DNA of 64,000 nucleotides. Source: Turritopsis dohrnii (lineage: Eukaryota > Cnidaria > Hydrozoa > Anthoathecata > Oceaniidae). This document shows, piece after piece, positions 1-64,000 of the stretch. The stretch covers positions 682,001 to 746,000 of the forward strand of contig BQMF02000122.1 in NCBI GenBank assembly GCA_027922465.2, read 5' to 3'. A model generated the notes under the pieces. That model saw nothing but the letters and a program-made list of their open reading frames with translations, was not told the DNA's origin and ran no database searches. Numbering within the stretch: position 1 is the first letter of the stretch; each line of letters starts with the position of its first letter. A program made the position numbers and the translations under genes.

Positions 1-144
1 TATAAACATATAACGGAAAGAAACAACACAAAAAAAGAAGAAATTTCATCCATATTATGGCTCCTTATCATTGTTGAGTCATGAATTGATGCACAATGAT
101 AACGTCCAAAAATTGTTTTGAAGTTTATGTCACAAAGATCATCA

Positions 145-2146
145 TTAGGTGTTAGCTATAAAATCTTCAAGTTCCTTAAATAAACCCAATGCTTCCTGTG
201 TTGTTTTTGGCATCCTGAGATCTTTCTCAACCATAATTTTTGTGGCCAATTTGACAAACTCTGGAGAGCAACCCAAGTCTTTCGGAGGAATGGAGCAAAC
301 ATTTTTAGCCATAAAATTAAAGAACAAAATTAAGAACGATCCAACATGTGAAACGAATTATTTTGTAAATGTGCCATTTGCGAGAGCTTATGTAAAATGC
401 AAATCTGTACATTACCTTGCGCTTCAGGGTACTCCAACAATAAATTTGGTTTCCCATTTGGGCATTTTCGATTTCTGTATGGCAACATACGATGCGAATT
501 ATGTACTATGCGAACATCATCAAGTTCCTTTTGAAGCAACTCTATGAAACAAAATTTTAAGCAGGATCTATACCAGAATGCAATTTTATTAAATCAGCAT
601 CATAACGAGATTAAAGAGGACTTAAATGTATAGATATCTTACTCATGTATTACGTTAGAATCGATGAAGACGCCAGAATCACGGAGGTTCTAAAAATACG
701 ATGGCTTTCTGCTACTAGGGCAACTATCTCGATTTTTCAACACAGGAATGTGTTCCTTGCCGCAAAAGTTAACAAAAGATATTGCGCTATTTCTGGGAGG
801 GGCTATACATGGAATGTTAAAGATCTTTCCAGAATTTCTGTTTATGACTGAGTTGTCACAGTTTGTCTCGTTTTCATTATCATAATTACTTTCTTGGTAA
901 ATTGGAAAAATAACTGACCAATAAGCGATAAAGTAATGAAATCAGTAAAACATTTAATAATACGTTGCTTAAACAAAAGTTCGGAAAAGATCTATTTGTA
1001 TTAAACACTGGAGTTGTAATAAACTAGAACGCGGTAAATTCAGTAGTGTAAAATAATGATAAAGGTGATATATCGGCAATTTTTTTTTCAGACTCTCTTT
1101 TGTTTCACATGCATTAAAAAAAAGTTTCACCTTGAAAAAATTAATCCATCTTTGGGAGAAATGTGATCGTAATTTACTCCGCCAAGCCTCGATTCGCTAA
1201 AATGAAATGAAATGAGATAGGAACTTGCAACGAATGATGCACTCAAACACGAACTAAATGGCTGTTCATAAAAATACCTGGGTTGCTGTTGATTTTCCAA
1301 ATTGAAAGCTATGATCTCCTGCAAATTGATCGGTGTCGTTTCTTCGAAAAAATCGTTGTGTAGCGGCTATATTCAGATTCTCAGTTCCAAAATCGCTTCT
1401 CACACGAAATGTTGTACCTAAAAAATTCACAAACAAACCAGGAAGAATCGAGGTATTATTCGCAATGTATATATTTTTTTTGCGTATTTCAAACCTTTGA
1501 ATTCAGATACGCACTCCAGAAAGTAGAAAGCAATAACAGCAGGATCATTGTTGGAACTTGCAACCTTTAACCACGAAATCTTTCTGGAATATCTAAATTT
1601 ATTGATAATAAAAAACAATGCGCGAGCAAATAAACCACTTCATTACTTCATTGAGGGTCGATAAATGCTAGCCCCTACAGCCAGTGCTACAAAAACACGA
1701 CAATAGATATCTAACCCATCAATGCATCCATGTATACAAAATCCGAACGGCTTCAGTTTGTCGTAGCCATCTATGTGCCAGGTTTGGTTTGGTCCCTATA
1801 TCAATGAATAAATTTTGCAGTTTGAACAAAAAATCACACCAGTTGAAGAAAGACATGAGTTAAGGAAACAGTCTTGCTGGGACTTTTCAGTTGTCGTAAG
1901 AAACTAAAATTTACGACATTGGTTAAACTATTTAACAATCCTTCCACGTGGTCTGTATGTATAGCACTGAAATCTTATGGACTAACACCAAAATTACCAT
2001 AATTATTATATGGGTGACAAATATGTATTTAATATCGGAAAAAGTACCTTAGAAATACATTTGCGACGGCGAAATCTACGCAACTGCCTCGATTCTACAC
2101 CGTCTGGATCAATGATCTTCATTAACATTTTAGTGGGAAGAACAGA
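145..2146 (-). CDS. Spliced IS3-like integrase-core gene, 5' incomplete and possibly decayed
   Basis: Homologous along its length to the intronless integrase at 25002-26207, but split by introns. Exons that can be read on the minus strand: 2048-2146 (IIDPDGVESRQLRRF), 1716-1795 (TWHIDGYDKLKPFG, first catalytic Asp), 1495-1592 (YSRKISWLKVASSNNDP), 1278-1417 (RSDFGTENL, second Asp), 1131-1196 (RIEAW, catalytic Glu), about 416-563 (LLQKELDDVR) and 145 to about 330 (PPKDLGCSPEFVKLATKIM). The five exons from 2146 to 1131 are bounded by AG and GT with compatible phases. The DDE residues are all present. Weak points: the N-terminal helix-turn-helix exons are not found, and the stretch matching residues just after the catalytic Glu exon is unresolved around 560-650, with stops in every frame. 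It could be a domesticated host gene or an intron-bearing transposon remnant. The downstream ORF ends in TAA at 145. Confidence 0.6.
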
Positions 2147-2501
2147 CTATGTATCATTTCAAAATTCATTAATGATTGCAGTCCAGTAGTAACTTTGGAA
2201 CAAAAGCAAAAGTTGGAAGGTGTCAATTTGTTTTGAATTAACATTTTTGTAATGTTATTCAATGTTTGGTTTTGTATGTCTGGGTAAACAGTTCTGTGTT
2301 ATATATTGCCATTTTTTACATTAAAGTTACTTCTCTTCTGCGTATATGTATATTCTGAGACGTATTGCTGTTTGTTTCTGTTTTAAATGTTCTGAATGTT
2401 AGAAATGAATTAAAGAATTAAAAAATCTTTTAAACAAGTTAAATTCTGCGACACAACGCAAGCTGAACATGGGTGGCGAGCGACGCCGCCCTGGCGGCTA
2501 G
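2147..2501 (+). mobile_element. Tail of a Helitron-type repeat (3' end at 2501)
   Basis: The block from about 2140 to 2501 is repeated at about 4010-4377 with roughly 85-90% identity. It ends in a GC-rich hairpin (GGCGAGCGACGCC core at 2472-2490), a short spacer and CTAG at 2498-2501. The same hairpin plus CTAG, on the opposite strand, ends every unit of the 33.2-42.0 kb array. A hairpin a few bases before CTAG is the standard Helitron 3' signature. The 5' end of this copy is not visible and may lie in the neighbouring integrase exon. Confidence 0.55.
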
Positions 2502-4500
2502 TCTTATTATACTAATTCGCATTTGTGCATACCACTTTTATTTTAGAGAGTGACATATTTGTTTAATTTTTACGGTCATCGTCCTCTTATGTGCGCCTAA
2601 AACCACGTAGAGGCGAGAACACTTTTTTTCATTTTCCGCGATTAGTATATGCTCCTCCGTTTTGTTATTTTTGGTTTGCGCAGTGGAGATCAGCCGAAAA
2701 ACGTCTTTGGAGGAGTGCGAGCAATGCAATCTTCTTCGTTCAAAATTTGTCAACGATCATTTCGTGAGCAAGAAACTTCGCGAAGAAGACGTGTTTCTTT
2801 TTGTATACGAATATTTTAATTTAAATTTGATTGTTTTAGGCAGCAAATCGACGAAAAAACTGACGAAGAAACACAGGTTTGTATGCACGAAGGTATTGTT
2901 ATTATTATAAAACGTTTTATTATTGTTTGTTTACAATGAAAAATCATATTTAGATATACAGAAGAAGTGCAGTGAAGTTTTTAAAAATTAACTGCAGAAA
3001 GATCGAACGAACAAAAGGTATTATTATAAAACTTTTATTTTTGATTAATAAAAGAACAAGTTAGAAACATGTATTTGTATTTAAATGTATTTAAATGTTT
3101 GTTTACGTTTTAGTTATCAAATATCGCTATACAGAAGAAAGTGTAGTGAAGAAATGCAGAACAAAATGATGTTTATTTACACAGTAAGGAATGGTTTTAA
3201 TTTAGTTTTGAAAGATTAAATACTATAGCTTTGAATAGATATCTTATTATATGAGTTCTTTCGTTGAGTTTATATGCTACTGGATGAAAAACGAAGACGA
3301 GAGTAATTTGTTTTGGTAACGCGCGCTATTATTGTTTTTATAGTTAGCAAAGAAGATTTGATTTGATTTATTTATTTACAGATCAATTAAAAATGGTCCC
3401 ACAGCTATGACTGTTTTCCTTTCTCATGGCTGTGGAAGTAGGGAACGTGTTATGCTGTCAAATTGTATCTGTTGACGATGTTTGATGCTTTGTCTGCATG
3501 CCTTTCTGCCAGCCATTTATGCCTTTTGTTTTGGTTTGCTTAAATATGGTTGCAGTAGTAGTAAGTATTGTAGCTGTTCTTTACTGAAATCTTTTTCTTT
3601 TTAGCATTATGTTTTTATTTGTTGCTTTTAATATCTTCTGGGTATTCAATTATGGTTTTGGTCAAAGTAGGGCATTTTGTTGTTTCAATTATTTTTATTA
3701 ATTTGATGTTTGGTTGTGTATGCCAGGTAAAACTCTTTATTCTGTTCAGCTCCAGTGTTGAGTGAACCCGTATTGACTCACAGTATCGGTTGACTTTATA
3801 GACCAAATTTTGTTTTTAATTGTTATCTTTAGGATAAATGCGTACTTGAATTTTCTTTTTGTTTTTTCTTTCTTTTTGTTTTATTTTTTATTTCAATATT
3901 GTTATAGCATGATTAGGTTTTCGGTATTACAATTCAAGTATTAATTTTTTAGGTAATAATAAAAAAGGCACAAAGAAATAAAACTCATGGTTTTAATCAT
4001 GACGTTGATGGTTTTGGGAAGAACAGACTACATATCATTTCAAAAATTCATTAATGGTTGCAGTCGAGTAGTAACTTTGGAACAAAAGAAAAAGTTTGAA
4101 GGTATCAATTTGTTTTGAATTAACATTTTGTAATGTTTGGTTTCGTATGTCTGGGTAAACAGTTCTGTGTTATATATTGCCATTCTTTTTACATTAAAGT
4201 TACTTCTCTTCTGCGTATAAATATATTATTCTGAGCCATGTTGCTATTTGTTTCTGTTTTTAATCTTCTGAATGTAAGAAATGAATTAAAAAATTAATGC
4301 CTGTAGAAACTTTTACACGAGTTAAATTTTGCAACACAACGCATACTGAACATGGGTGGCGAGCGACGCCGCCTGGGATGTTTTTGAGTTGCGATTCTAT
4401 GATTTATTTTTTCGTCACGGGGTACGTACACGGGAATGGTGGATTTGACCTAATGTTTTCGAAGTTAAGTTCGGTAAAAAGTTTTTACCCGGGATACTAG
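2502..4500 (+). mobile_element. Helitron-type repeat starting at TC directly after CTAG
   Basis: Begins TCTTATTATACTAATTCGC right after the CTAG of the preceding copy. Its 3' part (about 4010-4377) repeats that copy's tail, including the hairpin at 4351-4369. Between the hairpin and the CTAG at 4497-4500 lie about 120 extra bases (4378-4496), so the terminus is interrupted. No convincing protein is encoded; an open frame at 2662-2910 (82 codons) matches nothing I know. Inside, two related segments (about 2890-2975 and 3017-3149) share a motif like ATACAGAAGAAGTGCAGTGA. The stretch 3160-4000 holds nothing recognisable. Confidence 0.45.
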
Positions 4501-4534
4501 TCTTATATATAATAGCGAGTGTGTGTCACACTTT

Positions 4535-5052
4535 TATTTTAGGCAGTGATAATTTTTTTGAATTTTACGGTCAAAATCTTCTTAATCGTGGTCATATTTT
4601 TCGTGAGGCAATGTGCGTTTTTTTATGATTATGATACTAGTAACCCGGGTAAAACTTTTTACCAAACAAGAGCTCGAAAAACTGATCAAAAAAGTGTATG
4701 GGATCGTTTCGCTACGACCAACCGTTACAGGGATATCGTCGGTTAAAGATTTTGATGACGTCATAGCCGCAATACCAAATTAAATTTAGGCCCAAATTTT
4801 GTGTCACCCCATCACCCGTATCGCGGACCCTAAAAAACGTCAGTTTTCCCTATTGGTTCTCGAGATATTTCCCCAAAAACGTCGCGTTCGATTAGGGATG
4901 CAATGCAATGATTCCCCGTGATTGATTAAAAACTGACGTCACGGCACTTGCTACTATATAATAATCGTAAAAAAACGCATGGCCTAACGAAAAATATGAC
5001 CACGATTAAGAAGATTTTGACCATAAATTCAACAAAATTTATCACTCTCTAA
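4535..5052. repeat. Imperfect inverted repeat (fold-back), arms about 4535-4640 and 4955-5052
   Basis: The left arm reads TTTTACGGTCAAAATCTTCT and continues to GTGGTCATATTTTTCGT; the right arm is its reverse complement with about 85% identity over 100 bases. A second, inner inverted pair (GGTAAAAAGTTTTTACCCGG at 4472-4491 and its complement near 4643-4662) overlaps the left side. The spacer 4665-4850 is repeated in the same orientation at 16936-17115. No coding potential. Probably a non-autonomous transposon or part of the Helitron-type family starting with TC at 4501. Confidence 0.6.
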
Positions 5053-5292
5053 AATATCAATATATAATGTTTGCGGAGTGGGTGCGTGTAATCACCCGCT
5101 CGCCAGCGAAAATATGGAATGCGTGAAAGCCGGATTTTCATTCGACAAAAAGACAAACCGATCGAGTTAAATTCGTAACTGCGTGCGTGAATGCGTATCC
5201 ATATCAATCCAAAAGAATGTTACTTTTGTTGGCAAAAAAGTTAATGCAGTGTAAGCCTATCAATACAATGTACTTTTGAGTTATATTACTAT

Positions 5293-5784
5293 TCAAAATT
5301 TATTTCTATATGGATTAATAATTGACATAAGGCTTGCAGTATCCATTTTCGGATCCACTGCACCAAGTTGAAGAAGAAAACATTGTCTGTGTACATCTTG
5401 TCCACATATCACACATTCAAAAAGGGGGTTGTCTTCCAACCGCACACAATATGATTCATGACAAATCGGGCATTCCTCTGGAAGTAGATTTTGAATCCTA
5501 CAGATAATGTTGTGTATGATTGACGGTTTGCGGCAATCCTGTTGGTTGATTACTTGAAGAAAAGACAAGGTTTCTTTCAGAATAGGTTTGTTGAAAGCAT
5601 TAAAATCCTTTTTCAATCGATCAAGATCTTTTCCATACTGGTAGGTTTTGATGCATTTCTTAATTTCCTCAGTAGGTGCTAATAAACAGAGTTCAGTAAT
5701 AACTGTGTCAATATCCTGCTGCTTGGAGATGTTACTGTTGCCTTTCGTCATCCCAGCAGAAAGGTTGAGAGGGCAACTATCCAT
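5293..5784 (-). CDS. Small PHD/RING-like zinc-binding ORF, possibly LINE ORF1 fragment
   Basis: An ATG-initiated 163-codon frame. The first 100 residues are charged and helical in character. Residues about 113-150 carry a cysteine-histidine cluster: CPICHESYC, then CVICGQDVHRQC, i.e. CxxC...CxxC-x4-HxxC, suited to two zinc ions in a PHD or RING-like fold. Such fingers occur in ORF1 proteins of CR1/L2-type LINEs and also in host proteins. No reverse transcriptase frame follows on the minus strand within the next 5 kb, so if it is LINE-derived it is a stranded 5' piece. Upstream (5785-5920) the same strand is closed by stops. Function unassigned. Confidence 0.45.
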   Translation of the reverse strand: MDSCPLNLSAGMTKGNSNISKQQDIDTVITELCLLAPTEEIKKCIKTYQYGKDLDRLKKDFNAFNKPILKETLSFLQVINQQDCRKPSIIHNIICRIQNLLPEECPICHESYCVRLEDNPLFECVICGQDVHRQCFLLQLGAVDPKMDTASLMSIINPYRNKF

Positions 5785-6458
5785 AAAGCGTCACAAGAAG
5801 AGATTTAGGATTCACTGTCGTGTTCAGCTGGTCCTAGGTCCACAGCCGAGAAACAATCCTCTTTTTTCAACTTCAGTTTCTACCAACAAGTTCCGAAAAA
5901 ACGGCCACTTTAAATAAGTGGGTAGTGCTGAATTAACGGATTTAACAGCTTGTACCGTTTTTGATATTGTTCATTTATTTATAACTAGCTGAAAAAAAAG
6001 GCTTCTCCAAGTGTTTCCACACAGGTTCAGCCTTTTACTGACTAGAATAGTATATTTAATGTCAGTATTTAAGGAAACTGTCGCCTTAAGTCTTTATATT
6101 GGAGAAAAAAGTGTCACCTTACGGGCTAAATAGTGAAATATATCTACATATCTATATACATACATATCTATCTATATATCTATATATATAAAATAAAATG
6201 TTGACGGTTTTATATATATATTTCAAGACGTTTCTGTTGCTTTTACGTGTTCTATTCCTCTGAACCTTTCCGTGATGCGCACTCTGCACCGCTGACGAAG
6301 TTCTTTCAGTCTAGTTATCGTCGACGGATATCTGCGGAAGAACAAGTCCGTGTCGAACACGTCCCTGTTTTCCCCTTTAACGAGCATCTACGCGTCGTAA
6401 CTCGGCTCTGCGCCACGATTACTTGTACCCCTGCATCGGTCGTATCTTTGGCAAAACG
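5785..6458. other. Intergenic, AT-rich, with a TA/TC microsatellite
   Basis: No supported gene. A run of ATCTATATA-type simple sequence lies at about 6135-6220. Part of 6240-6458 is GC-richer and may be the 3' untranslated region of the helicase gene, whose stop codon is at 6459-6461. Confidence 0.5.
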
Positions 6459-9241
6459 TCAAATAGTGAACTCCTTCAGGTCCTTCCTCTGATCCATGGC
6501 ATTCAGAAGGATCCGTAGAACTTCACGATGGTAGCTGTGGTTGTTGACGTCGTGAACTGAAAATCGTTCCTTAGTTTTCCAGTCCAACGACGATGGTGAT
6601 ATGGAGCTTTCCGAAATCTCGTCTTCTTCGTTTTCCTTTTGTTCTTCGTCCTCTTCACTCGGCGCCAACAGCGCCCTTTCCGTTTCGGCATCGATGTCGC
6701 TTGACGATGTCACTAAAAAATGAAATTCGTTATTTTACATGCATGGAATTTCGTTACGACGTTTTCATCTTTTTTAAGGTGCAAAATAACCAGTATTTAA
6801 CCAGCGTACCTGAATTTTCTTGAATGCAAACACCAGCAGTTTCGCCACTTGTACCTGCTTTGCATTCACGCGTCTGATCTCCGACAGCTAAAAAGATATT
6901 GGAAGATAACCTAATTACGTGACTAAAAAATTCAGAGATAAAGAGCCAAGTTTGTTATGAACGTGCCTGAAGTTTGTGAAATGCAACAAACGTCATCCGT
7001 TGTGCTAACTCCTGCATCGTCCAACTGATTTCCAACAACTAGAAAAATAAAACAATGGAGCAATTAACGTGTTAAAGTGTTAATTTCATTTGCTGTACCG
7101 AAGCCAAACAATACAGATTAATTGAATTGGAATTACGGATTAATTGAAATGGAAATTGGAATGTCAAATGCAACAAAGACAATTGAACACAATACAACAC
7201 AAATACAATACCTGTTTGGAGTTCTGTGGACGCGTGATTCAGCGCCTCGTCGTTAACCGCTGTCGCCCTTTTCACTGACACGGGTGTCAAAGTTGCCGAC
7301 GTGATCTCCCTTAACTTGCTTTCCTGCTCGCTTGGTATTCCACCAAAGGTTTTTGGTTCCACTAGCTCGTTCCAATCCCTAGGAAATAGCAAGGGTAATT
7401 CGGAAAAACGAAAATGAAAACAAGTTCATGTTCAATGTCAAAACATTCACAGAATGATACTCACTTTTCATAAAACCTTTCTAAAGGATCCACCATGTCG
7501 ATGTTTCTGTTGATCTCGTTAACCATCCACATGATGCACTGCATGGCGTTGGCTTTCATCCATGCCGGCGCCTCAGTTTCCTTCCTAGCCAACGACGTCG
7601 TATTGAAGATGGACAAGCGTCTTTCCACGTTTTGTTGTTCGCTTCCAAAGTCAGGAACGTGGTTACACGTGATGTATATGCCAGATTCGTTGTTGAGAAT
7701 TCTGGGCGTTTTGTGTTTTATTGATTGAGTAAACGAACCACCTGAAAAGTATCAGAGCAATGTCAATAGCTACGAAAACAAAGCAAGTCATAACGGCAAT
7801 CGTGATGGTGTTTATATTTACCTAACATGTATCGAATGAAATTTATCACACCTTGCAGAAAGACCTTCGCTTGATCGCTACCGAACATTTCGTTCGACCA
7901 CTCGTCGATGAAAACCAGCTGGGTGTCTTTGTCCAGCATTGAAAATCCAAAGCATTTCTCCTTCGATATCGATGCGACATTATGTTCGGGAATTACCCCG
8001 AAATGAACGGCGGACCAGGAGGATTTATCCGAATCTGCTGGGCCAACGACAGCTAACTGTCGCATAATAATGTTGCATCGATATCGAAGGAGAAATGCTT
8101 TGGATTTTCAATGTGCAGCGATGGTGTAGTGGTTAGTATCTTTGAGTGCGAACGCTGCGACCCGTGTTCGAGTCCAGTCATTTCGTATCTCGATGCTCCA
8201 CTCCGATGCGCTTTAAACGGAGCGTATCAGCCCATTAGGTGCCATCGACTGACTGCACACTGGCCTTCGGGCAAGTTAGAGCAATGCTATACGTATCTCT
8301 GGCGGTAAGTCAACTAATAGTTGCAAGTCGGTGGGCGGAAGAACCAACCATTACGGATAGAAGCCCAAGGACTAAAAACTCCCGTTACTTACTTACTTAC
8401 TTACTAACTTTCTGGTTTCCAATGGCAGTTGTCCAACCAGTAGACATTGGTAAAATTTGTTCAGGAAGTTCACCCTGGACCAAACATCCGAAAACGAGTT
8501 TTTCACGGAAGTTTCGAAGTAGCCACCATCATGCGTTGCGTCGTACCGGTAGTCTTGGAAACTCCTTGGTGACACTTTGCCCAAGTCGGACGCCAGCAAA
8601 GGTGTGTCAACGAACTGTCTGCTCGAAAGCTTTAGGCATTTTCCACCCCTGACTTCTATCAGGTCTTCAAGGAACGTCATTTGTGGCAGCACCTGGAAAT
8701 CAAGGCACACAGTCTAAACAAACATTTGAAAAACTCTGCAGAGTAATAAACAAATAATAATCACCTTGCAATGTGGACTGGACATCATGCGGTTCAACAC
8801 GGACCAGTTCTTCAAAATGGCGTCCTGGAGTGCTGGAACAGCCAATAACGTGTTCAGGTATTCATCAATGGTACACATATACCGATAAGCGTATTGAGCT
8901 GGAATGAAATAGAAAATAAAAAAAGAAATAAGAAAAGAAAACCAAACTATGACAGTCGAAATGCTGTACACTCAGGCTACGACGAATCAAGTTTGCGGAA
9001 ATGTAACGTAGAACATACCACGAACGTATTTACAGTAAATCCTGCCCCTGCACAAACTGTGACCGGCTTCTCGCATGGCACTTGCCACCATATTGGACGC
9101 ATTGGCTGCCGATGTTGACCCTGTATCGCATACGGCGGAAACAGAATTGACAACCACTGTGCCATCCACACGCGTCACTGTGACATTCATTCCCTCCTTT
9201 CGTAGGTTAAACGACGCGTTTTCTAACGTTGCTACTAATCT
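6459..9241 (-). CDS. Nine-exon superfamily 3 helicase gene, parvovirus NS1-like, 5' end not seen
   Basis: Reading the minus strand gives exons 9019-9241, 8765-8898, 8405-8692, 7852-8056, 7465-7741, 7212-7378, 6967-7038, 6810-6887 and 6459-6712. Every junction has matching codon phase and the frame stays open to a TGA stop. Acceptors are AG and donors GT, except exon 7, which would use GC. SF3 motifs in order: degenerate Walker A GPADSDKSSW (exon 4), Walker B LVFIDEW (exon 4), sensor YITCNHVPDF and Arg-finger region NVERRLSIF (exon 5). These match SF3 helicases of parvovirus NS1 and related replication proteins, which unwind DNA as hexamers. Exons 7 and 8 encode similar short modules (VVGNQ and AVGDQ starts); exon 9 is acidic. 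Upstream exons, including any HUH nickase, are absent or lie beyond the LINE at 9.3-13.4 kb. It may be an endogenised viral gene, a transposon gene or a host gene. Described only; no protein is reconstructed. Confidence 0.75.
7937..8113. repeat. 45-bp inverted duplication (7937-7981 and 8069-8113)
   Basis: The segment at 8069-8113 is the reverse complement of 7937-7981, which is coding sequence of helicase exon 4, with one mismatch. The copy lies between the left CTAACT (8053-8058) and the SINE 5' end (8114), so it looks like filler DNA copied from nearby when the SINE inserted. Confidence 0.85.
8114..8403 (+). mobile_element. tRNA-derived SINE with (TTAC)n tail
   Basis: The head has polymerase III promoter boxes: an A box in GGTGTAGTGGTTAG (8123-8136) and a B box GTTCGAGTCC (about 8166-8175), with tRNA-like spacing. 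A body of about 200 bases follows, then a tail of TTAC repeats to 8403. CTAACT occurs at 8053-8058 and again at 8404-8409, a likely short target duplication. The SINE sits antisense in an intron of the SF3 helicase gene. It cannot be a working tRNA gene, because no acceptor stem closes after the B box. Confidence 0.75.
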
Positions 9242-9347
9242 CTGTAGGCATCGGTAAGAGCGACATCAGCAGCCTTACCGCCGAAGAGAACGGACGTGTT
9301 TTTTTCTTGACGCAGTTTTAACGAGACATATTTTGTTTTCTCGAAAT

Positions 9348-10545
9348 ATGGAATCAGATTTGTCTGAAAGCAGTATTTTTTATAAAATACTGGAACAATC
9401 TTTATTTGAAGAAATTCCTGTAGAAATGGAGGAGGATGCTACAGTGTTCATTGAACAAAAGTACGAAGAAACAAGAATGAAAAGAGTTATAATCAGTCTC
9501 AGAAAACTAATACAAGATGAGGTGACAAATTGTTTCCAAGAGGGTACGATAAATAATTCAAAGAGGCTTATTTCATCACTTGAGGAAAACCTATCCTTTT
9601 TGAAACAAGAACTCAGGAAAAAGGATGATGTTATAAAAGCATTGCTTCATAAAATAAAACTCTCAGAAAACTCTCGGATGTATCAAAATTCTCTGTTAGA
9701 AAAAAACTCACAAAGTACAGAATTATTACACTCCTCCTCACCGTCTCTTACAGAAGTTGACACGCCAAACATAAGCTTAATTGAGGAAACCTTATCAGCG
9801 GAGGAGAAAAAAGCGGCAATAAAAACATCAATTAACAATCAATTATCCGAAGTTAGAAGAAAAAATCACAGTAATTACCTGTCACAAAGAAAATCAAATT
9901 TCTCTAAAAAATCGCACAGGGACACACTTTCATGTATAGTGTTATCAGACTCTATGTTCAACGGAATTCACGAAAAGAACTTATGTTAAGCGGGGTTTAC
10001 ACTATCAGATTCTGTCTGTTTGTAAACGCAAAAATCTGTCATGAATAATTAATGAGAAAAATCGTTCGACAGAATCTGTCAGACAGAATCTGATAGTGTA
10101 AACCCCGCTTAAAGATGGTAACGATGTTAAAATCAAGTACTTTTCTGGAGCAAAAATTCACGATATTCAAGAGAAACTACCATATATACTGAAGGAAAAA
10201 AAACCGGACATCTTAACAATACACGTCGGAACAAATAATGCGCCAACGATGACGTCAAACCAAATAGTAGTTGGACTTTTGCAGTTAAAAACGGACATCA
10301 AGAAGATTCATATCACATGCAGAGTTATCATTTCGACTCCAACAATCAGAACAGATAATGGTAAGGCAGCCTTAACAATTCACAAGGTAAATAAACATTG
10401 GAATCAACTAAATGTAGAAATAATTGACAATTCTAACATAATAGCCAAAGACTTGGGCAAAAAGGGGTTACATCTATCGAATGTTGGAAAATCAAAACTA
10501 TCAAATAATCTAATAAAAAAATTGAGAAGTATAGATAATTGTTGA
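9348..10545 (+). pseudogene. LINE 1, ORF1: coiled-coil plus SGNH-esterase-like domain, broken
   Basis: From the ATG at 9348 the frame has a long charged, heptad-rich segment (about residues 60-110). It then enters a block matching the start of an SGNH esterase: IVLSDSMFNGI, comparable to the GDSM of the second LINE at 43.9 kb. A 119-bp MITE at 9990-10108 interrupts it with a stop. The domain resumes in another frame with KYFSGAKIHDI, then IHVGTNNAPTM (the GxN block) and GLHLSNVGKSKL (the C-terminal His block). Removing the MITE and one TTAA does not restore the frame, so at least one other indel is present. ORF1 esterase domains are typical of L2/CR1-type LINEs. Confidence 0.8.
9990..10108. 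mobile_element. 119-bp MITE with 29-bp perfect terminal inverted repeats
   Basis: Both ends read inward GCGGGGTTTACACTATCAGA and onward to CTGTCTG, 29 bases without mismatch. TTAA flanks each side (9986-9989 and 10109-10112), fitting TTAA-targeting families such as piggyBac or Kolobok. The element is almost entirely the two arms plus a short AT-rich loop, and cannot encode a protein. It interrupts LINE 1 ORF1. Confidence 0.9.
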
Positions 10546-10593
10546 AATTTAAATGAAGATTTAAAGTCTCTAAAAAGAAAGTTTGATAAAAAC

Positions 10594-13273
10594 GTGCTGG
10601 TCGGTTATATCAATATAAATTCAATCAGAAACAAATTGTCAGGTCTTTTCTCGGTTCTGGGGAATCATTTAGATATCCTCACTATTGCAGAAACAAAACT
10701 TGATTCTTCTTTTCCTAAATCTCAATTTGTTGTCAAAGATTACACATCACTCCTCAGACTTGACATCTCGGATAGGAGTGGAGGCCTACTAGTGTTTGTC
10801 AAAAATGGTCTCCTTTCATCCGTTTAAATAGTTTTGTTCTGCCAGAGGATATAGAAATCATACCAATTCAAATTAACCTACGAAATTGTAAATGGCTTGT
10901 CTATAGACCACCTAGACAAGATTTATCACACTTTCTAGAAATATTATCAGAGATGATAGATTTTTACAATTTTGAACGGTATATGATACTTGGTGATATA
11001 AACTCAGACCCTAAGCATGGCAAATTGGATAACTTCCTTGACAGCCAAACACTCCACAATCATGTGAATTTTAATACCTGCTTTAAATCGGAACAAGGGT
11101 CCCAGATTGATTTGATTTTATCAAATCAAAAAAACTGTCTGCAATTTACAGGGAGCTTACATTGTGGTCTGAGTGATCATCACCATCTAGTCTATACAAT
11201 GCTCAAGTCTACATATACTAGATTGCCTCCTATACAAGTATCTTATAGATGTTATAGAAAATTTTCTGAAATAGATTTTCTTGACGATCTCAAAAGATCC
11301 TTAAACCAAAATATCAATTATGATCTTGATTATGATTTGTTTGAAAAATTGTTTGTAACTGTCCTCGATAAGCATGCACCAATGAAGAGCAAATATATTA
11401 GAGGCAATGAAAAGCCTCACATGAACAGTGACCTCAAAAAGGCCATCATGAAACGGTCAAACTTGTGGAAAAAATATCGTAAAACTAAATGCTCTACAGA
11501 CCTGGATGCTTACCGAGGCCAGAGAAATCTTGTTAACAAACTGAATAAGAAGGCAAGGCAAACTCACTTCAACAGAGCTATCAAATCCTCGAAAAATGAC
11601 ATCAAAGACTTTTGGAAGATATGTAAGCCTTTCTTTTCCAGCGCAAACCCTGTAGTAAGTGACATTTGTCTAAACGACAATGGCAAGCTTATTCATAATG
11701 TTGACGAGATTGCAACTGTTTTCAATGTACATTACAATAATATTGCTGGATCACTTGACCTTTTTGGTTGGAATCCTAAGTATAATTTGGAAACTACCGA
11801 TCCAGTAGCTAGTGCAATTGATAAATTTAAAGAACCATCCTAGCATTCTGAAAATAAAATCTAATGGTGATTCGAATGTTTTCAAATTTTCAGAGATTAC
11901 AACCGAACGGGTTAAGGACATAGTGATGAAATTGGACAGTACAAAGAAAACAGGAGGGCATATTTCAGTTAGAATATTTAAGTTATCGTTAGACAGTATT
12001 GTCCCACAACTTACAAACACAATAAATTATATATTTAGATCATGTAAGTTTCCAACTAGCCTAAAGCTAGCCGAAATCACGCCGATACCAAAAAAGGGGT
12101 ATAGCCAAAATGCTGGTGATTATAGACCCGTTAGTATTCTTCCAACAATATCAAAGGTTTTCAAAAAGGTTATGGCTGAACAGCTGAGTCCACATTTTGA
12201 ATCAAAATTTTCAAAATTTCTATGTGGATTTCGAAAACATCATTCTACACAACACGCCTTAACCAACCTATTAAGATCATGGCAAAAAAGTTTGGATGAA
12301 GGAAAAATTGCTGGAAAAATACTAATGGATCTATCTAAAGCATATGACTGTTTGCCTCATGATCTGCTGATTGCAAAACTTGCTGCGTATGGCGTAGATT
12401 CGTCTAGTCTTAGCCTGCTGTACGACTATTTACACCAGTGTGAACATAGAGTCAGAATTGGATCTAGTTTTAGCAATTGGCTTGAACAAATTTTAGGTGT
12501 TCCACAAGGTTCTATTTTAGGACCCTTATTATTTTATATTTTCCTAAATGATATCTTCATGTTTATACAGGAAACAGAAATTTGTAACTTTGCGGATGAT
12601 AATTCTATATATGCCAGTGGGTTTCATGTGGATGAAGTTGTATCCATACTAGAAAGAGAATCCGTTAATGTTCTCGAATGGTTTAGAATAAATTCAATGG
12701 CCGCAAATCCCGCCAAGTTCCAATTGATGTTTCTTGGTATAAAAGTTGATAACAGTTTGTGTTAATATTAATGATGTAATTCTTGAATCATCAACTAGTG
12801 TAAAGCTCTTAGGAGTAACTATTGATTGTAAATTAGATTTCAAACTGCACGTGGGAACCCTTTGTAAACCTGCATCCCAAAAAGTGAAAACTCTTCTACG
12901 GATAAGAACATTTTTAAACACTGAATGTGCAAGACGCCTATGTAACACATTCATCCTATCGACGTTTAATTATTGTCCACTTATTTGGATGTTTGCTAGT
13001 AAAGCAAATAATGGTCTAATAAACAATATTCATAAAAGGGCTTTAAGGGCGGTTTATAGGGACCTTAAATCTTCTTTTGAGGAACTTTTAGATAGAGATC
13101 ACAGTTCCAAGGTTCATGTAAAAAACTTAAGAACCTTAATAATTGAGGTTTTTAAATCTTTACATAGAGAAAACCCAGAGTTAATGTGGCATATGTTTGT
13201 ACCAAAAACATCTCAATATACTTTGAGATCTGTTAGTAGTAATCTCAAATCACATTCTCGGAAAAACACTTGA
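10594..13273 (+). pseudogene. LINE 1, ORF2: APE endonuclease and reverse transcriptase, several frameshifts
   Basis: Reads as four overlapping frames (10594-10827, 10953-11843, 11812-12765, 12746-13273) that together follow one polyprotein. The endonuclease starts with YININSIRNK and continues with TIAETKLD, LGDINSDP and GLSDHHHLVY, the catalytic blocks of APE-type nucleases. The RT has YRPVSILPT, MDLSKAYDCLPHDLL, GVPQGSILGPLLF and an intact active site CNFADDNS. Joins at about 10827, 11843 and 12765 need frameshifts, so the copy is dead. It is of the same general family as the LINE at 43.2-47.6 kb. The 3' end is probably near 13430 (TTGTAATTGTGTAA-like sequence). Confidence 0.85.
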
Positions 13274-13470
13274 ACAAATACTGGGCAAACGTACCCTGCC
13301 AAACATTGAAAAAAAAGAAAAAAGACTCTGTCTCACAAACCCCCGAAAATGTTGTCAAATCTTAAGTCATCAGCAGAATATGCCCTGAAGTGAACACAAA
13401 AATATATGCGTAATACAAAAATTGTAATTGTGTAACTGAAAACTTAGGGGTAGCATAAAATCATGCATAG

Positions 13471-16400
13471 CAGGGGCGGATCTAGGATTTTTTTCTACCA
13501 GGTCCGAATCTTCAAAACAAAATAGTGAATGCCTAAACCTCGCCCCCCACCATGGTTGGGGGGCAAAGAAAATTTTCGAGTCTGAATCGCCTAAAAACGC
13601 TATTTCGTGCTATTTCGAGGGTAAAAAAACGAAGCGGAAACTTCAATTTCTTTCGAATAAAGACAAACTACAAATCGTAATAACTTGGATATAGATGGTT
13701 CGATGTTGTCTTATTTTCATTTTCATATTTCCCTCTTTATGCAAATGAAGAAAGCAGAACACTAGATTTCTCCACCACCAAACCTATAAAAGGAAATATC
13801 TTTGTAGAAATATAATGAACAATGGCATGGAAAACAGCACTGTTTCTGCCAATATCAGGCGTCATCAGCACAACTAGGTTAAAACAATAGTGTAATAACC
13901 AGTTGTGGACAGCACAATATTAAGATTGATATAATATTAACGCAACATTGACATTACACATAGCCACACTTAACAAATAAACAAGTCATGTCATCAGAGA
14001 TGCTAATCATATTTGGCCTCTCACATTTGAATGTCAGTTTTCAATATTTTCTTCTCAATAATTTTACGTAAAATGAAAAGGAAAATCATGATCAATTCAT
14101 ACAGATGAACTCCAAAATGGGGTACACTGTTAGACATTGTAAATCTAATTCTCATTCTTCTATTATCAAGTACAATTTGTTTCAATGTACAGTTTATGAA
14201 TACACCATAACTAGTCTTTTATAGCCAGAATTAAGTTGATAGTTTGTAATAAGAATTAAAAAAAGTAAAATATCCAAGGAAGCTTGCAAAAAATTTATGA
14301 TGTGTAAGTATGAGATCAATTTGTATGATGCATATCCAATATGTATCCTAAGGCTAGGATACTTCCACTGAATGCTTACTTATTTACCTGAGTTACTCTT
14401 AACAAAAATTACTAATTATAATGGTTATGATTAATGATGAAAGTTATCCATGAACAACAAAATTTAACCTTCCAGAACAAACAATACACAAGGGAGACAA
14501 AAAGGTACATCCAAGGACAGAGAATATTATATAAACTAAGAAAACAAATCAAACCATGCATATTAAAAATATCTGTTTTGGGAAAATTATATAATTTTTT
14601 GGTTTGAAAGCATTACTTTTTATGTCAGTATTGCTTAAATTAACAACCCAATCTCTTCACTGTAGCCAATGACATTGTGGTTGGAAGACCGAATAGGTAA
14701 AACTTGTGTTTTTGTATTTGTTGAAGCAGTAACAAGCAAGAAGGCAATATCATCAGGTTTAGAGATGGAAGTACTTGAAGTAGCAATTATTATAGAAACA
14801 GTTATGTCAGTTGAAGAAATAATAATAACCATATTTGGTTTGAAATATGAAAAAGAATAACTTCAAATTTTTCAGCAGAACTACTACAAAAACTGGAACA
14901 TGAAGGTAATTTAACAGGATTACAAGTTTTTAATGAATAATGTTACCAGAAGCTTAAATGTTTTTTCTAACTGAGATCAAAAATTATTAATCTGATGATG
15001 ACCTCTGGAAATAATGAAATGAAATGAAATACCTTTTCAATCTCAGAAAAAATATTTAAGCTTTACCTAGCATTATTGTCGTATGCCTGAAACGATATGT
15101 TTACATGTTTCATTTGTCTACCTAAATTTTGAATTTAATCCTATTACATAAATTTTTAGGGATACAAACACATATAATAAATAGAATTAAACAGAACAGG
15201 TTGTAATATTTCCCCCTGGTCTTAAGTGAAATACCATGAAGTGTATACAGCAGTCTAATTTTCCCAGTTGGTGTAGTTAAAATTCTGGGAGTAAAAAGAC
15301 TCTTCCATAGACATCTACAGGAAAGAGCAGAAGAGACCCACAGTCAGGTACAACACCCTGTATTATTTCAGTTAATAATTGAAGAAAGTCTCCAATTTAA
15401 CATTAAACCAACCCAATATGAATACAACATGCGTAATAAACAGCTTTTTACATGCAACAACTTTACATATATACATTCATGAAAAGGATAGTTATGATCG
15501 TTAACAGATAAAGAACAGTCAAGAACAGTTCGACAACTTCTAAAAGGAACTATCTCACCTTGATGTTGTTGCTTTTCAGAAAAAACTTTACTCGAAACAG
15601 GATATGTAACGTATAGTGTGATGAATTAAGAAGTAACTCCAAGCACAATAAAATTCTCACATCATCAAATAAGTTGTCACCAACAAGAGCATCAGAAAAG
15701 TCAATTACATCCTGTGTTGTATCTGAACTGAAATAATAAACAACCAGCCATCTTTAATTTTAGAAATGAAAAGAAACCAAAAAATTCCTTATTAAAACAG
15801 ATCAAAAATCAAATATATCATACACAAAATCAAATTATTCTATTCAAATTAAACAAATACTTTACCTTAGCCATCAACCTATGCTCAACTGGTAAAAATT
15901 TCGATGCACATTATTGTACATCAAAAAAAGACCTTGTTTAAACTGGCAAAGTTCGACAGATTTCCACAATCCTACATAATCAAAACATTGTGACTCATCT
16001 GTGCCGACAACTTTGTTATCAAATCTTCGTAAATCGCGAATATATAACAACCATTGCTATCAAACGCAGCTTTCACCTTTTCAAACCTACTTCGATTAAG
16101 AATTCACTGCAGAGGGCGATAAGCTTGACCTATTTGCAAAAACTATAGTCTGGAAGACAAAGCACCAATCGGTCCAAAAACACACGGTCAAAAGTCACTT
16201 ATCCAAAACTACAAGTGAAATTTTAACCGAGGCTTGATAGGTCAATTGTTTAGCAATCTATTGTTCTCAGGATTTTAAACCAATGGAATGCGTTAAAATG
16301 CAGTGGCTTCGAAAACTCAAAGTGGGCAACATGGTCCTTAGCCTACTCGCTTATGTACGATTTCCAAAGTTTAATTCAGCCGGAAAAATCGTTTATTGAT

Positions 16401-16613
16401 CTGAGACTATCGAAAAATGAGTGATCAAAAAGTATGGACTGTGTTTCATGACGTATCACTTCTCAAGGCTAATTCCCGTAAAGATTTGATCGGCACGGCG
16501 CGCACGGGTGCAACACAGAGCTAAGAACTAAATTGCGCTCGTTTAAAATTTTTGATTTGATTTGATTTTACCAGGTCGGTCGACCAATCTGACCACCCTT
16601 GGATCCGCCCCTG
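13471..16613. mobile_element. 3.1-kb TIR transposon (hAT-like ends), no transposase seen
   Basis: Ends CAGGGGCGGATC (13471) and GATCCGCCCCTG (to 16613) form short terminal inverted repeats with hAT-like CAGGGG. TGCATAGCA is found at both edges (13464-13472 and 16612-16620, overlapping the terminal CA/TG), so the target duplication is 5 to 9 bases depending on where the end is placed. This leaves hAT (8 bp) or Mutator-like (9 bp) open. The 3 kb inside have no long open frame on either strand, only a 63-codon frame at 14669. It is probably a deletion derivative or one that carries unrelated sequence. Confidence 0.65.
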
Positions 16614-16831
16614 CATAGCACAAAAACTTTATGCGTAGCTCAAAAACCTCTATGCACAGCACATTTTTTTGTGCTTGCAAATCAGCCTTCAGGGGCATCG
16701 TAGAAATATAAAGTGCCCATTATAAAATTCATCTGATCGTTTTCAAATACGTAAATTTTCGTGACCTATAAGCTTACTGTATCAAACAAATCCTCTACCG
16801 ACTTATTTCTAATTGACTTTTAAGAATTTAA

Positions 16832-17906
16832 CTAGCCGCCAAGGCGGCGTCGCTCGCCGCCCATGTTCAGCATGCGTTGACTTCACGAAAAATAAAATTA
16901 AGGAATTGGCAACCGAAAGTGTTACCATGTTGTAGAGCTCGAAAAACTGATTAAAAAAATGTATGTGATCGTTCCGCTACGATCAACCGTTACAGAGATA
17001 TCATTCTTCAAAGATTTTGATGACGTCACAGACCCCTCCCAAAAAATTTAGACCCAAATTTTTTGTCACCCCATCGCCTGTATCGCGGACCCGAAAAAAC
17101 GTCAGTTATCCTAGCGACAGATTCGAAATCAAATATCAAATATCAGTTTAAACAATGGTTCCAAAAAAACCCAAATTTCATGTGTTATTTATTTGCACTC
17201 AAAACGTAGAGAGAAAAAAACTTTTTATTCGCTTTTGTTTTAAAAACGTTACGCGCTCTAACATGGGTGCTATCAAACAGGGGGAAAATGGTTTCTCTTC
17301 TTAAAAAGTTCACACGGAGGAGAGATAAAAGGCACGTGCTAAATGAATAAATAGAATAAAAAAACGTTCGATTAGAATGCTTAACAATTAAAAGAACAAA
17401 TTAAATTATTAAAAGAAAAGCAAAAAAAAAAAAAAAAAACATTTTCTTTTGGTATGATACTCTTTTTTTACCTATCGGTTTTTAAACATTTTGATTGCTC
17501 AAAAAAAAGTTCACCCGTCTCAGACAGTCAGGCAAGAGTTAGTGGCAAACCGAACATATGCTGCCACGTTCTGCCACTGCTGCTTTTTGTCCAAAATATT
17601 TAATCAGTTAGTGACTTTGTATTTAGTTGATGTACTGTTTTCAAAGCCAAGTCAATAATGTGGAATATAAAACTAACAATAATGATAAAAACAAAACGTT
17701 ATTCCTATTAGTTCATCAGCCAAAAAAAGTCACGTTCGATTGGGGTTGCAATGTATTTGCTTCGAACTCACGTCGCACACAAAAAAAGAAATAATTTCGC
17801 TCACAACTTAATCTACCATTTTGCGTGACTTACAAACAAACAAACAAACAAACAAACAAACAAACAGACAGACAGACAGACAGAGATTCGGCTATTAATA
17901 TATAGA
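16832..17906 (-). mobile_element. Solo Helitron-type repeat with clean ends
   Basis: Read on the minus strand it starts TCTATATATTAATAGCC (5' end at 17906), passes a CTGT/TTTG microsatellite (17830-17884) and ends with a 7-bp-stem hairpin GGCGGCGAGCGACGCCGCC, seven bases and CTAG (16832-16835). The flanks are A on the 5' side and T on the 3' side without target duplication, exactly as for canonical Helitrons. It has no Rep-helicase and is non-autonomous. Its 16936-17115 segment matches 4665-4850. The rest matches the array at 33.2-42.0 kb. Confidence 0.8.
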
Positions 17907-18189
17907 TGAGCCAAATCGTTGAGTTTTTCTTCAATATCTTTTCGAAGAACAAATATTTTGGCAAAAATTTCATATGAACGGATAGAGCATGAAAAGCTCT
18001 TTCTTGTGATATAAAATTCACAATATTTTATCAGACATGTAATGAAATATACGCCTTGAAAGTTGGTGAATAAGACATTTTGATACACACTGCACATTAT
18101 CATTTAATGGATCAGTTTAAATTTTTTAAAATTGTTCTATTTATGACGGTTTTTCCCACAGGGACTATATTTCTATTTAATTCGCTATA

Positions 18190-19123
18190 CAGTGTGTCCG
18201 CCAGAAAGTGGGCACCTTGTTTTAAACACAAATAACTTTTCGAGTTTTTAACAATACAATGCGGTTTTTATACTGTTGGAAAGAGGATTTTTTGAGCTTT
18301 CCAAAAATATAAGTTGTTATTTATAAAAATTTTTATTCTAAAGAATATTAAGTATTTTTTGTTTCGATACGGTTGTTAATTTTGTAATGATCAATAAAAC
18401 AGACTTTTAACGAGCAATTAACCTTTTGTTTCTTTGAAACAACCGCTGTTGGTGGTGCTGTGCTAATTTTGTCACGAAATTTTTTGAAAAGACACAAACT
18501 TTTTTTCATTGTGTAAATTTACCTTAAATTTTTTATTATTATTTAATAATTTCATATTCCCAAGCATTGCCAAAATCTTTATAAGCGAGAAAACAAACTT
18601 TTATGAAATTCATTCAATCATGCAGTTAACAGTCCAGCAGTGAACTTTCGTTGTAAGAAAAGTTTCATGAGACGAAAAGTTATGTAGCTGTTGTTCAGGC
18701 TTTTAGACAGCAGTTTCTGGGTAGAAATCCCCCATCAAAAAGCACGATTCAAACTTTTTAAAAGTTTGTAAAAGAGTTTTAAAAATGAAACTTTCATGTT
18801 TCAAGCTTGTAAAAACGTAAAATTTTCCTTGTGTAAACGCAGCTTTATTACAATATTTTAGCTTTTTATGATTTCCCATGCTACTCGAGTCGTTAACATC
18901 TATTCAAACAAGCGTTAATTGATCGTTATTGATTTAATGTCATGGTTTCATGGTAAAACCGATTATATTTCCCGAAAAATTGTTTTTTCTATGAAAAGGG
19001 TCATATATTTAGAAAGAGCAAAACATTTTCTTTATGTTAATATAAAAATTGAAAAAAACAAGCACGAAAAACAAAAGATATGCTTATTAAAAGTTAGGTG
19101 CCCACTTTCTGGTGGACACACTG
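18190..19123. mobile_element. Mariner-like MITE copy 1
   Basis: Terminal inverted repeats CAGTGTGTCCGCCAGAAAGT and the reverse complement at 19104-19123, with TA on each outer side (18188-18189 and 19124-19125), typical of Tc1/mariner target duplications. No transposase frame. A 109-codon frame at 18919 is not recognisable and probably chance. Confidence 0.8.
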
Positions 19124-19125
19124 TA

Positions 19126-19837
19126 CAGTGTGGCGACGAGAAAGTGGGCCCTTGGTTTAAAAGACAAATAACTTTTCGAATTTTCACCAATACGATATGG
19201 TTTTTATACCGTGGGAAAGAAGAATTTACGAGTTTTCCAAAAATATAAGTTGAAACAAATGTTAATTTTGTAATGATCAATAAAACGACTTTTAATAAGC
19301 AATTAACTGAAAAAACCGTTGCTGGTGGTGTTGTGACAAGTTTGTCACGAAATATTTTGAATAGGCACAAGCTTTTTTCATTGTGTAAACATACCTTATG
19401 TTTTTTATTATGATTTAATAACTTTGAATTCCCAACGCTTTGCCAAAATCTTCATAAGCCAAAAGAAAACATTTTAAAAGACTTTTTTAAATCTTCGTAA
19501 AAGACTTTTACAAATGAAACTTTTATGTTTCAAGTTTTTAAAACAAATATGTATTTCCAAGTTTAAATGCAACTTTATCACAGCATTTTAATTTTTCATA
19601 ACTTTCCATATTACTCAAGTCATTAACTCGTATTCAATTAAACGTTAATTGATCATTATTGCTTTAATTGCCTGGTTCCATGGTAAAATCGATGATAATT
19701 CCCCCAAAATTTATTTTTCTATTAAAAGGGTCATGTATTTAGAGAGAATAAAAAATTTTCTTTCTTTTTGGTATAAAAACCGAAAAAAAGCACGAAAAAC
19801 ATAAGATATGCTCCTTGAAAGTTAGGTGGACACACTG
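19126..19837. mobile_element. Mariner-like MITE copy 2, sharing a TA with copy 1
   Basis: Starts CAGTGTGGCGACGAGAAAGT directly after the TA that ends copy 1, and ends GGTGGACACACTG followed by TA (19838-19839). The body is a diverged version of copy 1 with internal deletions. The right inverted repeat has lost the bases matching GCCCACTTTCT. Same orientation as copy 1. Confidence 0.75.
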
Positions 19838-19839
19838 TA

Positions 19840-22220
19840 TGTATCACGTTTTTTTTATTTCAAGCAATTTAAACTGATCCATTAAATGTATAATGTATTG
19901 CAGCCTTTATTAGTGTTAAATGAATGTTTGATAGAGAAAAAAGTTTACTGTTTTAAAAAACATTTTTAATACCCTATTTTTTCTGAAATAATGACATTTT
20001 TTAAAAGTAGATATACAATATTTTGGTTCATAACTTTTTAAGAAATTTAACATGTGATACGTCAAAATCTAATTTAATCTTTCCTCTTTCTATGTGAAAA
20101 AATCTCTAAATGTATAACAGAGTACTTTTTTTATAAGTATCAGTTCAAACATATACACTTTGGTGCACCCGGTACTAAAATGAAGTTTTGGAATAACTTG
20201 ATTAATTTTTTTGTGTGTTCGAATACACAGTATTATATAAATCGGGTAAACATTTTTGTATGAATTAGTTCCTTTCATAAAAAAAGTTATTGCTATATGA
20301 CACAAAATATTTATAAGAGAGCTATGTTTTGTGAAAGACACTTGACTTGGTAATGGGCTCGAAACGTCGTCAATAAATGGATGCGTCACGAGAAATTGTC
20401 GTTTATTTTTTGTTTTCCTAAGGGGTCTACATATAACATAAACTTTTCGTTTCTATATCTTAAGCTTTATGTTTTCTATCTGAACCTGTCAATTTAACAA
20501 ATTTTGAATAACAATATTGATTCATTTTATACATTTGAAAAAGTTCTTCATGCATCCTTAAATGCTTTTTCTGACTTATCTTTGAAGCACACGCACGCAC
20601 ATGTATTCATATATTCACTCAATTCTTAGACACTTGCCAGAAGTAGTCTAAAAATATTGAAATAGACGTGGCAGTGCCAGTGAACCACTCACTCTAACAA
20701 ATTATGATTTGAATAACAACATTGAATCACTTTATATATTTATGAGTTTTTTCATCCAAAATATTATTTTATTAGCATCTTTTTTACTGTTGTAAAGTAT
20801 ATTCATAAGTTGTTTTACTGTTCCGAAGCAATGACTATCCATCATCAAATGAATAAATCAATCAGTATTTTGTATACCAGGTGAGTCCAAAAAAGTACCG
20901 TGTTTCACAAAAAGTATCTTTTGATTGAATAATTATAATTTTTAGTTAGTTTTTGTATTTCTGAATAGAGGAATCCTTTTCCTATATTTTGGTGTATCAT
21001 TTTATAAGTTTAGTTGAGTAGAAAAAAGGACAAAATGATCAAAAAAGGAAACAATTTTGACAACAATTCTACGAGTAGAAGAAGGTATGTTAGGACAACG
21101 GTTATTCCATTGTCTAATACCCTCTATAGCATAATTCACCGTAGCAAACTGGATACACACTCTTTCTTGTAACGTGAGTTGCGGAATTTCTCAATATTTT
21201 CTTCAAAACAGTCTTATTAAAAAGTTTCAGGGAATAAAGTTTTAAGAAAATGTTGAAAAAGGTTTTAATTTAAGTTTTTACTTTTTACTTTTTTATTTAA
21301 CTATTTGGAATAAGAAAAATACGTTTCAGCACATTTAAGTGTGTATGTGTTTTGTTTCCATATGGTTTGCAATAACAACATAAATCTTGTTTCAGGACAG
21401 CTTGCTTGGCTTTTTTCTTCATTTTTTTAAAGATTTTTACAAGGACCGCTTCCAGTTTTTTGTGCATAACGTTTTTTCTACTTAACAAAATTAGAAGCAA
21501 TTATCTTAACAGATTCCTGTAATCAGAAATAAAATTAATTACTTTTAACTATTCAATCTAAAGATATTTGTTGTGAAACACCGGTTCTTTTTTTGACTCA
21601 CCCGCTTGCAGAGTTTTTTCGTTATCTATATTTCTTTTCAGTAAGTCTGCACTTTGATCAAATCAAGTTTGAATTTTCTGTTCCTTTTGCACTTTTGTCC
21701 ACTCTATATACTATACTGGTTTCTGAATGTGTCTCCAAAATAAACTACAACAGAATGTTATCGACACAAAGATAAAATCACTCCAGACCACATGAATTTT
21801 GAAATCTCTCTATTATTCAAGAATATCTACTGTAATAACCTTGATAAGGAAAAAATTTCAACTAAATTAATAACTCCTTCTTTGAAGAATGCCATTGGTC
21901 TTCAAGTATGTAAACAATATGTAAGTAACTCAAGTTTTTCGGAAATGAGTTCCATTCGGCTAATTATATTTGGTCTCTTCATTGGTTATAATATGGCAGC
22001 AGTGTTATCTAATGAAATATATTTTCCTTCAACTTTTGATTTCTCACTATTCTCAAAAATTGTTTTACTTTGGCCTTTTAAAAGTCAAAACCTATTACCT
22101 ACTATTTCGGAAATCAGTTCAATTGGCATAAATTGTCCTTCTGTAGAGACATTTAAGTTATCATATTATTTTATGTAACGTCTGTATATAGAACATATAA
22201 TAAACGTTGAAAACAGTAAA
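19840..22220. other. AT-rich intergenic stretch
   Basis: No gene is supported. Open frames at 20090-20389 (minus) and 21792-22178 (plus, 128 codons) have no recognisable domains. The second ends shortly before the GPCR and could be untranslated leader or chance. Sequence composition is typical of non-coding DNA here. Confidence 0.4.
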
Positions 22221-23105
22221 ATGGATTTAAATAGATGGGTTATATTGTCAGTTGGTATATTTGGGGTCTTATTAAACATGATTGAAATTGGTCTCATTTC
22301 AAATATAAAGAACAAAAACCGGTACGAGCTTCTAGTCCTTAGCCGTTGTGTAGCAGATATGCTGTTTGGGCTATCAAATTTCGTTTTATGGTTTTACGTT
22401 GCTGTGAACATTGTCGGTATGCTAGAAGGTACATTGACCATCTACTTTTACGATTACTTTGTAATGAATTCGATTTTTCATTTGGTATGGATAGCCCTGG
22501 ATCGGCTGTGGGCAGTCAGCAAACCTATTCAACATCGAACTTACATGACTAAAAGAAAACTGTTTATGATCATTGGCTTTATCTGGATGATATCAGCAGT
22601 TATACCTGCTATTCACATCGGTTTACTCATTGATTACACGTATCCTGAAGATTTCATCTATGAGTTTTATAGTAACAATACAATATCTTTTAACCACACC
22701 GGTGATGTTCGTAATTCTACAAACTGTGAGGGCATGTTTATCATTAGTCCACCTGATGGAGCATTTCTTTACAAAACATCATTCTCGATTTCAATCATTA
22801 TCATCGTTGCTGATATTTTACTTGTGTTTATCTATTCCGTGCTAGCATACACCATGCGAAGGAAACGAAACTTTGCTGTCAACAGCACATCAAATGCTAG
22901 TGTGTACTTTGTATCAATTTATATCACAGCCAGCTTCGTTTTATTTACATTACCATATTCAGTTTATAGAATCGCAACGGGAGTGTTTTATGTGTATGGC
23001 ACTTGGCTATTGCTTCTGAATAGCGGCGTGAATAGTATCATTTATTTCTTGCGTGGCAAATGCATCCGTATGAAACTTTCCTCCAACAACAGCCACAGTC
23101 AGTGA
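22221..23105 (+). CDS. Class A (rhodopsin-like) GPCR, single exon
   Basis: A 294-residue ATG-initiated frame with seven hydrophobic segments: TM1 about 6-28, TM2 38-60, TM3 about 78-96, TM4 115-137, TM5 about 185-210, TM6 225-247, TM7 254-275. Family marks are the Asp in TM2 (RCVADMLFGL), DRLWAV after TM3 in place of DRY, and NSGVNSIIYF in TM7 in place of NPxxY. The second extracellular loop has three Asn-glycosylation sequons (NNTIS, NHTG, NSTN) and a Cys (NCEG), but the usual partner Cys at the start of TM3 is not obvious. TM6 has FTLPYS rather than CWxP. It is short, with little N- or C-terminal tail, like the many intronless orphan receptors of cnidarians. Ligand unknown. No disabling change is seen. 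Confidence 0.85.
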   Translation: MDLNRWVILSVGIFGVLLNMIEIGLISNIKNKNRYELLVLSRCVADMLFGLSNFVLWFYVAVNIVGMLEGTLTIYFYDYFVMNSIFHLVWIALDRLWAVSKPIQHRTYMTKRKLFMIIGFIWMISAVIPAIHIGLLIDYTYPEDFIYEFYSNNTISFNHTGDVRNSTNCEGMFIISPPDGAFLYKTSFSISIIIIVADILLVFIYSVLAYTMRRKRNFAVNSTSNASVYFVSIYITASFVLFTLPYSVYRIATGVFYVYGTWLLLLNSGVNSIIYFLRGKCIRMKLSSNNSHSQ

Positions 23106-24425
23106 GGAAGTAACGCCACACAAACAACTGTGTGAATTGTTTAACATTTCATTGAAAGAACATATGAAACTTAAAGTAAAAGAAAATATTAAAAATTCAC
23201 GCTGTAAAGACTTTATGGATCTGCAAACAGGACTAAAGATGATGGAACAAAAAAGTTGTTCGTCTTTTCTAATTGAATTTTTAATTGATGCACAAATTAC
23301 TGGAAGTAAAAACTATGGTAGAATATACCGATTTTTCCACGATCATAGTTGTATATAAAAACAGTGCATTAGTTAAATAAATTCAAAAGAGCTGACGTAG
23401 CAGTTTACTTAGAGGAAGTTTTGTTTCTGTGTAAGTCATTGTTTTGGACTTGCCAGAACCTGGTCTCTTCTTTAAAGCTTAGTTTCTGTATTGAAGGTCA
23501 AGTGCTTAAAACTTTAATTGTTTTAATTGGACAAATGATTGAATTTTTCCCGAACTTAAAAGCATCAATAGTTCCAAAACTACAATATTTTAAAGTCAGG
23601 AGCAACAATTCATGAAAATATTCTGTCAGTGTAATCGAGCAGATATGTCCATCCGGTGGTACTCGTTATTCAAAATTCAGAACACTAATAGGTATCTATG
23701 ACATGAGTAGATCAAACTGCTATCAATCAATCAATCAATCAATCTGGCCAATCAGATGTTAAATTTTCATACCATGCGCGTATCAAACGTTATAAGGGGA
23801 ACTCTCAATCATGATTGCTCTGAAATTTTTAGATTTTTTTCAACTTGGAAATGTAAAATTACACTCTGTTTATTAGGTCATTTTGTTTATTAGAAGCTCT
23901 CTAGGATTTCGAAATTCCATTACAATTTTAACTGCAAATGTCACTGTAGAGTTTACCCATGGTTTTATAAAATTCCTCAAAAACGTAGTTGCTTCAATAA
24001 AAATAGACAATCATTGAAATTATAATCTTCAAATTATTGTATCTTTCATTCAAATGGAGTTGGAAATAAAATGCAACCTCCTGGCATAAAATATTCCACC
24101 TACCACATTATCAAAGGTATGTCTATTATCTTTTGTCTTAATTGATCGTTAAGGAATTGATGAGTTTTGCCAAACTTACTTTTTGATTTCTTCTTCTTCT
24201 TTTCCATTTCCTACAAAAAGTACATCATGAAAAACATAAAAAGATAAGGATTCTATTGAACATTTAGAAGAATAAATTGGAATTTTGGATGTTTACTATA
24301 AAAATTGCGCTAATATTTGTTTTTGCCGCATTTTTGAAACACCCTGTATTTGTCTCGTTACTTAACTGAAGTTATCTGTATTATCTGCATAACATCTCAT
24401 GATAAAGTAGCAACAGGTTGGCTGT
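23106..24425. other. Intergenic between GPCR and large transposon
   Basis: Only short frames (23137-23358, 23421-23615) without recognisable domains; the first could be GPCR 3' untranslated sequence. An (AATC)n microsatellite lies at about 23724-23743. Confidence 0.4.
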
Positions 24426-24431
24426 AATTAG
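24426..24431. repeat. Target site duplication, left (AATTAG)
   Basis: Identical to 30785-30790 and directly adjacent to the terminal inverted repeat. Confidence 0.85.
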
Positions 24432-24468
24432 TACCGTGGATCAAAGGTGACATTTGTTCGTCATCTTT

Positions 24469-24697
24469 TTTTTTTTTTTTTAAAAAAAAAAAGTCTTCTT
24501 GTAAAAGTAGTCGTGTTTAGTATTACTTTTTTTTAAAAAAAAAAGTCTTCTTGTAAAAGTAGTCGTGTTTAGTATTACTTTTTTTTTTAAAAAAAAAAAG
24601 TCTTCTTGTAAAAGTAGTCGTGTTTAGTATTACTTTTTTTTAAAAAAAAAAAAAAGTCTTCTTGTAAAAGTAGTCGTGTTTAGTATTACTTTTTTTT
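24469..24697. repeat. Left subterminal tandem repeat, four units of about 60 bp
   Basis: Each unit has a T-run followed by an A-run (a self-complementary core), then AGTCTTCTTGTAAAAGTAGT and CGTGTTTAGTATTAC. The units are near-identical apart from homopolymer length. They may serve as transposase binding sites, as subterminal repeats do in other DNA transposons; that is inference. Confidence 0.85.
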
Positions 24698-24883
24698 ATC
24701 AAAAAGAAGTATTTTAATTCTTTTTTAACAAGAAAAACAAAACAAAAAGAAAAAAAAAACAACCGCTGATATTTTTGTTACACTTTTTTAATTTGATCAA
24801 AAAGGGCATGATTCAATAAGTTGTTGTGCTTTTGTGTTTTTACTTTTCTATAGTTACTCGGTTGTCGTACATTTCGGTTTTCA

Positions 24884-24891
24884 TATATAAG
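24884..24891 (+). promoter_or_regulatory. Candidate TATA box of the integrase gene
   Basis: TATATAAG stands about 26 bases before an initiator-like CCAGTTG (A at 24910) and 118 bases before the first ATG of the integrase frame at 25002. Confidence 0.5.
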
Positions 24892-25001
24892 ACACGTGTA
24901 ACTCCTGCCAGTTGTCTTTTCAGGTACACGTTATCATAGCACAAACAGGTAAAGTTCAATTTCTCTTAGTTAAAGTTTTCTTCCACACGCTGCGACTTTT
25001 C

Positions 25002-26207
25002 ATGGCATTCAGTCCTCGTTTTGTTATAGACGACATGCAAAGACAGTCGAGGGACAGAAATGATGTCATTAAGCAATACTTTCATTATGGTTATTCGTAC
25101 AAGGAAATAATCAGTTTGTTAGAAGTACAGCATGGTTGCAAAGTTAGTGTGCGACAACTCAATCGTATACTGAGGTCTCTGTCACTTTATAGAAGGTATG
25201 ATAAAACGTCGTTGAACCGTGTAATTGACGAAGTTGGTGAAGAATTGCAAGGGTCCGGATCTTCGTTTGGTTATAGACTAATGCATCAAAAATTACGGTC
25301 GAAAGGACTTGTTGTTGACCACCACACAGTTAGATTGGTTATAAAAAGTCTTGATCCGGATGGCGTGAAAGCCAGGGCAGCTAAAAGGCTGACGCGCCGT
25401 ACATATTTATCACAAGGTCCGAATTTTACCTGGCATGTTGACGGATACGATAAACTCAAACCGTTCGGATTTGCAATCCACGGTGCTATCGACGGTTATA
25501 GCAGGAGAATTCTGTGGCTAAATGTAGCGGCTAGTAACAACAACCCGAAAGTTATAGCAGATTATTTTGTCAATTGTGTAAAATCATTGCAATTTGTACC
25601 TCGCTTAATTCGAGCTGACAGAGGTTCAGAAAATGTCGTGTTGGGCGGAATACAGCGCTTTCTCCGCAGACAGTTCACAGATTCATTTGCTGGTGATGCA
25701 AGTTTTATGTATGGACCATCTACACGCAACCAACGAATAGAATCTTGGTGGTCACTTTTCCGACGCAATCGGTGTAACTGGTGGATCAACTTTTTCAAAG
25801 ATCTCTGCGAAACTGTTACATTAGATTTGAGTCTGAACTACCACGTAGAATGTATTCGTTTTTGCTACATGGGAATTCTTCGCCAGGAGCTGAATGAAAC
25901 GCAGAATTTATGGAATAATCATCGCATTCGATATATTCGAAATTCAGAGTGTCCAGCAGGCCGACCTGAAATTTTATTTTTTGCTCCCCATTTGTCAGGT
26001 GGAACAGATAGAAGTTATAGTATAACCGCCTCTGATATAGCGCTAGCAAAGCAATTTTGTGAGGAGCCGTCAGAATTAGGCTGTTCAGACGAATTCGTGG
26101 AACTAGCACAGATTATAATGCAAGAAAACAACTTCAACATGCCTACGACTATAGCAGAGGCAACGAGTCTTTTGGAAACACTTTTGACAGAAATCGACAG
26201 TCTTTGA
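25002..26207 (+). CDS. IS3-like DDE integrase (transposase)
   Basis: The open frame extends upstream to 24912, but the first ATG is at 25002, giving 401 residues. The N-terminus has a helix-turn-helix-like stretch (DVIKQYFHYGYSYKEIISLL), then an HTH_21-like region (GYRLMHQKLRSKG). The integrase core follows with D in TWHVDGYDKL, D in LIRADRGSENV and E in NQRIESWWS, the DDE triad. ECPAGRPEILFF and DEFVELAQIIM follow and are shared with the gene at 0.1-2.1 kb. It presumably cuts and joins the ends of the 24432-30784 element. No stop or frameshift is seen, so it may be active. It is intronless, unlike its relative at the left edge of the window. Confidence 0.85.
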   Translation: MAFSPRFVIDDMQRQSRDRNDVIKQYFHYGYSYKEIISLLEVQHGCKVSVRQLNRILRSLSLYRRYDKTSLNRVIDEVGEELQGSGSSFGYRLMHQKLRSKGLVVDHHTVRLVIKSLDPDGVKARAAKRLTRRTYLSQGPNFTWHVDGYDKLKPFGFAIHGAIDGYSRRILWLNVAASNNNPKVIADYFVNCVKSLQFVPRLIRADRGSENVVLGGIQRFLRRQFTDSFAGDASFMYGPSTRNQRIESWWSLFRRNRCNWWINFFKDLCETVTLDLSLNYHVECIRFCYMGILRQELNETQNLWNNHRIRYIRNSECPAGRPEILFFAPHLSGGTDRSYSITASDIALAKQFCEEPSELGCSDEFVELAQIIMQENNFNMPTTIAEATSLLETLLTEIDSL

Positions 26208-27086
26208 AGTTAAGATAAAATAGTTCATGGTTTTGTATCTCACTAATAATTTTGCAATAACAAGTGAATATATACATCATGAAAACACAGCATTTCTACT
26301 AAAATTGCTTCACATACCCATTAAACAATTCCCAGGCGGAACAAAGCCGAAGGATAAAGTTTGATGGATTAGTTTTTGAGAATATTCTTTAAGCCAACGT
26401 TAACCAAAATGAGAAAAATATAATTAAACCATAAAATCAACTCACGCGAACCCACCTCAAGCCATAGGTTAACGTAGGGAAAAACTTCAAAAAATTCGAT
26501 AGTGAGAACCAAGCTTAAAAACCAAAGTAAAGGTCTAGAATAATTTATCACTAATTTCACAACGCCGTAAAAATTAGTTGTTTTTTTCTCTAAACATACA
26601 CATAGAACCAACTGATATTGCTCAACAAAATATTTTATCTAAGATATGTGGCACTTTGCTTTAAAAACAGTAGACAAACACTTTTTTCTGAAAGTCAGGA
26701 ATGAAATGTATCAAAACAGAAATATCTCTTACATTAATCTAAAACTTATATAATCTGTTAAAAATGCCACAAAACAACTTTCTCATTAAGAAAATTAAGA
26801 ATAGAATATAAAACACAGGAAAATCAAACTGTCTGCACTGGCAAGTATAAAGTAAATTTATGAGTTCACTTTCTTTGGGAAAAAATAACTTTTACGGAAT
26901 AAAAACAATAAAACTATTGACATTTGTGTTGGCAATAACATAATATCCAATCAATGCAACAAGCTTTCAAAACCAGTTTGAAATGTTACAATATTTTTAA
27001 ACAAAAACAGCAAATTGCTATCACAAACTTAACTTATGTAGAAACAAACTTCCAAAGTACAACACATTAGTATGCAATAGCATCAA

Positions 27087-30000
27087 TTACAAAGCATCAT
27101 GTACTGCCCATGTGTCCTCACTACCAATGTACGTAGACAAATTCTGTCTCAAAGCTGTAAATGAATTATACTGTCTCGGCAATATCAATATCTTAAAGCA
27201 AGTTTTCGATATAGGTCTCAAATGATCCAATTTTTGATTTGAAAACTCTACACGTATCACAGAACTTGGATTGAAATTCGTACCTCCAGTGATGAATCTA
27301 ATGAATTTGGATAACTCGGTTTTACTTGTGCTTCTTATATAACGGTGTAGCCAAGTGGTAATTCGATCATCATTTTTACATACAGGAAAAGTTTCTAGAC
27401 TTTTAATAACAATGTCAGGAGTTGGTATAGTTACTTGATACAAAGCATCCACTGTTTCTGGTGATATTTTGTTGAAAAGAGGCCCAAAACCCTTTCCCAT
27501 TGATTGCATAGCAAAGCAAGGCATTTGAATCAGAGCAATTCTCGCTGCCTTAGTAATCAAATCCATTACATTACTTGAAGTTGGAAGAGTGAAGATAGAA
27601 TACTCAGTCAATATATCCATGATTGGCTGTGTTTCTTTTGATTCACCACGAGAAAATGAGTTGAGTAGTTCAAATTCTTGAGGAGTCACAAAATGCATGA
27701 ATGAATTTTGAAGATCAGTATCAGTTACATCTTTACACAATAGTTGTTTAAACGACGATTTACATAACTGTATTGGGAAAATATCATACAAAACATACCC
27801 ATGGTATATAATTTTCCCAATTACTTCTAGTTCTTCTTCATCAAATAACGTTGGCGGAACCTTCTCAAAAAATCCATCCATTCTTGAATAAAGTTGATCA
27901 TAGAATGCTGAGTAAGCATCACGACATACCCCATCTCCAACTGCATCTTCACCACAAAAAGAAATAGCTATTGTTCCTTTAATAGTTTGTCTTTTTTTGT
28001 ACAAGGTTAACATATCCTCATAGATTTTATCACGTGAAACTGTGACATGTTGTTGTTCTTGTTTTAAATGTTCTTTCTCCTGATTACGTAGCCGTTGAAA
28101 TTTACTGTATTCCATATCATAATCTGTATCCTGAGGTTTGCCTATAACCTCTGAAGCAACTTCTGATGACTTTGTTGCGGACGATTCTTCTGATTCCATA
28201 TTATACACACCTGACACTACAGTAGTATCAAGATCAAACTCGTGTTTAGTATTGAATCCTTTAAACGCTACTTCTGGTGACATAATCATAGGAGATTCCA
28301 CTTCTTGCATGTTATAGACACCAGGTACTGCAACATTATTAACATCAACAACCTTCCCCTTGTAGTCTATCAGACAAAAATATTCTGGACGTACTGAAAA
28401 GCTCCCAATCCAATCATATACCTCTAAGAAAAAGCAGCCATCTCTAAACAACCTAACTTTTTTCCCACAATGGATGTGTCTGACTGAAATTGTAATATGA
28501 GCTTCATCTAGCAATGGTTCTGGTTTAACTCTTTCTTTTCTTGCATTCATTACTTCTAACAGTCTATTTTCTTCAGCTTTCATTCTTTCTTTTTCTCTAT
28601 CACTTCTCAGCGATTCCATGTACTCCTCATCTTGTTTTTTAATCAATGACATTCTTTCTTCACTTGTTTCTGAAACTCTATTGGTTGATGTTAATGGTAG
28701 GTGGCATGACTACTCTGTGGCAATGACGTCAAATCAACAACAGCTGGCATATCAGAGGAGGCTGAAAAAGATGATGATATAATATATACAGTAATCTAGG
28801 ACATAAAGATTTTAACTTTTCTAAAAGACACAAAAGTTATTTTTTAAAGCGTCTATATGTCAAATATTGTCATATCACAGCCAGAGATGAAAATTTCCTG
28901 AATGATTAAGTCGAATTTTTGGTATACTAATTTTATTTTCATACCAAGCTGTTACGTTTTTCTCCTGCATATATAAATATAAGATTTCGTTGTAACATTT
29001 TATTGTCATATCACATAAATCTTTTCACACACCAAACAATGCATCAATACTAACAAGAAATACAACAATACTACCTTTGCTGTCAGTTCTTGAGGGATGT
29101 TCAATAGTAAAATCGTCGTCTGAATCATTCTCGTATCCATCTACATCTAGGAGTTTTTGTATAACTGATTTCTCTTTTGTTAGTAGATACAGTCGAGTCT
29201 TTGCGAGCTTATGTTGATTAATGTAATCCTGAAGTGTAATTTTTTCAGCTTCAAAAATTGCCACTGCATTGTAATTTCCAACTGCTCTATGAAAGTTTTT
29301 AATAGGTTTTTTAACATTACAAAAGGTAGCTTCTCCATCAGGAAAAAAAATTGCTTCCATAGCTTCTTGAATTTCTTTCAGGGTTGAGTCACATTTGAAT
29401 GACTGTTGTCTTACACCTCCACCTTTGTTCATTCTGATATTGACATATTTCTTGAGCTTATGGTCATAGTTCATCCACCCTAGATAGCAAGTCCGGGGTA
29501 CATGTCCTTTCCGTTTTCTTACATTAGGAGCAAGTCGCTCTTTTCCAGTGCTCTTCACAATACTTGCCAATACACTTTTTCTATCCACATCTTCATTTTC
29601 AGTTGAATAGTTTTTTTTGCAAAAAACCTTTACACATATTATGTGACCCTTTTCAACAAGACCAAGAGCCTGTAATTCTTGAGATGTCGCTTCAAGCACT
29701 GCATTGCCATCCATCTATGAAATAGGTAGTAGGTTGGCTATAAAACTTGAACTGGCTACCTATATACATCGTGTTCAAATGTGATAAGTAAATACTGAAG
29801 ACTTTGTTGAAGTTTTTTTTAAACTTATACATTTTATGTGTATAGGTAGCTTTTAATAATATATATAATAAATAGTTTAGTAGATATAGATGATACATTT
29901 ATTATAGAGAGAGAAAGAGAGAGAGAGAGGAAGAACATTCACAACACACCTTGTTGTCTTTGAAATTTTGAACCACTACATCTGATACACCCCTTTCGAG

Positions 30001-30239
30001 CAAGAATTCACATATCTATAGATACAATCAGAAAAAAGGGACATAAAACATTCAAAGTTTGAAAATATAAGTGGTGCTTGGTTTATTTATACTGGCATAT
30101 TTATTTCTCGAAGAATAGTAAATCAAAACAGTCGAAACATTCTTCAATTCAAAACATTATAGGTGATTATGTTTCAAACCTTCCTGAAAAGTAGTTTTAC
30201 ACTCACTTGTTCAACAGAAAAAGTTCCAGTTTCAGACAT
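27087..30239 (-). CDS. SAM-domain / HECT-type E3 ubiquitin ligase gene inside the transposon, one frameshift
   Basis: Four exons on the minus strand: 30207-30239 (ATG), 29950-30015, 29075-29714 and 27087-28761, with GT-AG borders and matching phases. Exons 1-3 give a SAM domain (ICEFLLERGVSDVVVQNF, then MDGNAVLEATSQELQALGL). Exon 4 has a UIM/UBX-like charged helix (QDEEYMESLRSDREKERM), a possible ubiquitin-like fold (SVRHIHCGKKVRLF ... VYDWIGS) and a C-terminal HECT domain of about 305 residues. Its catalytic Cys is in ISKTCFKILILPRQY, 37 residues from the end. The N-lobe has GEDAVGDGVCRDAYSAFYDQL. HECT enzymes take ubiquitin on this Cys before passing it to a substrate. A one-base shift near 28691-28708 separates the exon 4 start from the HECT frame; it is a mutation, an error or an unseen small intron. 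If translation starts at the inner ATG, the HECT part alone is 521 residues. Confidence 0.75.
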
Positions 30240-30360
30240 GTTCTCCGCACCACTGGTCAGCATCTTTATAATTTTTGTTTTGTTGATGTTGCTAACTTTT
30301 ACGACAACCGATAATACATTTCACCACGTGGTTGTTCAAAAAAAAAGAGCGACGAATTTT

Positions 30361-30655
30361 TAGCGTGTGAAACGAGTCGTGTTTTTTTAAGCATTTTTAA
30401 GCTAAAAAAGAACGACAAATAAACATAAAATGAGTTGTGTTTTTTTTCACAGAAAAAAAGCGAGAAAATGCACATAATGTGAGTCACGTTTTTTTTTAAA
30501 AAAAAGAGTGACAAAAAACAAAATACATAAGTCGCGTTTTTTTTTTTTTTTCTAAAAAAAAAGAGCGACAAAAAGAACAAAATACATAAGTCGCGTTTTT
30601 TTTTTAAAAAAAAAGAGCGACAAAAAACAAAATACATAAGTCGCGTTTTTTTAAA
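30361..30655. repeat. Right subterminal tandem repeat, about five units of 57-60 bp
   Basis: Each unit contains AGTCGCG, a T-run, an A-run and AGAGCGAC, so it can fold on itself (GTCGC pairs with GCGAC), followed by AAAAAACAAAATACATA. The units differ from those at the left end, but the design (T-run/A-run palindrome within a 60-bp period) is the same. Confidence 0.85.
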
Positions 30656-30784
30656 CAAAAAACAACAGAAGAAAAAAAAGAAAAACGACCGAACGACAAC
30701 ATTGGCGTGATTTTTTTTTCAATTTTCAAGAAGATCACCTTAAAAAAAAAGATGACCAAAAAATGTCACCTCTGATCCACCGTA

Positions 30785-30790
30785 AATTAG
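30785..30790. repeat. Target site duplication, right (AATTAG)
   Basis: Matches 24426-24431. Confidence 0.85.
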
Positions 30791-33228
30791 AAACGAAAAG
30801 ACCGCTTTTTAAAATGGAATTGCGTATTAAGTTAACAACAACCAGCTGAAAGTTCAAGTCTACAACAGTAATGGCGTCGCTCAATTTTCACGCGGTAATA
30901 TTTTGTCTCTTCGCTGTTGCAATTCGAGTTAAGTTGCTTTTTTAGTCAACTGCTGTTAATTTCAAAGCCATTTTAATTTGGTCGTCCTCCAAAAGGCTAT
31001 CAAGCATTTCTCTCAAAAAAGCGATGAGAGGTGGGAATGAAAAGCAACTACGGACGGGCATATCGCCGTAGTGGGGACCAAGCTTTAGAGTAGAAAAGGA
31101 AAGCGTACAAATAACCTTATCGCCACGTTAGACTGAAAAGAAATATGATAATGTTTTGACTGACCCTGAATACGCCTCTGTTGTTTGAATTGACACATTA
31201 CTGATTCTAGTTTCTGGATCATCACAATACAGTTCTGTATTCATCACTAATCCATTTCAGCATGACAACAACTGGATGCGAAACAAAAGACACTCGATCA
31301 GCTTCATGAACTATATGAGCTGATAACTAAAGACTATACTGATGAAAGCGAAGGTATGTTCGCCTTCTTTTGATAATAGTCTCATTGCCCTCGCAGCGAG
31401 CGTAAGACAATTGATTAGTCAGGTTTCGATTTTATTCCTAGACTGAATGTTTTTAAGTAGCTATTTCTTTCTTTTTTGGTTTGGAATCAAAGTTTGAAAT
31501 GGATTTTTCGCTTTGATATTTTTTGAAAATGTGTTTTTTTTTCTTTGGCTCTTACATGATTTATTTAGCAAATCTTAGTTTGAATATGAAACCCGTGGTT
31601 GCAGTTCACACATTTCCTTTGTTTGTAGCAAATCCTTTCTCATATTACTTGTTAAGCCTATGTACACTTTTTGAAAGGTACATTTAGCATGAGTGTACCT
31701 GAGGCCTAAGAGATAACAAAAAGTAACAAAGTTTTGTGCAGACTTTCATCTGTTTTAGTTAAGATCTATTTGGTATGCATATTCTAAGTCAGTTTTCAAA
31801 TACCCCATGCTATACTATGCCACATGGTTACACTACTCATTAAACTATTCGTTGCATTTTAAAACAGCGTCTGTTCTTCTCAGTCTATTGTGGAGCATTC
31901 ATAATAGTGAGAACTATTAGCTAGTTTAATTATTTGTTGTCAGGTCAATAATAATGATATCTTTCAAAATTGTTGCAAGTTATATTATTGTTATAATTAC
32001 TATTATCGTTACGTCCAGATGGGATCGTATTTTCTTCAATAGGTTTATTCTTGAAGAGGCTCTCTTTATGGTGTGTGGCAAGTGTTATGAAATGTTATGT
32101 TTTTTGTTCCGCGTTAATCATAGGCAATTATACGTTCTCGTGTTGTTAATAGGTGAATGATGATGGTAAATCTGAAGTTGTGAGTCATCCAAATTGTTTA
32201 AGCGTTAACGGTTTTTAGTACGGGTAGTTAGCGATTTCGTACTTCTCGCATTGGCACAAATTGAATATGCCTTAGTGTGTTTTATTATTCTCCAGGACAC
32301 TGTTGGTGTTCCGTTTTTCTTTCTAATTTTCCAATATTCAGCAGAGAGTGTTGTGTTGCTATATTTTTTGTTGGTAAACGAAGCGTTGCGTCCGTACTAT
32401 CTTTGTTTGAACGTTGACTCGCAAAGACCGATGTACTTCATTGGTTGGTATTGAATGATGTCGGCTGTGATGGTTGCTTTGTACACTAACGGAGAGGTCA
32501 GGCAGTTTCCATTCATTGGGCATGGTTTTTTTGTCGGTACAGTTGCACCTTACCTTGTAGTTGTACCTCTGCGTGATTTTGGAACGTAGGAAACACCCAA
32601 CTAGTTCGCAAACCTCTGCACCATCGTACGCTTCCGTGGTTACGTCAAACAATTTGTTTCCTTTTTTTTGACCCAACTTTCCTGGTTGTTGAATAATAGA
32701 GACTTACGTGCTTGGAATATTAACTCTTTGTGTTGCTGTTGTATTGGGGGGGGGGGGGGGGGATGGAATTCGCGATGAGCATTGCGTTCTAAAGAAGGTT
32801 TTTGTTGATCCATGGATAGAAGTCCTTGACATCGAACATCATGAACTTCATGAACTTCATGAGTATCAAGTTGATGGTAGTTATAAATAACATAGCAATT
32901 ATTTAATGATAAATTTTTTCTTATCAATGTACACACAATAATTGATAAACGTTTTGCAAGTTTGGGGAAATACATAGTCGCATTTTGCGAATCTTGTTGT
33001 TTTTCAGCTGAGAACATTTTCCGTCTAATTTTTCAGGACAACAAATCCACCTAGATAAAGTAACATCTTAATGATCTTGGTGGGTACTTTGAGATATCCC
33101 AACGACTTTTGAAATAACTTGCGTTCTGTCTGCTAAATAGGTGCATGTATTACTATAAATCGCAGATACATTTGTGTTAATACAAGTTTGTTTGCTTTTT
33201 TTAAGTTTCCAAGAGCATTATAAATGAA
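30791..33228. other. Intergenic with a dispersed repeat and a run of 17 G
   Basis: No supported gene. 31588-31845 is a copy of the repeat at 53925-54175. A run of 17 G lies at 32746-32762. Open frames at 32251 and 32640 have no recognisable domains. Confidence 0.5.
31588..31845 (+). repeat. Dispersed repeat, copy 1 of 2
   Basis: About 250 bases, roughly 80-85% identical to 53925-54175; both contain GGCCTAAGAGATAACAAAAA and end near CACATGGTTACACTACTCA. No ends or coding sequence identify its class. Confidence 0.8.
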
Positions 33229-34135
33229 CTAGCCGCCAAGGCGGCGTCGCTCGCCGCCCATGAGCATCTGCTCTGTGTCACCCCGGAGACCCCAATAAAC
33301 CTCATATTTCCTTAAAAACGGCTCGTACAACTTTTGTTCAGCCAGAGGCAGATTCGAACTCAAATATCAAATATCAGTTTAAACAAATAGTACCAAAAAA
33401 ACCCAAATTTCATGATGTGCTATATATTTACTTTTTAAAACCAATCGTTTTTCACTTTAACAATTACACTCAAAACATAGAGAGAAAAAACCTCAACTTA
33501 TTATTAGCTTTTGTTTGAAAAAAGTTACGCGCTCTAACAGGGTGCTATCAAACAGGGCGAAAATGGTTTCTCTTCTTAAAAAGATCACAGGGGAGGAGAA
33601 AGAATGGCACGTGCTAAATGAATAAACTGAATAAAAGAAACGTTCGATCAGAAGCGCTTAACAATTAAAAGAAATTAAATTATTAAAAGAAAAGCAACAA
33701 AATGTTTTGTTTCATGATAATCTTTGTTTACCTATCGGTTTTTAAACATTTTGATTGCTCGTAAAAAAAGTTCACCCGTCTCAGACAGTAGGGCAAGCGT
33801 TAGGATACACTGGCAAACCGAACATGCTGCCACGTTCTGCCACTGCTGCTTTTTGTCCAAAATGTTTAATCAGTTAGTTTCTTTGTATTTAGTTGATGTA
33901 CTGTTTTCAAAGCCAAGTCAACGTGGAATATAAAACTAACAATAATGATAAAAACAAAACGTTGTTCCTATTAGTTCATCAGCCAAAAAAAAAGTCACGT
34001 TCGATTGGGGTTACAATGTATTTGCTTTGAACTCACGTCGCACACAAAAAAACAACTATTTTCGCTCACAACTCAATCTACCGTTTTGCGTGACTTACAA
34101 ACAAACAGACGGAGAATCGGCTATTAATATATAGA
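33229..34135 (-). mobile_element. Array unit A
   Basis: 907 bp, CTAACAATTAAAAG subtype; last unit in transcription sense, with host DNA beyond its CTAG. Its hairpin is intact and its CAAA/CAGA repeat is short. Confidence 0.8.
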
Positions 34136-35019
34136 CTAGCCGCCAAGGCGTCGTCGCTCGCCGCCCATGTGCACCTGCTCTGTGGAGACCCCAATAAACC
34201 TCATATTTCCTGGAAAACGGCTCGTACAACTTGTGTTCAGCCAGAGGCAGATTCGAAATCAAATATCAAATATCAGTTTAAACAACGGTTCCATAAAAAC
34301 CCAAATTTCATGATGTGTCACTTATTTATATTTTTAAAACAATCGTTGATCAGTACAACAATACACTCAAAACGTAGGGAGAAAAAACTTCAACTTTTTA
34401 TTAGCTTTTGTTTTAAAAAAGTTACGCGCTCTAACATGGGTGCTATCAAACAGGGGGAAAATGGTTTCTCTTCTTAAAAAGTTCACAAGGGAGGAGAGAA
34501 AAAAGGCACGTGCTAAATAGAATAAATAGAATAAAAAAAACGTTCGATCAGAAGCGCTTAACAATTAAAAAAAGAAATTAAATTATTATAAAAGAAAAGC
34601 AAAAAAAAACATTTTGTTTTATGATACTTTTTTTTCAACTATCGGTTTTTAAACATTTTGATTGCTCAAAAAAAGAAAGTTCACCCGTCTCAGACAGTCA
34701 GGCAAGCGTTAGGATACACTGGCAAACCGCACAACTTTTTGTCCAAACTGTTTAACCAGATAGTTTCTTTGTATTTAGTTGATGTATTGTATTCAAATCT
34801 AAGTCAACGTGGCATATAAAACTAAAAATAATAATAAAAACAAAACGTTATTCCTATTAGTTCATCAGCCAAAAAAAGTCACGTTCGATTGGGGTTGCAA
34901 TGTACTTGCTTCGAACTCACGTCGCACACAAAAAAAGAAATAATTTCGCTCACAACTCAATCTACCATTTTGCGTGACTTACAAACAAACAAACAGAGAA
35001 TCGGCTATTAATATATAGA
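34136..35019 (-). mobile_element. Array unit B
   Basis: 884 bp, same subtype as A. It has lost part of the CTGCCACGTTCTGCCACTGC segment (about 34728). Confidence 0.8.
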
Positions 35020-35870
35020 CTAGCCGCCAAGGCGGCGTCGCTCGCCGCTCATATCCACCTGATCTGTATCACTGTATCAATAAACGTCAAATTTCCTTAT
35101 AAACGGCTCGTACAACTTGTGCTCAACCAGGATTCGAAGTCACAACCAATCTTTTATCAGTGTAACAATACACTCAAAACGTAGAGAGAGAAAACTTCAA
35201 CTTGTTATTAACTTTTGTTTCAAAAAAGTTACGCGCTCTGACATGGGTGCTATCAAACGTAAGGGGGAAATAGTTTCTCTTCTTAAAAAGATCACACGGG
35301 AGGAGAGAAAAAAAGGCACGTGCTAAATGAATAAAGTGAATAAAAAAAACGTTCGATCTGATTAAAATAGATTAAAAGAAATCGATTAAAACAAATTAAG
35401 ACAACTATTATGACAAAAGCAAAAAAAATATTTTGTATCATGATACTCTTTTTTTACCTATCGGTTTTTAAACATTTTGATTGCTCGAAAAAATGTTCAC
35501 CCGTCTCAGGCAGTCAGGCAAGGATACGTTAGGATACACTGGTAAACCACACAAGCTGCCACGTTCTGCCACTGCTGCTTTATGTCCAAAACGTTTAATG
35601 AGTTAGTTTCTATGTATTTAGTTGATGTATTGTTTTCAAAGCCAAGTCAACGTGGAATATAAAACTAACAATAATAATAAAAACAAAACGTTATTCCTAT
35701 TAGTTCATCAGCCAAAAAAAGTCACGTTCGATTGGGATTGCAATGTATTTGCTCTGAACTCACGTCGCACACAAAAAAAGAATTAATTTCGTTCACAACT
35801 CAATCTACCATTTTGCGTGACTTACAAACAAACAAACAAACAAACAGAGAATCGGCTATTAATATATAGA
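35020..35870 (-). mobile_element. Array unit C
   Basis: 851 bp, AATCGATTAAAA subtype. Its hairpin-side sequence (CATATCCACCTGATCTG) is shared with unit E although E is of the other subtype, so units are mosaics. Confidence 0.8.
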
Positions 35871-36777
35871 CTAGCCGCCAAGGCGGCGTCGCTCGCCGCC
35901 CATGTCCACCTGCTCTGTGTTACCCGGAGACCCCAGTAAACCTCATACTTCTTGAAAAACGGCTCGTACAACCTGTGTTCAAACAGAGGCAGATTCGAAA
36001 TCAAATATCAGTTTAAACAATGGTTCCAAAAAAACCCAAATTTCATGATGTGTTATTTATTTATTTTTTAAAACAATCGTTGATCAGTACAACAATACAC
36101 TCAAATGTAGGGAGAAAAAACTTTAACTTTTTATTGGCTTTTGTTATAAAAATGTTACGCGCTCTAACATGGGTGCTATCAAACAGTGGGAAAATGGTTT
36201 CTCTTCTTAAAAACTTCACACGGGAGGAGAGAAAAAAGGCGCGTGCTAAATGAATAAATAGAATAAAAAAACGTTCGATCAGAACGCTTAACAATGAAAA
36301 GAAGAAATTAAATTACTAAAAGAAAAGCAAAGAAAAAAAAACATTTTGTTTTATGATACTCTTTTTTTACCTATCGGTTTTTAAACATTTTGATTGCTCA
36401 AAAAAAAAGTTCACCCGTCTCAGATAGTCAGGCAAGAGTTAGTGGCAAACCGAACATATGCTGCCACGTTCTGCCATTGCTGCTTTTTGTCCAAAATGTT
36501 TAATCAGTTAGTTTCTTTGTATTTATTTGATGTACTGTTCAAAGCCAAGTCAACGTGGAATATAAAACTAACAATAATGATAAAAACAAAACGTTATTCC
36601 TATTAGTTCATCAGCCAAAAAAAGTCACGTTCGATTGGGGTTGCAATGTATTTGCTTCGAACTCACGTCGCACACGAAAAAAGAAATGATTTCGCTCACA
36701 ACTTAATCTACCATTTTGCGTGACTTACAAACAAACAAACAAACAAACAGACAGAGAATCGGCTATTAATATATAGA
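35871..36777 (-). mobile_element. Array unit D
   Basis: 907 bp, same subtype as A; close to the solo copy at 16832 over its central part. Confidence 0.8.
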
Positions 36778-37594
36778 CTAGCCGCCAAGGCGGCGTCGCT
36801 CGCCGCTCATATCCACCTGATCTGTATCACTGTATCAATAAACGTCAAATTTCCTTATAAACGGCTCGTACAACTTGTGCTCAACCAGGATTCGAAGTCA
36901 CAACCAATCTTTTATCAGTGTAACAATACACTCAAAACGTAGAGAGAGAAAACTTCATTTTTTTATTAGCTTTTGTTTTAAAAAACGCTGGGCGCTATCA
37001 AACAGGGGGAAAATGGTTTCTCTTCTTAAAAAGTTCACACGGGAGGAGAGAAAAAAGGCACGTGCTAAATGAATAAATAGAATAAAAAAACGTTCGATCA
37101 GAACGCTTAACAATTAAAAAAAGAAATTAAATTATTAAAAGAAAAGCAAAAAAAACATTTTGTTTTATGACACTCTTTTTTTACCTATCGGGTTTTAAGC
37201 ATTTTGATTGCTCAAAAAAAAAGTTTACCCGTCTCAGACAGTCAGGCAAGAGTTAGTGGCAAACCGAACATGCTGCCACGTTCTGCCACTGCTGCTTTTT
37301 GTCCAAAATGTTTAATCAGTTAGTTTCTTTGTATTTAGTTGATGTATTGTTTTGAAAGCCAAGTCAACGTGGAATATAAAACTAACAATAATGATAAAAA
37401 CAAAACGTTATTCCTATTAGTTCATCAGCCAAAATGGTCACGTTTGATTGGGGTTGCAATGTATTTGCTTCGAACTCACGTCGCACACAAAAAAAGAAAT
37501 AATTTCGCTCACAACTCAATCTACCATTTTGCGTGACTTACAAACAAACAAACAAACAGACAGACAGAAAGAGAATCGGCTATTAATATATCGA
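36778..37594 (-). mobile_element. Array unit E
   Basis: 817 bp, a mosaic of C-like hairpin side and A-like body, with a small deletion removing GTTACGCGCTCTAACAT (about 36978). Its 5' end reads TCGATATATT. Confidence 0.8.
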
Positions 37595-38621
37595 CTAGCC
37601 GTCAAGGCGGCGTCGCTCGCCGCCCATGTTCAGCCTGCGTTGTATCGCCACCTGCTCCAAATTATTGCACTTAAAGCCACCGATAAGACTTTCTTTTCTG
37701 CTGGCTTTATCGCTTAATAAAGCTCGTTTGCACGTGAAGAGAAATACGTTTCTGGTGTTTTAAATTTTGCATGTCCTTACCTCAGCCGTTCATTGTCGCG
37801 GTCGCATTTAAAATGTCACTAGACTTTCTTGCTTTACACAATGTATTCCAAACGCGAACTTCACGTGGTTTTTATTTACTAATTTAAAGCAATCAAAAAT
37901 CAATTTAACAATACACTCAAAACGCAGAGAGAAAAAACTATTCAACTTATTATTAGCTTTTGTTTTACGCGCTCTAACATGGGTGCTGTCAGAAGTAGGT
38001 GAAAAAATGGTTTCTCTTCTTAAAAAGATCACACGGGAGGAGAAAAAAAATGCACGTGCTAAGTGAATGAAGTGAATAAAAAACGTTCGATCAGATTAAA
38101 ACAGATTAAAAGAAATCGATTAAAAGAAATTAAGACAACTATTAAGACAAAAGCAAAAAAAAATATATATATTTTGTTTCATGATTCTCTTTTTTTTACC
38201 TATCGGTTTTTAAACATTTTGATTGTTCAAAAAAAAGTTCACCCGTCTCAGACAGTCAGGCAAGGATACCTTAGAATACACTGGCAAACCGCACATGCTG
38301 TCACGTTCTGCCACTGCTGCTTTTTGTTTAAAATGTTTAATCAGTTAGTTTCTTTGTATTTAGTTGATGTACTGTTTTCAAAGCCAAGTCAACGTGGAAT
38401 ATAAAACTAACAATAATGATAAAAACAAAACGTTATTCCTATTAGTTCATCAGCCAAAAAAAAAGTCACGTTCGATTGGGGTTGCAATGTATTTGATTCG
38501 AACTCACGTCGCACACAAAAAAGAAATAATTTCGCTCACAACTCAATCTACCATTTTGCGTGACTTACAAACAAACAAACAAACAAAAAAACAGACAGAG
38601 AATCGGCTATTAATATATAGA
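37595..38621 (-). mobile_element. Array unit F
   Basis: 1027 bp, the longest. It has extra sequence after CATGTTCAGCCTGCGTTG, a start similar to the solo copy at 16832; body of the AATCGATTAAAA subtype. Confidence 0.8.
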
Positions 38622-39493
38622 CTAGCCGCCAAGGCCACGTCGCTCGCCGCCCATGTCCACCTGCTCTGTATCACTGTATCAATAAACGTCAAATTTCCTT
38701 ATAAACGGCTCGTACAACTTGTGTTCAACCAGAAGCAGATTCGAAGTCACAACCTCTGGTAAAACCAATCTTTTATCAATACACTGAAAACGTATAGAGA
38801 GAAAACTTCAACTTGTTATTAACTTTTGTTTTAAAAAAGTTACGCGCTCTAACATGGGTGCTATCAAGCGTAAGGGGGAAATGGTTTCTCTTCTTAAAAG
38901 GATCACACGGGAGGAGAGAAAAAAAGGCACGTGCTAAATGAATAAAGTGAATAAAAAAAACGTTCGATCTGATTAAAATAGATTAAAAGAAATCGATTAA
39001 AACAAATTAAGACAACTATTATGACAAAAGCAAAAAAAATATTTTGTATCATGATACTCTTTTTTTACCTATCGGTTTTTAAACATTTTGATTGCTCGAA
39101 AAAATGTTCACCCGTCTCAGGCAGTCAGGCAAGGATACCTTAGGATACACTGGTAAACCGCACATGCTGCCACGTTCTGCCACTGCTGCTTTATGTCCAA
39201 AACGTTTAATCAGTTAGTTTCTTTGTATTTAGTTGACGTATTGTTTTCAAAGCCAAGTCAACGTGGAATATAAAACTAACAATAATGATAAAAACAAAAC
39301 GTTATTCCTATTAGTTCATCTGCCAAAAAAAGTCACGTTCGATTGGGATTGCGATGTATTTGCTCTGAACTCACGTCGCACACAAAAAAAGAAATAATTT
39401 CGCTCACAACTCAATCTACCATTTTGCGTGACTTACAAGCAAACAAACAAACAGACAGACAGACAGACAGAGAATCGGCTATTAATATATAGA
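38622..39493 (-). mobile_element. Array unit G (uninterrupted counterpart of H)
   Basis: 872 bp, AATCGATTAAAA subtype. At about 39021-39041 it reads ATGACAAAAGCAAAA, the empty form of the site where unit I entered unit H. Confidence 0.8.
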
Positions 39494-41177
39494 CTAGCCG
39501 CCAAGGCCGCGTCGCTCGCCGCCCATGTCCACCTGCTCTGTATCACTGTATCAATAAACGTCAAATTTCCTTATAAACGGCTCGTACAACTTGTGTTCAA
39601 CCAGAAGCAGATTCGAAGTACAACCTCTGGTAAAACCAATCTTTTGTCAGTGTAACAATACACTCAAAACGTATAGAGAAAAAACTTCAACTTTTTATTA
39701 GCTTTTGTTTTAAAAAAGTTACGCGCTCTAACATGCGTGCTATCAAACGTAAGGGGGAAATGGTTTCTCTTCTTAAAGAGATCACACGGGAGGAGAGAAA
39801 AAAAAACGCACGTGCTAAATGAATGAAAACGTTCGATCTGATTAAAATAGATTAAAAGAAATCGATTAAAAGAAATTAAGACAACTATTAAGACAAACTA
39901 GCCGCCAAGGCGGCGTCGCTCGCCGCCCATATCCACCTGAACTGTATCACTCTATCAATAAACGTCAATTTCCTTATAAACGGCTCGTACAACTTGTGCT
40001 CAACCAGAAGCAGATTCGAAGTCACAACCTCTGGTAAAACCAATCTTTTATCAGTGTAACAATACACTCAAAACGTAGAGAGAGAAAACTTCAACTTTTT
40101 ATTAGCTTTTGTTTTAAAAAAGTTACGCGCTCTAACATGGGTGCTATCAAATGTAAGGGGGAAAATGGTTTCTCTTCTTAAAAAGTTCACACGGAGGAGA
40201 GAAAAAAGGCACGTGCTAAATGAATAAATAGAATAAAAAAACGTTTGATCAGAACGCTTAACAAATAAAAGAAGAAATTAATTTATTAAAAGAAATGCAA
40301 AAAAAAAAAAAAAAAAAAACATTTTGTTTTGATATGATTCTCTTTTTTTACCTATCGGTTTTTAAACATTTTGATTGCTCAAAAAAATAGTTCACCCGTG
40401 TCAGACATAAGCTACCTCGTTCTGCCACTGCTGCTTTTTGTCCAAAATGTTTTCAGTTAGTTTCTTTGTATTTAGTTGATGTACTGTTTTCAAAGCCAAG
40501 TCAACGTGGAATATAAAACTAACAATAATGATAAAAACAAAACGTTATTCCTATTAGTTCATCTGCCAAAAAAAGTCACGTTCGATTGGGATTGCGATGT
40601 ATTTGCTTCGAACTCACGTCGCACACAAAAGAAGAAATAATTTCGCTCACAACTCAATCTACCATTTTGCGTGACTTACAAACAAACAAACAGACAGACA
40701 GACGGAGAATCGGCTATTAATATATAGAAGCAAAAAAAAAATATTTTGTATCAGGATACTCTTTTTTTACCTATCGATTTTTAAACATTTTGATCGTTCA
40801 AAAAAAAGTTCACCCGTCTCAGACAGTCAGGCAAGGATACGTTAGGATACACTGGTAAGCCGCACATGCTGCTACGTTCTGCTACTGCTGCGTTATGTCC
40901 AAAACGTTTAATGAGTTAGTTTCTTTGTATTTAGTTGATATATTGTTTTCAAAGCCAAGTCAACGTGGAATATAAAACTCACAATGATAATGAAAACAAT
41001 ATTCCTATTAGTTCATCAGCCAAAAAAAGTCACGTTCGATTGGGGTTGCAATGTATTTGCTTCGAACTCACGTCGCACACACAAAAAAAATAATTTCGCT
41101 CACAACTCAATCTACCATTTTGTGTAACTTACAAACAAACAAACAAACAGACAGAGAATCGGCTATTAATATATAGA
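39494..41177 (-). mobile_element. Array unit H, split by unit I
   Basis: Two parts, 39494-39897 and 40729-41177 (853 bp together), of the same subtype as G. The break falls between GACAAA and AGCAAA. Confidence 0.8.
39898..40728 (-). mobile_element. Array unit I, nested insertion in H
   Basis: 831 bp from CTAG (39898-39901) to the 5' TC (40727-40728 on the plus strand). It inserted without target duplication between two T (minus strand GCT^TTTGTC). Of the A-type subtype, unlike its host unit. Confidence 0.85.
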
Positions 41178-42025
41178 CTAGACGCCAAGGCGGCGTCGCT
41201 CGCCGTCCATGTCCACCTGCTCTGTATCACTGTATCAATAAACGTCAAATTTCCTTATAAACGGCTCGTACAACTTGTGTTCAACCAGAAGCAGATTTGA
41301 AGTCACAAAATCTGGTTAAACCAATCTTTTTTCAGTGTAACAATGCACTCAAAACGTATAGAGAGAAAACTTCAATTTTTTATTAGCTTTTTTTAAAAAA
41401 AAGTTACGCGCTCTAACATGGGTGCTATCAAACGTAAGGGGGAAATGGTTTCTCTTCTTAAAAAGATCACACGGGAGGAGAGAAAAAAAGGCACATGCTA
41501 AATGAATAAAGTGAATAAAAAAAACGTTCGATCTGAAGCGCATAACAGTTTAAAAAAGAAATTAAATGATCAAAAGAAAAGCAAAAAAATATTTTGTTTC
41601 ATGATACTCTTTTTTTTACCAATCAGTTTTTAAACATTTTGATTGCTCGAAAAAGTCAGGCAAGGATACATTAGGATACACTGGCAAACATGCTGCCACG
41701 TTCTGCCACTGTTGCTTTTTGTCCAAAATGTTTAATCAGTTAGTTTCTTTGTATTTAGTTGATGTACTGTTTTCAAAGCCAAGTCAACGTGGAATATAAA
41801 ACTAACAATAATGATAAAAACAAAACGTTGTTCCTATTAGTTCATCAGCCAAAAAAAAAGTCACGTTAGATTGGGGTTACAATGTATTTGCTTTGAACTC
41901 ACGTCGCACACAAAAGAAGAACTAATTTCGCTCACAACTCAATCTACCATTTTGCGTGACTTACAAACAAACAAACAAACAGACAGACAGACAGACAGAC
42001 AGAGAATCGGCTATTAATATATTGA
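41178..42025 (-). mobile_element. Array unit J
   Basis: 848 bp. It is the 5'-most unit in transcription sense; the terminal sequence is TCAATATATTAATAGCC (one change). Its 3' side reads CTAGACGCCAAGG, a mutated hairpin flank. Confidence 0.8.
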
Positions 42026-43173
42026 AGTAGACGCAGCATAGAGTATATACTATAGCTTTGCGTCTAATACTTATCCTAACACAGGGAAATAATATGAAGG
42101 ACCTCTTGAATGCATGATCAGATGCAGTCGATCTGTACATCCCTATACCAAGGCTGAAGAGAATAGCTTTTATATTTACTACATTCACAATTAAAAGCAT
42201 AACTACCTTTTTGAAATAAGCAGCTCAATTCGTTCTTGTGTTGTTTGTGTGTTTCGAGGTTCTTAACTTCATATAGGCAAAAGATTCCAAACTATCTGCA
42301 CCTCCACGTGGCTTGAGGTTTTAAATGCTAGTGTTGCAATCGTGAATAAGAGTTATTTTTGATATTATAGTGGCAACAAGCGGGCATTATCCTCAAAACG
42401 AAGAAGTATGTGGAACGTTACGTTCTGTTTTCGCTGAGGTGCTGGATGAATGGATACAAAAAAATAACATAAAACGGACTTCGAAGATAGTGATAGTTAT
42501 AGATCCCAAGAAATTCTTCATATAACCTATGAAAAACAAACCGATCGACAAACTTTAGATAGAACCGATTGTTTGTCCTCTCCACTTTTACATGCTATGG
42601 AATGCAAGCATACCTAACATTGTGGTTAATGGAAAAAGGGATCCATCTTATAACTACCAAAAACAACCAATACCAATAAACCGTTCACTACTTCATTTGT
42701 ACGTTGTATACACAATGAGAAAAGTTGGGTTTTGTACTGGACACCTCAGCCGCATTGAAAAAGAAGTTGGAGAATAGCTGTATTGGTTACTGATTGTTTT
42801 GTTTCTCTAAGTTCAAAAGAAGTTTACATTACAATCAGACGAAGAGTTGATTTTGTATTATGTAGCAATTCATTGTTTTTGTTATTTTGTTCGTCATCGC
42901 CCTCGTTGGCAAAAGGTGCCTATCACCATGAACTTGAAGAATTGCATAGTACTTATTTTATTTGCGATTCAGAAACGTCAGAAGAAAAGCACCCCTTAGT
43001 GAGGGTGTGGCGAGTATGAAACTGTCCTGAATTTCCGTTTAAGCACTGCCTTATAGCTAAGTTATGGCTTTTAAGCTCGTTTTTAATATCTCTTTTAACT
43101 AATGCAATGTGAATAAGGAATACATATTAATATCAAAGTATAAAGTGCTGAATGTTTTATCTACGATTTCAAC
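42026..43173. other. Region before LINE 2, one possible exon
   Basis: After an AG at 42366-42371 (TTATAG), an open stretch to about 42523 reads as protein-like sequence (TSGHYPQNEEVCGTLRSVF ... KIVIVIDPKKFFI) before TAA. It has no ATG and no recognised domain. Frames at 42592 and 42783 are unremarkable. Confidence 0.25.
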
Positions 43174-44431
43174 ATGGCGGCACGTACATACGCGATATTA
43201 GATACGGACGTTGTCAAAAACAAAATCATCCGATGTATAAGAAAGATAAGAGTTATTCAGAAAAAAAAGGTAACAAAACAACGGATTTTTGTGGAACTAA
43301 ACAAGAGTCCAATGAAAATTGACAGTTCACAACTGCGAACTATGTTAAATGATATGGAGAAGGACGGTACTATATACAGGAAAGGATCTGGAAGAGAAAG
43401 TTCGTATTTCATTACGTGTGCACACAATGAACTGTCAAACACATCAGGTACAGTGACTGTGGATGAGAAGCTTATTTTTGTTGCTAAATAAACACGATGA
43501 AATCATAAACCGTGACGAGCACAATTTCTCTTCACAGAATCAAAAATTAACAGTTAAAAACAACATAGCAACACAAACGTTAGAAGTAATTAACAACACA
43601 ATAAGTCCATCGTCGAACGCCATAAAAACTATTAATACGTCAATAGAAACATCAATCGATGAAGAAACTGTTGTGAAGGATCAGTTATCGGTGGTAAGAA
43701 AAATTCACAAACAAAAGTATTTATTGGCAAAGTCTAAAGAGAGAGCGACGTTAAAGAAACGATTAGAAAACCTTGCAAATTATAACATCGATGAGGAACA
43801 AGGCTTTGGCTATGATGTTCATACTGATATAAATTTCGTTTCCGATTCCGTTGTTGAATCATTGGTTGAATCCAAAGTGAAATCCGATGCGGACCCAGAA
43901 AATGATAGAGATGAAACCATTCAACACCAAACTCCTCGTGTTACTTTTATCCTTGGTGATAGCATGATAAAGGATGTAAAAGGTATGAACATAATGGATA
44001 AGTTGACAAATAGCCATCGAATCACGATACGATCTTTTTCCGGCGCGAAAACAAAATGTATGAACGAATACATTAAACTTACATTGAAACAAAACCCAGA
44101 TGTTGTCATCATTCACACCGGCACAAATGACTTAAACTCTGACAAAAGCCCAGATGATATAGCAGACTCTATTATACAGTTGGCGATTAACTCGAGCAGT
44201 GAAAAGACATCTGTTTTTGTTTCGGGACTAGATTTCAGAGATGACAGTTTTTGCAATAAAGCAAAATCTGTCAATAAATTGCTTGCGAAAAAATGTGCTG
44301 TGAGGAATATCTGCTTCATTTCGCATGAAAATATCAATAAGTCTCATCTAAACCGGAGTAAATTACATCTTAATAAAAATGGATCAAAGTTAATGACAAA
44401 GAATTTTGCAAATTATATGAACAAGTATTGA
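43174..44431 (+). pseudogene. LINE 2, ORF1: winged-helix-like start, SGNH esterase-like end
   Basis: Two overlapping frames, 43174-43491 and 43463-44431, join by a frameshift of one or two bases. The first gives a basic, winged-helix-like segment (KKKVTKQRIFVELNKSP ... MLNDMEKDGTIYRKG). The second has a charged middle part and a full SGNH block set: ILGDSMIKDV (nucleophile Ser), IRSFSGAKT, VVIIHTGTNDLN (Asn block) and NRSKLHLNKNG (His block). Esterase-like domains of this kind are known in ORF1 of L2/CR1-type LINEs. The ATG at 43174 follows AAC and is the likely start. Confidence 0.8.
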
Positions 44432-44554
44432 AAGAAGAAACGGCCAACTCATAGGATAGCTATTGATGCAGATTACACAGTTGAGAAGTCTCCAAGTATT
44501 GTCAAAGAACACCAACACCTGACGTCGATTAGGCAGAAAAATCCAAAAAATGTT

Positions 44555-47392
44555 ATGATTAGCTATATTAACATAAATTCTATTAGAAATAAATTTGAAA
44601 ATCTGAAGTGTCTACTGAATGATTCGGTCGATGTCCTTACTATCGCCGAAACAAAACTTGATGCTTCATTTCCTTCGGGTTTGTTTATGATGGAAGGTTT
44701 TTCAAAACCATATCGGTTAGATGTGTCAGAGTATAGTGGTGGTCTTCTCACTTTTGTTCGAAATGAATTGCCCTCTCGTCGCCTAGATAGGTTCTGCTTT
44801 CACCCTGATGTGCAAGTGATATTAGTGGATCTAAATTTACGCAAGCAAAAGTGGCTTTTATGTAATGTTTATAGACCACCTAAACAGAATATCCAGTTTT
44901 TTCTAGGGCAGCTTTCTGATGCACTTGATTTTTATGCTGAATATGACAATATTATAATAGATGGTGATTTTAACCTAGATCCGACAAACCCTGATTTGGG
45001 TGAATTTCTTCTGAATCACTCTCTTCACAATCATATCAGAGAAAAAAGCTGTTGGAAAGCTTCATCTGGATCTTCCATCGACTTGATTCTTTCCAACAGA
45101 AAACACTCTCTCATGAATACAAGAACTATCGAAACAGGGTTAAGTGACCATCATTCTCTGATCTACACTATGCTGAAAACTACATTTGAAAAAGGTTCTG
45201 CTAAAAAGGTATTCTATCGTAAATACAAAGACTTTGATAGGGATGTTTTTTTAGCAGAACTAGGTAGCTGCATGAATGCTGGATATTCTGGATACTCTGA
45301 TGATATAGTAAATTATGAAGTTTTTCAACAAAAATTTATTACTGAACTAAACAAGCACGCTCCAATGAAAACCAAGTTTGTCCGGGCCAATAACCAGCCC
45401 CATGTCTCTAAGGCTCTCAGGAAAGCGCTCACGTCTTAAGAAAGTTGCAAACAGTTCTAGTCATCCTGATGATTTAAAAGCTTATAAGAGACAGAGAAAC
45501 TTGGTTGTCAACATAAACAGGCGAGATAAAAAAAGCTTTCTTTACCAACTTCAGCAAAAGAACATTGAAGAAAGATTTCTGGAAAACCGTGAAACCGTTT
45601 TTCAGTGAAAAAGCTGTGGTCGGAAAAGAAAGCATTGTTTTGGTTGACGAAGGCAAAATGTTTAAAAGCGAATTGGAAGTTGCAAGTGTATTTAATCAAC
45701 ACTTCAACAGAATCACTGCTAACCTAGATATACTTCCTATACCGTGTGGTTCTCCAATTCATCACCAGGACCCGGTACTCTCATCCATTGAGAAATATGC
45801 GTCTCATCCAAGTATTGTATCTATTCGATCTAGATTTAAATCGCATATTTCTTTTGCTTTGGCTGAAGTTTCTCAGGAAGATATGCTAAAGGAAATTCTA
45901 GCCTTGGATGAAAGTAAGAAGGTTAGCGGTCAAATTCCTACAAACATTTTGAAACTTGCTGCTCAGGAATGCGCACCAGTGCTCACGAAGTACTTTAATA
46001 GCTCTATCGCTGGTTCTTCTGTGTTTCCTGACCAGTTATCTCTCTCCGATGTCATTCCACAACACAAGAAGGGAAATACTCTTGATAAGGGAAATTACCG
46101 CCCTATTAGTTTGCTGCCTGTTGTATCTAAGATTTTTGAAAGGTTGATGGCCAAGCAACTGCAGCCTTTTTTGAACTCTATTTTGTTAAAATACTTTTGT
46201 GGATTTCGTCGGGGATATAGCTGTCAGTATGCATTGTTAAATATGTTTATACAGTGGCAAAAGTCCCTTTCAAACTCCAACAAAGTGGGTGCAATTTTGA
46301 TGGATCTGTCCAAAGCCTTTGATTGTCTACGTCATGATCTATTGATAGCCAAGTTGGCAGCATATGGTGTTGGATATGATACATTAAAATTGTTGTACAG
46401 TTACTTGTCTGATAGGAAGCAGCGTGTTCGTATAGGTTCATCTTTCAGCGAATGGCTGGACATTTTTTTGGGTGTTCCTCAGGGATCAGTTCTTGGGCCA
46501 ATTTTATTCAATGTTTTTATTAATGATTTGCTGTTTTCGGTACTGGAGTGTGACATCTGCAACTTTGCCAACGACAATACTCTTGGCAGTTGTAAAGCCA
46601 CTTTAGATGAAGTGTTGGAAAGCTTGCATTCTGACATGACATCTGCTTTAAACTGGTTTAACAACAATGGTCTTGTCGCAAACCCAGAAAAGTTTCCGAT
46701 GCTATTCCTAGGTGTTGATAGTAAAGACATTGTTTTCAAAATTGGTACTACAACCATTAACCCTTCAAAGGAAGTTAAACTCCTTGGTATAACACTAGAT
46801 GATAAGCTTTCTTTTTATTCCCATATTAAGGTAATGTGTCATCAGGCTTCCTTGAAGACAAAAGCTCTGTTACGAATACGGCCTTTTGTAAGCCAGGATA
46901 TTGTAGATACGTTATTTAATACTTTCGTCATTCCATGTTTCAACTATTGCCCATTAGTATGGATGTTTTGTAGCAAACAAGCACACAACCTGATCGGCAT
47001 CACTCATAGAAGAGCATTATGTGCAAAAAGTGGCTTGTTCCGACACAGCTATACTGATATTCTCACTAAAACAGGGCAAAAGTCGATTCATGCTAGAAAC
47101 CTTGAACTTCTAGTGATTGAAGTATTTTTAAATCCTTGCATAAAATTAATCCTCAATTTATGTGGGATACTTTCTGCCGAAAAGCAACAATGTTTAATCT
47201 GCGCTCTGGTAGTGTATTAGAAATTCCCTCTTCTAAAGGAATTGCTGGTGTAAATCGTTTCTTTTCCGAGCCACATTAGCCTGGAACCATTTGTCGGCTG
47301 AAACGAAAAAGGCAACAGGCTTGAATGAATTCAAGACTGAGGTCCGCCGTGCACCAATTTATTGCCAGTGCAAACTTTGCAAAGTCCTCTGA
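44555..47392 (+). pseudogene. LINE 2, ORF2: APE endonuclease and reverse transcriptase, dead
   Basis: The endonuclease frame 44555-45439 has YININSIRNKFENL, TIAETKLD, IIDGDFNLDP and GLSDHHSLIY. It passes through frameshifts at about 45430 and 45590 into the RT frame, 45565-47220, with NYRPISLLPV, MDLSKAFDCLRHDLL and GVPQGSVLGPILF. The active site reads CNFANDNT, where one of the two catalytic Asp is Asn. The end of the protein (TLAWNHLSAETKKATGL) lies in another frame and stops at 47390-47392. The 3' untranslated part ends in AAATAAAGAAATAAAATAAT near 47550. Same family as LINE 1. Confidence 0.88.
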
Positions 47393-47559
47393 GATGGTCG
47401 TTTCTTTTATTTATTTCTCTTAATTATTTTTTATCTCTGTGTATTTCACATTTTATAGTTTTATGATTTTATGTTGGTTTGTATTAGTACATTATGTAAC
47501 TACTGTTTTTTACCAACTTTAAATAAAGAAATAAAATAATAAAAAAAAATCTAGTTCAG

Positions 47560-50094
47560 ATCGTCTTATCTTTATATCGGTCCGTTTATTTAGTGAGTGG
47601 CTTTCTCCAATCAGACATCGGCCACTGGCGCAGTGATATATTCGGCAGCTTTATGATAAGGTTATAAAAGCATGGTTCGAATCCGATACATACCTAAGCA
47701 ACATTGGTATTATAGATCTCAATTTTGGTTCAGTGGATATCGAAAAACCATTTGTTACACTCAGTGTCATACTTGACCATTACTCTGAAAAACTTTCAAG
47801 AAGTGTTATTACAAGAGTTAAAGTGCTATCATCCGCAACTTTCACATAGATAACTGCCCATCAGTTCTATGCAATAGAAGAGTAAACTTGCTGGTGCAAT
47901 CTGTTTCGAACTGGTTGTGTTAAAAATAAACCCAAATTCTTACTCTTGAAGCGATCTTTCGCTTGTACAATGGTTTTAGCAGGGACTCTGAATTTGAGCG
48001 AACACGTAGGTGATGCCACTGTTGTCAGGACATTTAATATAAACATATGTAAAGTGAATGTTCAGGTCGATAGGCGTGCCTCAGTGGCAGAGCTTTACAA
48101 GCGCTGTTTCTGAAGACAACCTTAATAATGAGTCGAATACAAGGATGTATCGAATCGATTTCAAGGTTCATCAATTCCGCTTAGCCATGAAGTTGGAACT
48201 ATTAAAATGAGATCAAAAAACATATCAGAGACGCGTTGATATAATCTGTGGCTCTGGTGGCAGATTAACAGATTTTCAGTAAGATTCAGTAAGATCCTGG
48301 ATTTAGATTTATGCTTTAGGAAACCATACAAACATGTTTTTGCAACGTAGAAGAAACAGAAGAAAATAAGGTTGCTGAAGTGTATGTGGGTTTCCTTTGA
48401 TGACAATCCACTGTAGAAAACCCGTTGACCGACATTCAAAAATAAAAATAAAAAAATAAAAAATAAAAAAACAACGCTAATATTCAGAAGGGAATTCTCC
48501 TTCCTACCTTTTTTTTTTGAAAACTGTAAGTATAAGTAAGGCAAAAAATCAGGATTTAAAAAATTTTTAGAATTTTTCGTAAGGTAGTCCAAACCAAGGC
48601 ACGGCAATTTTAATTTTTACAATTTGAAAGTTTTACCTGAAGAAAAGTTTCTTTTTAAGGGTTAAGCCTGTCGAAGTAGAATTCCACGAATAGTTAACTT
48701 TTATCTGGTTTTTATAGATGATGATGAAGATGGTTTTGATACCTTTCATTCACTTTTTGAGAATCTGATCTCCAAACAAAGTTGTTTCTGTTATATACTT
48801 ACCAATACTATTAAATAAATCACTCGAGGTCAGCGTTTTTTTTATCTTGGAGAAAGATTTAATTATTTAAAAGACAGTTGAATGAAAAATTGCCGAAGAT
48901 TTTGACAAAATGATTCATATGATATTCACGATTGCGTTGCGGAAAAATAATTGGGAAACTGCTTCATATGTTAACAGTATAGTTTATTGTTCATATTGAA
49001 ATGTTAAACACTGAAATTGCATTTCAAATATAAGATTAAAAATGTTATACTGACATTTAGAGTCTTTTCCTCGATGTTTATCTCACATGTTACTCTACTT
49101 CTCCAGGATGCTTAAAAATCAAGAAATTCGAAAAATATTAAAGAAATTTCGTAAAGAACGTGTTATTTAATGATATCAGATTTTTAAAAGTCATAATGAT
49201 ATGTGTAGCTTACCAAACAATTAAGAAGATTAAAAACATGGTCATTTTAAAGAGAAGATTTATTCCAACAAAATGGGAAATTATCTTTAAGTTGAGTTAG
49301 TCCCATCTTTTTTGAAATCACTCTGAAAGCAATGTTTGATAAAACGAAAGAAGGTTGGACTACCAAATTTATAGCGTCAAATCATTAAAATGTATCAAAA
49401 TAATAGTCAACGATTTTGACAAACATATAGAATTCCTTTCTAAGTATCATCCGATCCGAAGAGTTGCCAAAACAAGCGGCGCTAACCTAAATCACTACGG
49501 GGAAGTGCGCACCCATGCAAGTTCTTAACCAGAACATGGGAAAGCTTCGATTGCCGTCGATGATTCAGTGACCTCTCAGAAAAATGTTCGTTTGGCGTCC
49601 TTTTCCTTCCAAGAAAACTGACAACTTTGTTTTGTGTTCTTGATTGTTGCCGAGATGTTGAAATAGCTATTGCCTCCACTTTGATTTGAAATTTTCGTTT
49701 ATTTGGACGTTGCTGACTAAATCTGTTGATGTACAAGAACTAGGTGGCAATCACAACCTTGTCTGTCTTACCCTTTCGTTGGCATTTCGTTCCATTGATC
49801 GCTACTTAAGCACTGTTTCTTACCTGCAGATACAGTGCGCCTTGCAACAACAATATGGTGTTTTATAAAGTTTTAAACAACCGGCAGAAACATACAAAAA
49901 TACCAAAATAAGTGTTCTGAATTTTTTATAAAGCTTGTTTAGGAATAAATATCATCATTTCGTCACGAGAATCATCCTTTCTGTGTAGAACGTGAAAACT
50001 GGAAAGCGAAGAGTAGCAATATCGTCCCTTAATCTTATTTTGATGATTTTTCTTCCTCTCTGAGTACATCGACCAAATGTGTTTGTCAGACAAA
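47560..50094. other. Intergenic, AT-rich, with tRNA-like SINE traces
   Basis: No protein gene is supported; a 148-codon minus frame at 48161-48607 is low-complexity and probably chance. 47623-47690 resembles a SINE head. 48070-48140 (GTGCCTCAGTGGCAGAGC) may be another decayed one. Confidence 0.4.
47623..47690 (+). mobile_element. Possible decayed tRNA-derived SINE head
   Basis: CTGGCGCAGTGATAT resembles an A box and GGTTCGAATCC (47674-47684) is a perfect B box, about 50 bases apart. No tail or duplication is seen. Confidence 0.35.
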
Positions 50095-50315
50095 TTAAAG
50101 CCGAATCTCCACTGACGCTTTTTTCCGGCGTTCGTCTGATAATTCGCAGCCGCACATGCGCAGAAAGAACAAATTTCCAAAATAAAGCGTTTGTCATATC
50201 AAAAATTTCGTCAGACGAAAAGTAGAATAGGCTTCAACTTTTCGTACATCGAATACTTTCGCAATAAAATTTAACCAATAGAATTGCGGTATTTCTACAC
50301 AAGATTGAATTAAAA

Positions 50316-51327
50316 ATGGCTTCCACTAGCAGTGACGGTGGTATTATTGATATACAAAATCTTCTTGAAAGATATTTAGGAAACTCTATTCAAAATGAAA
50401 ACTTGGTGTCCACGATGGTTTCTGATACACAAAACGATATTGAGGAGGAGTGTGAGGAGAAAGATGTAGATGACACTGCTGCATTTGAGAAAGAAACCTT
50501 CTTAGATGCTTTGAAGCAGTATCGATGTATCTGGGATACTGGTGACCCAACATATAAAAATAGAGTGATGAAAACTAACAGTTGGAAACAGTTGGCTAGT
50601 CTCTTCAAAAAGGATGGTATGTTGAACATATTCATTCATAATTAGTGAAAGTAAACAAACATTCAAGAGCTTGTTTACAAAACCAATATTGTTTATGTTT
50701 GTGCATTTTTTAATCACTTTCTCTACAAAAATATACATGAATTGGGATGAACATCTTTTTGCAGTTGACATTTTCTCTTTAGTTATCTTTTTGCAAAAAA
50801 CATTCAAAAACATGAAGGACACTTTGAAAAAGTGTTTGGATAAAAGAACACTGTTAACACGTTCTGGGTCAGCAGCTGCAACACTCCCAAAATGTAGATA
50901 TTTTGAAGCAATGAGATTTCTTCATGACAAGGGTGGTAATAAGCCTACTGAAAGCAACATTATTATTCCTTCACCTGCTGACCTTTTGCCATCCCCAGAC
51001 GATTTTTTAACATTGCAATCACCACTTGAATCTCCAGAGCCTATATCAAATTCTGCAACAACTAAATCATCTGAGACAACAACAATTAAACATGCTAACA
51101 AACGAAAAAGGGCAAGCACTGAAAGTGATGGCAGTGGCATATTAAATCACTTGAAAAAGATGGATGATGAGTTTTTAACAAAAATGGAGGAAGATAAAGA
51201 TGAAGCATCTACTTATTGTGCAAGTTTAGTACCTGTGTTGAGAAGTTTTGACCGCAAAACACTGCGAATGGCAAAAATGAAAATCGATCAGTTATTATAC
51301 GAACTAGAATTTGGAGAAGGCAAATAA
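50316..51327 (+). CDS. Harbinger-encoded MADF/Myb-SANT-like DNA-binding protein
   Basis: Two exons, 50316-50616 and 50765-51327, separated by a 148-bp GT-AG intron that falls inside the domain; joined they give 287 residues. The MADF-type domain has FLDALKQYRCIWDTGDPTY, WKQLASLFKK and, after the intron, FKNMKDTLKKCLDKR, the usual three-helix pattern. The C-terminal part is Ser/Thr-rich with a basic KRKRAS segment and an amphipathic end (LRMAKMKIDQLLYELEF), where MADF proteins often carry a BESS-like motif. In Harbinger elements this second protein helps bring transposase to DNA and into the nucleus. No disabling change is seen. Confidence 0.85.
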
Positions 51328-51517
51328 TCAACCAACAGACATCTTTCATGTATCTATAAAAAACAAAACAAAAGATATTTCGGATAAACTTATTGAAGGA
51401 AAATCATGACAAATCATGATGGATTATCACATATTTATTATCAAACTGTCACATTACATATTTATATATTACACCATAAGTTCTTGGTGGTTTTAAATTG
51501 TTGGATGAACTATAATC

Positions 51518-52690
51518 TTATGTTGTTTTTTTAACTATATCCCATTGCCAACTCACAGCACCTTCATTATGAAAATAATCTCGAAACTCATCACGAACAG
51601 TTTTTGCAACTTCTCCATAGTTATTTGAAATTCGTAATGACTGGATTGGAATTAGACCATTAACATTATCAACGTCTTGCCTCCAATCACCAGGTAAAAC
51701 ACCATTAGGCCCATCCTTGTCCACAAAAGAATTAGGACAGTAATGATCACAGCCATTTCTTTCTTTCATAATCATAAGAAAATTATGTAGTGCTACTACT
51801 GCTTTAGTTATTGCAACGACTTTTTCAACCTTAGCGATTATGGGGCGGTGGAATACTCTGAATCTACTGGCAACAATACCAAATGTATTTTCGATGACTC
51901 TTCTGGCCCGACTTAGTCTGTAATTGAAAACCAACTTTTCTATCCCAAGATTTTTGAAAGGATAAGGTTTCTTCATATGTCTCTTAAGACTGAAAGCATC
52001 ATCAGCCACAAACACATAAGGCAACACACGCATTGAATCAAATATCTTTTTGTCTTTTGGAATACCAAGTAAATTGTTTTCAATTGCGTAACCCAGCTTA
52101 CTGTTAGTGTAGACACTACCATCGCTTTGTCTCCCAGTGTCTCCAATATCCACAAGCGTAAATCTGTATTTGGCATCGCAAACTCCAAGAAGCACAATAC
52201 TGTGGGTCTTTTTGTAATTGAAATAATTTGACCCTTCTTTCGGGGGTGCAACATTTGTACGTGCTTTCCATCAATGGCCCCAACAACATTAAGAAAATTC
52301 CAACGAATTTTGTACTCGTGGGCAATTTCCTTCCAATCATTTTCGTAAGGTGTTTTCAAATACCCATTTTCAAGTATTTTCTCCCAAATTACAACACAGG
52401 TTTCGTGTATAATCCTTCCAACAGTTGTAGGACTCATTTTGTAATTCATTCCTATGATGCTATGAGAATCACCAGTAACTAAGTATCGCAAACATACTGC
52501 TAGTCTGTGCTCCGGGGAAATAGTCTCCCTCATCTGCGTAGTTTTTTTTTGAAGATTCTTGGCAACAAGTTTTAAAAGGTCTTCAAATGTCCCAGGTAAA
52601 GCTTTAACTCTCGTACAAGCATGTGATATTCTCCTTTTTGATTTCTTTCTTTGTACACCTGGCGAATCCAAAATCTGTGTCTTCTTTTTC
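51518..52690 (-). pseudogene. Harbinger DDE transposase (DDE_Tnp_4 type), one frameshift
   Basis: Two overlapping minus frames, 51973-52671 and 51518-52195, form one transposase. Part one has the HTH-like block (ISPEHRLAVCLRYLVTGDS, TVGRIIHETC) and the first catalytic Asp in VVGAIDGKHV. Part two has VDIGDTGRQSDGSV (second Asp), ADDAFSLK and RRVIENTFGIVASRFRVF (catalytic Glu), then VALHNFLM. The join needs a one-base shift at about 52255-52262, just after the first Asp. No ATG precedes the domain in frame (the open frame runs to about 52690), so a further upstream exon or a lost start is likely. Without correction this copy could not make a full transposase. Confidence 0.85.
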
Positions 52691-52879
52691 TACTTTGCCG
52701 TTCTTTCAAATACAAATGTAAAAGTATTTTTTTTCTTCTCATAAGAAAGGCTCAGCTTGTGACACCATTTTGTGTTTCGCTTTCAATTTCAAAATTTTGT
52801 GGAGACAGAAATAGCGAAACTTTTAGGCGATCGCTTAGACGAACGCCAGAATAAAAGCGTCAGTGGAGATTCGGCTTAA

Positions 52880-54271
52880 AATTACGAAATTTACAATTTC
52901 TTGTAATGTAATGCTTTTAAAACTTCACTTTTACGTTTTCTAGTTGTTGTTTTGTTTATTTTGCAACTTCATCATGTTTGTTGGCCATGACATGGACCTC
53001 AGACATCGGTCACTGACAATTTGACATTATATTTTCATTCAACTAAAAGTGTACACGTAAAGCATAGGAAAATAGAGTCTCTGATCAAAGTAAAATTCTA
53101 AAGTTTCTTTTTAATGCAGCTGCTCACATCACATGTAATGCCCTCATTTTTATGACATAGAATAAGAATTTGATTACCATCTATCTGCATAAAATATTCT
53201 GCACATATTGAAGTTCCCTCAATTGATGTCGTCATTGACGAATACATGATCGACGAATTCTTCCTTTTACGAACATTCGTCCGGCACAATTCATAAAAGA
53301 ACGATCGGAAAACGCGAATAAACGTTCATCTCTCAATAAGACACCAATTCATCTAGATAGAATCAATATACGTTATTCCAGCGGAGTTCCACTGCAGACG
53401 TTTCGTCATTTCGTCAGAAATCAATAAGAACTACATTTCTTCACATATGCATATGCATCACATATTTATTTCTATATGCATAATATCGTTTAATTTTAAG
53501 AAATCTTCACAAATATGTGCAACGAAGCGATTCATTTGAAATAAGTCGATGTTTCGGAACCTTATCATATAGTTAGATCAAATGTCAATAAATCTATTTA
53601 CAGCATTCATTTATCGCCTACTAAGTTTGCAAAGGATCTTTTCTTAATCTCGTATCATTGTTTGAATTAAAACAAATGAAAAGACGCCACATACTTGTTG
53701 GTTGATACCATGATGCCATATTTATCAAATTAGAACCAGTATGCCACGAAATTACTCGAAACTCGTACTCTTTGCAACGAGAAAGTCTGCAAAAGAATGC
53801 TAAGGTAAACAAAGCAGATATGATGACCGAAAAACGAACTGTGTGACATTACGAGAGTGATAACCACTATAGTACGGCGCCCACAATTTCTTTAACAAAT
53901 CTTACTTAGATTATAAAATACGTATCCATGGTTTCAGTTCACATATTTCTTTTGTTTGTAGCAAATACTTTCTGATATTACTTGTTAAACCTATTTACAC
54001 TTTTTGGAGGTATATTAGCATCAGTGTGACTTAGGCCTAAGAGATAACAAAAAGTAACAAAGTTTTGAGCAGATTTTCATCTGTTTAAGTTTAGATCTAT
54101 TTGGTTTGCATATTCTAAGTTGATTTTAAAATACCGCCACTGCTACACTATGCCACATGGTTACACTACTCAAAAACTTTCTAACCATTGCTTCATATGA
54201 GCATATTAGTATGCCACTTATCAGACCACAAATCAACCAAAACATTTTTTTTCGGACAGAAATTTGTTTTC
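52880..54271. other. Intergenic with a dispersed repeat
   Basis: No gene supported. Contains the second copy (53925-54175) of the repeat at 31588-31845. Confidence 0.5.
53925..54175 (+). repeat. Dispersed repeat, copy 2 of 2
   Basis: Same orientation as 31588-31845; shares GGCCTAAGAGATAACAAAAA and ATGCCACATGGTTACACTAC. Confidence 0.8.
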
Positions 54272-54613
54272 AAAAGTTAAAAGTGTAAAATCTTTTTATT
54301 TTAGCATAAGCTTTTCGGTACAACCATCTTCAGTGCAAAATAATAAGTAAATAAAATAAAAAGTTAAGTTACATTATATACAAGTTTAAAAAGAAACGTT
54401 TTTAAAAAATTTTTAAAAAGTGTAAAAAGAATATTATCCCTAATGGAGTATATCTATTTACAAAAATGAGCAAAAAGGGGAAAAGACACACGCAAAAGAG
54501 AGCGTCATCCACTGAAAAGACACACAATAACGTGACGTTTTAATAGAGTACGCAACAGTACACATGCGTTTTCCCCCTGACCGATTATGCTATAGGAAAA
54601 GTCAATGTAAAAA

Positions 54614-55667
54614 CTACGTCACTCCATGTCGAAATAGGATTAATTTATTTGAGTCCAATTGGTCATTTAACGTAGGTCTCTTGAGGGCGATCAATGATGC
54701 TTCCTGGTTTATCCGTTTTCGGGTATTTTCAGGCGCAGTCATAACAATCTTCCACTCAAATTTATGTTCTGGAAAGTCTCGTAGGTGTTTAGCGGGTTCA
54801 GAGTCCTTTCTTGGGTGTTCATGTTCATTCCATCTTGTCTGGACGTTTCTCATTGTTTCGCCTATGTAGTTCTTGTTACAGGGGCAGATTCCCTCATAAA
54901 TTCTGCATGTAGGGTACGGATTTTTATCTTTCAATCTGAACAATTGTTTGACCTTTTTCGTCAACGATTTGATTGCGAAATTTATTTTGTCATTAGTAAA
55001 AGCATTCAATTTGTTAAGAAAACGTTTCGCCAAGTTCTCGTTAGACTCACAGAATGGAAGATCGACCAAAATAAACTTCTTTGGCTCTTTGAAGAAAAAC
55101 TCCGGAATTAGAAGTTCTTCATCTGAGTCAGAGGGATCTATTTTATTTTCGAACTGTTCACCATACACGTTCTGTAAATTGATATGGAAATCCCGCCTTT
55201 GAGAATTTGGGCATTATTCTTGATTTCTCTACGTCAAAATTCATACTGATACGATAGGATCTGTTCAAATCACCATTTATCGCATTTCGTTTGTACCATT
55301 TAGGCACCTTAGAGCTCCAATGGCTTGGTAATTTGTTCGGTTTTCTGTGTACCGATGTCACGATTGCGTTGTTAATGTTGTCAAAGTTTGTATCGAGGAA
55401 TTTTGATGGACTACATTCCACTGTGAAGTTTATATTCGGATGGTAATCGTTGATTGCTTCGAAGAGGAGATCAGGCTGGTGCGTCTTATGCGTCTTTGCT
55501 GTACCATACAGCTTTTTTTTCTTCAAAGAGCCAAAGAAGTTTATTTTGGTCGATCTTCCATTCTGTGAGTCTAACGAGAACTTGGCGAAACGTTTTCTTA
55601 ACAAGTTGAACGCTTTTACTAATGACAAAATAAATTTCGCAATCAAATGGTCGACGAAAAAGGTCAA
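54614..55667 (-). pseudogene. Penelope-like RT remnant plus GIY-YIG endonuclease, left arm and centre
   Basis: Frame 55158-55667 begins with an early RT motif (LYGTAKTHKT), jumps to NINFTVECSPSKFLDT and has the thumb-like TSVHRKPNKLPSHWSSK and PKFSKAGFP, so most of the RT palm, including its Asp residues, is deleted. After a frameshift at about 55160, frame 54614-55168 continues with acidic linker DPSDSDEELLIPEF and the GIY-YIG domain: CRIYEGICPCNKNYIGET and RNVQTRWNEHEHPRKDS, with the CxC and EH features typical of Penelope nucleases. It ends LILFRHGVT. This copy cannot reverse transcribe. Confidence 0.85.
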
Positions 55668-56001
55668 ACAATTGTTTAGATTGAAAGATAAAAATCCGTA
55701 CCCTACATGCAGAATTTATGAGGGAATCTGCCCCTGTAACAAGAACTACATAGGCGAAACAATGAGAAACGTCCAGACAAGATGGAATGAACATGAACAC
55801 CCAAGAAAGGACTCTGAACCCGCTAAACACCTACGAGACTTTCCAGAACATAAATTTGAGTGGAAGATTGTTATGACTGCGCCTGAAAATACCCGAAAAC
55901 GGAAAAACCAGGAAGCATCATTGATCGCCCTCAAGAGACCTACGTTAAATGACCAATTGGACTCAAACAAATTAATCCTATTTCGACATGGAGTGACGTA
56001 G
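55516..56001 (+). pseudogene. Penelope-like GIY-YIG fragment, right arm
   Basis: Mirror copy of the left-arm sequence. From FFFKEPKKFILVDLPF to LILFRHGVT it differs at only a few residues (KWSTKK for KSLTKK, RKRKNQ for RKRINQ). The open frame extends back to 55450 only through unrelated sequence. Confidence 0.8.
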
Positions 56002-56342
56002 TTTTTACATTGACTTTTCCTATAGCATAATCGGTCAGGGGGAGAACGCATGTGTACTGTTGCGTACTCTATTAAAACGTCACGTTATTGTGTGTCTTTT
56101 CAGTGGATGACGCTTTCTTTTGCGTGTGTTTTTTACCTTATTGCTCATTTTTGTAAATAGATATACTCCCTTAGGGATAATATTCTTTTTACACTTTTTA
56201 AAAATTTTTTAAAAACGTTTCTTTTTAAACTTGTATATAATGTAACTTAACTTTTTATTCTATTTACTTATTATTTTGCACTGAAGATGGTTGTACCGAA
56301 AAGCTTATGCTAAAATAAAAAGATTTTACACTTTTAACTTTT

Positions 56343-58126
56343 AAAATATGGCAAATACTTCACCACTAAATTTGTTTTCGTTTCAGTTGTTAATGTATAG
56401 CTTGCTGTGTGTACAAATTGGAATTCTGGAGTGCGGGGGAAATTTTAGCTCAAGCTACATGCTATTTGGATGTTTTTAGCCTGAAGTTGTTAAAAAAATG
56501 ACGAAAATTGACGAAAGATAATAAAGAAATTCATTGTTGGTCACTTGCTTTGACATAAAATTTATTTATCACCACAAAGTTTTTGCCTAAGACATAATAG
56601 GCTCTCTCTTAGATTTACACCTTCTTGCACATTATGCGTTGATTTTTGACCATGTGATTTGGAATCAGGATTGAATTTCCTACAAAATAGTGGTCACTTG
56701 GTTATATTTGAAAAAAAACTCTTACTTTTTTGGGTAAACTTTACTGTTATGTAAGTTTTTTTACCCAATTCACTGTAATTACAAAAATTATAAATATTAT
56801 CATTTAAAAAAATTGGAGTGGCGTGTTGAGGCGGCGTTCACCATAAGGAACGCTCATAAGAGTGCGGGCGCAAATTAAAGGAGGTTTGGTCTCGCCATTT
56901 CACTTTCCTGATAAGGAGATCTTATCAAAACGAGATCCAAGACGAGATATCACTTTTTTAAGGCGAATCTCACACACCTTAGAGAATCGACAGTCTTTCA
57001 AGAGGCATTGTACGGCTAAAATTGTAAATATTATCGTCACGTGATCGAACATGAAAAATATAAACAGATATGGCGGCAGATAATCAAACTTTCTCTGTCG
57101 GAGAAGAACAGAGATCTTCTTTATTTCGGGAAATCAACCTGAAACATAGTTTTGACACCTTTTAAACAATATGTTGGTGAAAGAATTCATTCTTCTACAA
57201 TACGTGTTAGAAGTAATTACTGAATTTTCTCATGAATTATAAGTCGTCGTTGTGTGTGAAGAAACACATATCAGCTGTCTTAACTCAAGTAAGATTACTT
57301 TTATCATTATAAGAGAATGTTGTGGAAGCTAATTTAAAGTGATTTGATTTCATTGCCTCTTCCAATCAGAACAAAACTTTTTCTTCGTTGTTTGTTCTCA
57401 ACGAAACTTAAATTTGATTACATTGACTCACTCGTGCATTTTCAGCATTGTTATATGTAACTCGACTTGTAGCAGAAAAGATGGTAAAAGATCTGGTTGT
57501 CCCTGCAAGACAAGGGAAGTAAAATGTGGAAAAGAATGTAAATGTGGGAAGAAAAAGAAGGGAGTTGTTGTTATTATCATATATTTAATATTTCTGTAAA
57601 AAAAATAAAAGTCTATTGTTGAATCGTGATCTAAAATTTACATTTTGATACAGACGAATGATATTTCACATCGAAAAGGTCATAAAACAGAACTTGTTTG
57701 TATTCAAATGTCATGTATGTACCCATATCGTTTGAGAAACATAATTGTCAAATGATAGAGAAAAAAGTATGTAAATGTTATCCACATATATCTTCAAAAT
57801 GATACATGGCTTTCGCATCAGAACCACGAAATTAATTTCTTATATAAATTCATAGTCTTTCGGTGCTTTCATTTTTTTGCAACTTGATAACGTAAGTGAA
57901 AAAATTGATTACAAAAACAGCAATTTTTATATTTATCTAGTATCTTGTTCGACATCGTTTCTTGTTTGGCTTTCCACGATAACCCAAATACAGATACGAT
58001 TGTTTCATAAAGATTAGATGTGGGACATCAAGATTACAACGACCGTTTTTCGACAGCCCTATTTTTATTGATTTCAGCCGTACAATGCCTCTTTAAACAA
58101 AACATATACCTTATTGTAGCTTTATA
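56343..58126. other. Intergenic with a short Cys-rich reading frame
   Basis: A start-like ATG at 57069 (MAADNQTFSVGEEQRSS) runs only 31 codons. The Cys-rich frame at 57444-57599 follows an AG and might be a later exon of it; no junction can be proven. The rest shows nothing. Confidence 0.3.
57444..57599 (+). CDS. Possible terminal exon with a CXC-like Cys-rich motif
   Basis: After TTTTCAG the frame reads CNSTCSRKDGKRSGCPCKT, then CGKECKCGKKKKG and a hydrophobic tail to TAA: eight Cys spaced C-x3-C-x8-CxC-x6-C-x3-CxC. This resembles half of a tesmin/TSO1 CXC repeat or other Zn-binding knots. Too short to name a gene. Confidence 0.3.
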   Translation, partial: SIVICNSTCSRKDGKRSGCPCKTREVKCGKECKCGKKKKGVVVIIIYLIFL

Positions 58127-60685
58127 CAGTGTGTCCACGAGAAAGTGGGCACCTGGTTTAAAACACAAATAACTTTTCGAATATTCACCAATACAATGCA
58201 ATTTTTATACCGTTGGAAAGAAGAATTTACGAGCTTTCCAAAAATATAAGTTGTTATTTGTAAAAAATTTTATTTTAAAGAATAAAGACTATTTTTTCTT
58301 TCGACACGGTTGTTAACTTTGTAATGATCAATAAAACAGACTTTTAACGAGTAAAAGATTTTTAGAAATGAAACTTTTATGTTTCAAGTTTCTAAAAAAA
58401 AATATGTATTTTCCAAGTTTAAATGCAGCTTTATTACAATATTTTAATTTTTCATGACTTTCCATATTACTCGAGTCATTAACTCCTATTCAAGCAAGCG
58501 TTAATTGATCATTATTGATTTAATTGCGTGGTTTCATGGTAAAATCGATTATAATTCCCCCAAATTTAATTTTTCTATTACATAGGCCATGCATTTAGAG
58601 AGAACAAAAATTTTTCTGTCTTTTGGTATTTTATTATTTATTATTTACGAAATACAATTCGCAGGCTTCCAATGCCTCTATGAATCGCTCATTGTTAGGT
58701 TAGGTCATACGTATTGTTGTTGCATCCAATGCTCGTCTAAATTACGTTTGAATTCGCCAATGCTCTTTGCATGGGCAACAGATTTTGGTAGTTCGTTCCA
58801 TGTTTTTACAGCACGGTGGTAAAACGAGTTGGTTTCTACCCCACGAATCCCGTCTTTCGGCGTCTGTCTTTCAATTTGATTTTCATGTTTCCTACTCGGT
58901 CGTGTTGTACGTTTGAATTTGCTAGACAATATTTCGGCGTCGTAATTGTGGAACGAGAAGTCCACAACAATGGAATTTTTTATCAAAGTTTCCATAATTT
59001 TGCAAACAATGGATGTTAAGCTTATCGGCCTGTAGTTTTCTGCAATATTTTTTGGTCCTTTTTTGTATATCGGGGAGACAATGGCTTTCTTCCAGTCGTG
59101 AGGTACGCGTTCTTCAGCAAGTGTCTTTCGGTAAAGAAGAGTGAGTGGAGATACGATGTAGTTTTTAAGTTCAATTAGCATCATTGGGTGTATTTCATCT
59201 GGTCCACAGGATTTGTTGGGGCTAAGTTTAAGAATAACCGACATGACATCTTCTTTGGAAATTTTGAGGTTAGATAATTTCTCTTGTGTTTGTTGTTCGA
59301 GTGTTGGAATTATTGTATCTTTTTCTTTCGTGAAGACGCTGACAAATTGTCGCTGCAGAATATTAGCTTTCTCTTTGTCTTCGAATTTGATGGACTTCTC
59401 GTCAGCAGCGTTGCTCAGAAGAGGTGCTACGCCAGTTTTCGTCTTGAGTTTGCTTCGTGTATACGCCCAGAACCTTTTAGGATTTTTCGTTGCTTCATCA
59501 GCAATGCCTTTTTCGAATGATCGCTTTTCTTTTCGGATTAATCCCCTAACTTTGTTCCGTTCTTTAGTGTACGCATTGCGGTTGGCTATGGTAATCACAC
59601 CAAGATTATCTTTTTTTGACATCCATCGTCTAAACAGTGTACGCTTATTTTTTATTGATGTTCGGAGTGATTGAGATATGGGGATGCTGCCTTTTAGATT
59701 CCATTTTGCTGCACCTTTACTAACAGGTACAAAACGATTTCGCAGATCCATTAACTTTTCCTTGAGTGCGTTTCAAATTTCTTCTACTTTTTTGTTTTTG
59801 TTTTGGGCTACAAAGGTGTTACTCCAAGACGAAGTCTCAAGCTCTTCTCGCATAGAATCGTAATTTGCTTTGTGATAAACATGCCGCTTTCCATCTGTGG
59901 AGTAGTTTAAGTAACAGTGATAATTAAAAGAGATCACAGAGTGGTCACTTTTGCCAAGCGGTGCCTGATGATCTATGTTTGAAACTTGCATTAATTCGTC
60001 AGTTAGTATCAGGTCGATTAAGGATGGATTGTCTGTTCCACGTTGTCGCGTCGCTTCTTTTACGTGTTGGAAAAGATAACAGTCACGTACAGTCTCGATA
60101 AAATTCGATTCCTTACTTTCTTCATTGCAGTTGGTAGTCATGTTCCGCCAGTTGATACGCCTGAAGTTATAGTCGCCAACAAAGCATTTATGAGTGTACT
60201 TTTTCCTACCACATACAGTCTTGAGTAATTCATTCAATTTTTTGTTGTTCTCTTCAGCACCAGTGCGAGGGGTGGGACTGCGATACATGCAGCCAAACAA
60301 GACCAAATCTCCCGCGTGAAGCTTTATTTCTAGGAAACAGACTTCTTCGAATTTGTTTGGGACTTTAATTTGAATCACTGAATTTGATATTGATGAGTGA
60401 GTGTAGATAGCAATACCGCGACCAATAGTTGAATCTGCTTCCAAATTAACGTGGTGGAATGTGTAATTGGGTATATCGTAGTCTTGGCCCATGCGCTCGT
60501 TTCCATTTTTCGGTTTCATTTCGCAGATCGCAATAATATGTGGCTTAGACTTTTGTACGCGATCTAAAAGTTCGACTTTCTTCGATGCTGTGAATTGATC
60601 TGCGTATAAAAACTGAAAAAAAAGCACGAAAAACATAAGATATGCTTCTTGACAGTTAGGTGCCCACTTTCTCGTGGACACACTG
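58127..60685. mobile_element. Mariner-like MITE copy 3, enlarged by a LINE insertion
   Basis: Ends CAGTGTGTCCACGAGAAAGT and its inverse at 60666-60685, with TA outside both (58125-58126, 60686-60687). The outer parts 58127-58620 and 60610-60685 match copies 1 and 2 at 18.2-19.8 kb. The middle is a minus-strand LINE. Confidence 0.8.
58705..60610 (-). pseudogene. LINE 3 (jockey/CR1-like): endonuclease and partial reverse transcriptase
   Basis: The endonuclease frame (from about 60610 to 59773) has IIAICEMKPKNGNERMG, VGDYNFRRINW, SLIDLILTD and LGKSDHSVI. A single in-frame TGA at 59770-59772 separates it from the RT frame, 58705-59751, with KSCGPDEIHPMMLI, VPHDWKKAIVSPIYKKG and ENYRPISLTSIVCKIME. 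After ETLIKN the text jumps to the C-terminal end (FYHRAVKTWNELPKSV, EFKRNLDEHW): the catalytic palm is deleted. A short 3' part ends in AAATAATAAATAATAAAA (complement of 58625-58642). A different family from LINEs 1 and 2. Confidence 0.85.
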
Positions 60686-60687
60686 TA

Positions 60688-61231
60688 CTATTTACTCACA
60701 CTGACTGTCTCATTGAAATTGTTGTTCAAAGGCCCTTGACATTAGTTTGACAGTGAACTGTCAATGAACACGCGTCAATGAACATGCGTGACACGCGTAA
60801 TTATTCCTTAATGGTCTATAATGTTCTCCGTGTTTCATTGTTGATCAAATCGTGCACTTTGGTTCTTTTGTGAATGAAAAGGTTGTTCACTACTGTGGAG
60901 ATCGATATGGAGTGTCTTAACAGGATCGTTTTCTTTCATCGCGCACTCCAAAATGTTTCCTTTTCATTAAGTCTTAATTGTTCACTACGTAAGGCACGAA
61001 CTATTCTTTTTGTAATGGAACAGTTCGTGTATACCACTTAAAAAGAATACATTGTTCCTTTGTCAAAAGGAATGAATAAATGACTCTCCTGTGAAACGCA
61101 CTACGGTATAAATATGTCATTCAAGTTTAAAGAACTAAGTATTCGTTTTTATTTGTGTAAATCGTTAAGTTAAAAGTTATATGTTTAAAGTTATAAAAAA
61201 GGTTTTTAAATAAATTAAAAAAGTTTTAAAA
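60688..61231. other. Upstream region of the tyrosine recombinase gene
   Basis: No gene. Contains paired GTGAACTGTCAATGAAC/CACGCGTCAATGAAC direct repeats near 60750 and an AT-rich stretch just before the ATG at 61232. Confidence 0.4.
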
Positions 61232-62848
61232 ATGTCGAAGAGAACATTAGTTGTGAACTGGGTTGGAATCAATGGCGCCGCTAAACATAAAAGAAAGTTG
61301 GTATTACGTCCAAACGATAGAAATATATACATCTGCCCTGTGCAAAATTGCTTACACATTGGTTTTAAAAGCAGTCGAGGTTTACGCAAACATATCGATG
61401 TAAAACATTTTTGGTATTACTATTTTGACGAAGCTCCAGATATCAAAAGGGAAGAAGTAGAAGCACAACAGCCAATCAAAAAGAAAGTATGTACGGCACA
61501 CAAGCCTTCCTTTTCTATTAACGATGGTATTGGAAAGACATTTTTGAACTGGCTGCGTACACCATGTGGAGGAGGGAAGTCTGAGAAAGAAACAAAGCAA
61601 TGTGCAAAACGATGTATGAAGTTTTTAATGGCTAGTGTGGACGACCTGCATTCCGAATCGTGTTTAACCCAAGAATTCGTCGATTGTTGCTTAGGTACAC
61701 CCTCCATCATTATGGACTTTCTTAAAACTCTTGAAGAAGATTGGAAACTAAGTTGTTCGGCGTCGTTGAATTACTTAAAATCAATATCAGACATACTGGA
61801 CTTTCGAAAAGCGAACGGTGTATCTGACAGCACTTTACGTTGTTTAGCTGTCACCGAAGTTTACATACGACGTGGTAAAGAAAATCTCGGAAAAAGAAAG
61901 AGAATCGAGTATTCTCGCAACCTGGATTTACAGACACTCATTGCTCGAAACAGTTGGGCAACCTTAGAAGAAATAGAAAACGTCATCCCATATCACATCA
62001 ATCGTTTTCGGGATATCCTACAAGAATGCAGAGACCAACGAAACGTGTCGGTATCTCAACTGGCGTTTGCAACGAGATTCATTGCTACGTATTTATTTGT
62101 TCGTGTTAAGTGCTCCAGACCAATGACCTATCAATACTTAACCATAGAAATGATTGATAAAGCCAAGACCAATGGAGGTTACATCAATCAGAAGGAATTT
62201 AAAACTGCCGATAGATATTTGTTTGACACTGTGATCCTCGATTCTGAAACTATGGAAGTTCTTGATTTTTATATCCAGGTAGTTCGACCGAAACTAAATC
62301 CCAACTGCGACTATTTGCTCGTAACAAACAAGGGAAAGCAATACACCGCGTTCTCGTCAGCCATGAGCGTCCTCGTCCACGAAGCTATTGGCAAATATAT
62401 ACATCCGACTCGCTATCGACAAATTGTGGAGACGGAAAGTGCGGAAAGACTCAGCCAATCGGAAAGAGAAATCGTTTCACGTGACCAAAAGCACAGTTCT
62501 TACGTGGCCAAAGTGGCTTATCAAAAAAGTTTGTCAAGAGACGTTGCTTCACGCAGCAAAAAATGTATGGAGAAACTGGTTGGCGATAAACAAAAGGAAG
62601 TGAGTGCAGGCATGATGGATGTTTTGAGATCAATCAACGACACGGCTCGTACATTCGATCAGCAAGTACTCGATGAAGCCGAAACAATATTGTCGCAGCC
62701 TTGTAGCAGTTCTTCACCACAAAATACTGACGACAAGAACGATGACGATGATGTAACAATCACCAACACCATTTCGTGTAATCCCAAAAGCAATTCTAAT
62801 GCTGAAATACAAATAGATCCAAATAAATCAGTTTCGATGTTGATTTAA
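61232..62848 (+). CDS. Tyrosine recombinase (Crypton-like) with N-terminal zinc finger
   Basis: A 538-residue ATG-initiated frame without breaks. Residues about 34-60 form a C2H2-like finger (YICPVQNCLH ... LRKHIDVKH). Residues about 165-290 look like the helical core-binding part (SASLNYLKSISDILDF; QLAFATRFIATYLFVR). The catalytic part shows the first Arg in CSRPMTYQYLT, a Lys-containing strand (KEFKTADRYLFDTVILD), box HxxR in HPTRYRQIVETES, and the last His and Tyr in DQKHSSYVAKVAYQK: a complete R, HxxR, H, Y set. The C-terminus is Ser/Asp-rich. Cryptons and YR retrotransposons use this enzyme to integrate through a 3'-phosphotyrosine. No RT is nearby, so a Crypton-like element or a domesticated gene fits best. 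Termini of an element are not seen. Confidence 0.7.
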   Translation: MSKRTLVVNWVGINGAAKHKRKLVLRPNDRNIYICPVQNCLHIGFKSSRGLRKHIDVKHFWYYYFDEAPDIKREEVEAQQPIKKKVCTAHKPSFSINDGIGKTFLNWLRTPCGGGKSEKETKQCAKRCMKFLMASVDDLHSESCLTQEFVDCCLGTPSIIMDFLKTLEEDWKLSCSASLNYLKSISDILDFRKANGVSDSTLRCLAVTEVYIRRGKENLGKRKRIEYSRNLDLQTLIARNSWATLEEIENVIPYHINRFRDILQECRDQRNVSVSQLAFATRFIATYLFVRVKCSRPMTYQYLTIEMIDKAKTNGGYINQKEFKTADRYLFDTVILDSETMEVLDFYIQVVRPKLNPNCDYLLVTNKGKQYTAFSSAMSVLVHEAIGKYIHPTRYRQIVETESAERLSQSEREIVSRDQKHSSYVAKVAYQKSLSRDVASRSKKCMEKLVGDKQKEVSAGMMDVLRSINDTARTFDQQVLDEAETILSQPCSSSSPQNTDDKNDDDDVTITNTISCNPKSNSNAEIQIDPNKSVSMLI

Positions 62849-63078
62849 ATAAAGAAGTCGTTCATGAAAAATCAAAAATTTCTTCGAAAGTGAAATTTAC
62901 AAAAGACGAAGACATGTTTTTGAGAAAAGGTATTACCAAATATGGAAAAGGTCGTTGGAGCCTTATACTGAAGGATTCTGAATACTCGTTTCAACCTTGT
63001 CGAAATAAAGACACACTTCGGATGCGCACAGAATCTCTGACATTTAAACGCAACACGTGCCTTTCTATAAATTTGTAA
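62846..63078 (+). CDS. Telobox-like Myb domain in a second frame after the recombinase
   Basis: The open frame starts just after a TAA at about 62824 and reads DLNKEVVHEKSKISSKVKF, then the Myb/SANT helices: FTKDEDMFLRKGITKYGKGR, WSLILKDSEYSF and DTLRMRTESL, with TAA at 63076. The KYGKGRW and L+xR blocks resemble the telobox Myb of telomere-repeat binding proteins. There is no good ATG before the domain, so it is probably the C-terminal part of the recombinase protein reached by a frameshift or splice near 62825-62845. It could also be the 3' exon of another gene. Confidence 0.6.
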
Positions 63079-63139
63079 AGACAGATTATTTTTTATTTCG
63101 TTTGAAGGAAATAAATCATGTACAACTTTCAAACAAATG

Positions 63140-63486
63140 TCTGTGATTCCTACGCGTTCTTACACGTTCTTACCCCTTCTTACACAGTGAGACATTGCAA
63201 GAGAGTTTTACTAAGATTCCTTCTTACGCGCCTCTTACCCAAATGTGTGTGCTTCTTTCGCGTTCTTACAGGTTGTTACTCGTTCTTACTCAGTTACCCT
63301 TTAAAATACAATATTGCTGAGTTTCTTCTTACGCGGGTCTTACCCAAATGTGTGTGCTTCTTACGCATTCTTACACGTTCTTACTCGTTCTTACACAGTT
63401 ACCCTTTGGAATACAATATTGCTGAGTTTCTTCTTACGCGGGTCTTACCCAAATGTGTGTGCTTCTTACGCATTCTTACACGTTCT
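63140..63486. repeat. Tandem repeat, about three units of 105 bp
   Basis: GAGTTTCTTCTTACGCGGGT recurs at about 63320 and 63425, with an earlier diverged unit from about 63213. Units are rich in TTCTTAC and contain CTTACCCAAATGTGTGTGCT. Confidence 0.85.
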
Positions 63487-64000
63487 CTGATAAAAGAAAA
63501 CTTTACACTTGTGGAAAATGGTGAGATTGTGCGCAATGAAAGAGATGTTGCCAATAAATTTAATGTTTATTTTACAAGTATCGTGCCTAATCTAGGAATT
63601 TCTTTGAATGAAAAGCTTCTTACAGAGGATTGCGAAGGAGCCCATGACGAAATTTCTAAAATTATTTCAAAATACCAAAACCACCCTAGCATAAAGAAAA
63701 TAAAAGAATTTCATTCAACGGGCGAAACGTTTTCTTTCAAACATACTTCCTTAGAGAAAATTCGAAAAGCAATAGAGAGGTTAGATCCACAAAAGGCTTC
63801 ACAGGATTCTGATATACCTACAAAACTGATAAAAGAAAACTGTGATATTTTTGATAGTGTCTTGTTAAACAGTGTCAATTTTATGTATGATATGTGTAAT
63901 TTTCCACCCAGACTAAAACCTAGTAATGTCACTCCTGCTTTCAAAAAAGGTGACAGATCAAATGTTCAAAATTATCGACCTGTGAGCATTTTGCCTAATT
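63487..64000 (+). CDS. LINE reverse transcriptase, 5'-truncated and running off the window
   Basis: An uninterrupted frame from 63487 to the window end with no start in the window. It begins LIKENFTLVENGEIVRNERD, passes IVPNLGISLNEKLL, ERLDPQKASQDSDIPTKLI and PRLKPSNVTPAFKKGDRS, and ends NYRPVSILPN, i.e. the pre-palm region and first motif of an L2/CR1-type RT like LINEs 1 and 2. It begins abruptly inside the tandem repeat unit at 63486, so this looks like a 5'-truncated insertion. No stop or frameshift is seen in 171 codons. Confidence 0.85.
   Translation, partial: MIKENFTLVENGEIVRNERDVANKFNVYFTSIVPNLGISLNEKLLTEDCEGAHDEISKIISKYQNHPSIKKIKEFHSTGETFSFKHTSLEKIRKAIERLDPQKASQDSDIPTKLIKENCDIFDSVLLNSVNFMYDMCNFPPRLKPSNVTPAFKKGDRSNVQNYRPVSILPN

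Follow-up and report, generated by a model that had tools for sequence, protein, structure and literature searches.

A complete DNA transposon of 6,353 bp occupies positions 24432-30784 of the window, the 64,000-nucleotide stretch of Turritopsis dohrnii DNA analysed here, and carries both a DDE transposase and a SAM-HECT gene for a putative ubiquitin ligase; such enzymes mark other proteins, frequently for degradation. The two genes are contained within the mobile unit and are mobilised together, and their pairing recurs with diverged transposases and is long-standing. On balance, we lean towards the view that the gene encodes a long-kept accessory E3 of an IS3EU-type transposon, acting in trans and benefiting the element most likely through the host.

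Structure and classification of the element

The element is flanked by the target-site duplication AATTAG (unstranded; 24426-24431 on the left and 30785-30790 on the right); elsewhere in the genome, an unoccupied version of the site has a single AATTAG. The sequence-only reading had recognised the ends and the perfect duplication, and both were found where it had placed them, with inverted repeats longer than it had given. The left terminal inverted repeat (TACCGTGGATCAAAGGTGACATTT..., 24432-24474, plus strand) measures 43 nt and is 91% complementary to the right one (TACGGTGGATCAGAGGTGACATTT..., 30742-30784, minus strand), both being multicopy. Inside both ends are subterminal units of ~50 nt, arranged as an array of about four units at 52-56 nt spacing on the left (24472-24707, plus strand) and of about six units at 47-59 nt spacing on the right (30393-30679, minus strand). 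The first letters of the element are TACCG and the last CCGTA, and the same end types were found in 15 copies. Inside the ends, the transposase is encoded on the plus strand and the SAM-HECT gene on the minus strand, in convergent orientation.

The transposase frame is open from an ATG at 25002 to 26207 (plus strand) and matches the rva_4 integrase core (PF24764, E 8.7e-32), with its D, D, and E codons at 25440-25442, 25617-25619, and 25740-25742, confirming the claim that the DDE integrase is intact. DDE motifs were present in 10 of 10 transposase families compared. A weak IS3-type HTH_21 match was obtained for the window transposase (Pfam, E 0.62), and no integrase zinc domain (HHCC) was among its Pfam matches. 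TA..TA termini and, usually, duplications of 6 bp are described for IS3EU families (PMC10045372). The window element has in common with IS3EU/GingerRoot the TA..TA termini, the 6-bp duplications (in 14 of 15 copies, in the relatives L050 and L051, and at the empty site), and an IS3-type DDE transposase without the HHCC zinc domain, and on these features it fits membership of this superfamily; the earlier label "IS3-like" is right in that eukaryotic sense. Inverted repeats of more than 30 bp and TAYGG..CCRTA ends are given for rust-fungus IS3EU elements in PMC12730594 (Kojima 2025). The right end of the window element, TACGG, conforms to that pattern, which is stated for rust-fungus families, and the left end is TACCG.

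Copies, empty sites, and defective derivatives

A search of the 436-Mb genome for the terminal repeats, which had been proposed as a check, gave 47 matches to the terminal 24-mer at up to three mismatches, compared to 2 for a reversed control pattern. Thirty-two of the 47 had 0 or 1 mismatch and resolved into 15 complete elements, the window's included, and two single ends (C79 and C182) that were left out of the 15-copy count. The 15 copies represent 12 sites, because C384, C598, and C829b share flanks. A perfect 6-bp duplication was found in 14 of the 15, and in the remaining copy, C799, the left flank of C316 is joined to the right flank of C25. Copies of about 9-12 kb (9.3-11.6 kb) were considered as larger gene sets and rejected, as they consist of the 6.3-kb unit plus inserted DNA.

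Transposase and HECT sequence, whole or in part, were present and convergent in all 15 complete copies; the outcome named beforehand as damaging to a mobile ligase, same-end copies consistently lacking HECT, did not occur. The whole 521-aa HECT stretch was present in 11 copies and only part of it in C25, C316, C799, and C126. At the single end C79, no HECT match was found within the 7 kb of sequence examined, and a 98% HECT match lies about 10 kb from the single end on the C182 contig. When both window flanks were joined at one AATTAG and used as a 300-nt query, an uninterrupted site with a single AATTAG was recovered at C50 (87% identity over 4-300 of 300), along with an uninterrupted variant site reading AATTCG at C54 (95% over 68-300). 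Taken with the diverged relatives described below, which have the same gene placement, the same-end copies and empty sites lend good support to joint movement of ligase and element, as the sequence-only reading had proposed.

C50 and C54 are taken here as look-alike sites in other parts of the assembly rather than as demonstrated alleles.

Two kinds of derivative count against the ligase as an accessory gene. C25 and C316 have an identical HECT-truncating junction, yet their flanks are unrelated and each copy is bordered by a duplication of its own; a HECT-truncated version thus occurs at two separate sites, and therefore the element does not require the ligase in cis and could use it at most in trans. 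A 985-bp element in C495 has related ends and GATACA duplications; no match to the transposase or the HECT gene was found in it, and its mobility weighs in the same direction.

State of the ligase gene

The exon model, built from the sequence and a comparison of copies, comprises four exons on the minus strand (30263-27087) with the layout SAM, conserved region, UBX-like region, and HECT. Exon 1 (30207-30263) starts at 30263, or at 30239 as in the C168 model. Exon 2 (29950-30015) encodes the first half of the SAM domain in 22 aa, with a 22-aa phase-0 counterpart in three of six other families (found in L050, L051, and L052 and not found in L053, L055, or L065), and exon 3 (29075-29714) the second half of SAM and the conserved region. 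Exon 4 (27087-28761) encodes a FAF1-like helix and UBX-like region followed by HECT, with the catalytic Cys codon at 27198-27200. The sequence-only reading had described a spliced SAM-HECT gene retaining this Cys, and it was borne out as to the convergent gene and the Cys codon but not as to an intact frame: compared to 10 other aligned copies, one base is missing near the start of exon 4 in the window, and the resulting frameshift ends the spliced model at 277 aa. The 521-aa HECT frame containing the Cys codon is open in the window, but downstream of the frameshift, and the window copy is unlikely to yield the full ligase unless its splicing departs from the model. The likely acceptor of exon 4 does not run into the HECT frame of the window copy, which the 10 other copies trace to the one-base frameshift. 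Open models from relatives were used for the ligase, and the window sequence was left unaltered.

An open ligase model of 804-812 aa was found in C117, C168, C384, and C829a. Five complete copies have indels within ligase exons (C478, C598, C829b, C56, and the window), five have deletions in the ligase gene (C25, C316, C799, C126, and C607), and C277, which has an altered end of exon 2, is assigned to none of these groups. The ligase is thus open in 4 of 15 complete copies and the transposase in 12 of 15, which counts against an accessory function and favors an alternative in which HECT was captured from the host and rides along as a passenger of no use to the element. The movement of truncated and gene-less derivatives favors the same alternative. 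The ligase gene has, besides, about twice the length of the transposase gene.

Domains and predicted fold of the ligase

The HECT domain matched Pfam PF00632 at E 2.2e-11, passing the cutoff, and its catalytic Cys is kept in 37 of 39 aligned sequences, so that the protein has the HECT domain with catalytic Cys of a HECT E3. For this part, structure prediction gave a HECT ligase fold; a first structure model (4 sequences, pLDDT 59.9) was replaced by one from a deeper alignment. A4 took in 10 of the 18 stretches from the 39-sequence alignment. An N-terminal SAM domain was identified by a match to the CNK2 SAM structure (E 2.4e-4) with the spliced N-terminus as query, and Pfam SAM_1 gave E 0.018, below the curated cutoff. 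No Pfam SAM match was obtained in the eight homologues scanned, most of which start mid-domain, a result that counts against a conserved accessory ligase of this layout. For the stretch separating SAM from UBX, Pfam gave no family match. The FAF1 helix and UBX were recovered by profile matches at E 2.1e-6 and 7.3e-4, the UBX part as a single sequence gave no PDB match, and Pfam UBX was detected in 4 of the 39 sequences (best E 0.019). UBX domains contact p97 through an FPR loop, and a canonical FPR loop was not evident in the aligned ligase sequences.

The transposase-HECT pairing recurs with diverged transposases

Searches of the genome gave at least 97 matches to the transposase, the diverged ones about 42-60% identical to that of the window, and at least 115 matches to HECT, merged into at least 83 places. 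Of the 83 HECT places listed, 53 have a transposase from the first query no more than 10 kb away. A second transposase query, from which only entries absent from the first listing were added (plus two repeats), paired 7 more, for a total of 60 of 83 listed, with 59 of the 60 convergent; outside the window's own family, 45 of 67 listed HECT places were paired. The sole listed paired place that is not convergent, C6, counts against the accessory reading, as do the 43 of 96 transposase places (first query) with no HECT within 10 kb among the matches listed. Because the searches score best candidates only, neither these 43 nor the 23 unpaired HECT places should be taken as true absences. Some of the unpaired HECT places may be host genes.

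Four diverged elements analysed over their full sequence (L050-L053) all contain a convergent SAM-HECT gene at 30-45% identity, and two of them, L050 (TATTTG) and L051 (TGATAC), have perfect 6-bp duplications at their ends. Fourteen further transposase loci were examined over a 2-kb interval each. A SAM-HECT protein match was found in 11 of these intervals, 7 in the HECT part and 4 in the N-terminal part only (L055, L065, L066, and L067); at L065 and L067 the N-terminal part is followed by long open reading frames with no Pfam match at E 1, and HECT is not shown there. The intervals of L059, L063, and L064 gave no SAM-HECT match, with Pfam detecting a diverged HECT at L063 and a HECT lying 6.4 kb away at L059 (C398). 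In sum, HECT was found at 9 of the 14 loci, only the N-terminal part at 4 more, and neither at the remaining locus, L064.

Outside T. dohrnii, transposase homologues listed came from Hydractinia, Clytia, and Acropora. In Hydractinia symbiolongicarpus, the transposase homologue LOC130649584 and the HECT homologue LOC130649582 are on contigs of identical size, and this together with the near-consecutive names suggests that the two are adjacent. Three more contig sizes are common to the transposase homologues (best 120 of 771) and the 37 HECT homologues. Viral contigs gave 3 pattern matches, with no relative confirmed, and plasmids gave no match.

A chance placement of a host HECT gene between unrelated transposon ends was rejected, and we give it a negligible probability. 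Fifteen copies of the same content and the uninterrupted empty sites are at odds with it, as is the pairing of 60 of 83 listed HECT places where fewer than one would be expected (a back-of-envelope figure based on a 436-Mb genome and some 120 transposase places listed from it), and nothing was found in its favor.

Co-inheritance and selection

Distances between transposases and between HECTs of 10 families were correlated (Mantel, r 0.88, 3 of 20000 permutations), a value that leans on one close pair, since without C193 the correlation was r 0.55 (231 of 20000). That pair, C32 and C193, has near-identical transposases (pS 0.009) and clearly different HECTs (pN 0.105, pS 0.448, dN/dS 0.166 over 539 codons; Fisher p about 1e-45 from approximate site counts), the HECT genes differing by 18%. 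In C32/C193, the one pair measured, selection on the HECT codons is purifying. Near-identical transposases beside differing HECTs also mean that the genes are exchangeable between elements, which counts against the accessory reading.

These results bear directly on whether the gene is a mere captured passenger. Convergent retention with many diverged transposases argues against this, as do the conserved Cys and the dN/dS of 0.166 in the one pair measured, and despite the many defective copies we consider a benefit-free passenger improbable.

Possible roles of the ligase

The sequence-only reading had suggested removal of a silencing factor or control of the transposase, and both roles stay hypothetical. 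In the reading that we favor, intact copies would make a working E3, whose SAM and UBX-like parts may choose the target. The ligase would be used in trans by intact and defective relatives alike, because HECT-truncated and gene-less relatives moved. Its most likely benefit would be ubiquitylation of some host factor that holds the element in check, such as one involved in chromatin silencing or in repair. We put host-directed help first because the TET/JBP enzymes of fungal IS3EU relatives are held to work against silencing (PMC12730594).

A serious rival to host-directed help, although we judge it unlikely, is that the ligase controls the transposase complex or takes it apart. Here the ligase would target the element's own machinery, either the transposase, as dosage control, or the transposase-DNA complex left after strand transfer, with the FAF1-like UBX recruiting p97/VCP to disassemble that complex, much as ClpX does with Mu transposase. 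The joining of HECT to a FAF1-like helix/UBX region is consistent with such a role, and so are the long retention of the ligase with one transposase superfamily and the transposase-HECT distance correlation, which either interaction between the two proteins or mere co-inheritance would be expected to produce. The HECT-truncated version at two sites argues against it, unless the ligase came in trans, as do the lack of an evident FPR loop in the ligase sequences and the C32/C193 pair with its near-identical transposases and clearly different HECTs.

With respect to the accessory ligase that we favor, recurrence with diverged transposases together with purifying selection builds a testable case for manipulation of the host's ubiquitin system by certain eukaryotic DNA transposons, and such elements may exploit the host's protein-disposal system to their own benefit. 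For annotation, the pairing of 60 of 83 listed HECT places with a transposase is a warning that animal gene models with a HECT of this type may in fact belong to transposons.

Comparison with known systems

Among the open-licence papers listed, no report of a HECT gene paired with IS3EU was found. The term "HECT" does not occur in the main text of PMC10045372, and neither "HECT" nor "ubiquitin" in that of PMC12730594. In those rust-fungus IS3EU elements that have a TET/JBP gene, it is flanked by the transposase on one side and by an alpha-kinase gene of opposite orientation on the other (PMC12730594). These elements resemble the window element in superfamily, 6-bp duplications, long inverted repeats, and an extra enzyme gene on the opposite strand, and differ in that the accessory enzymes are an alpha-kinase and a TET/JBP dioxygenase, not a HECT ligase (PMC12730594). 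By this analogy, the HECT ligase fits as an accessory gene of an IS3EU-type element, in kind like the fungal ones, and its case stands beside the TET/JBP and kinase genes of those relatives (PMC12730594).

The HECT of the element is only about 18-20% identical to those of UBR5 and HUWE1 in structural alignments. UBR5 and HUWE1 are host proteins with large N-termini; unlike them, the element's ligase has SAM and a FAF1-like region ahead of HECT. FAF1, a UBX-domain cofactor of p97, has a long helix followed by a UBX-like beta-grasp, and the ligase matches both parts, whereas the element's version is fused to HECT and has no evident canonical FPR loop. In the Mu system, ClpX takes apart the transposase complex. 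As a long shot, and by analogy, this transposon lineage may have long carried its own ligase, joined to a FAF1-like module that possibly recruits p97 and used in trans either to strip host silencing proteins off the element or to dismantle transposase-DNA complexes, in which case it would be an element-encoded counterpart in kind to ClpX acting on the Mu transposase.

The transposases of L052, one of four diverged elements with a convergent SAM-HECT gene, and of L071/L061 (C32 and C193) are near-identical, while their HECT genes lie ~18% apart in DNA, a mismatch which suggests that either the HECT gene or the transposase was exchanged between elements. The copy L045 (C799) is bordered on its left by the sequence found to the left of C316 and on its right by that found to the right of C25, two complete same-end copies with unrelated flanks, indicating either ectopic recombination or an assembly switch.

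In L065 and L067 (C271 and C118), a SAM-side region at ~30% identity is followed by a long ORF that had no Pfam match at E 1 and is possibly a strongly diverged HECT. The 985-bp element L075 (C495:224128-225112) is non-autonomous, matching neither the transposase nor the HECT gene, and has GATACA duplications and related ends. At the left edge of the window, another IS3EU-type transposase, a diverged one, is represented by fragments on the minus strand (169-1795), which tblastn matched in four stretches with 32-48% identity.
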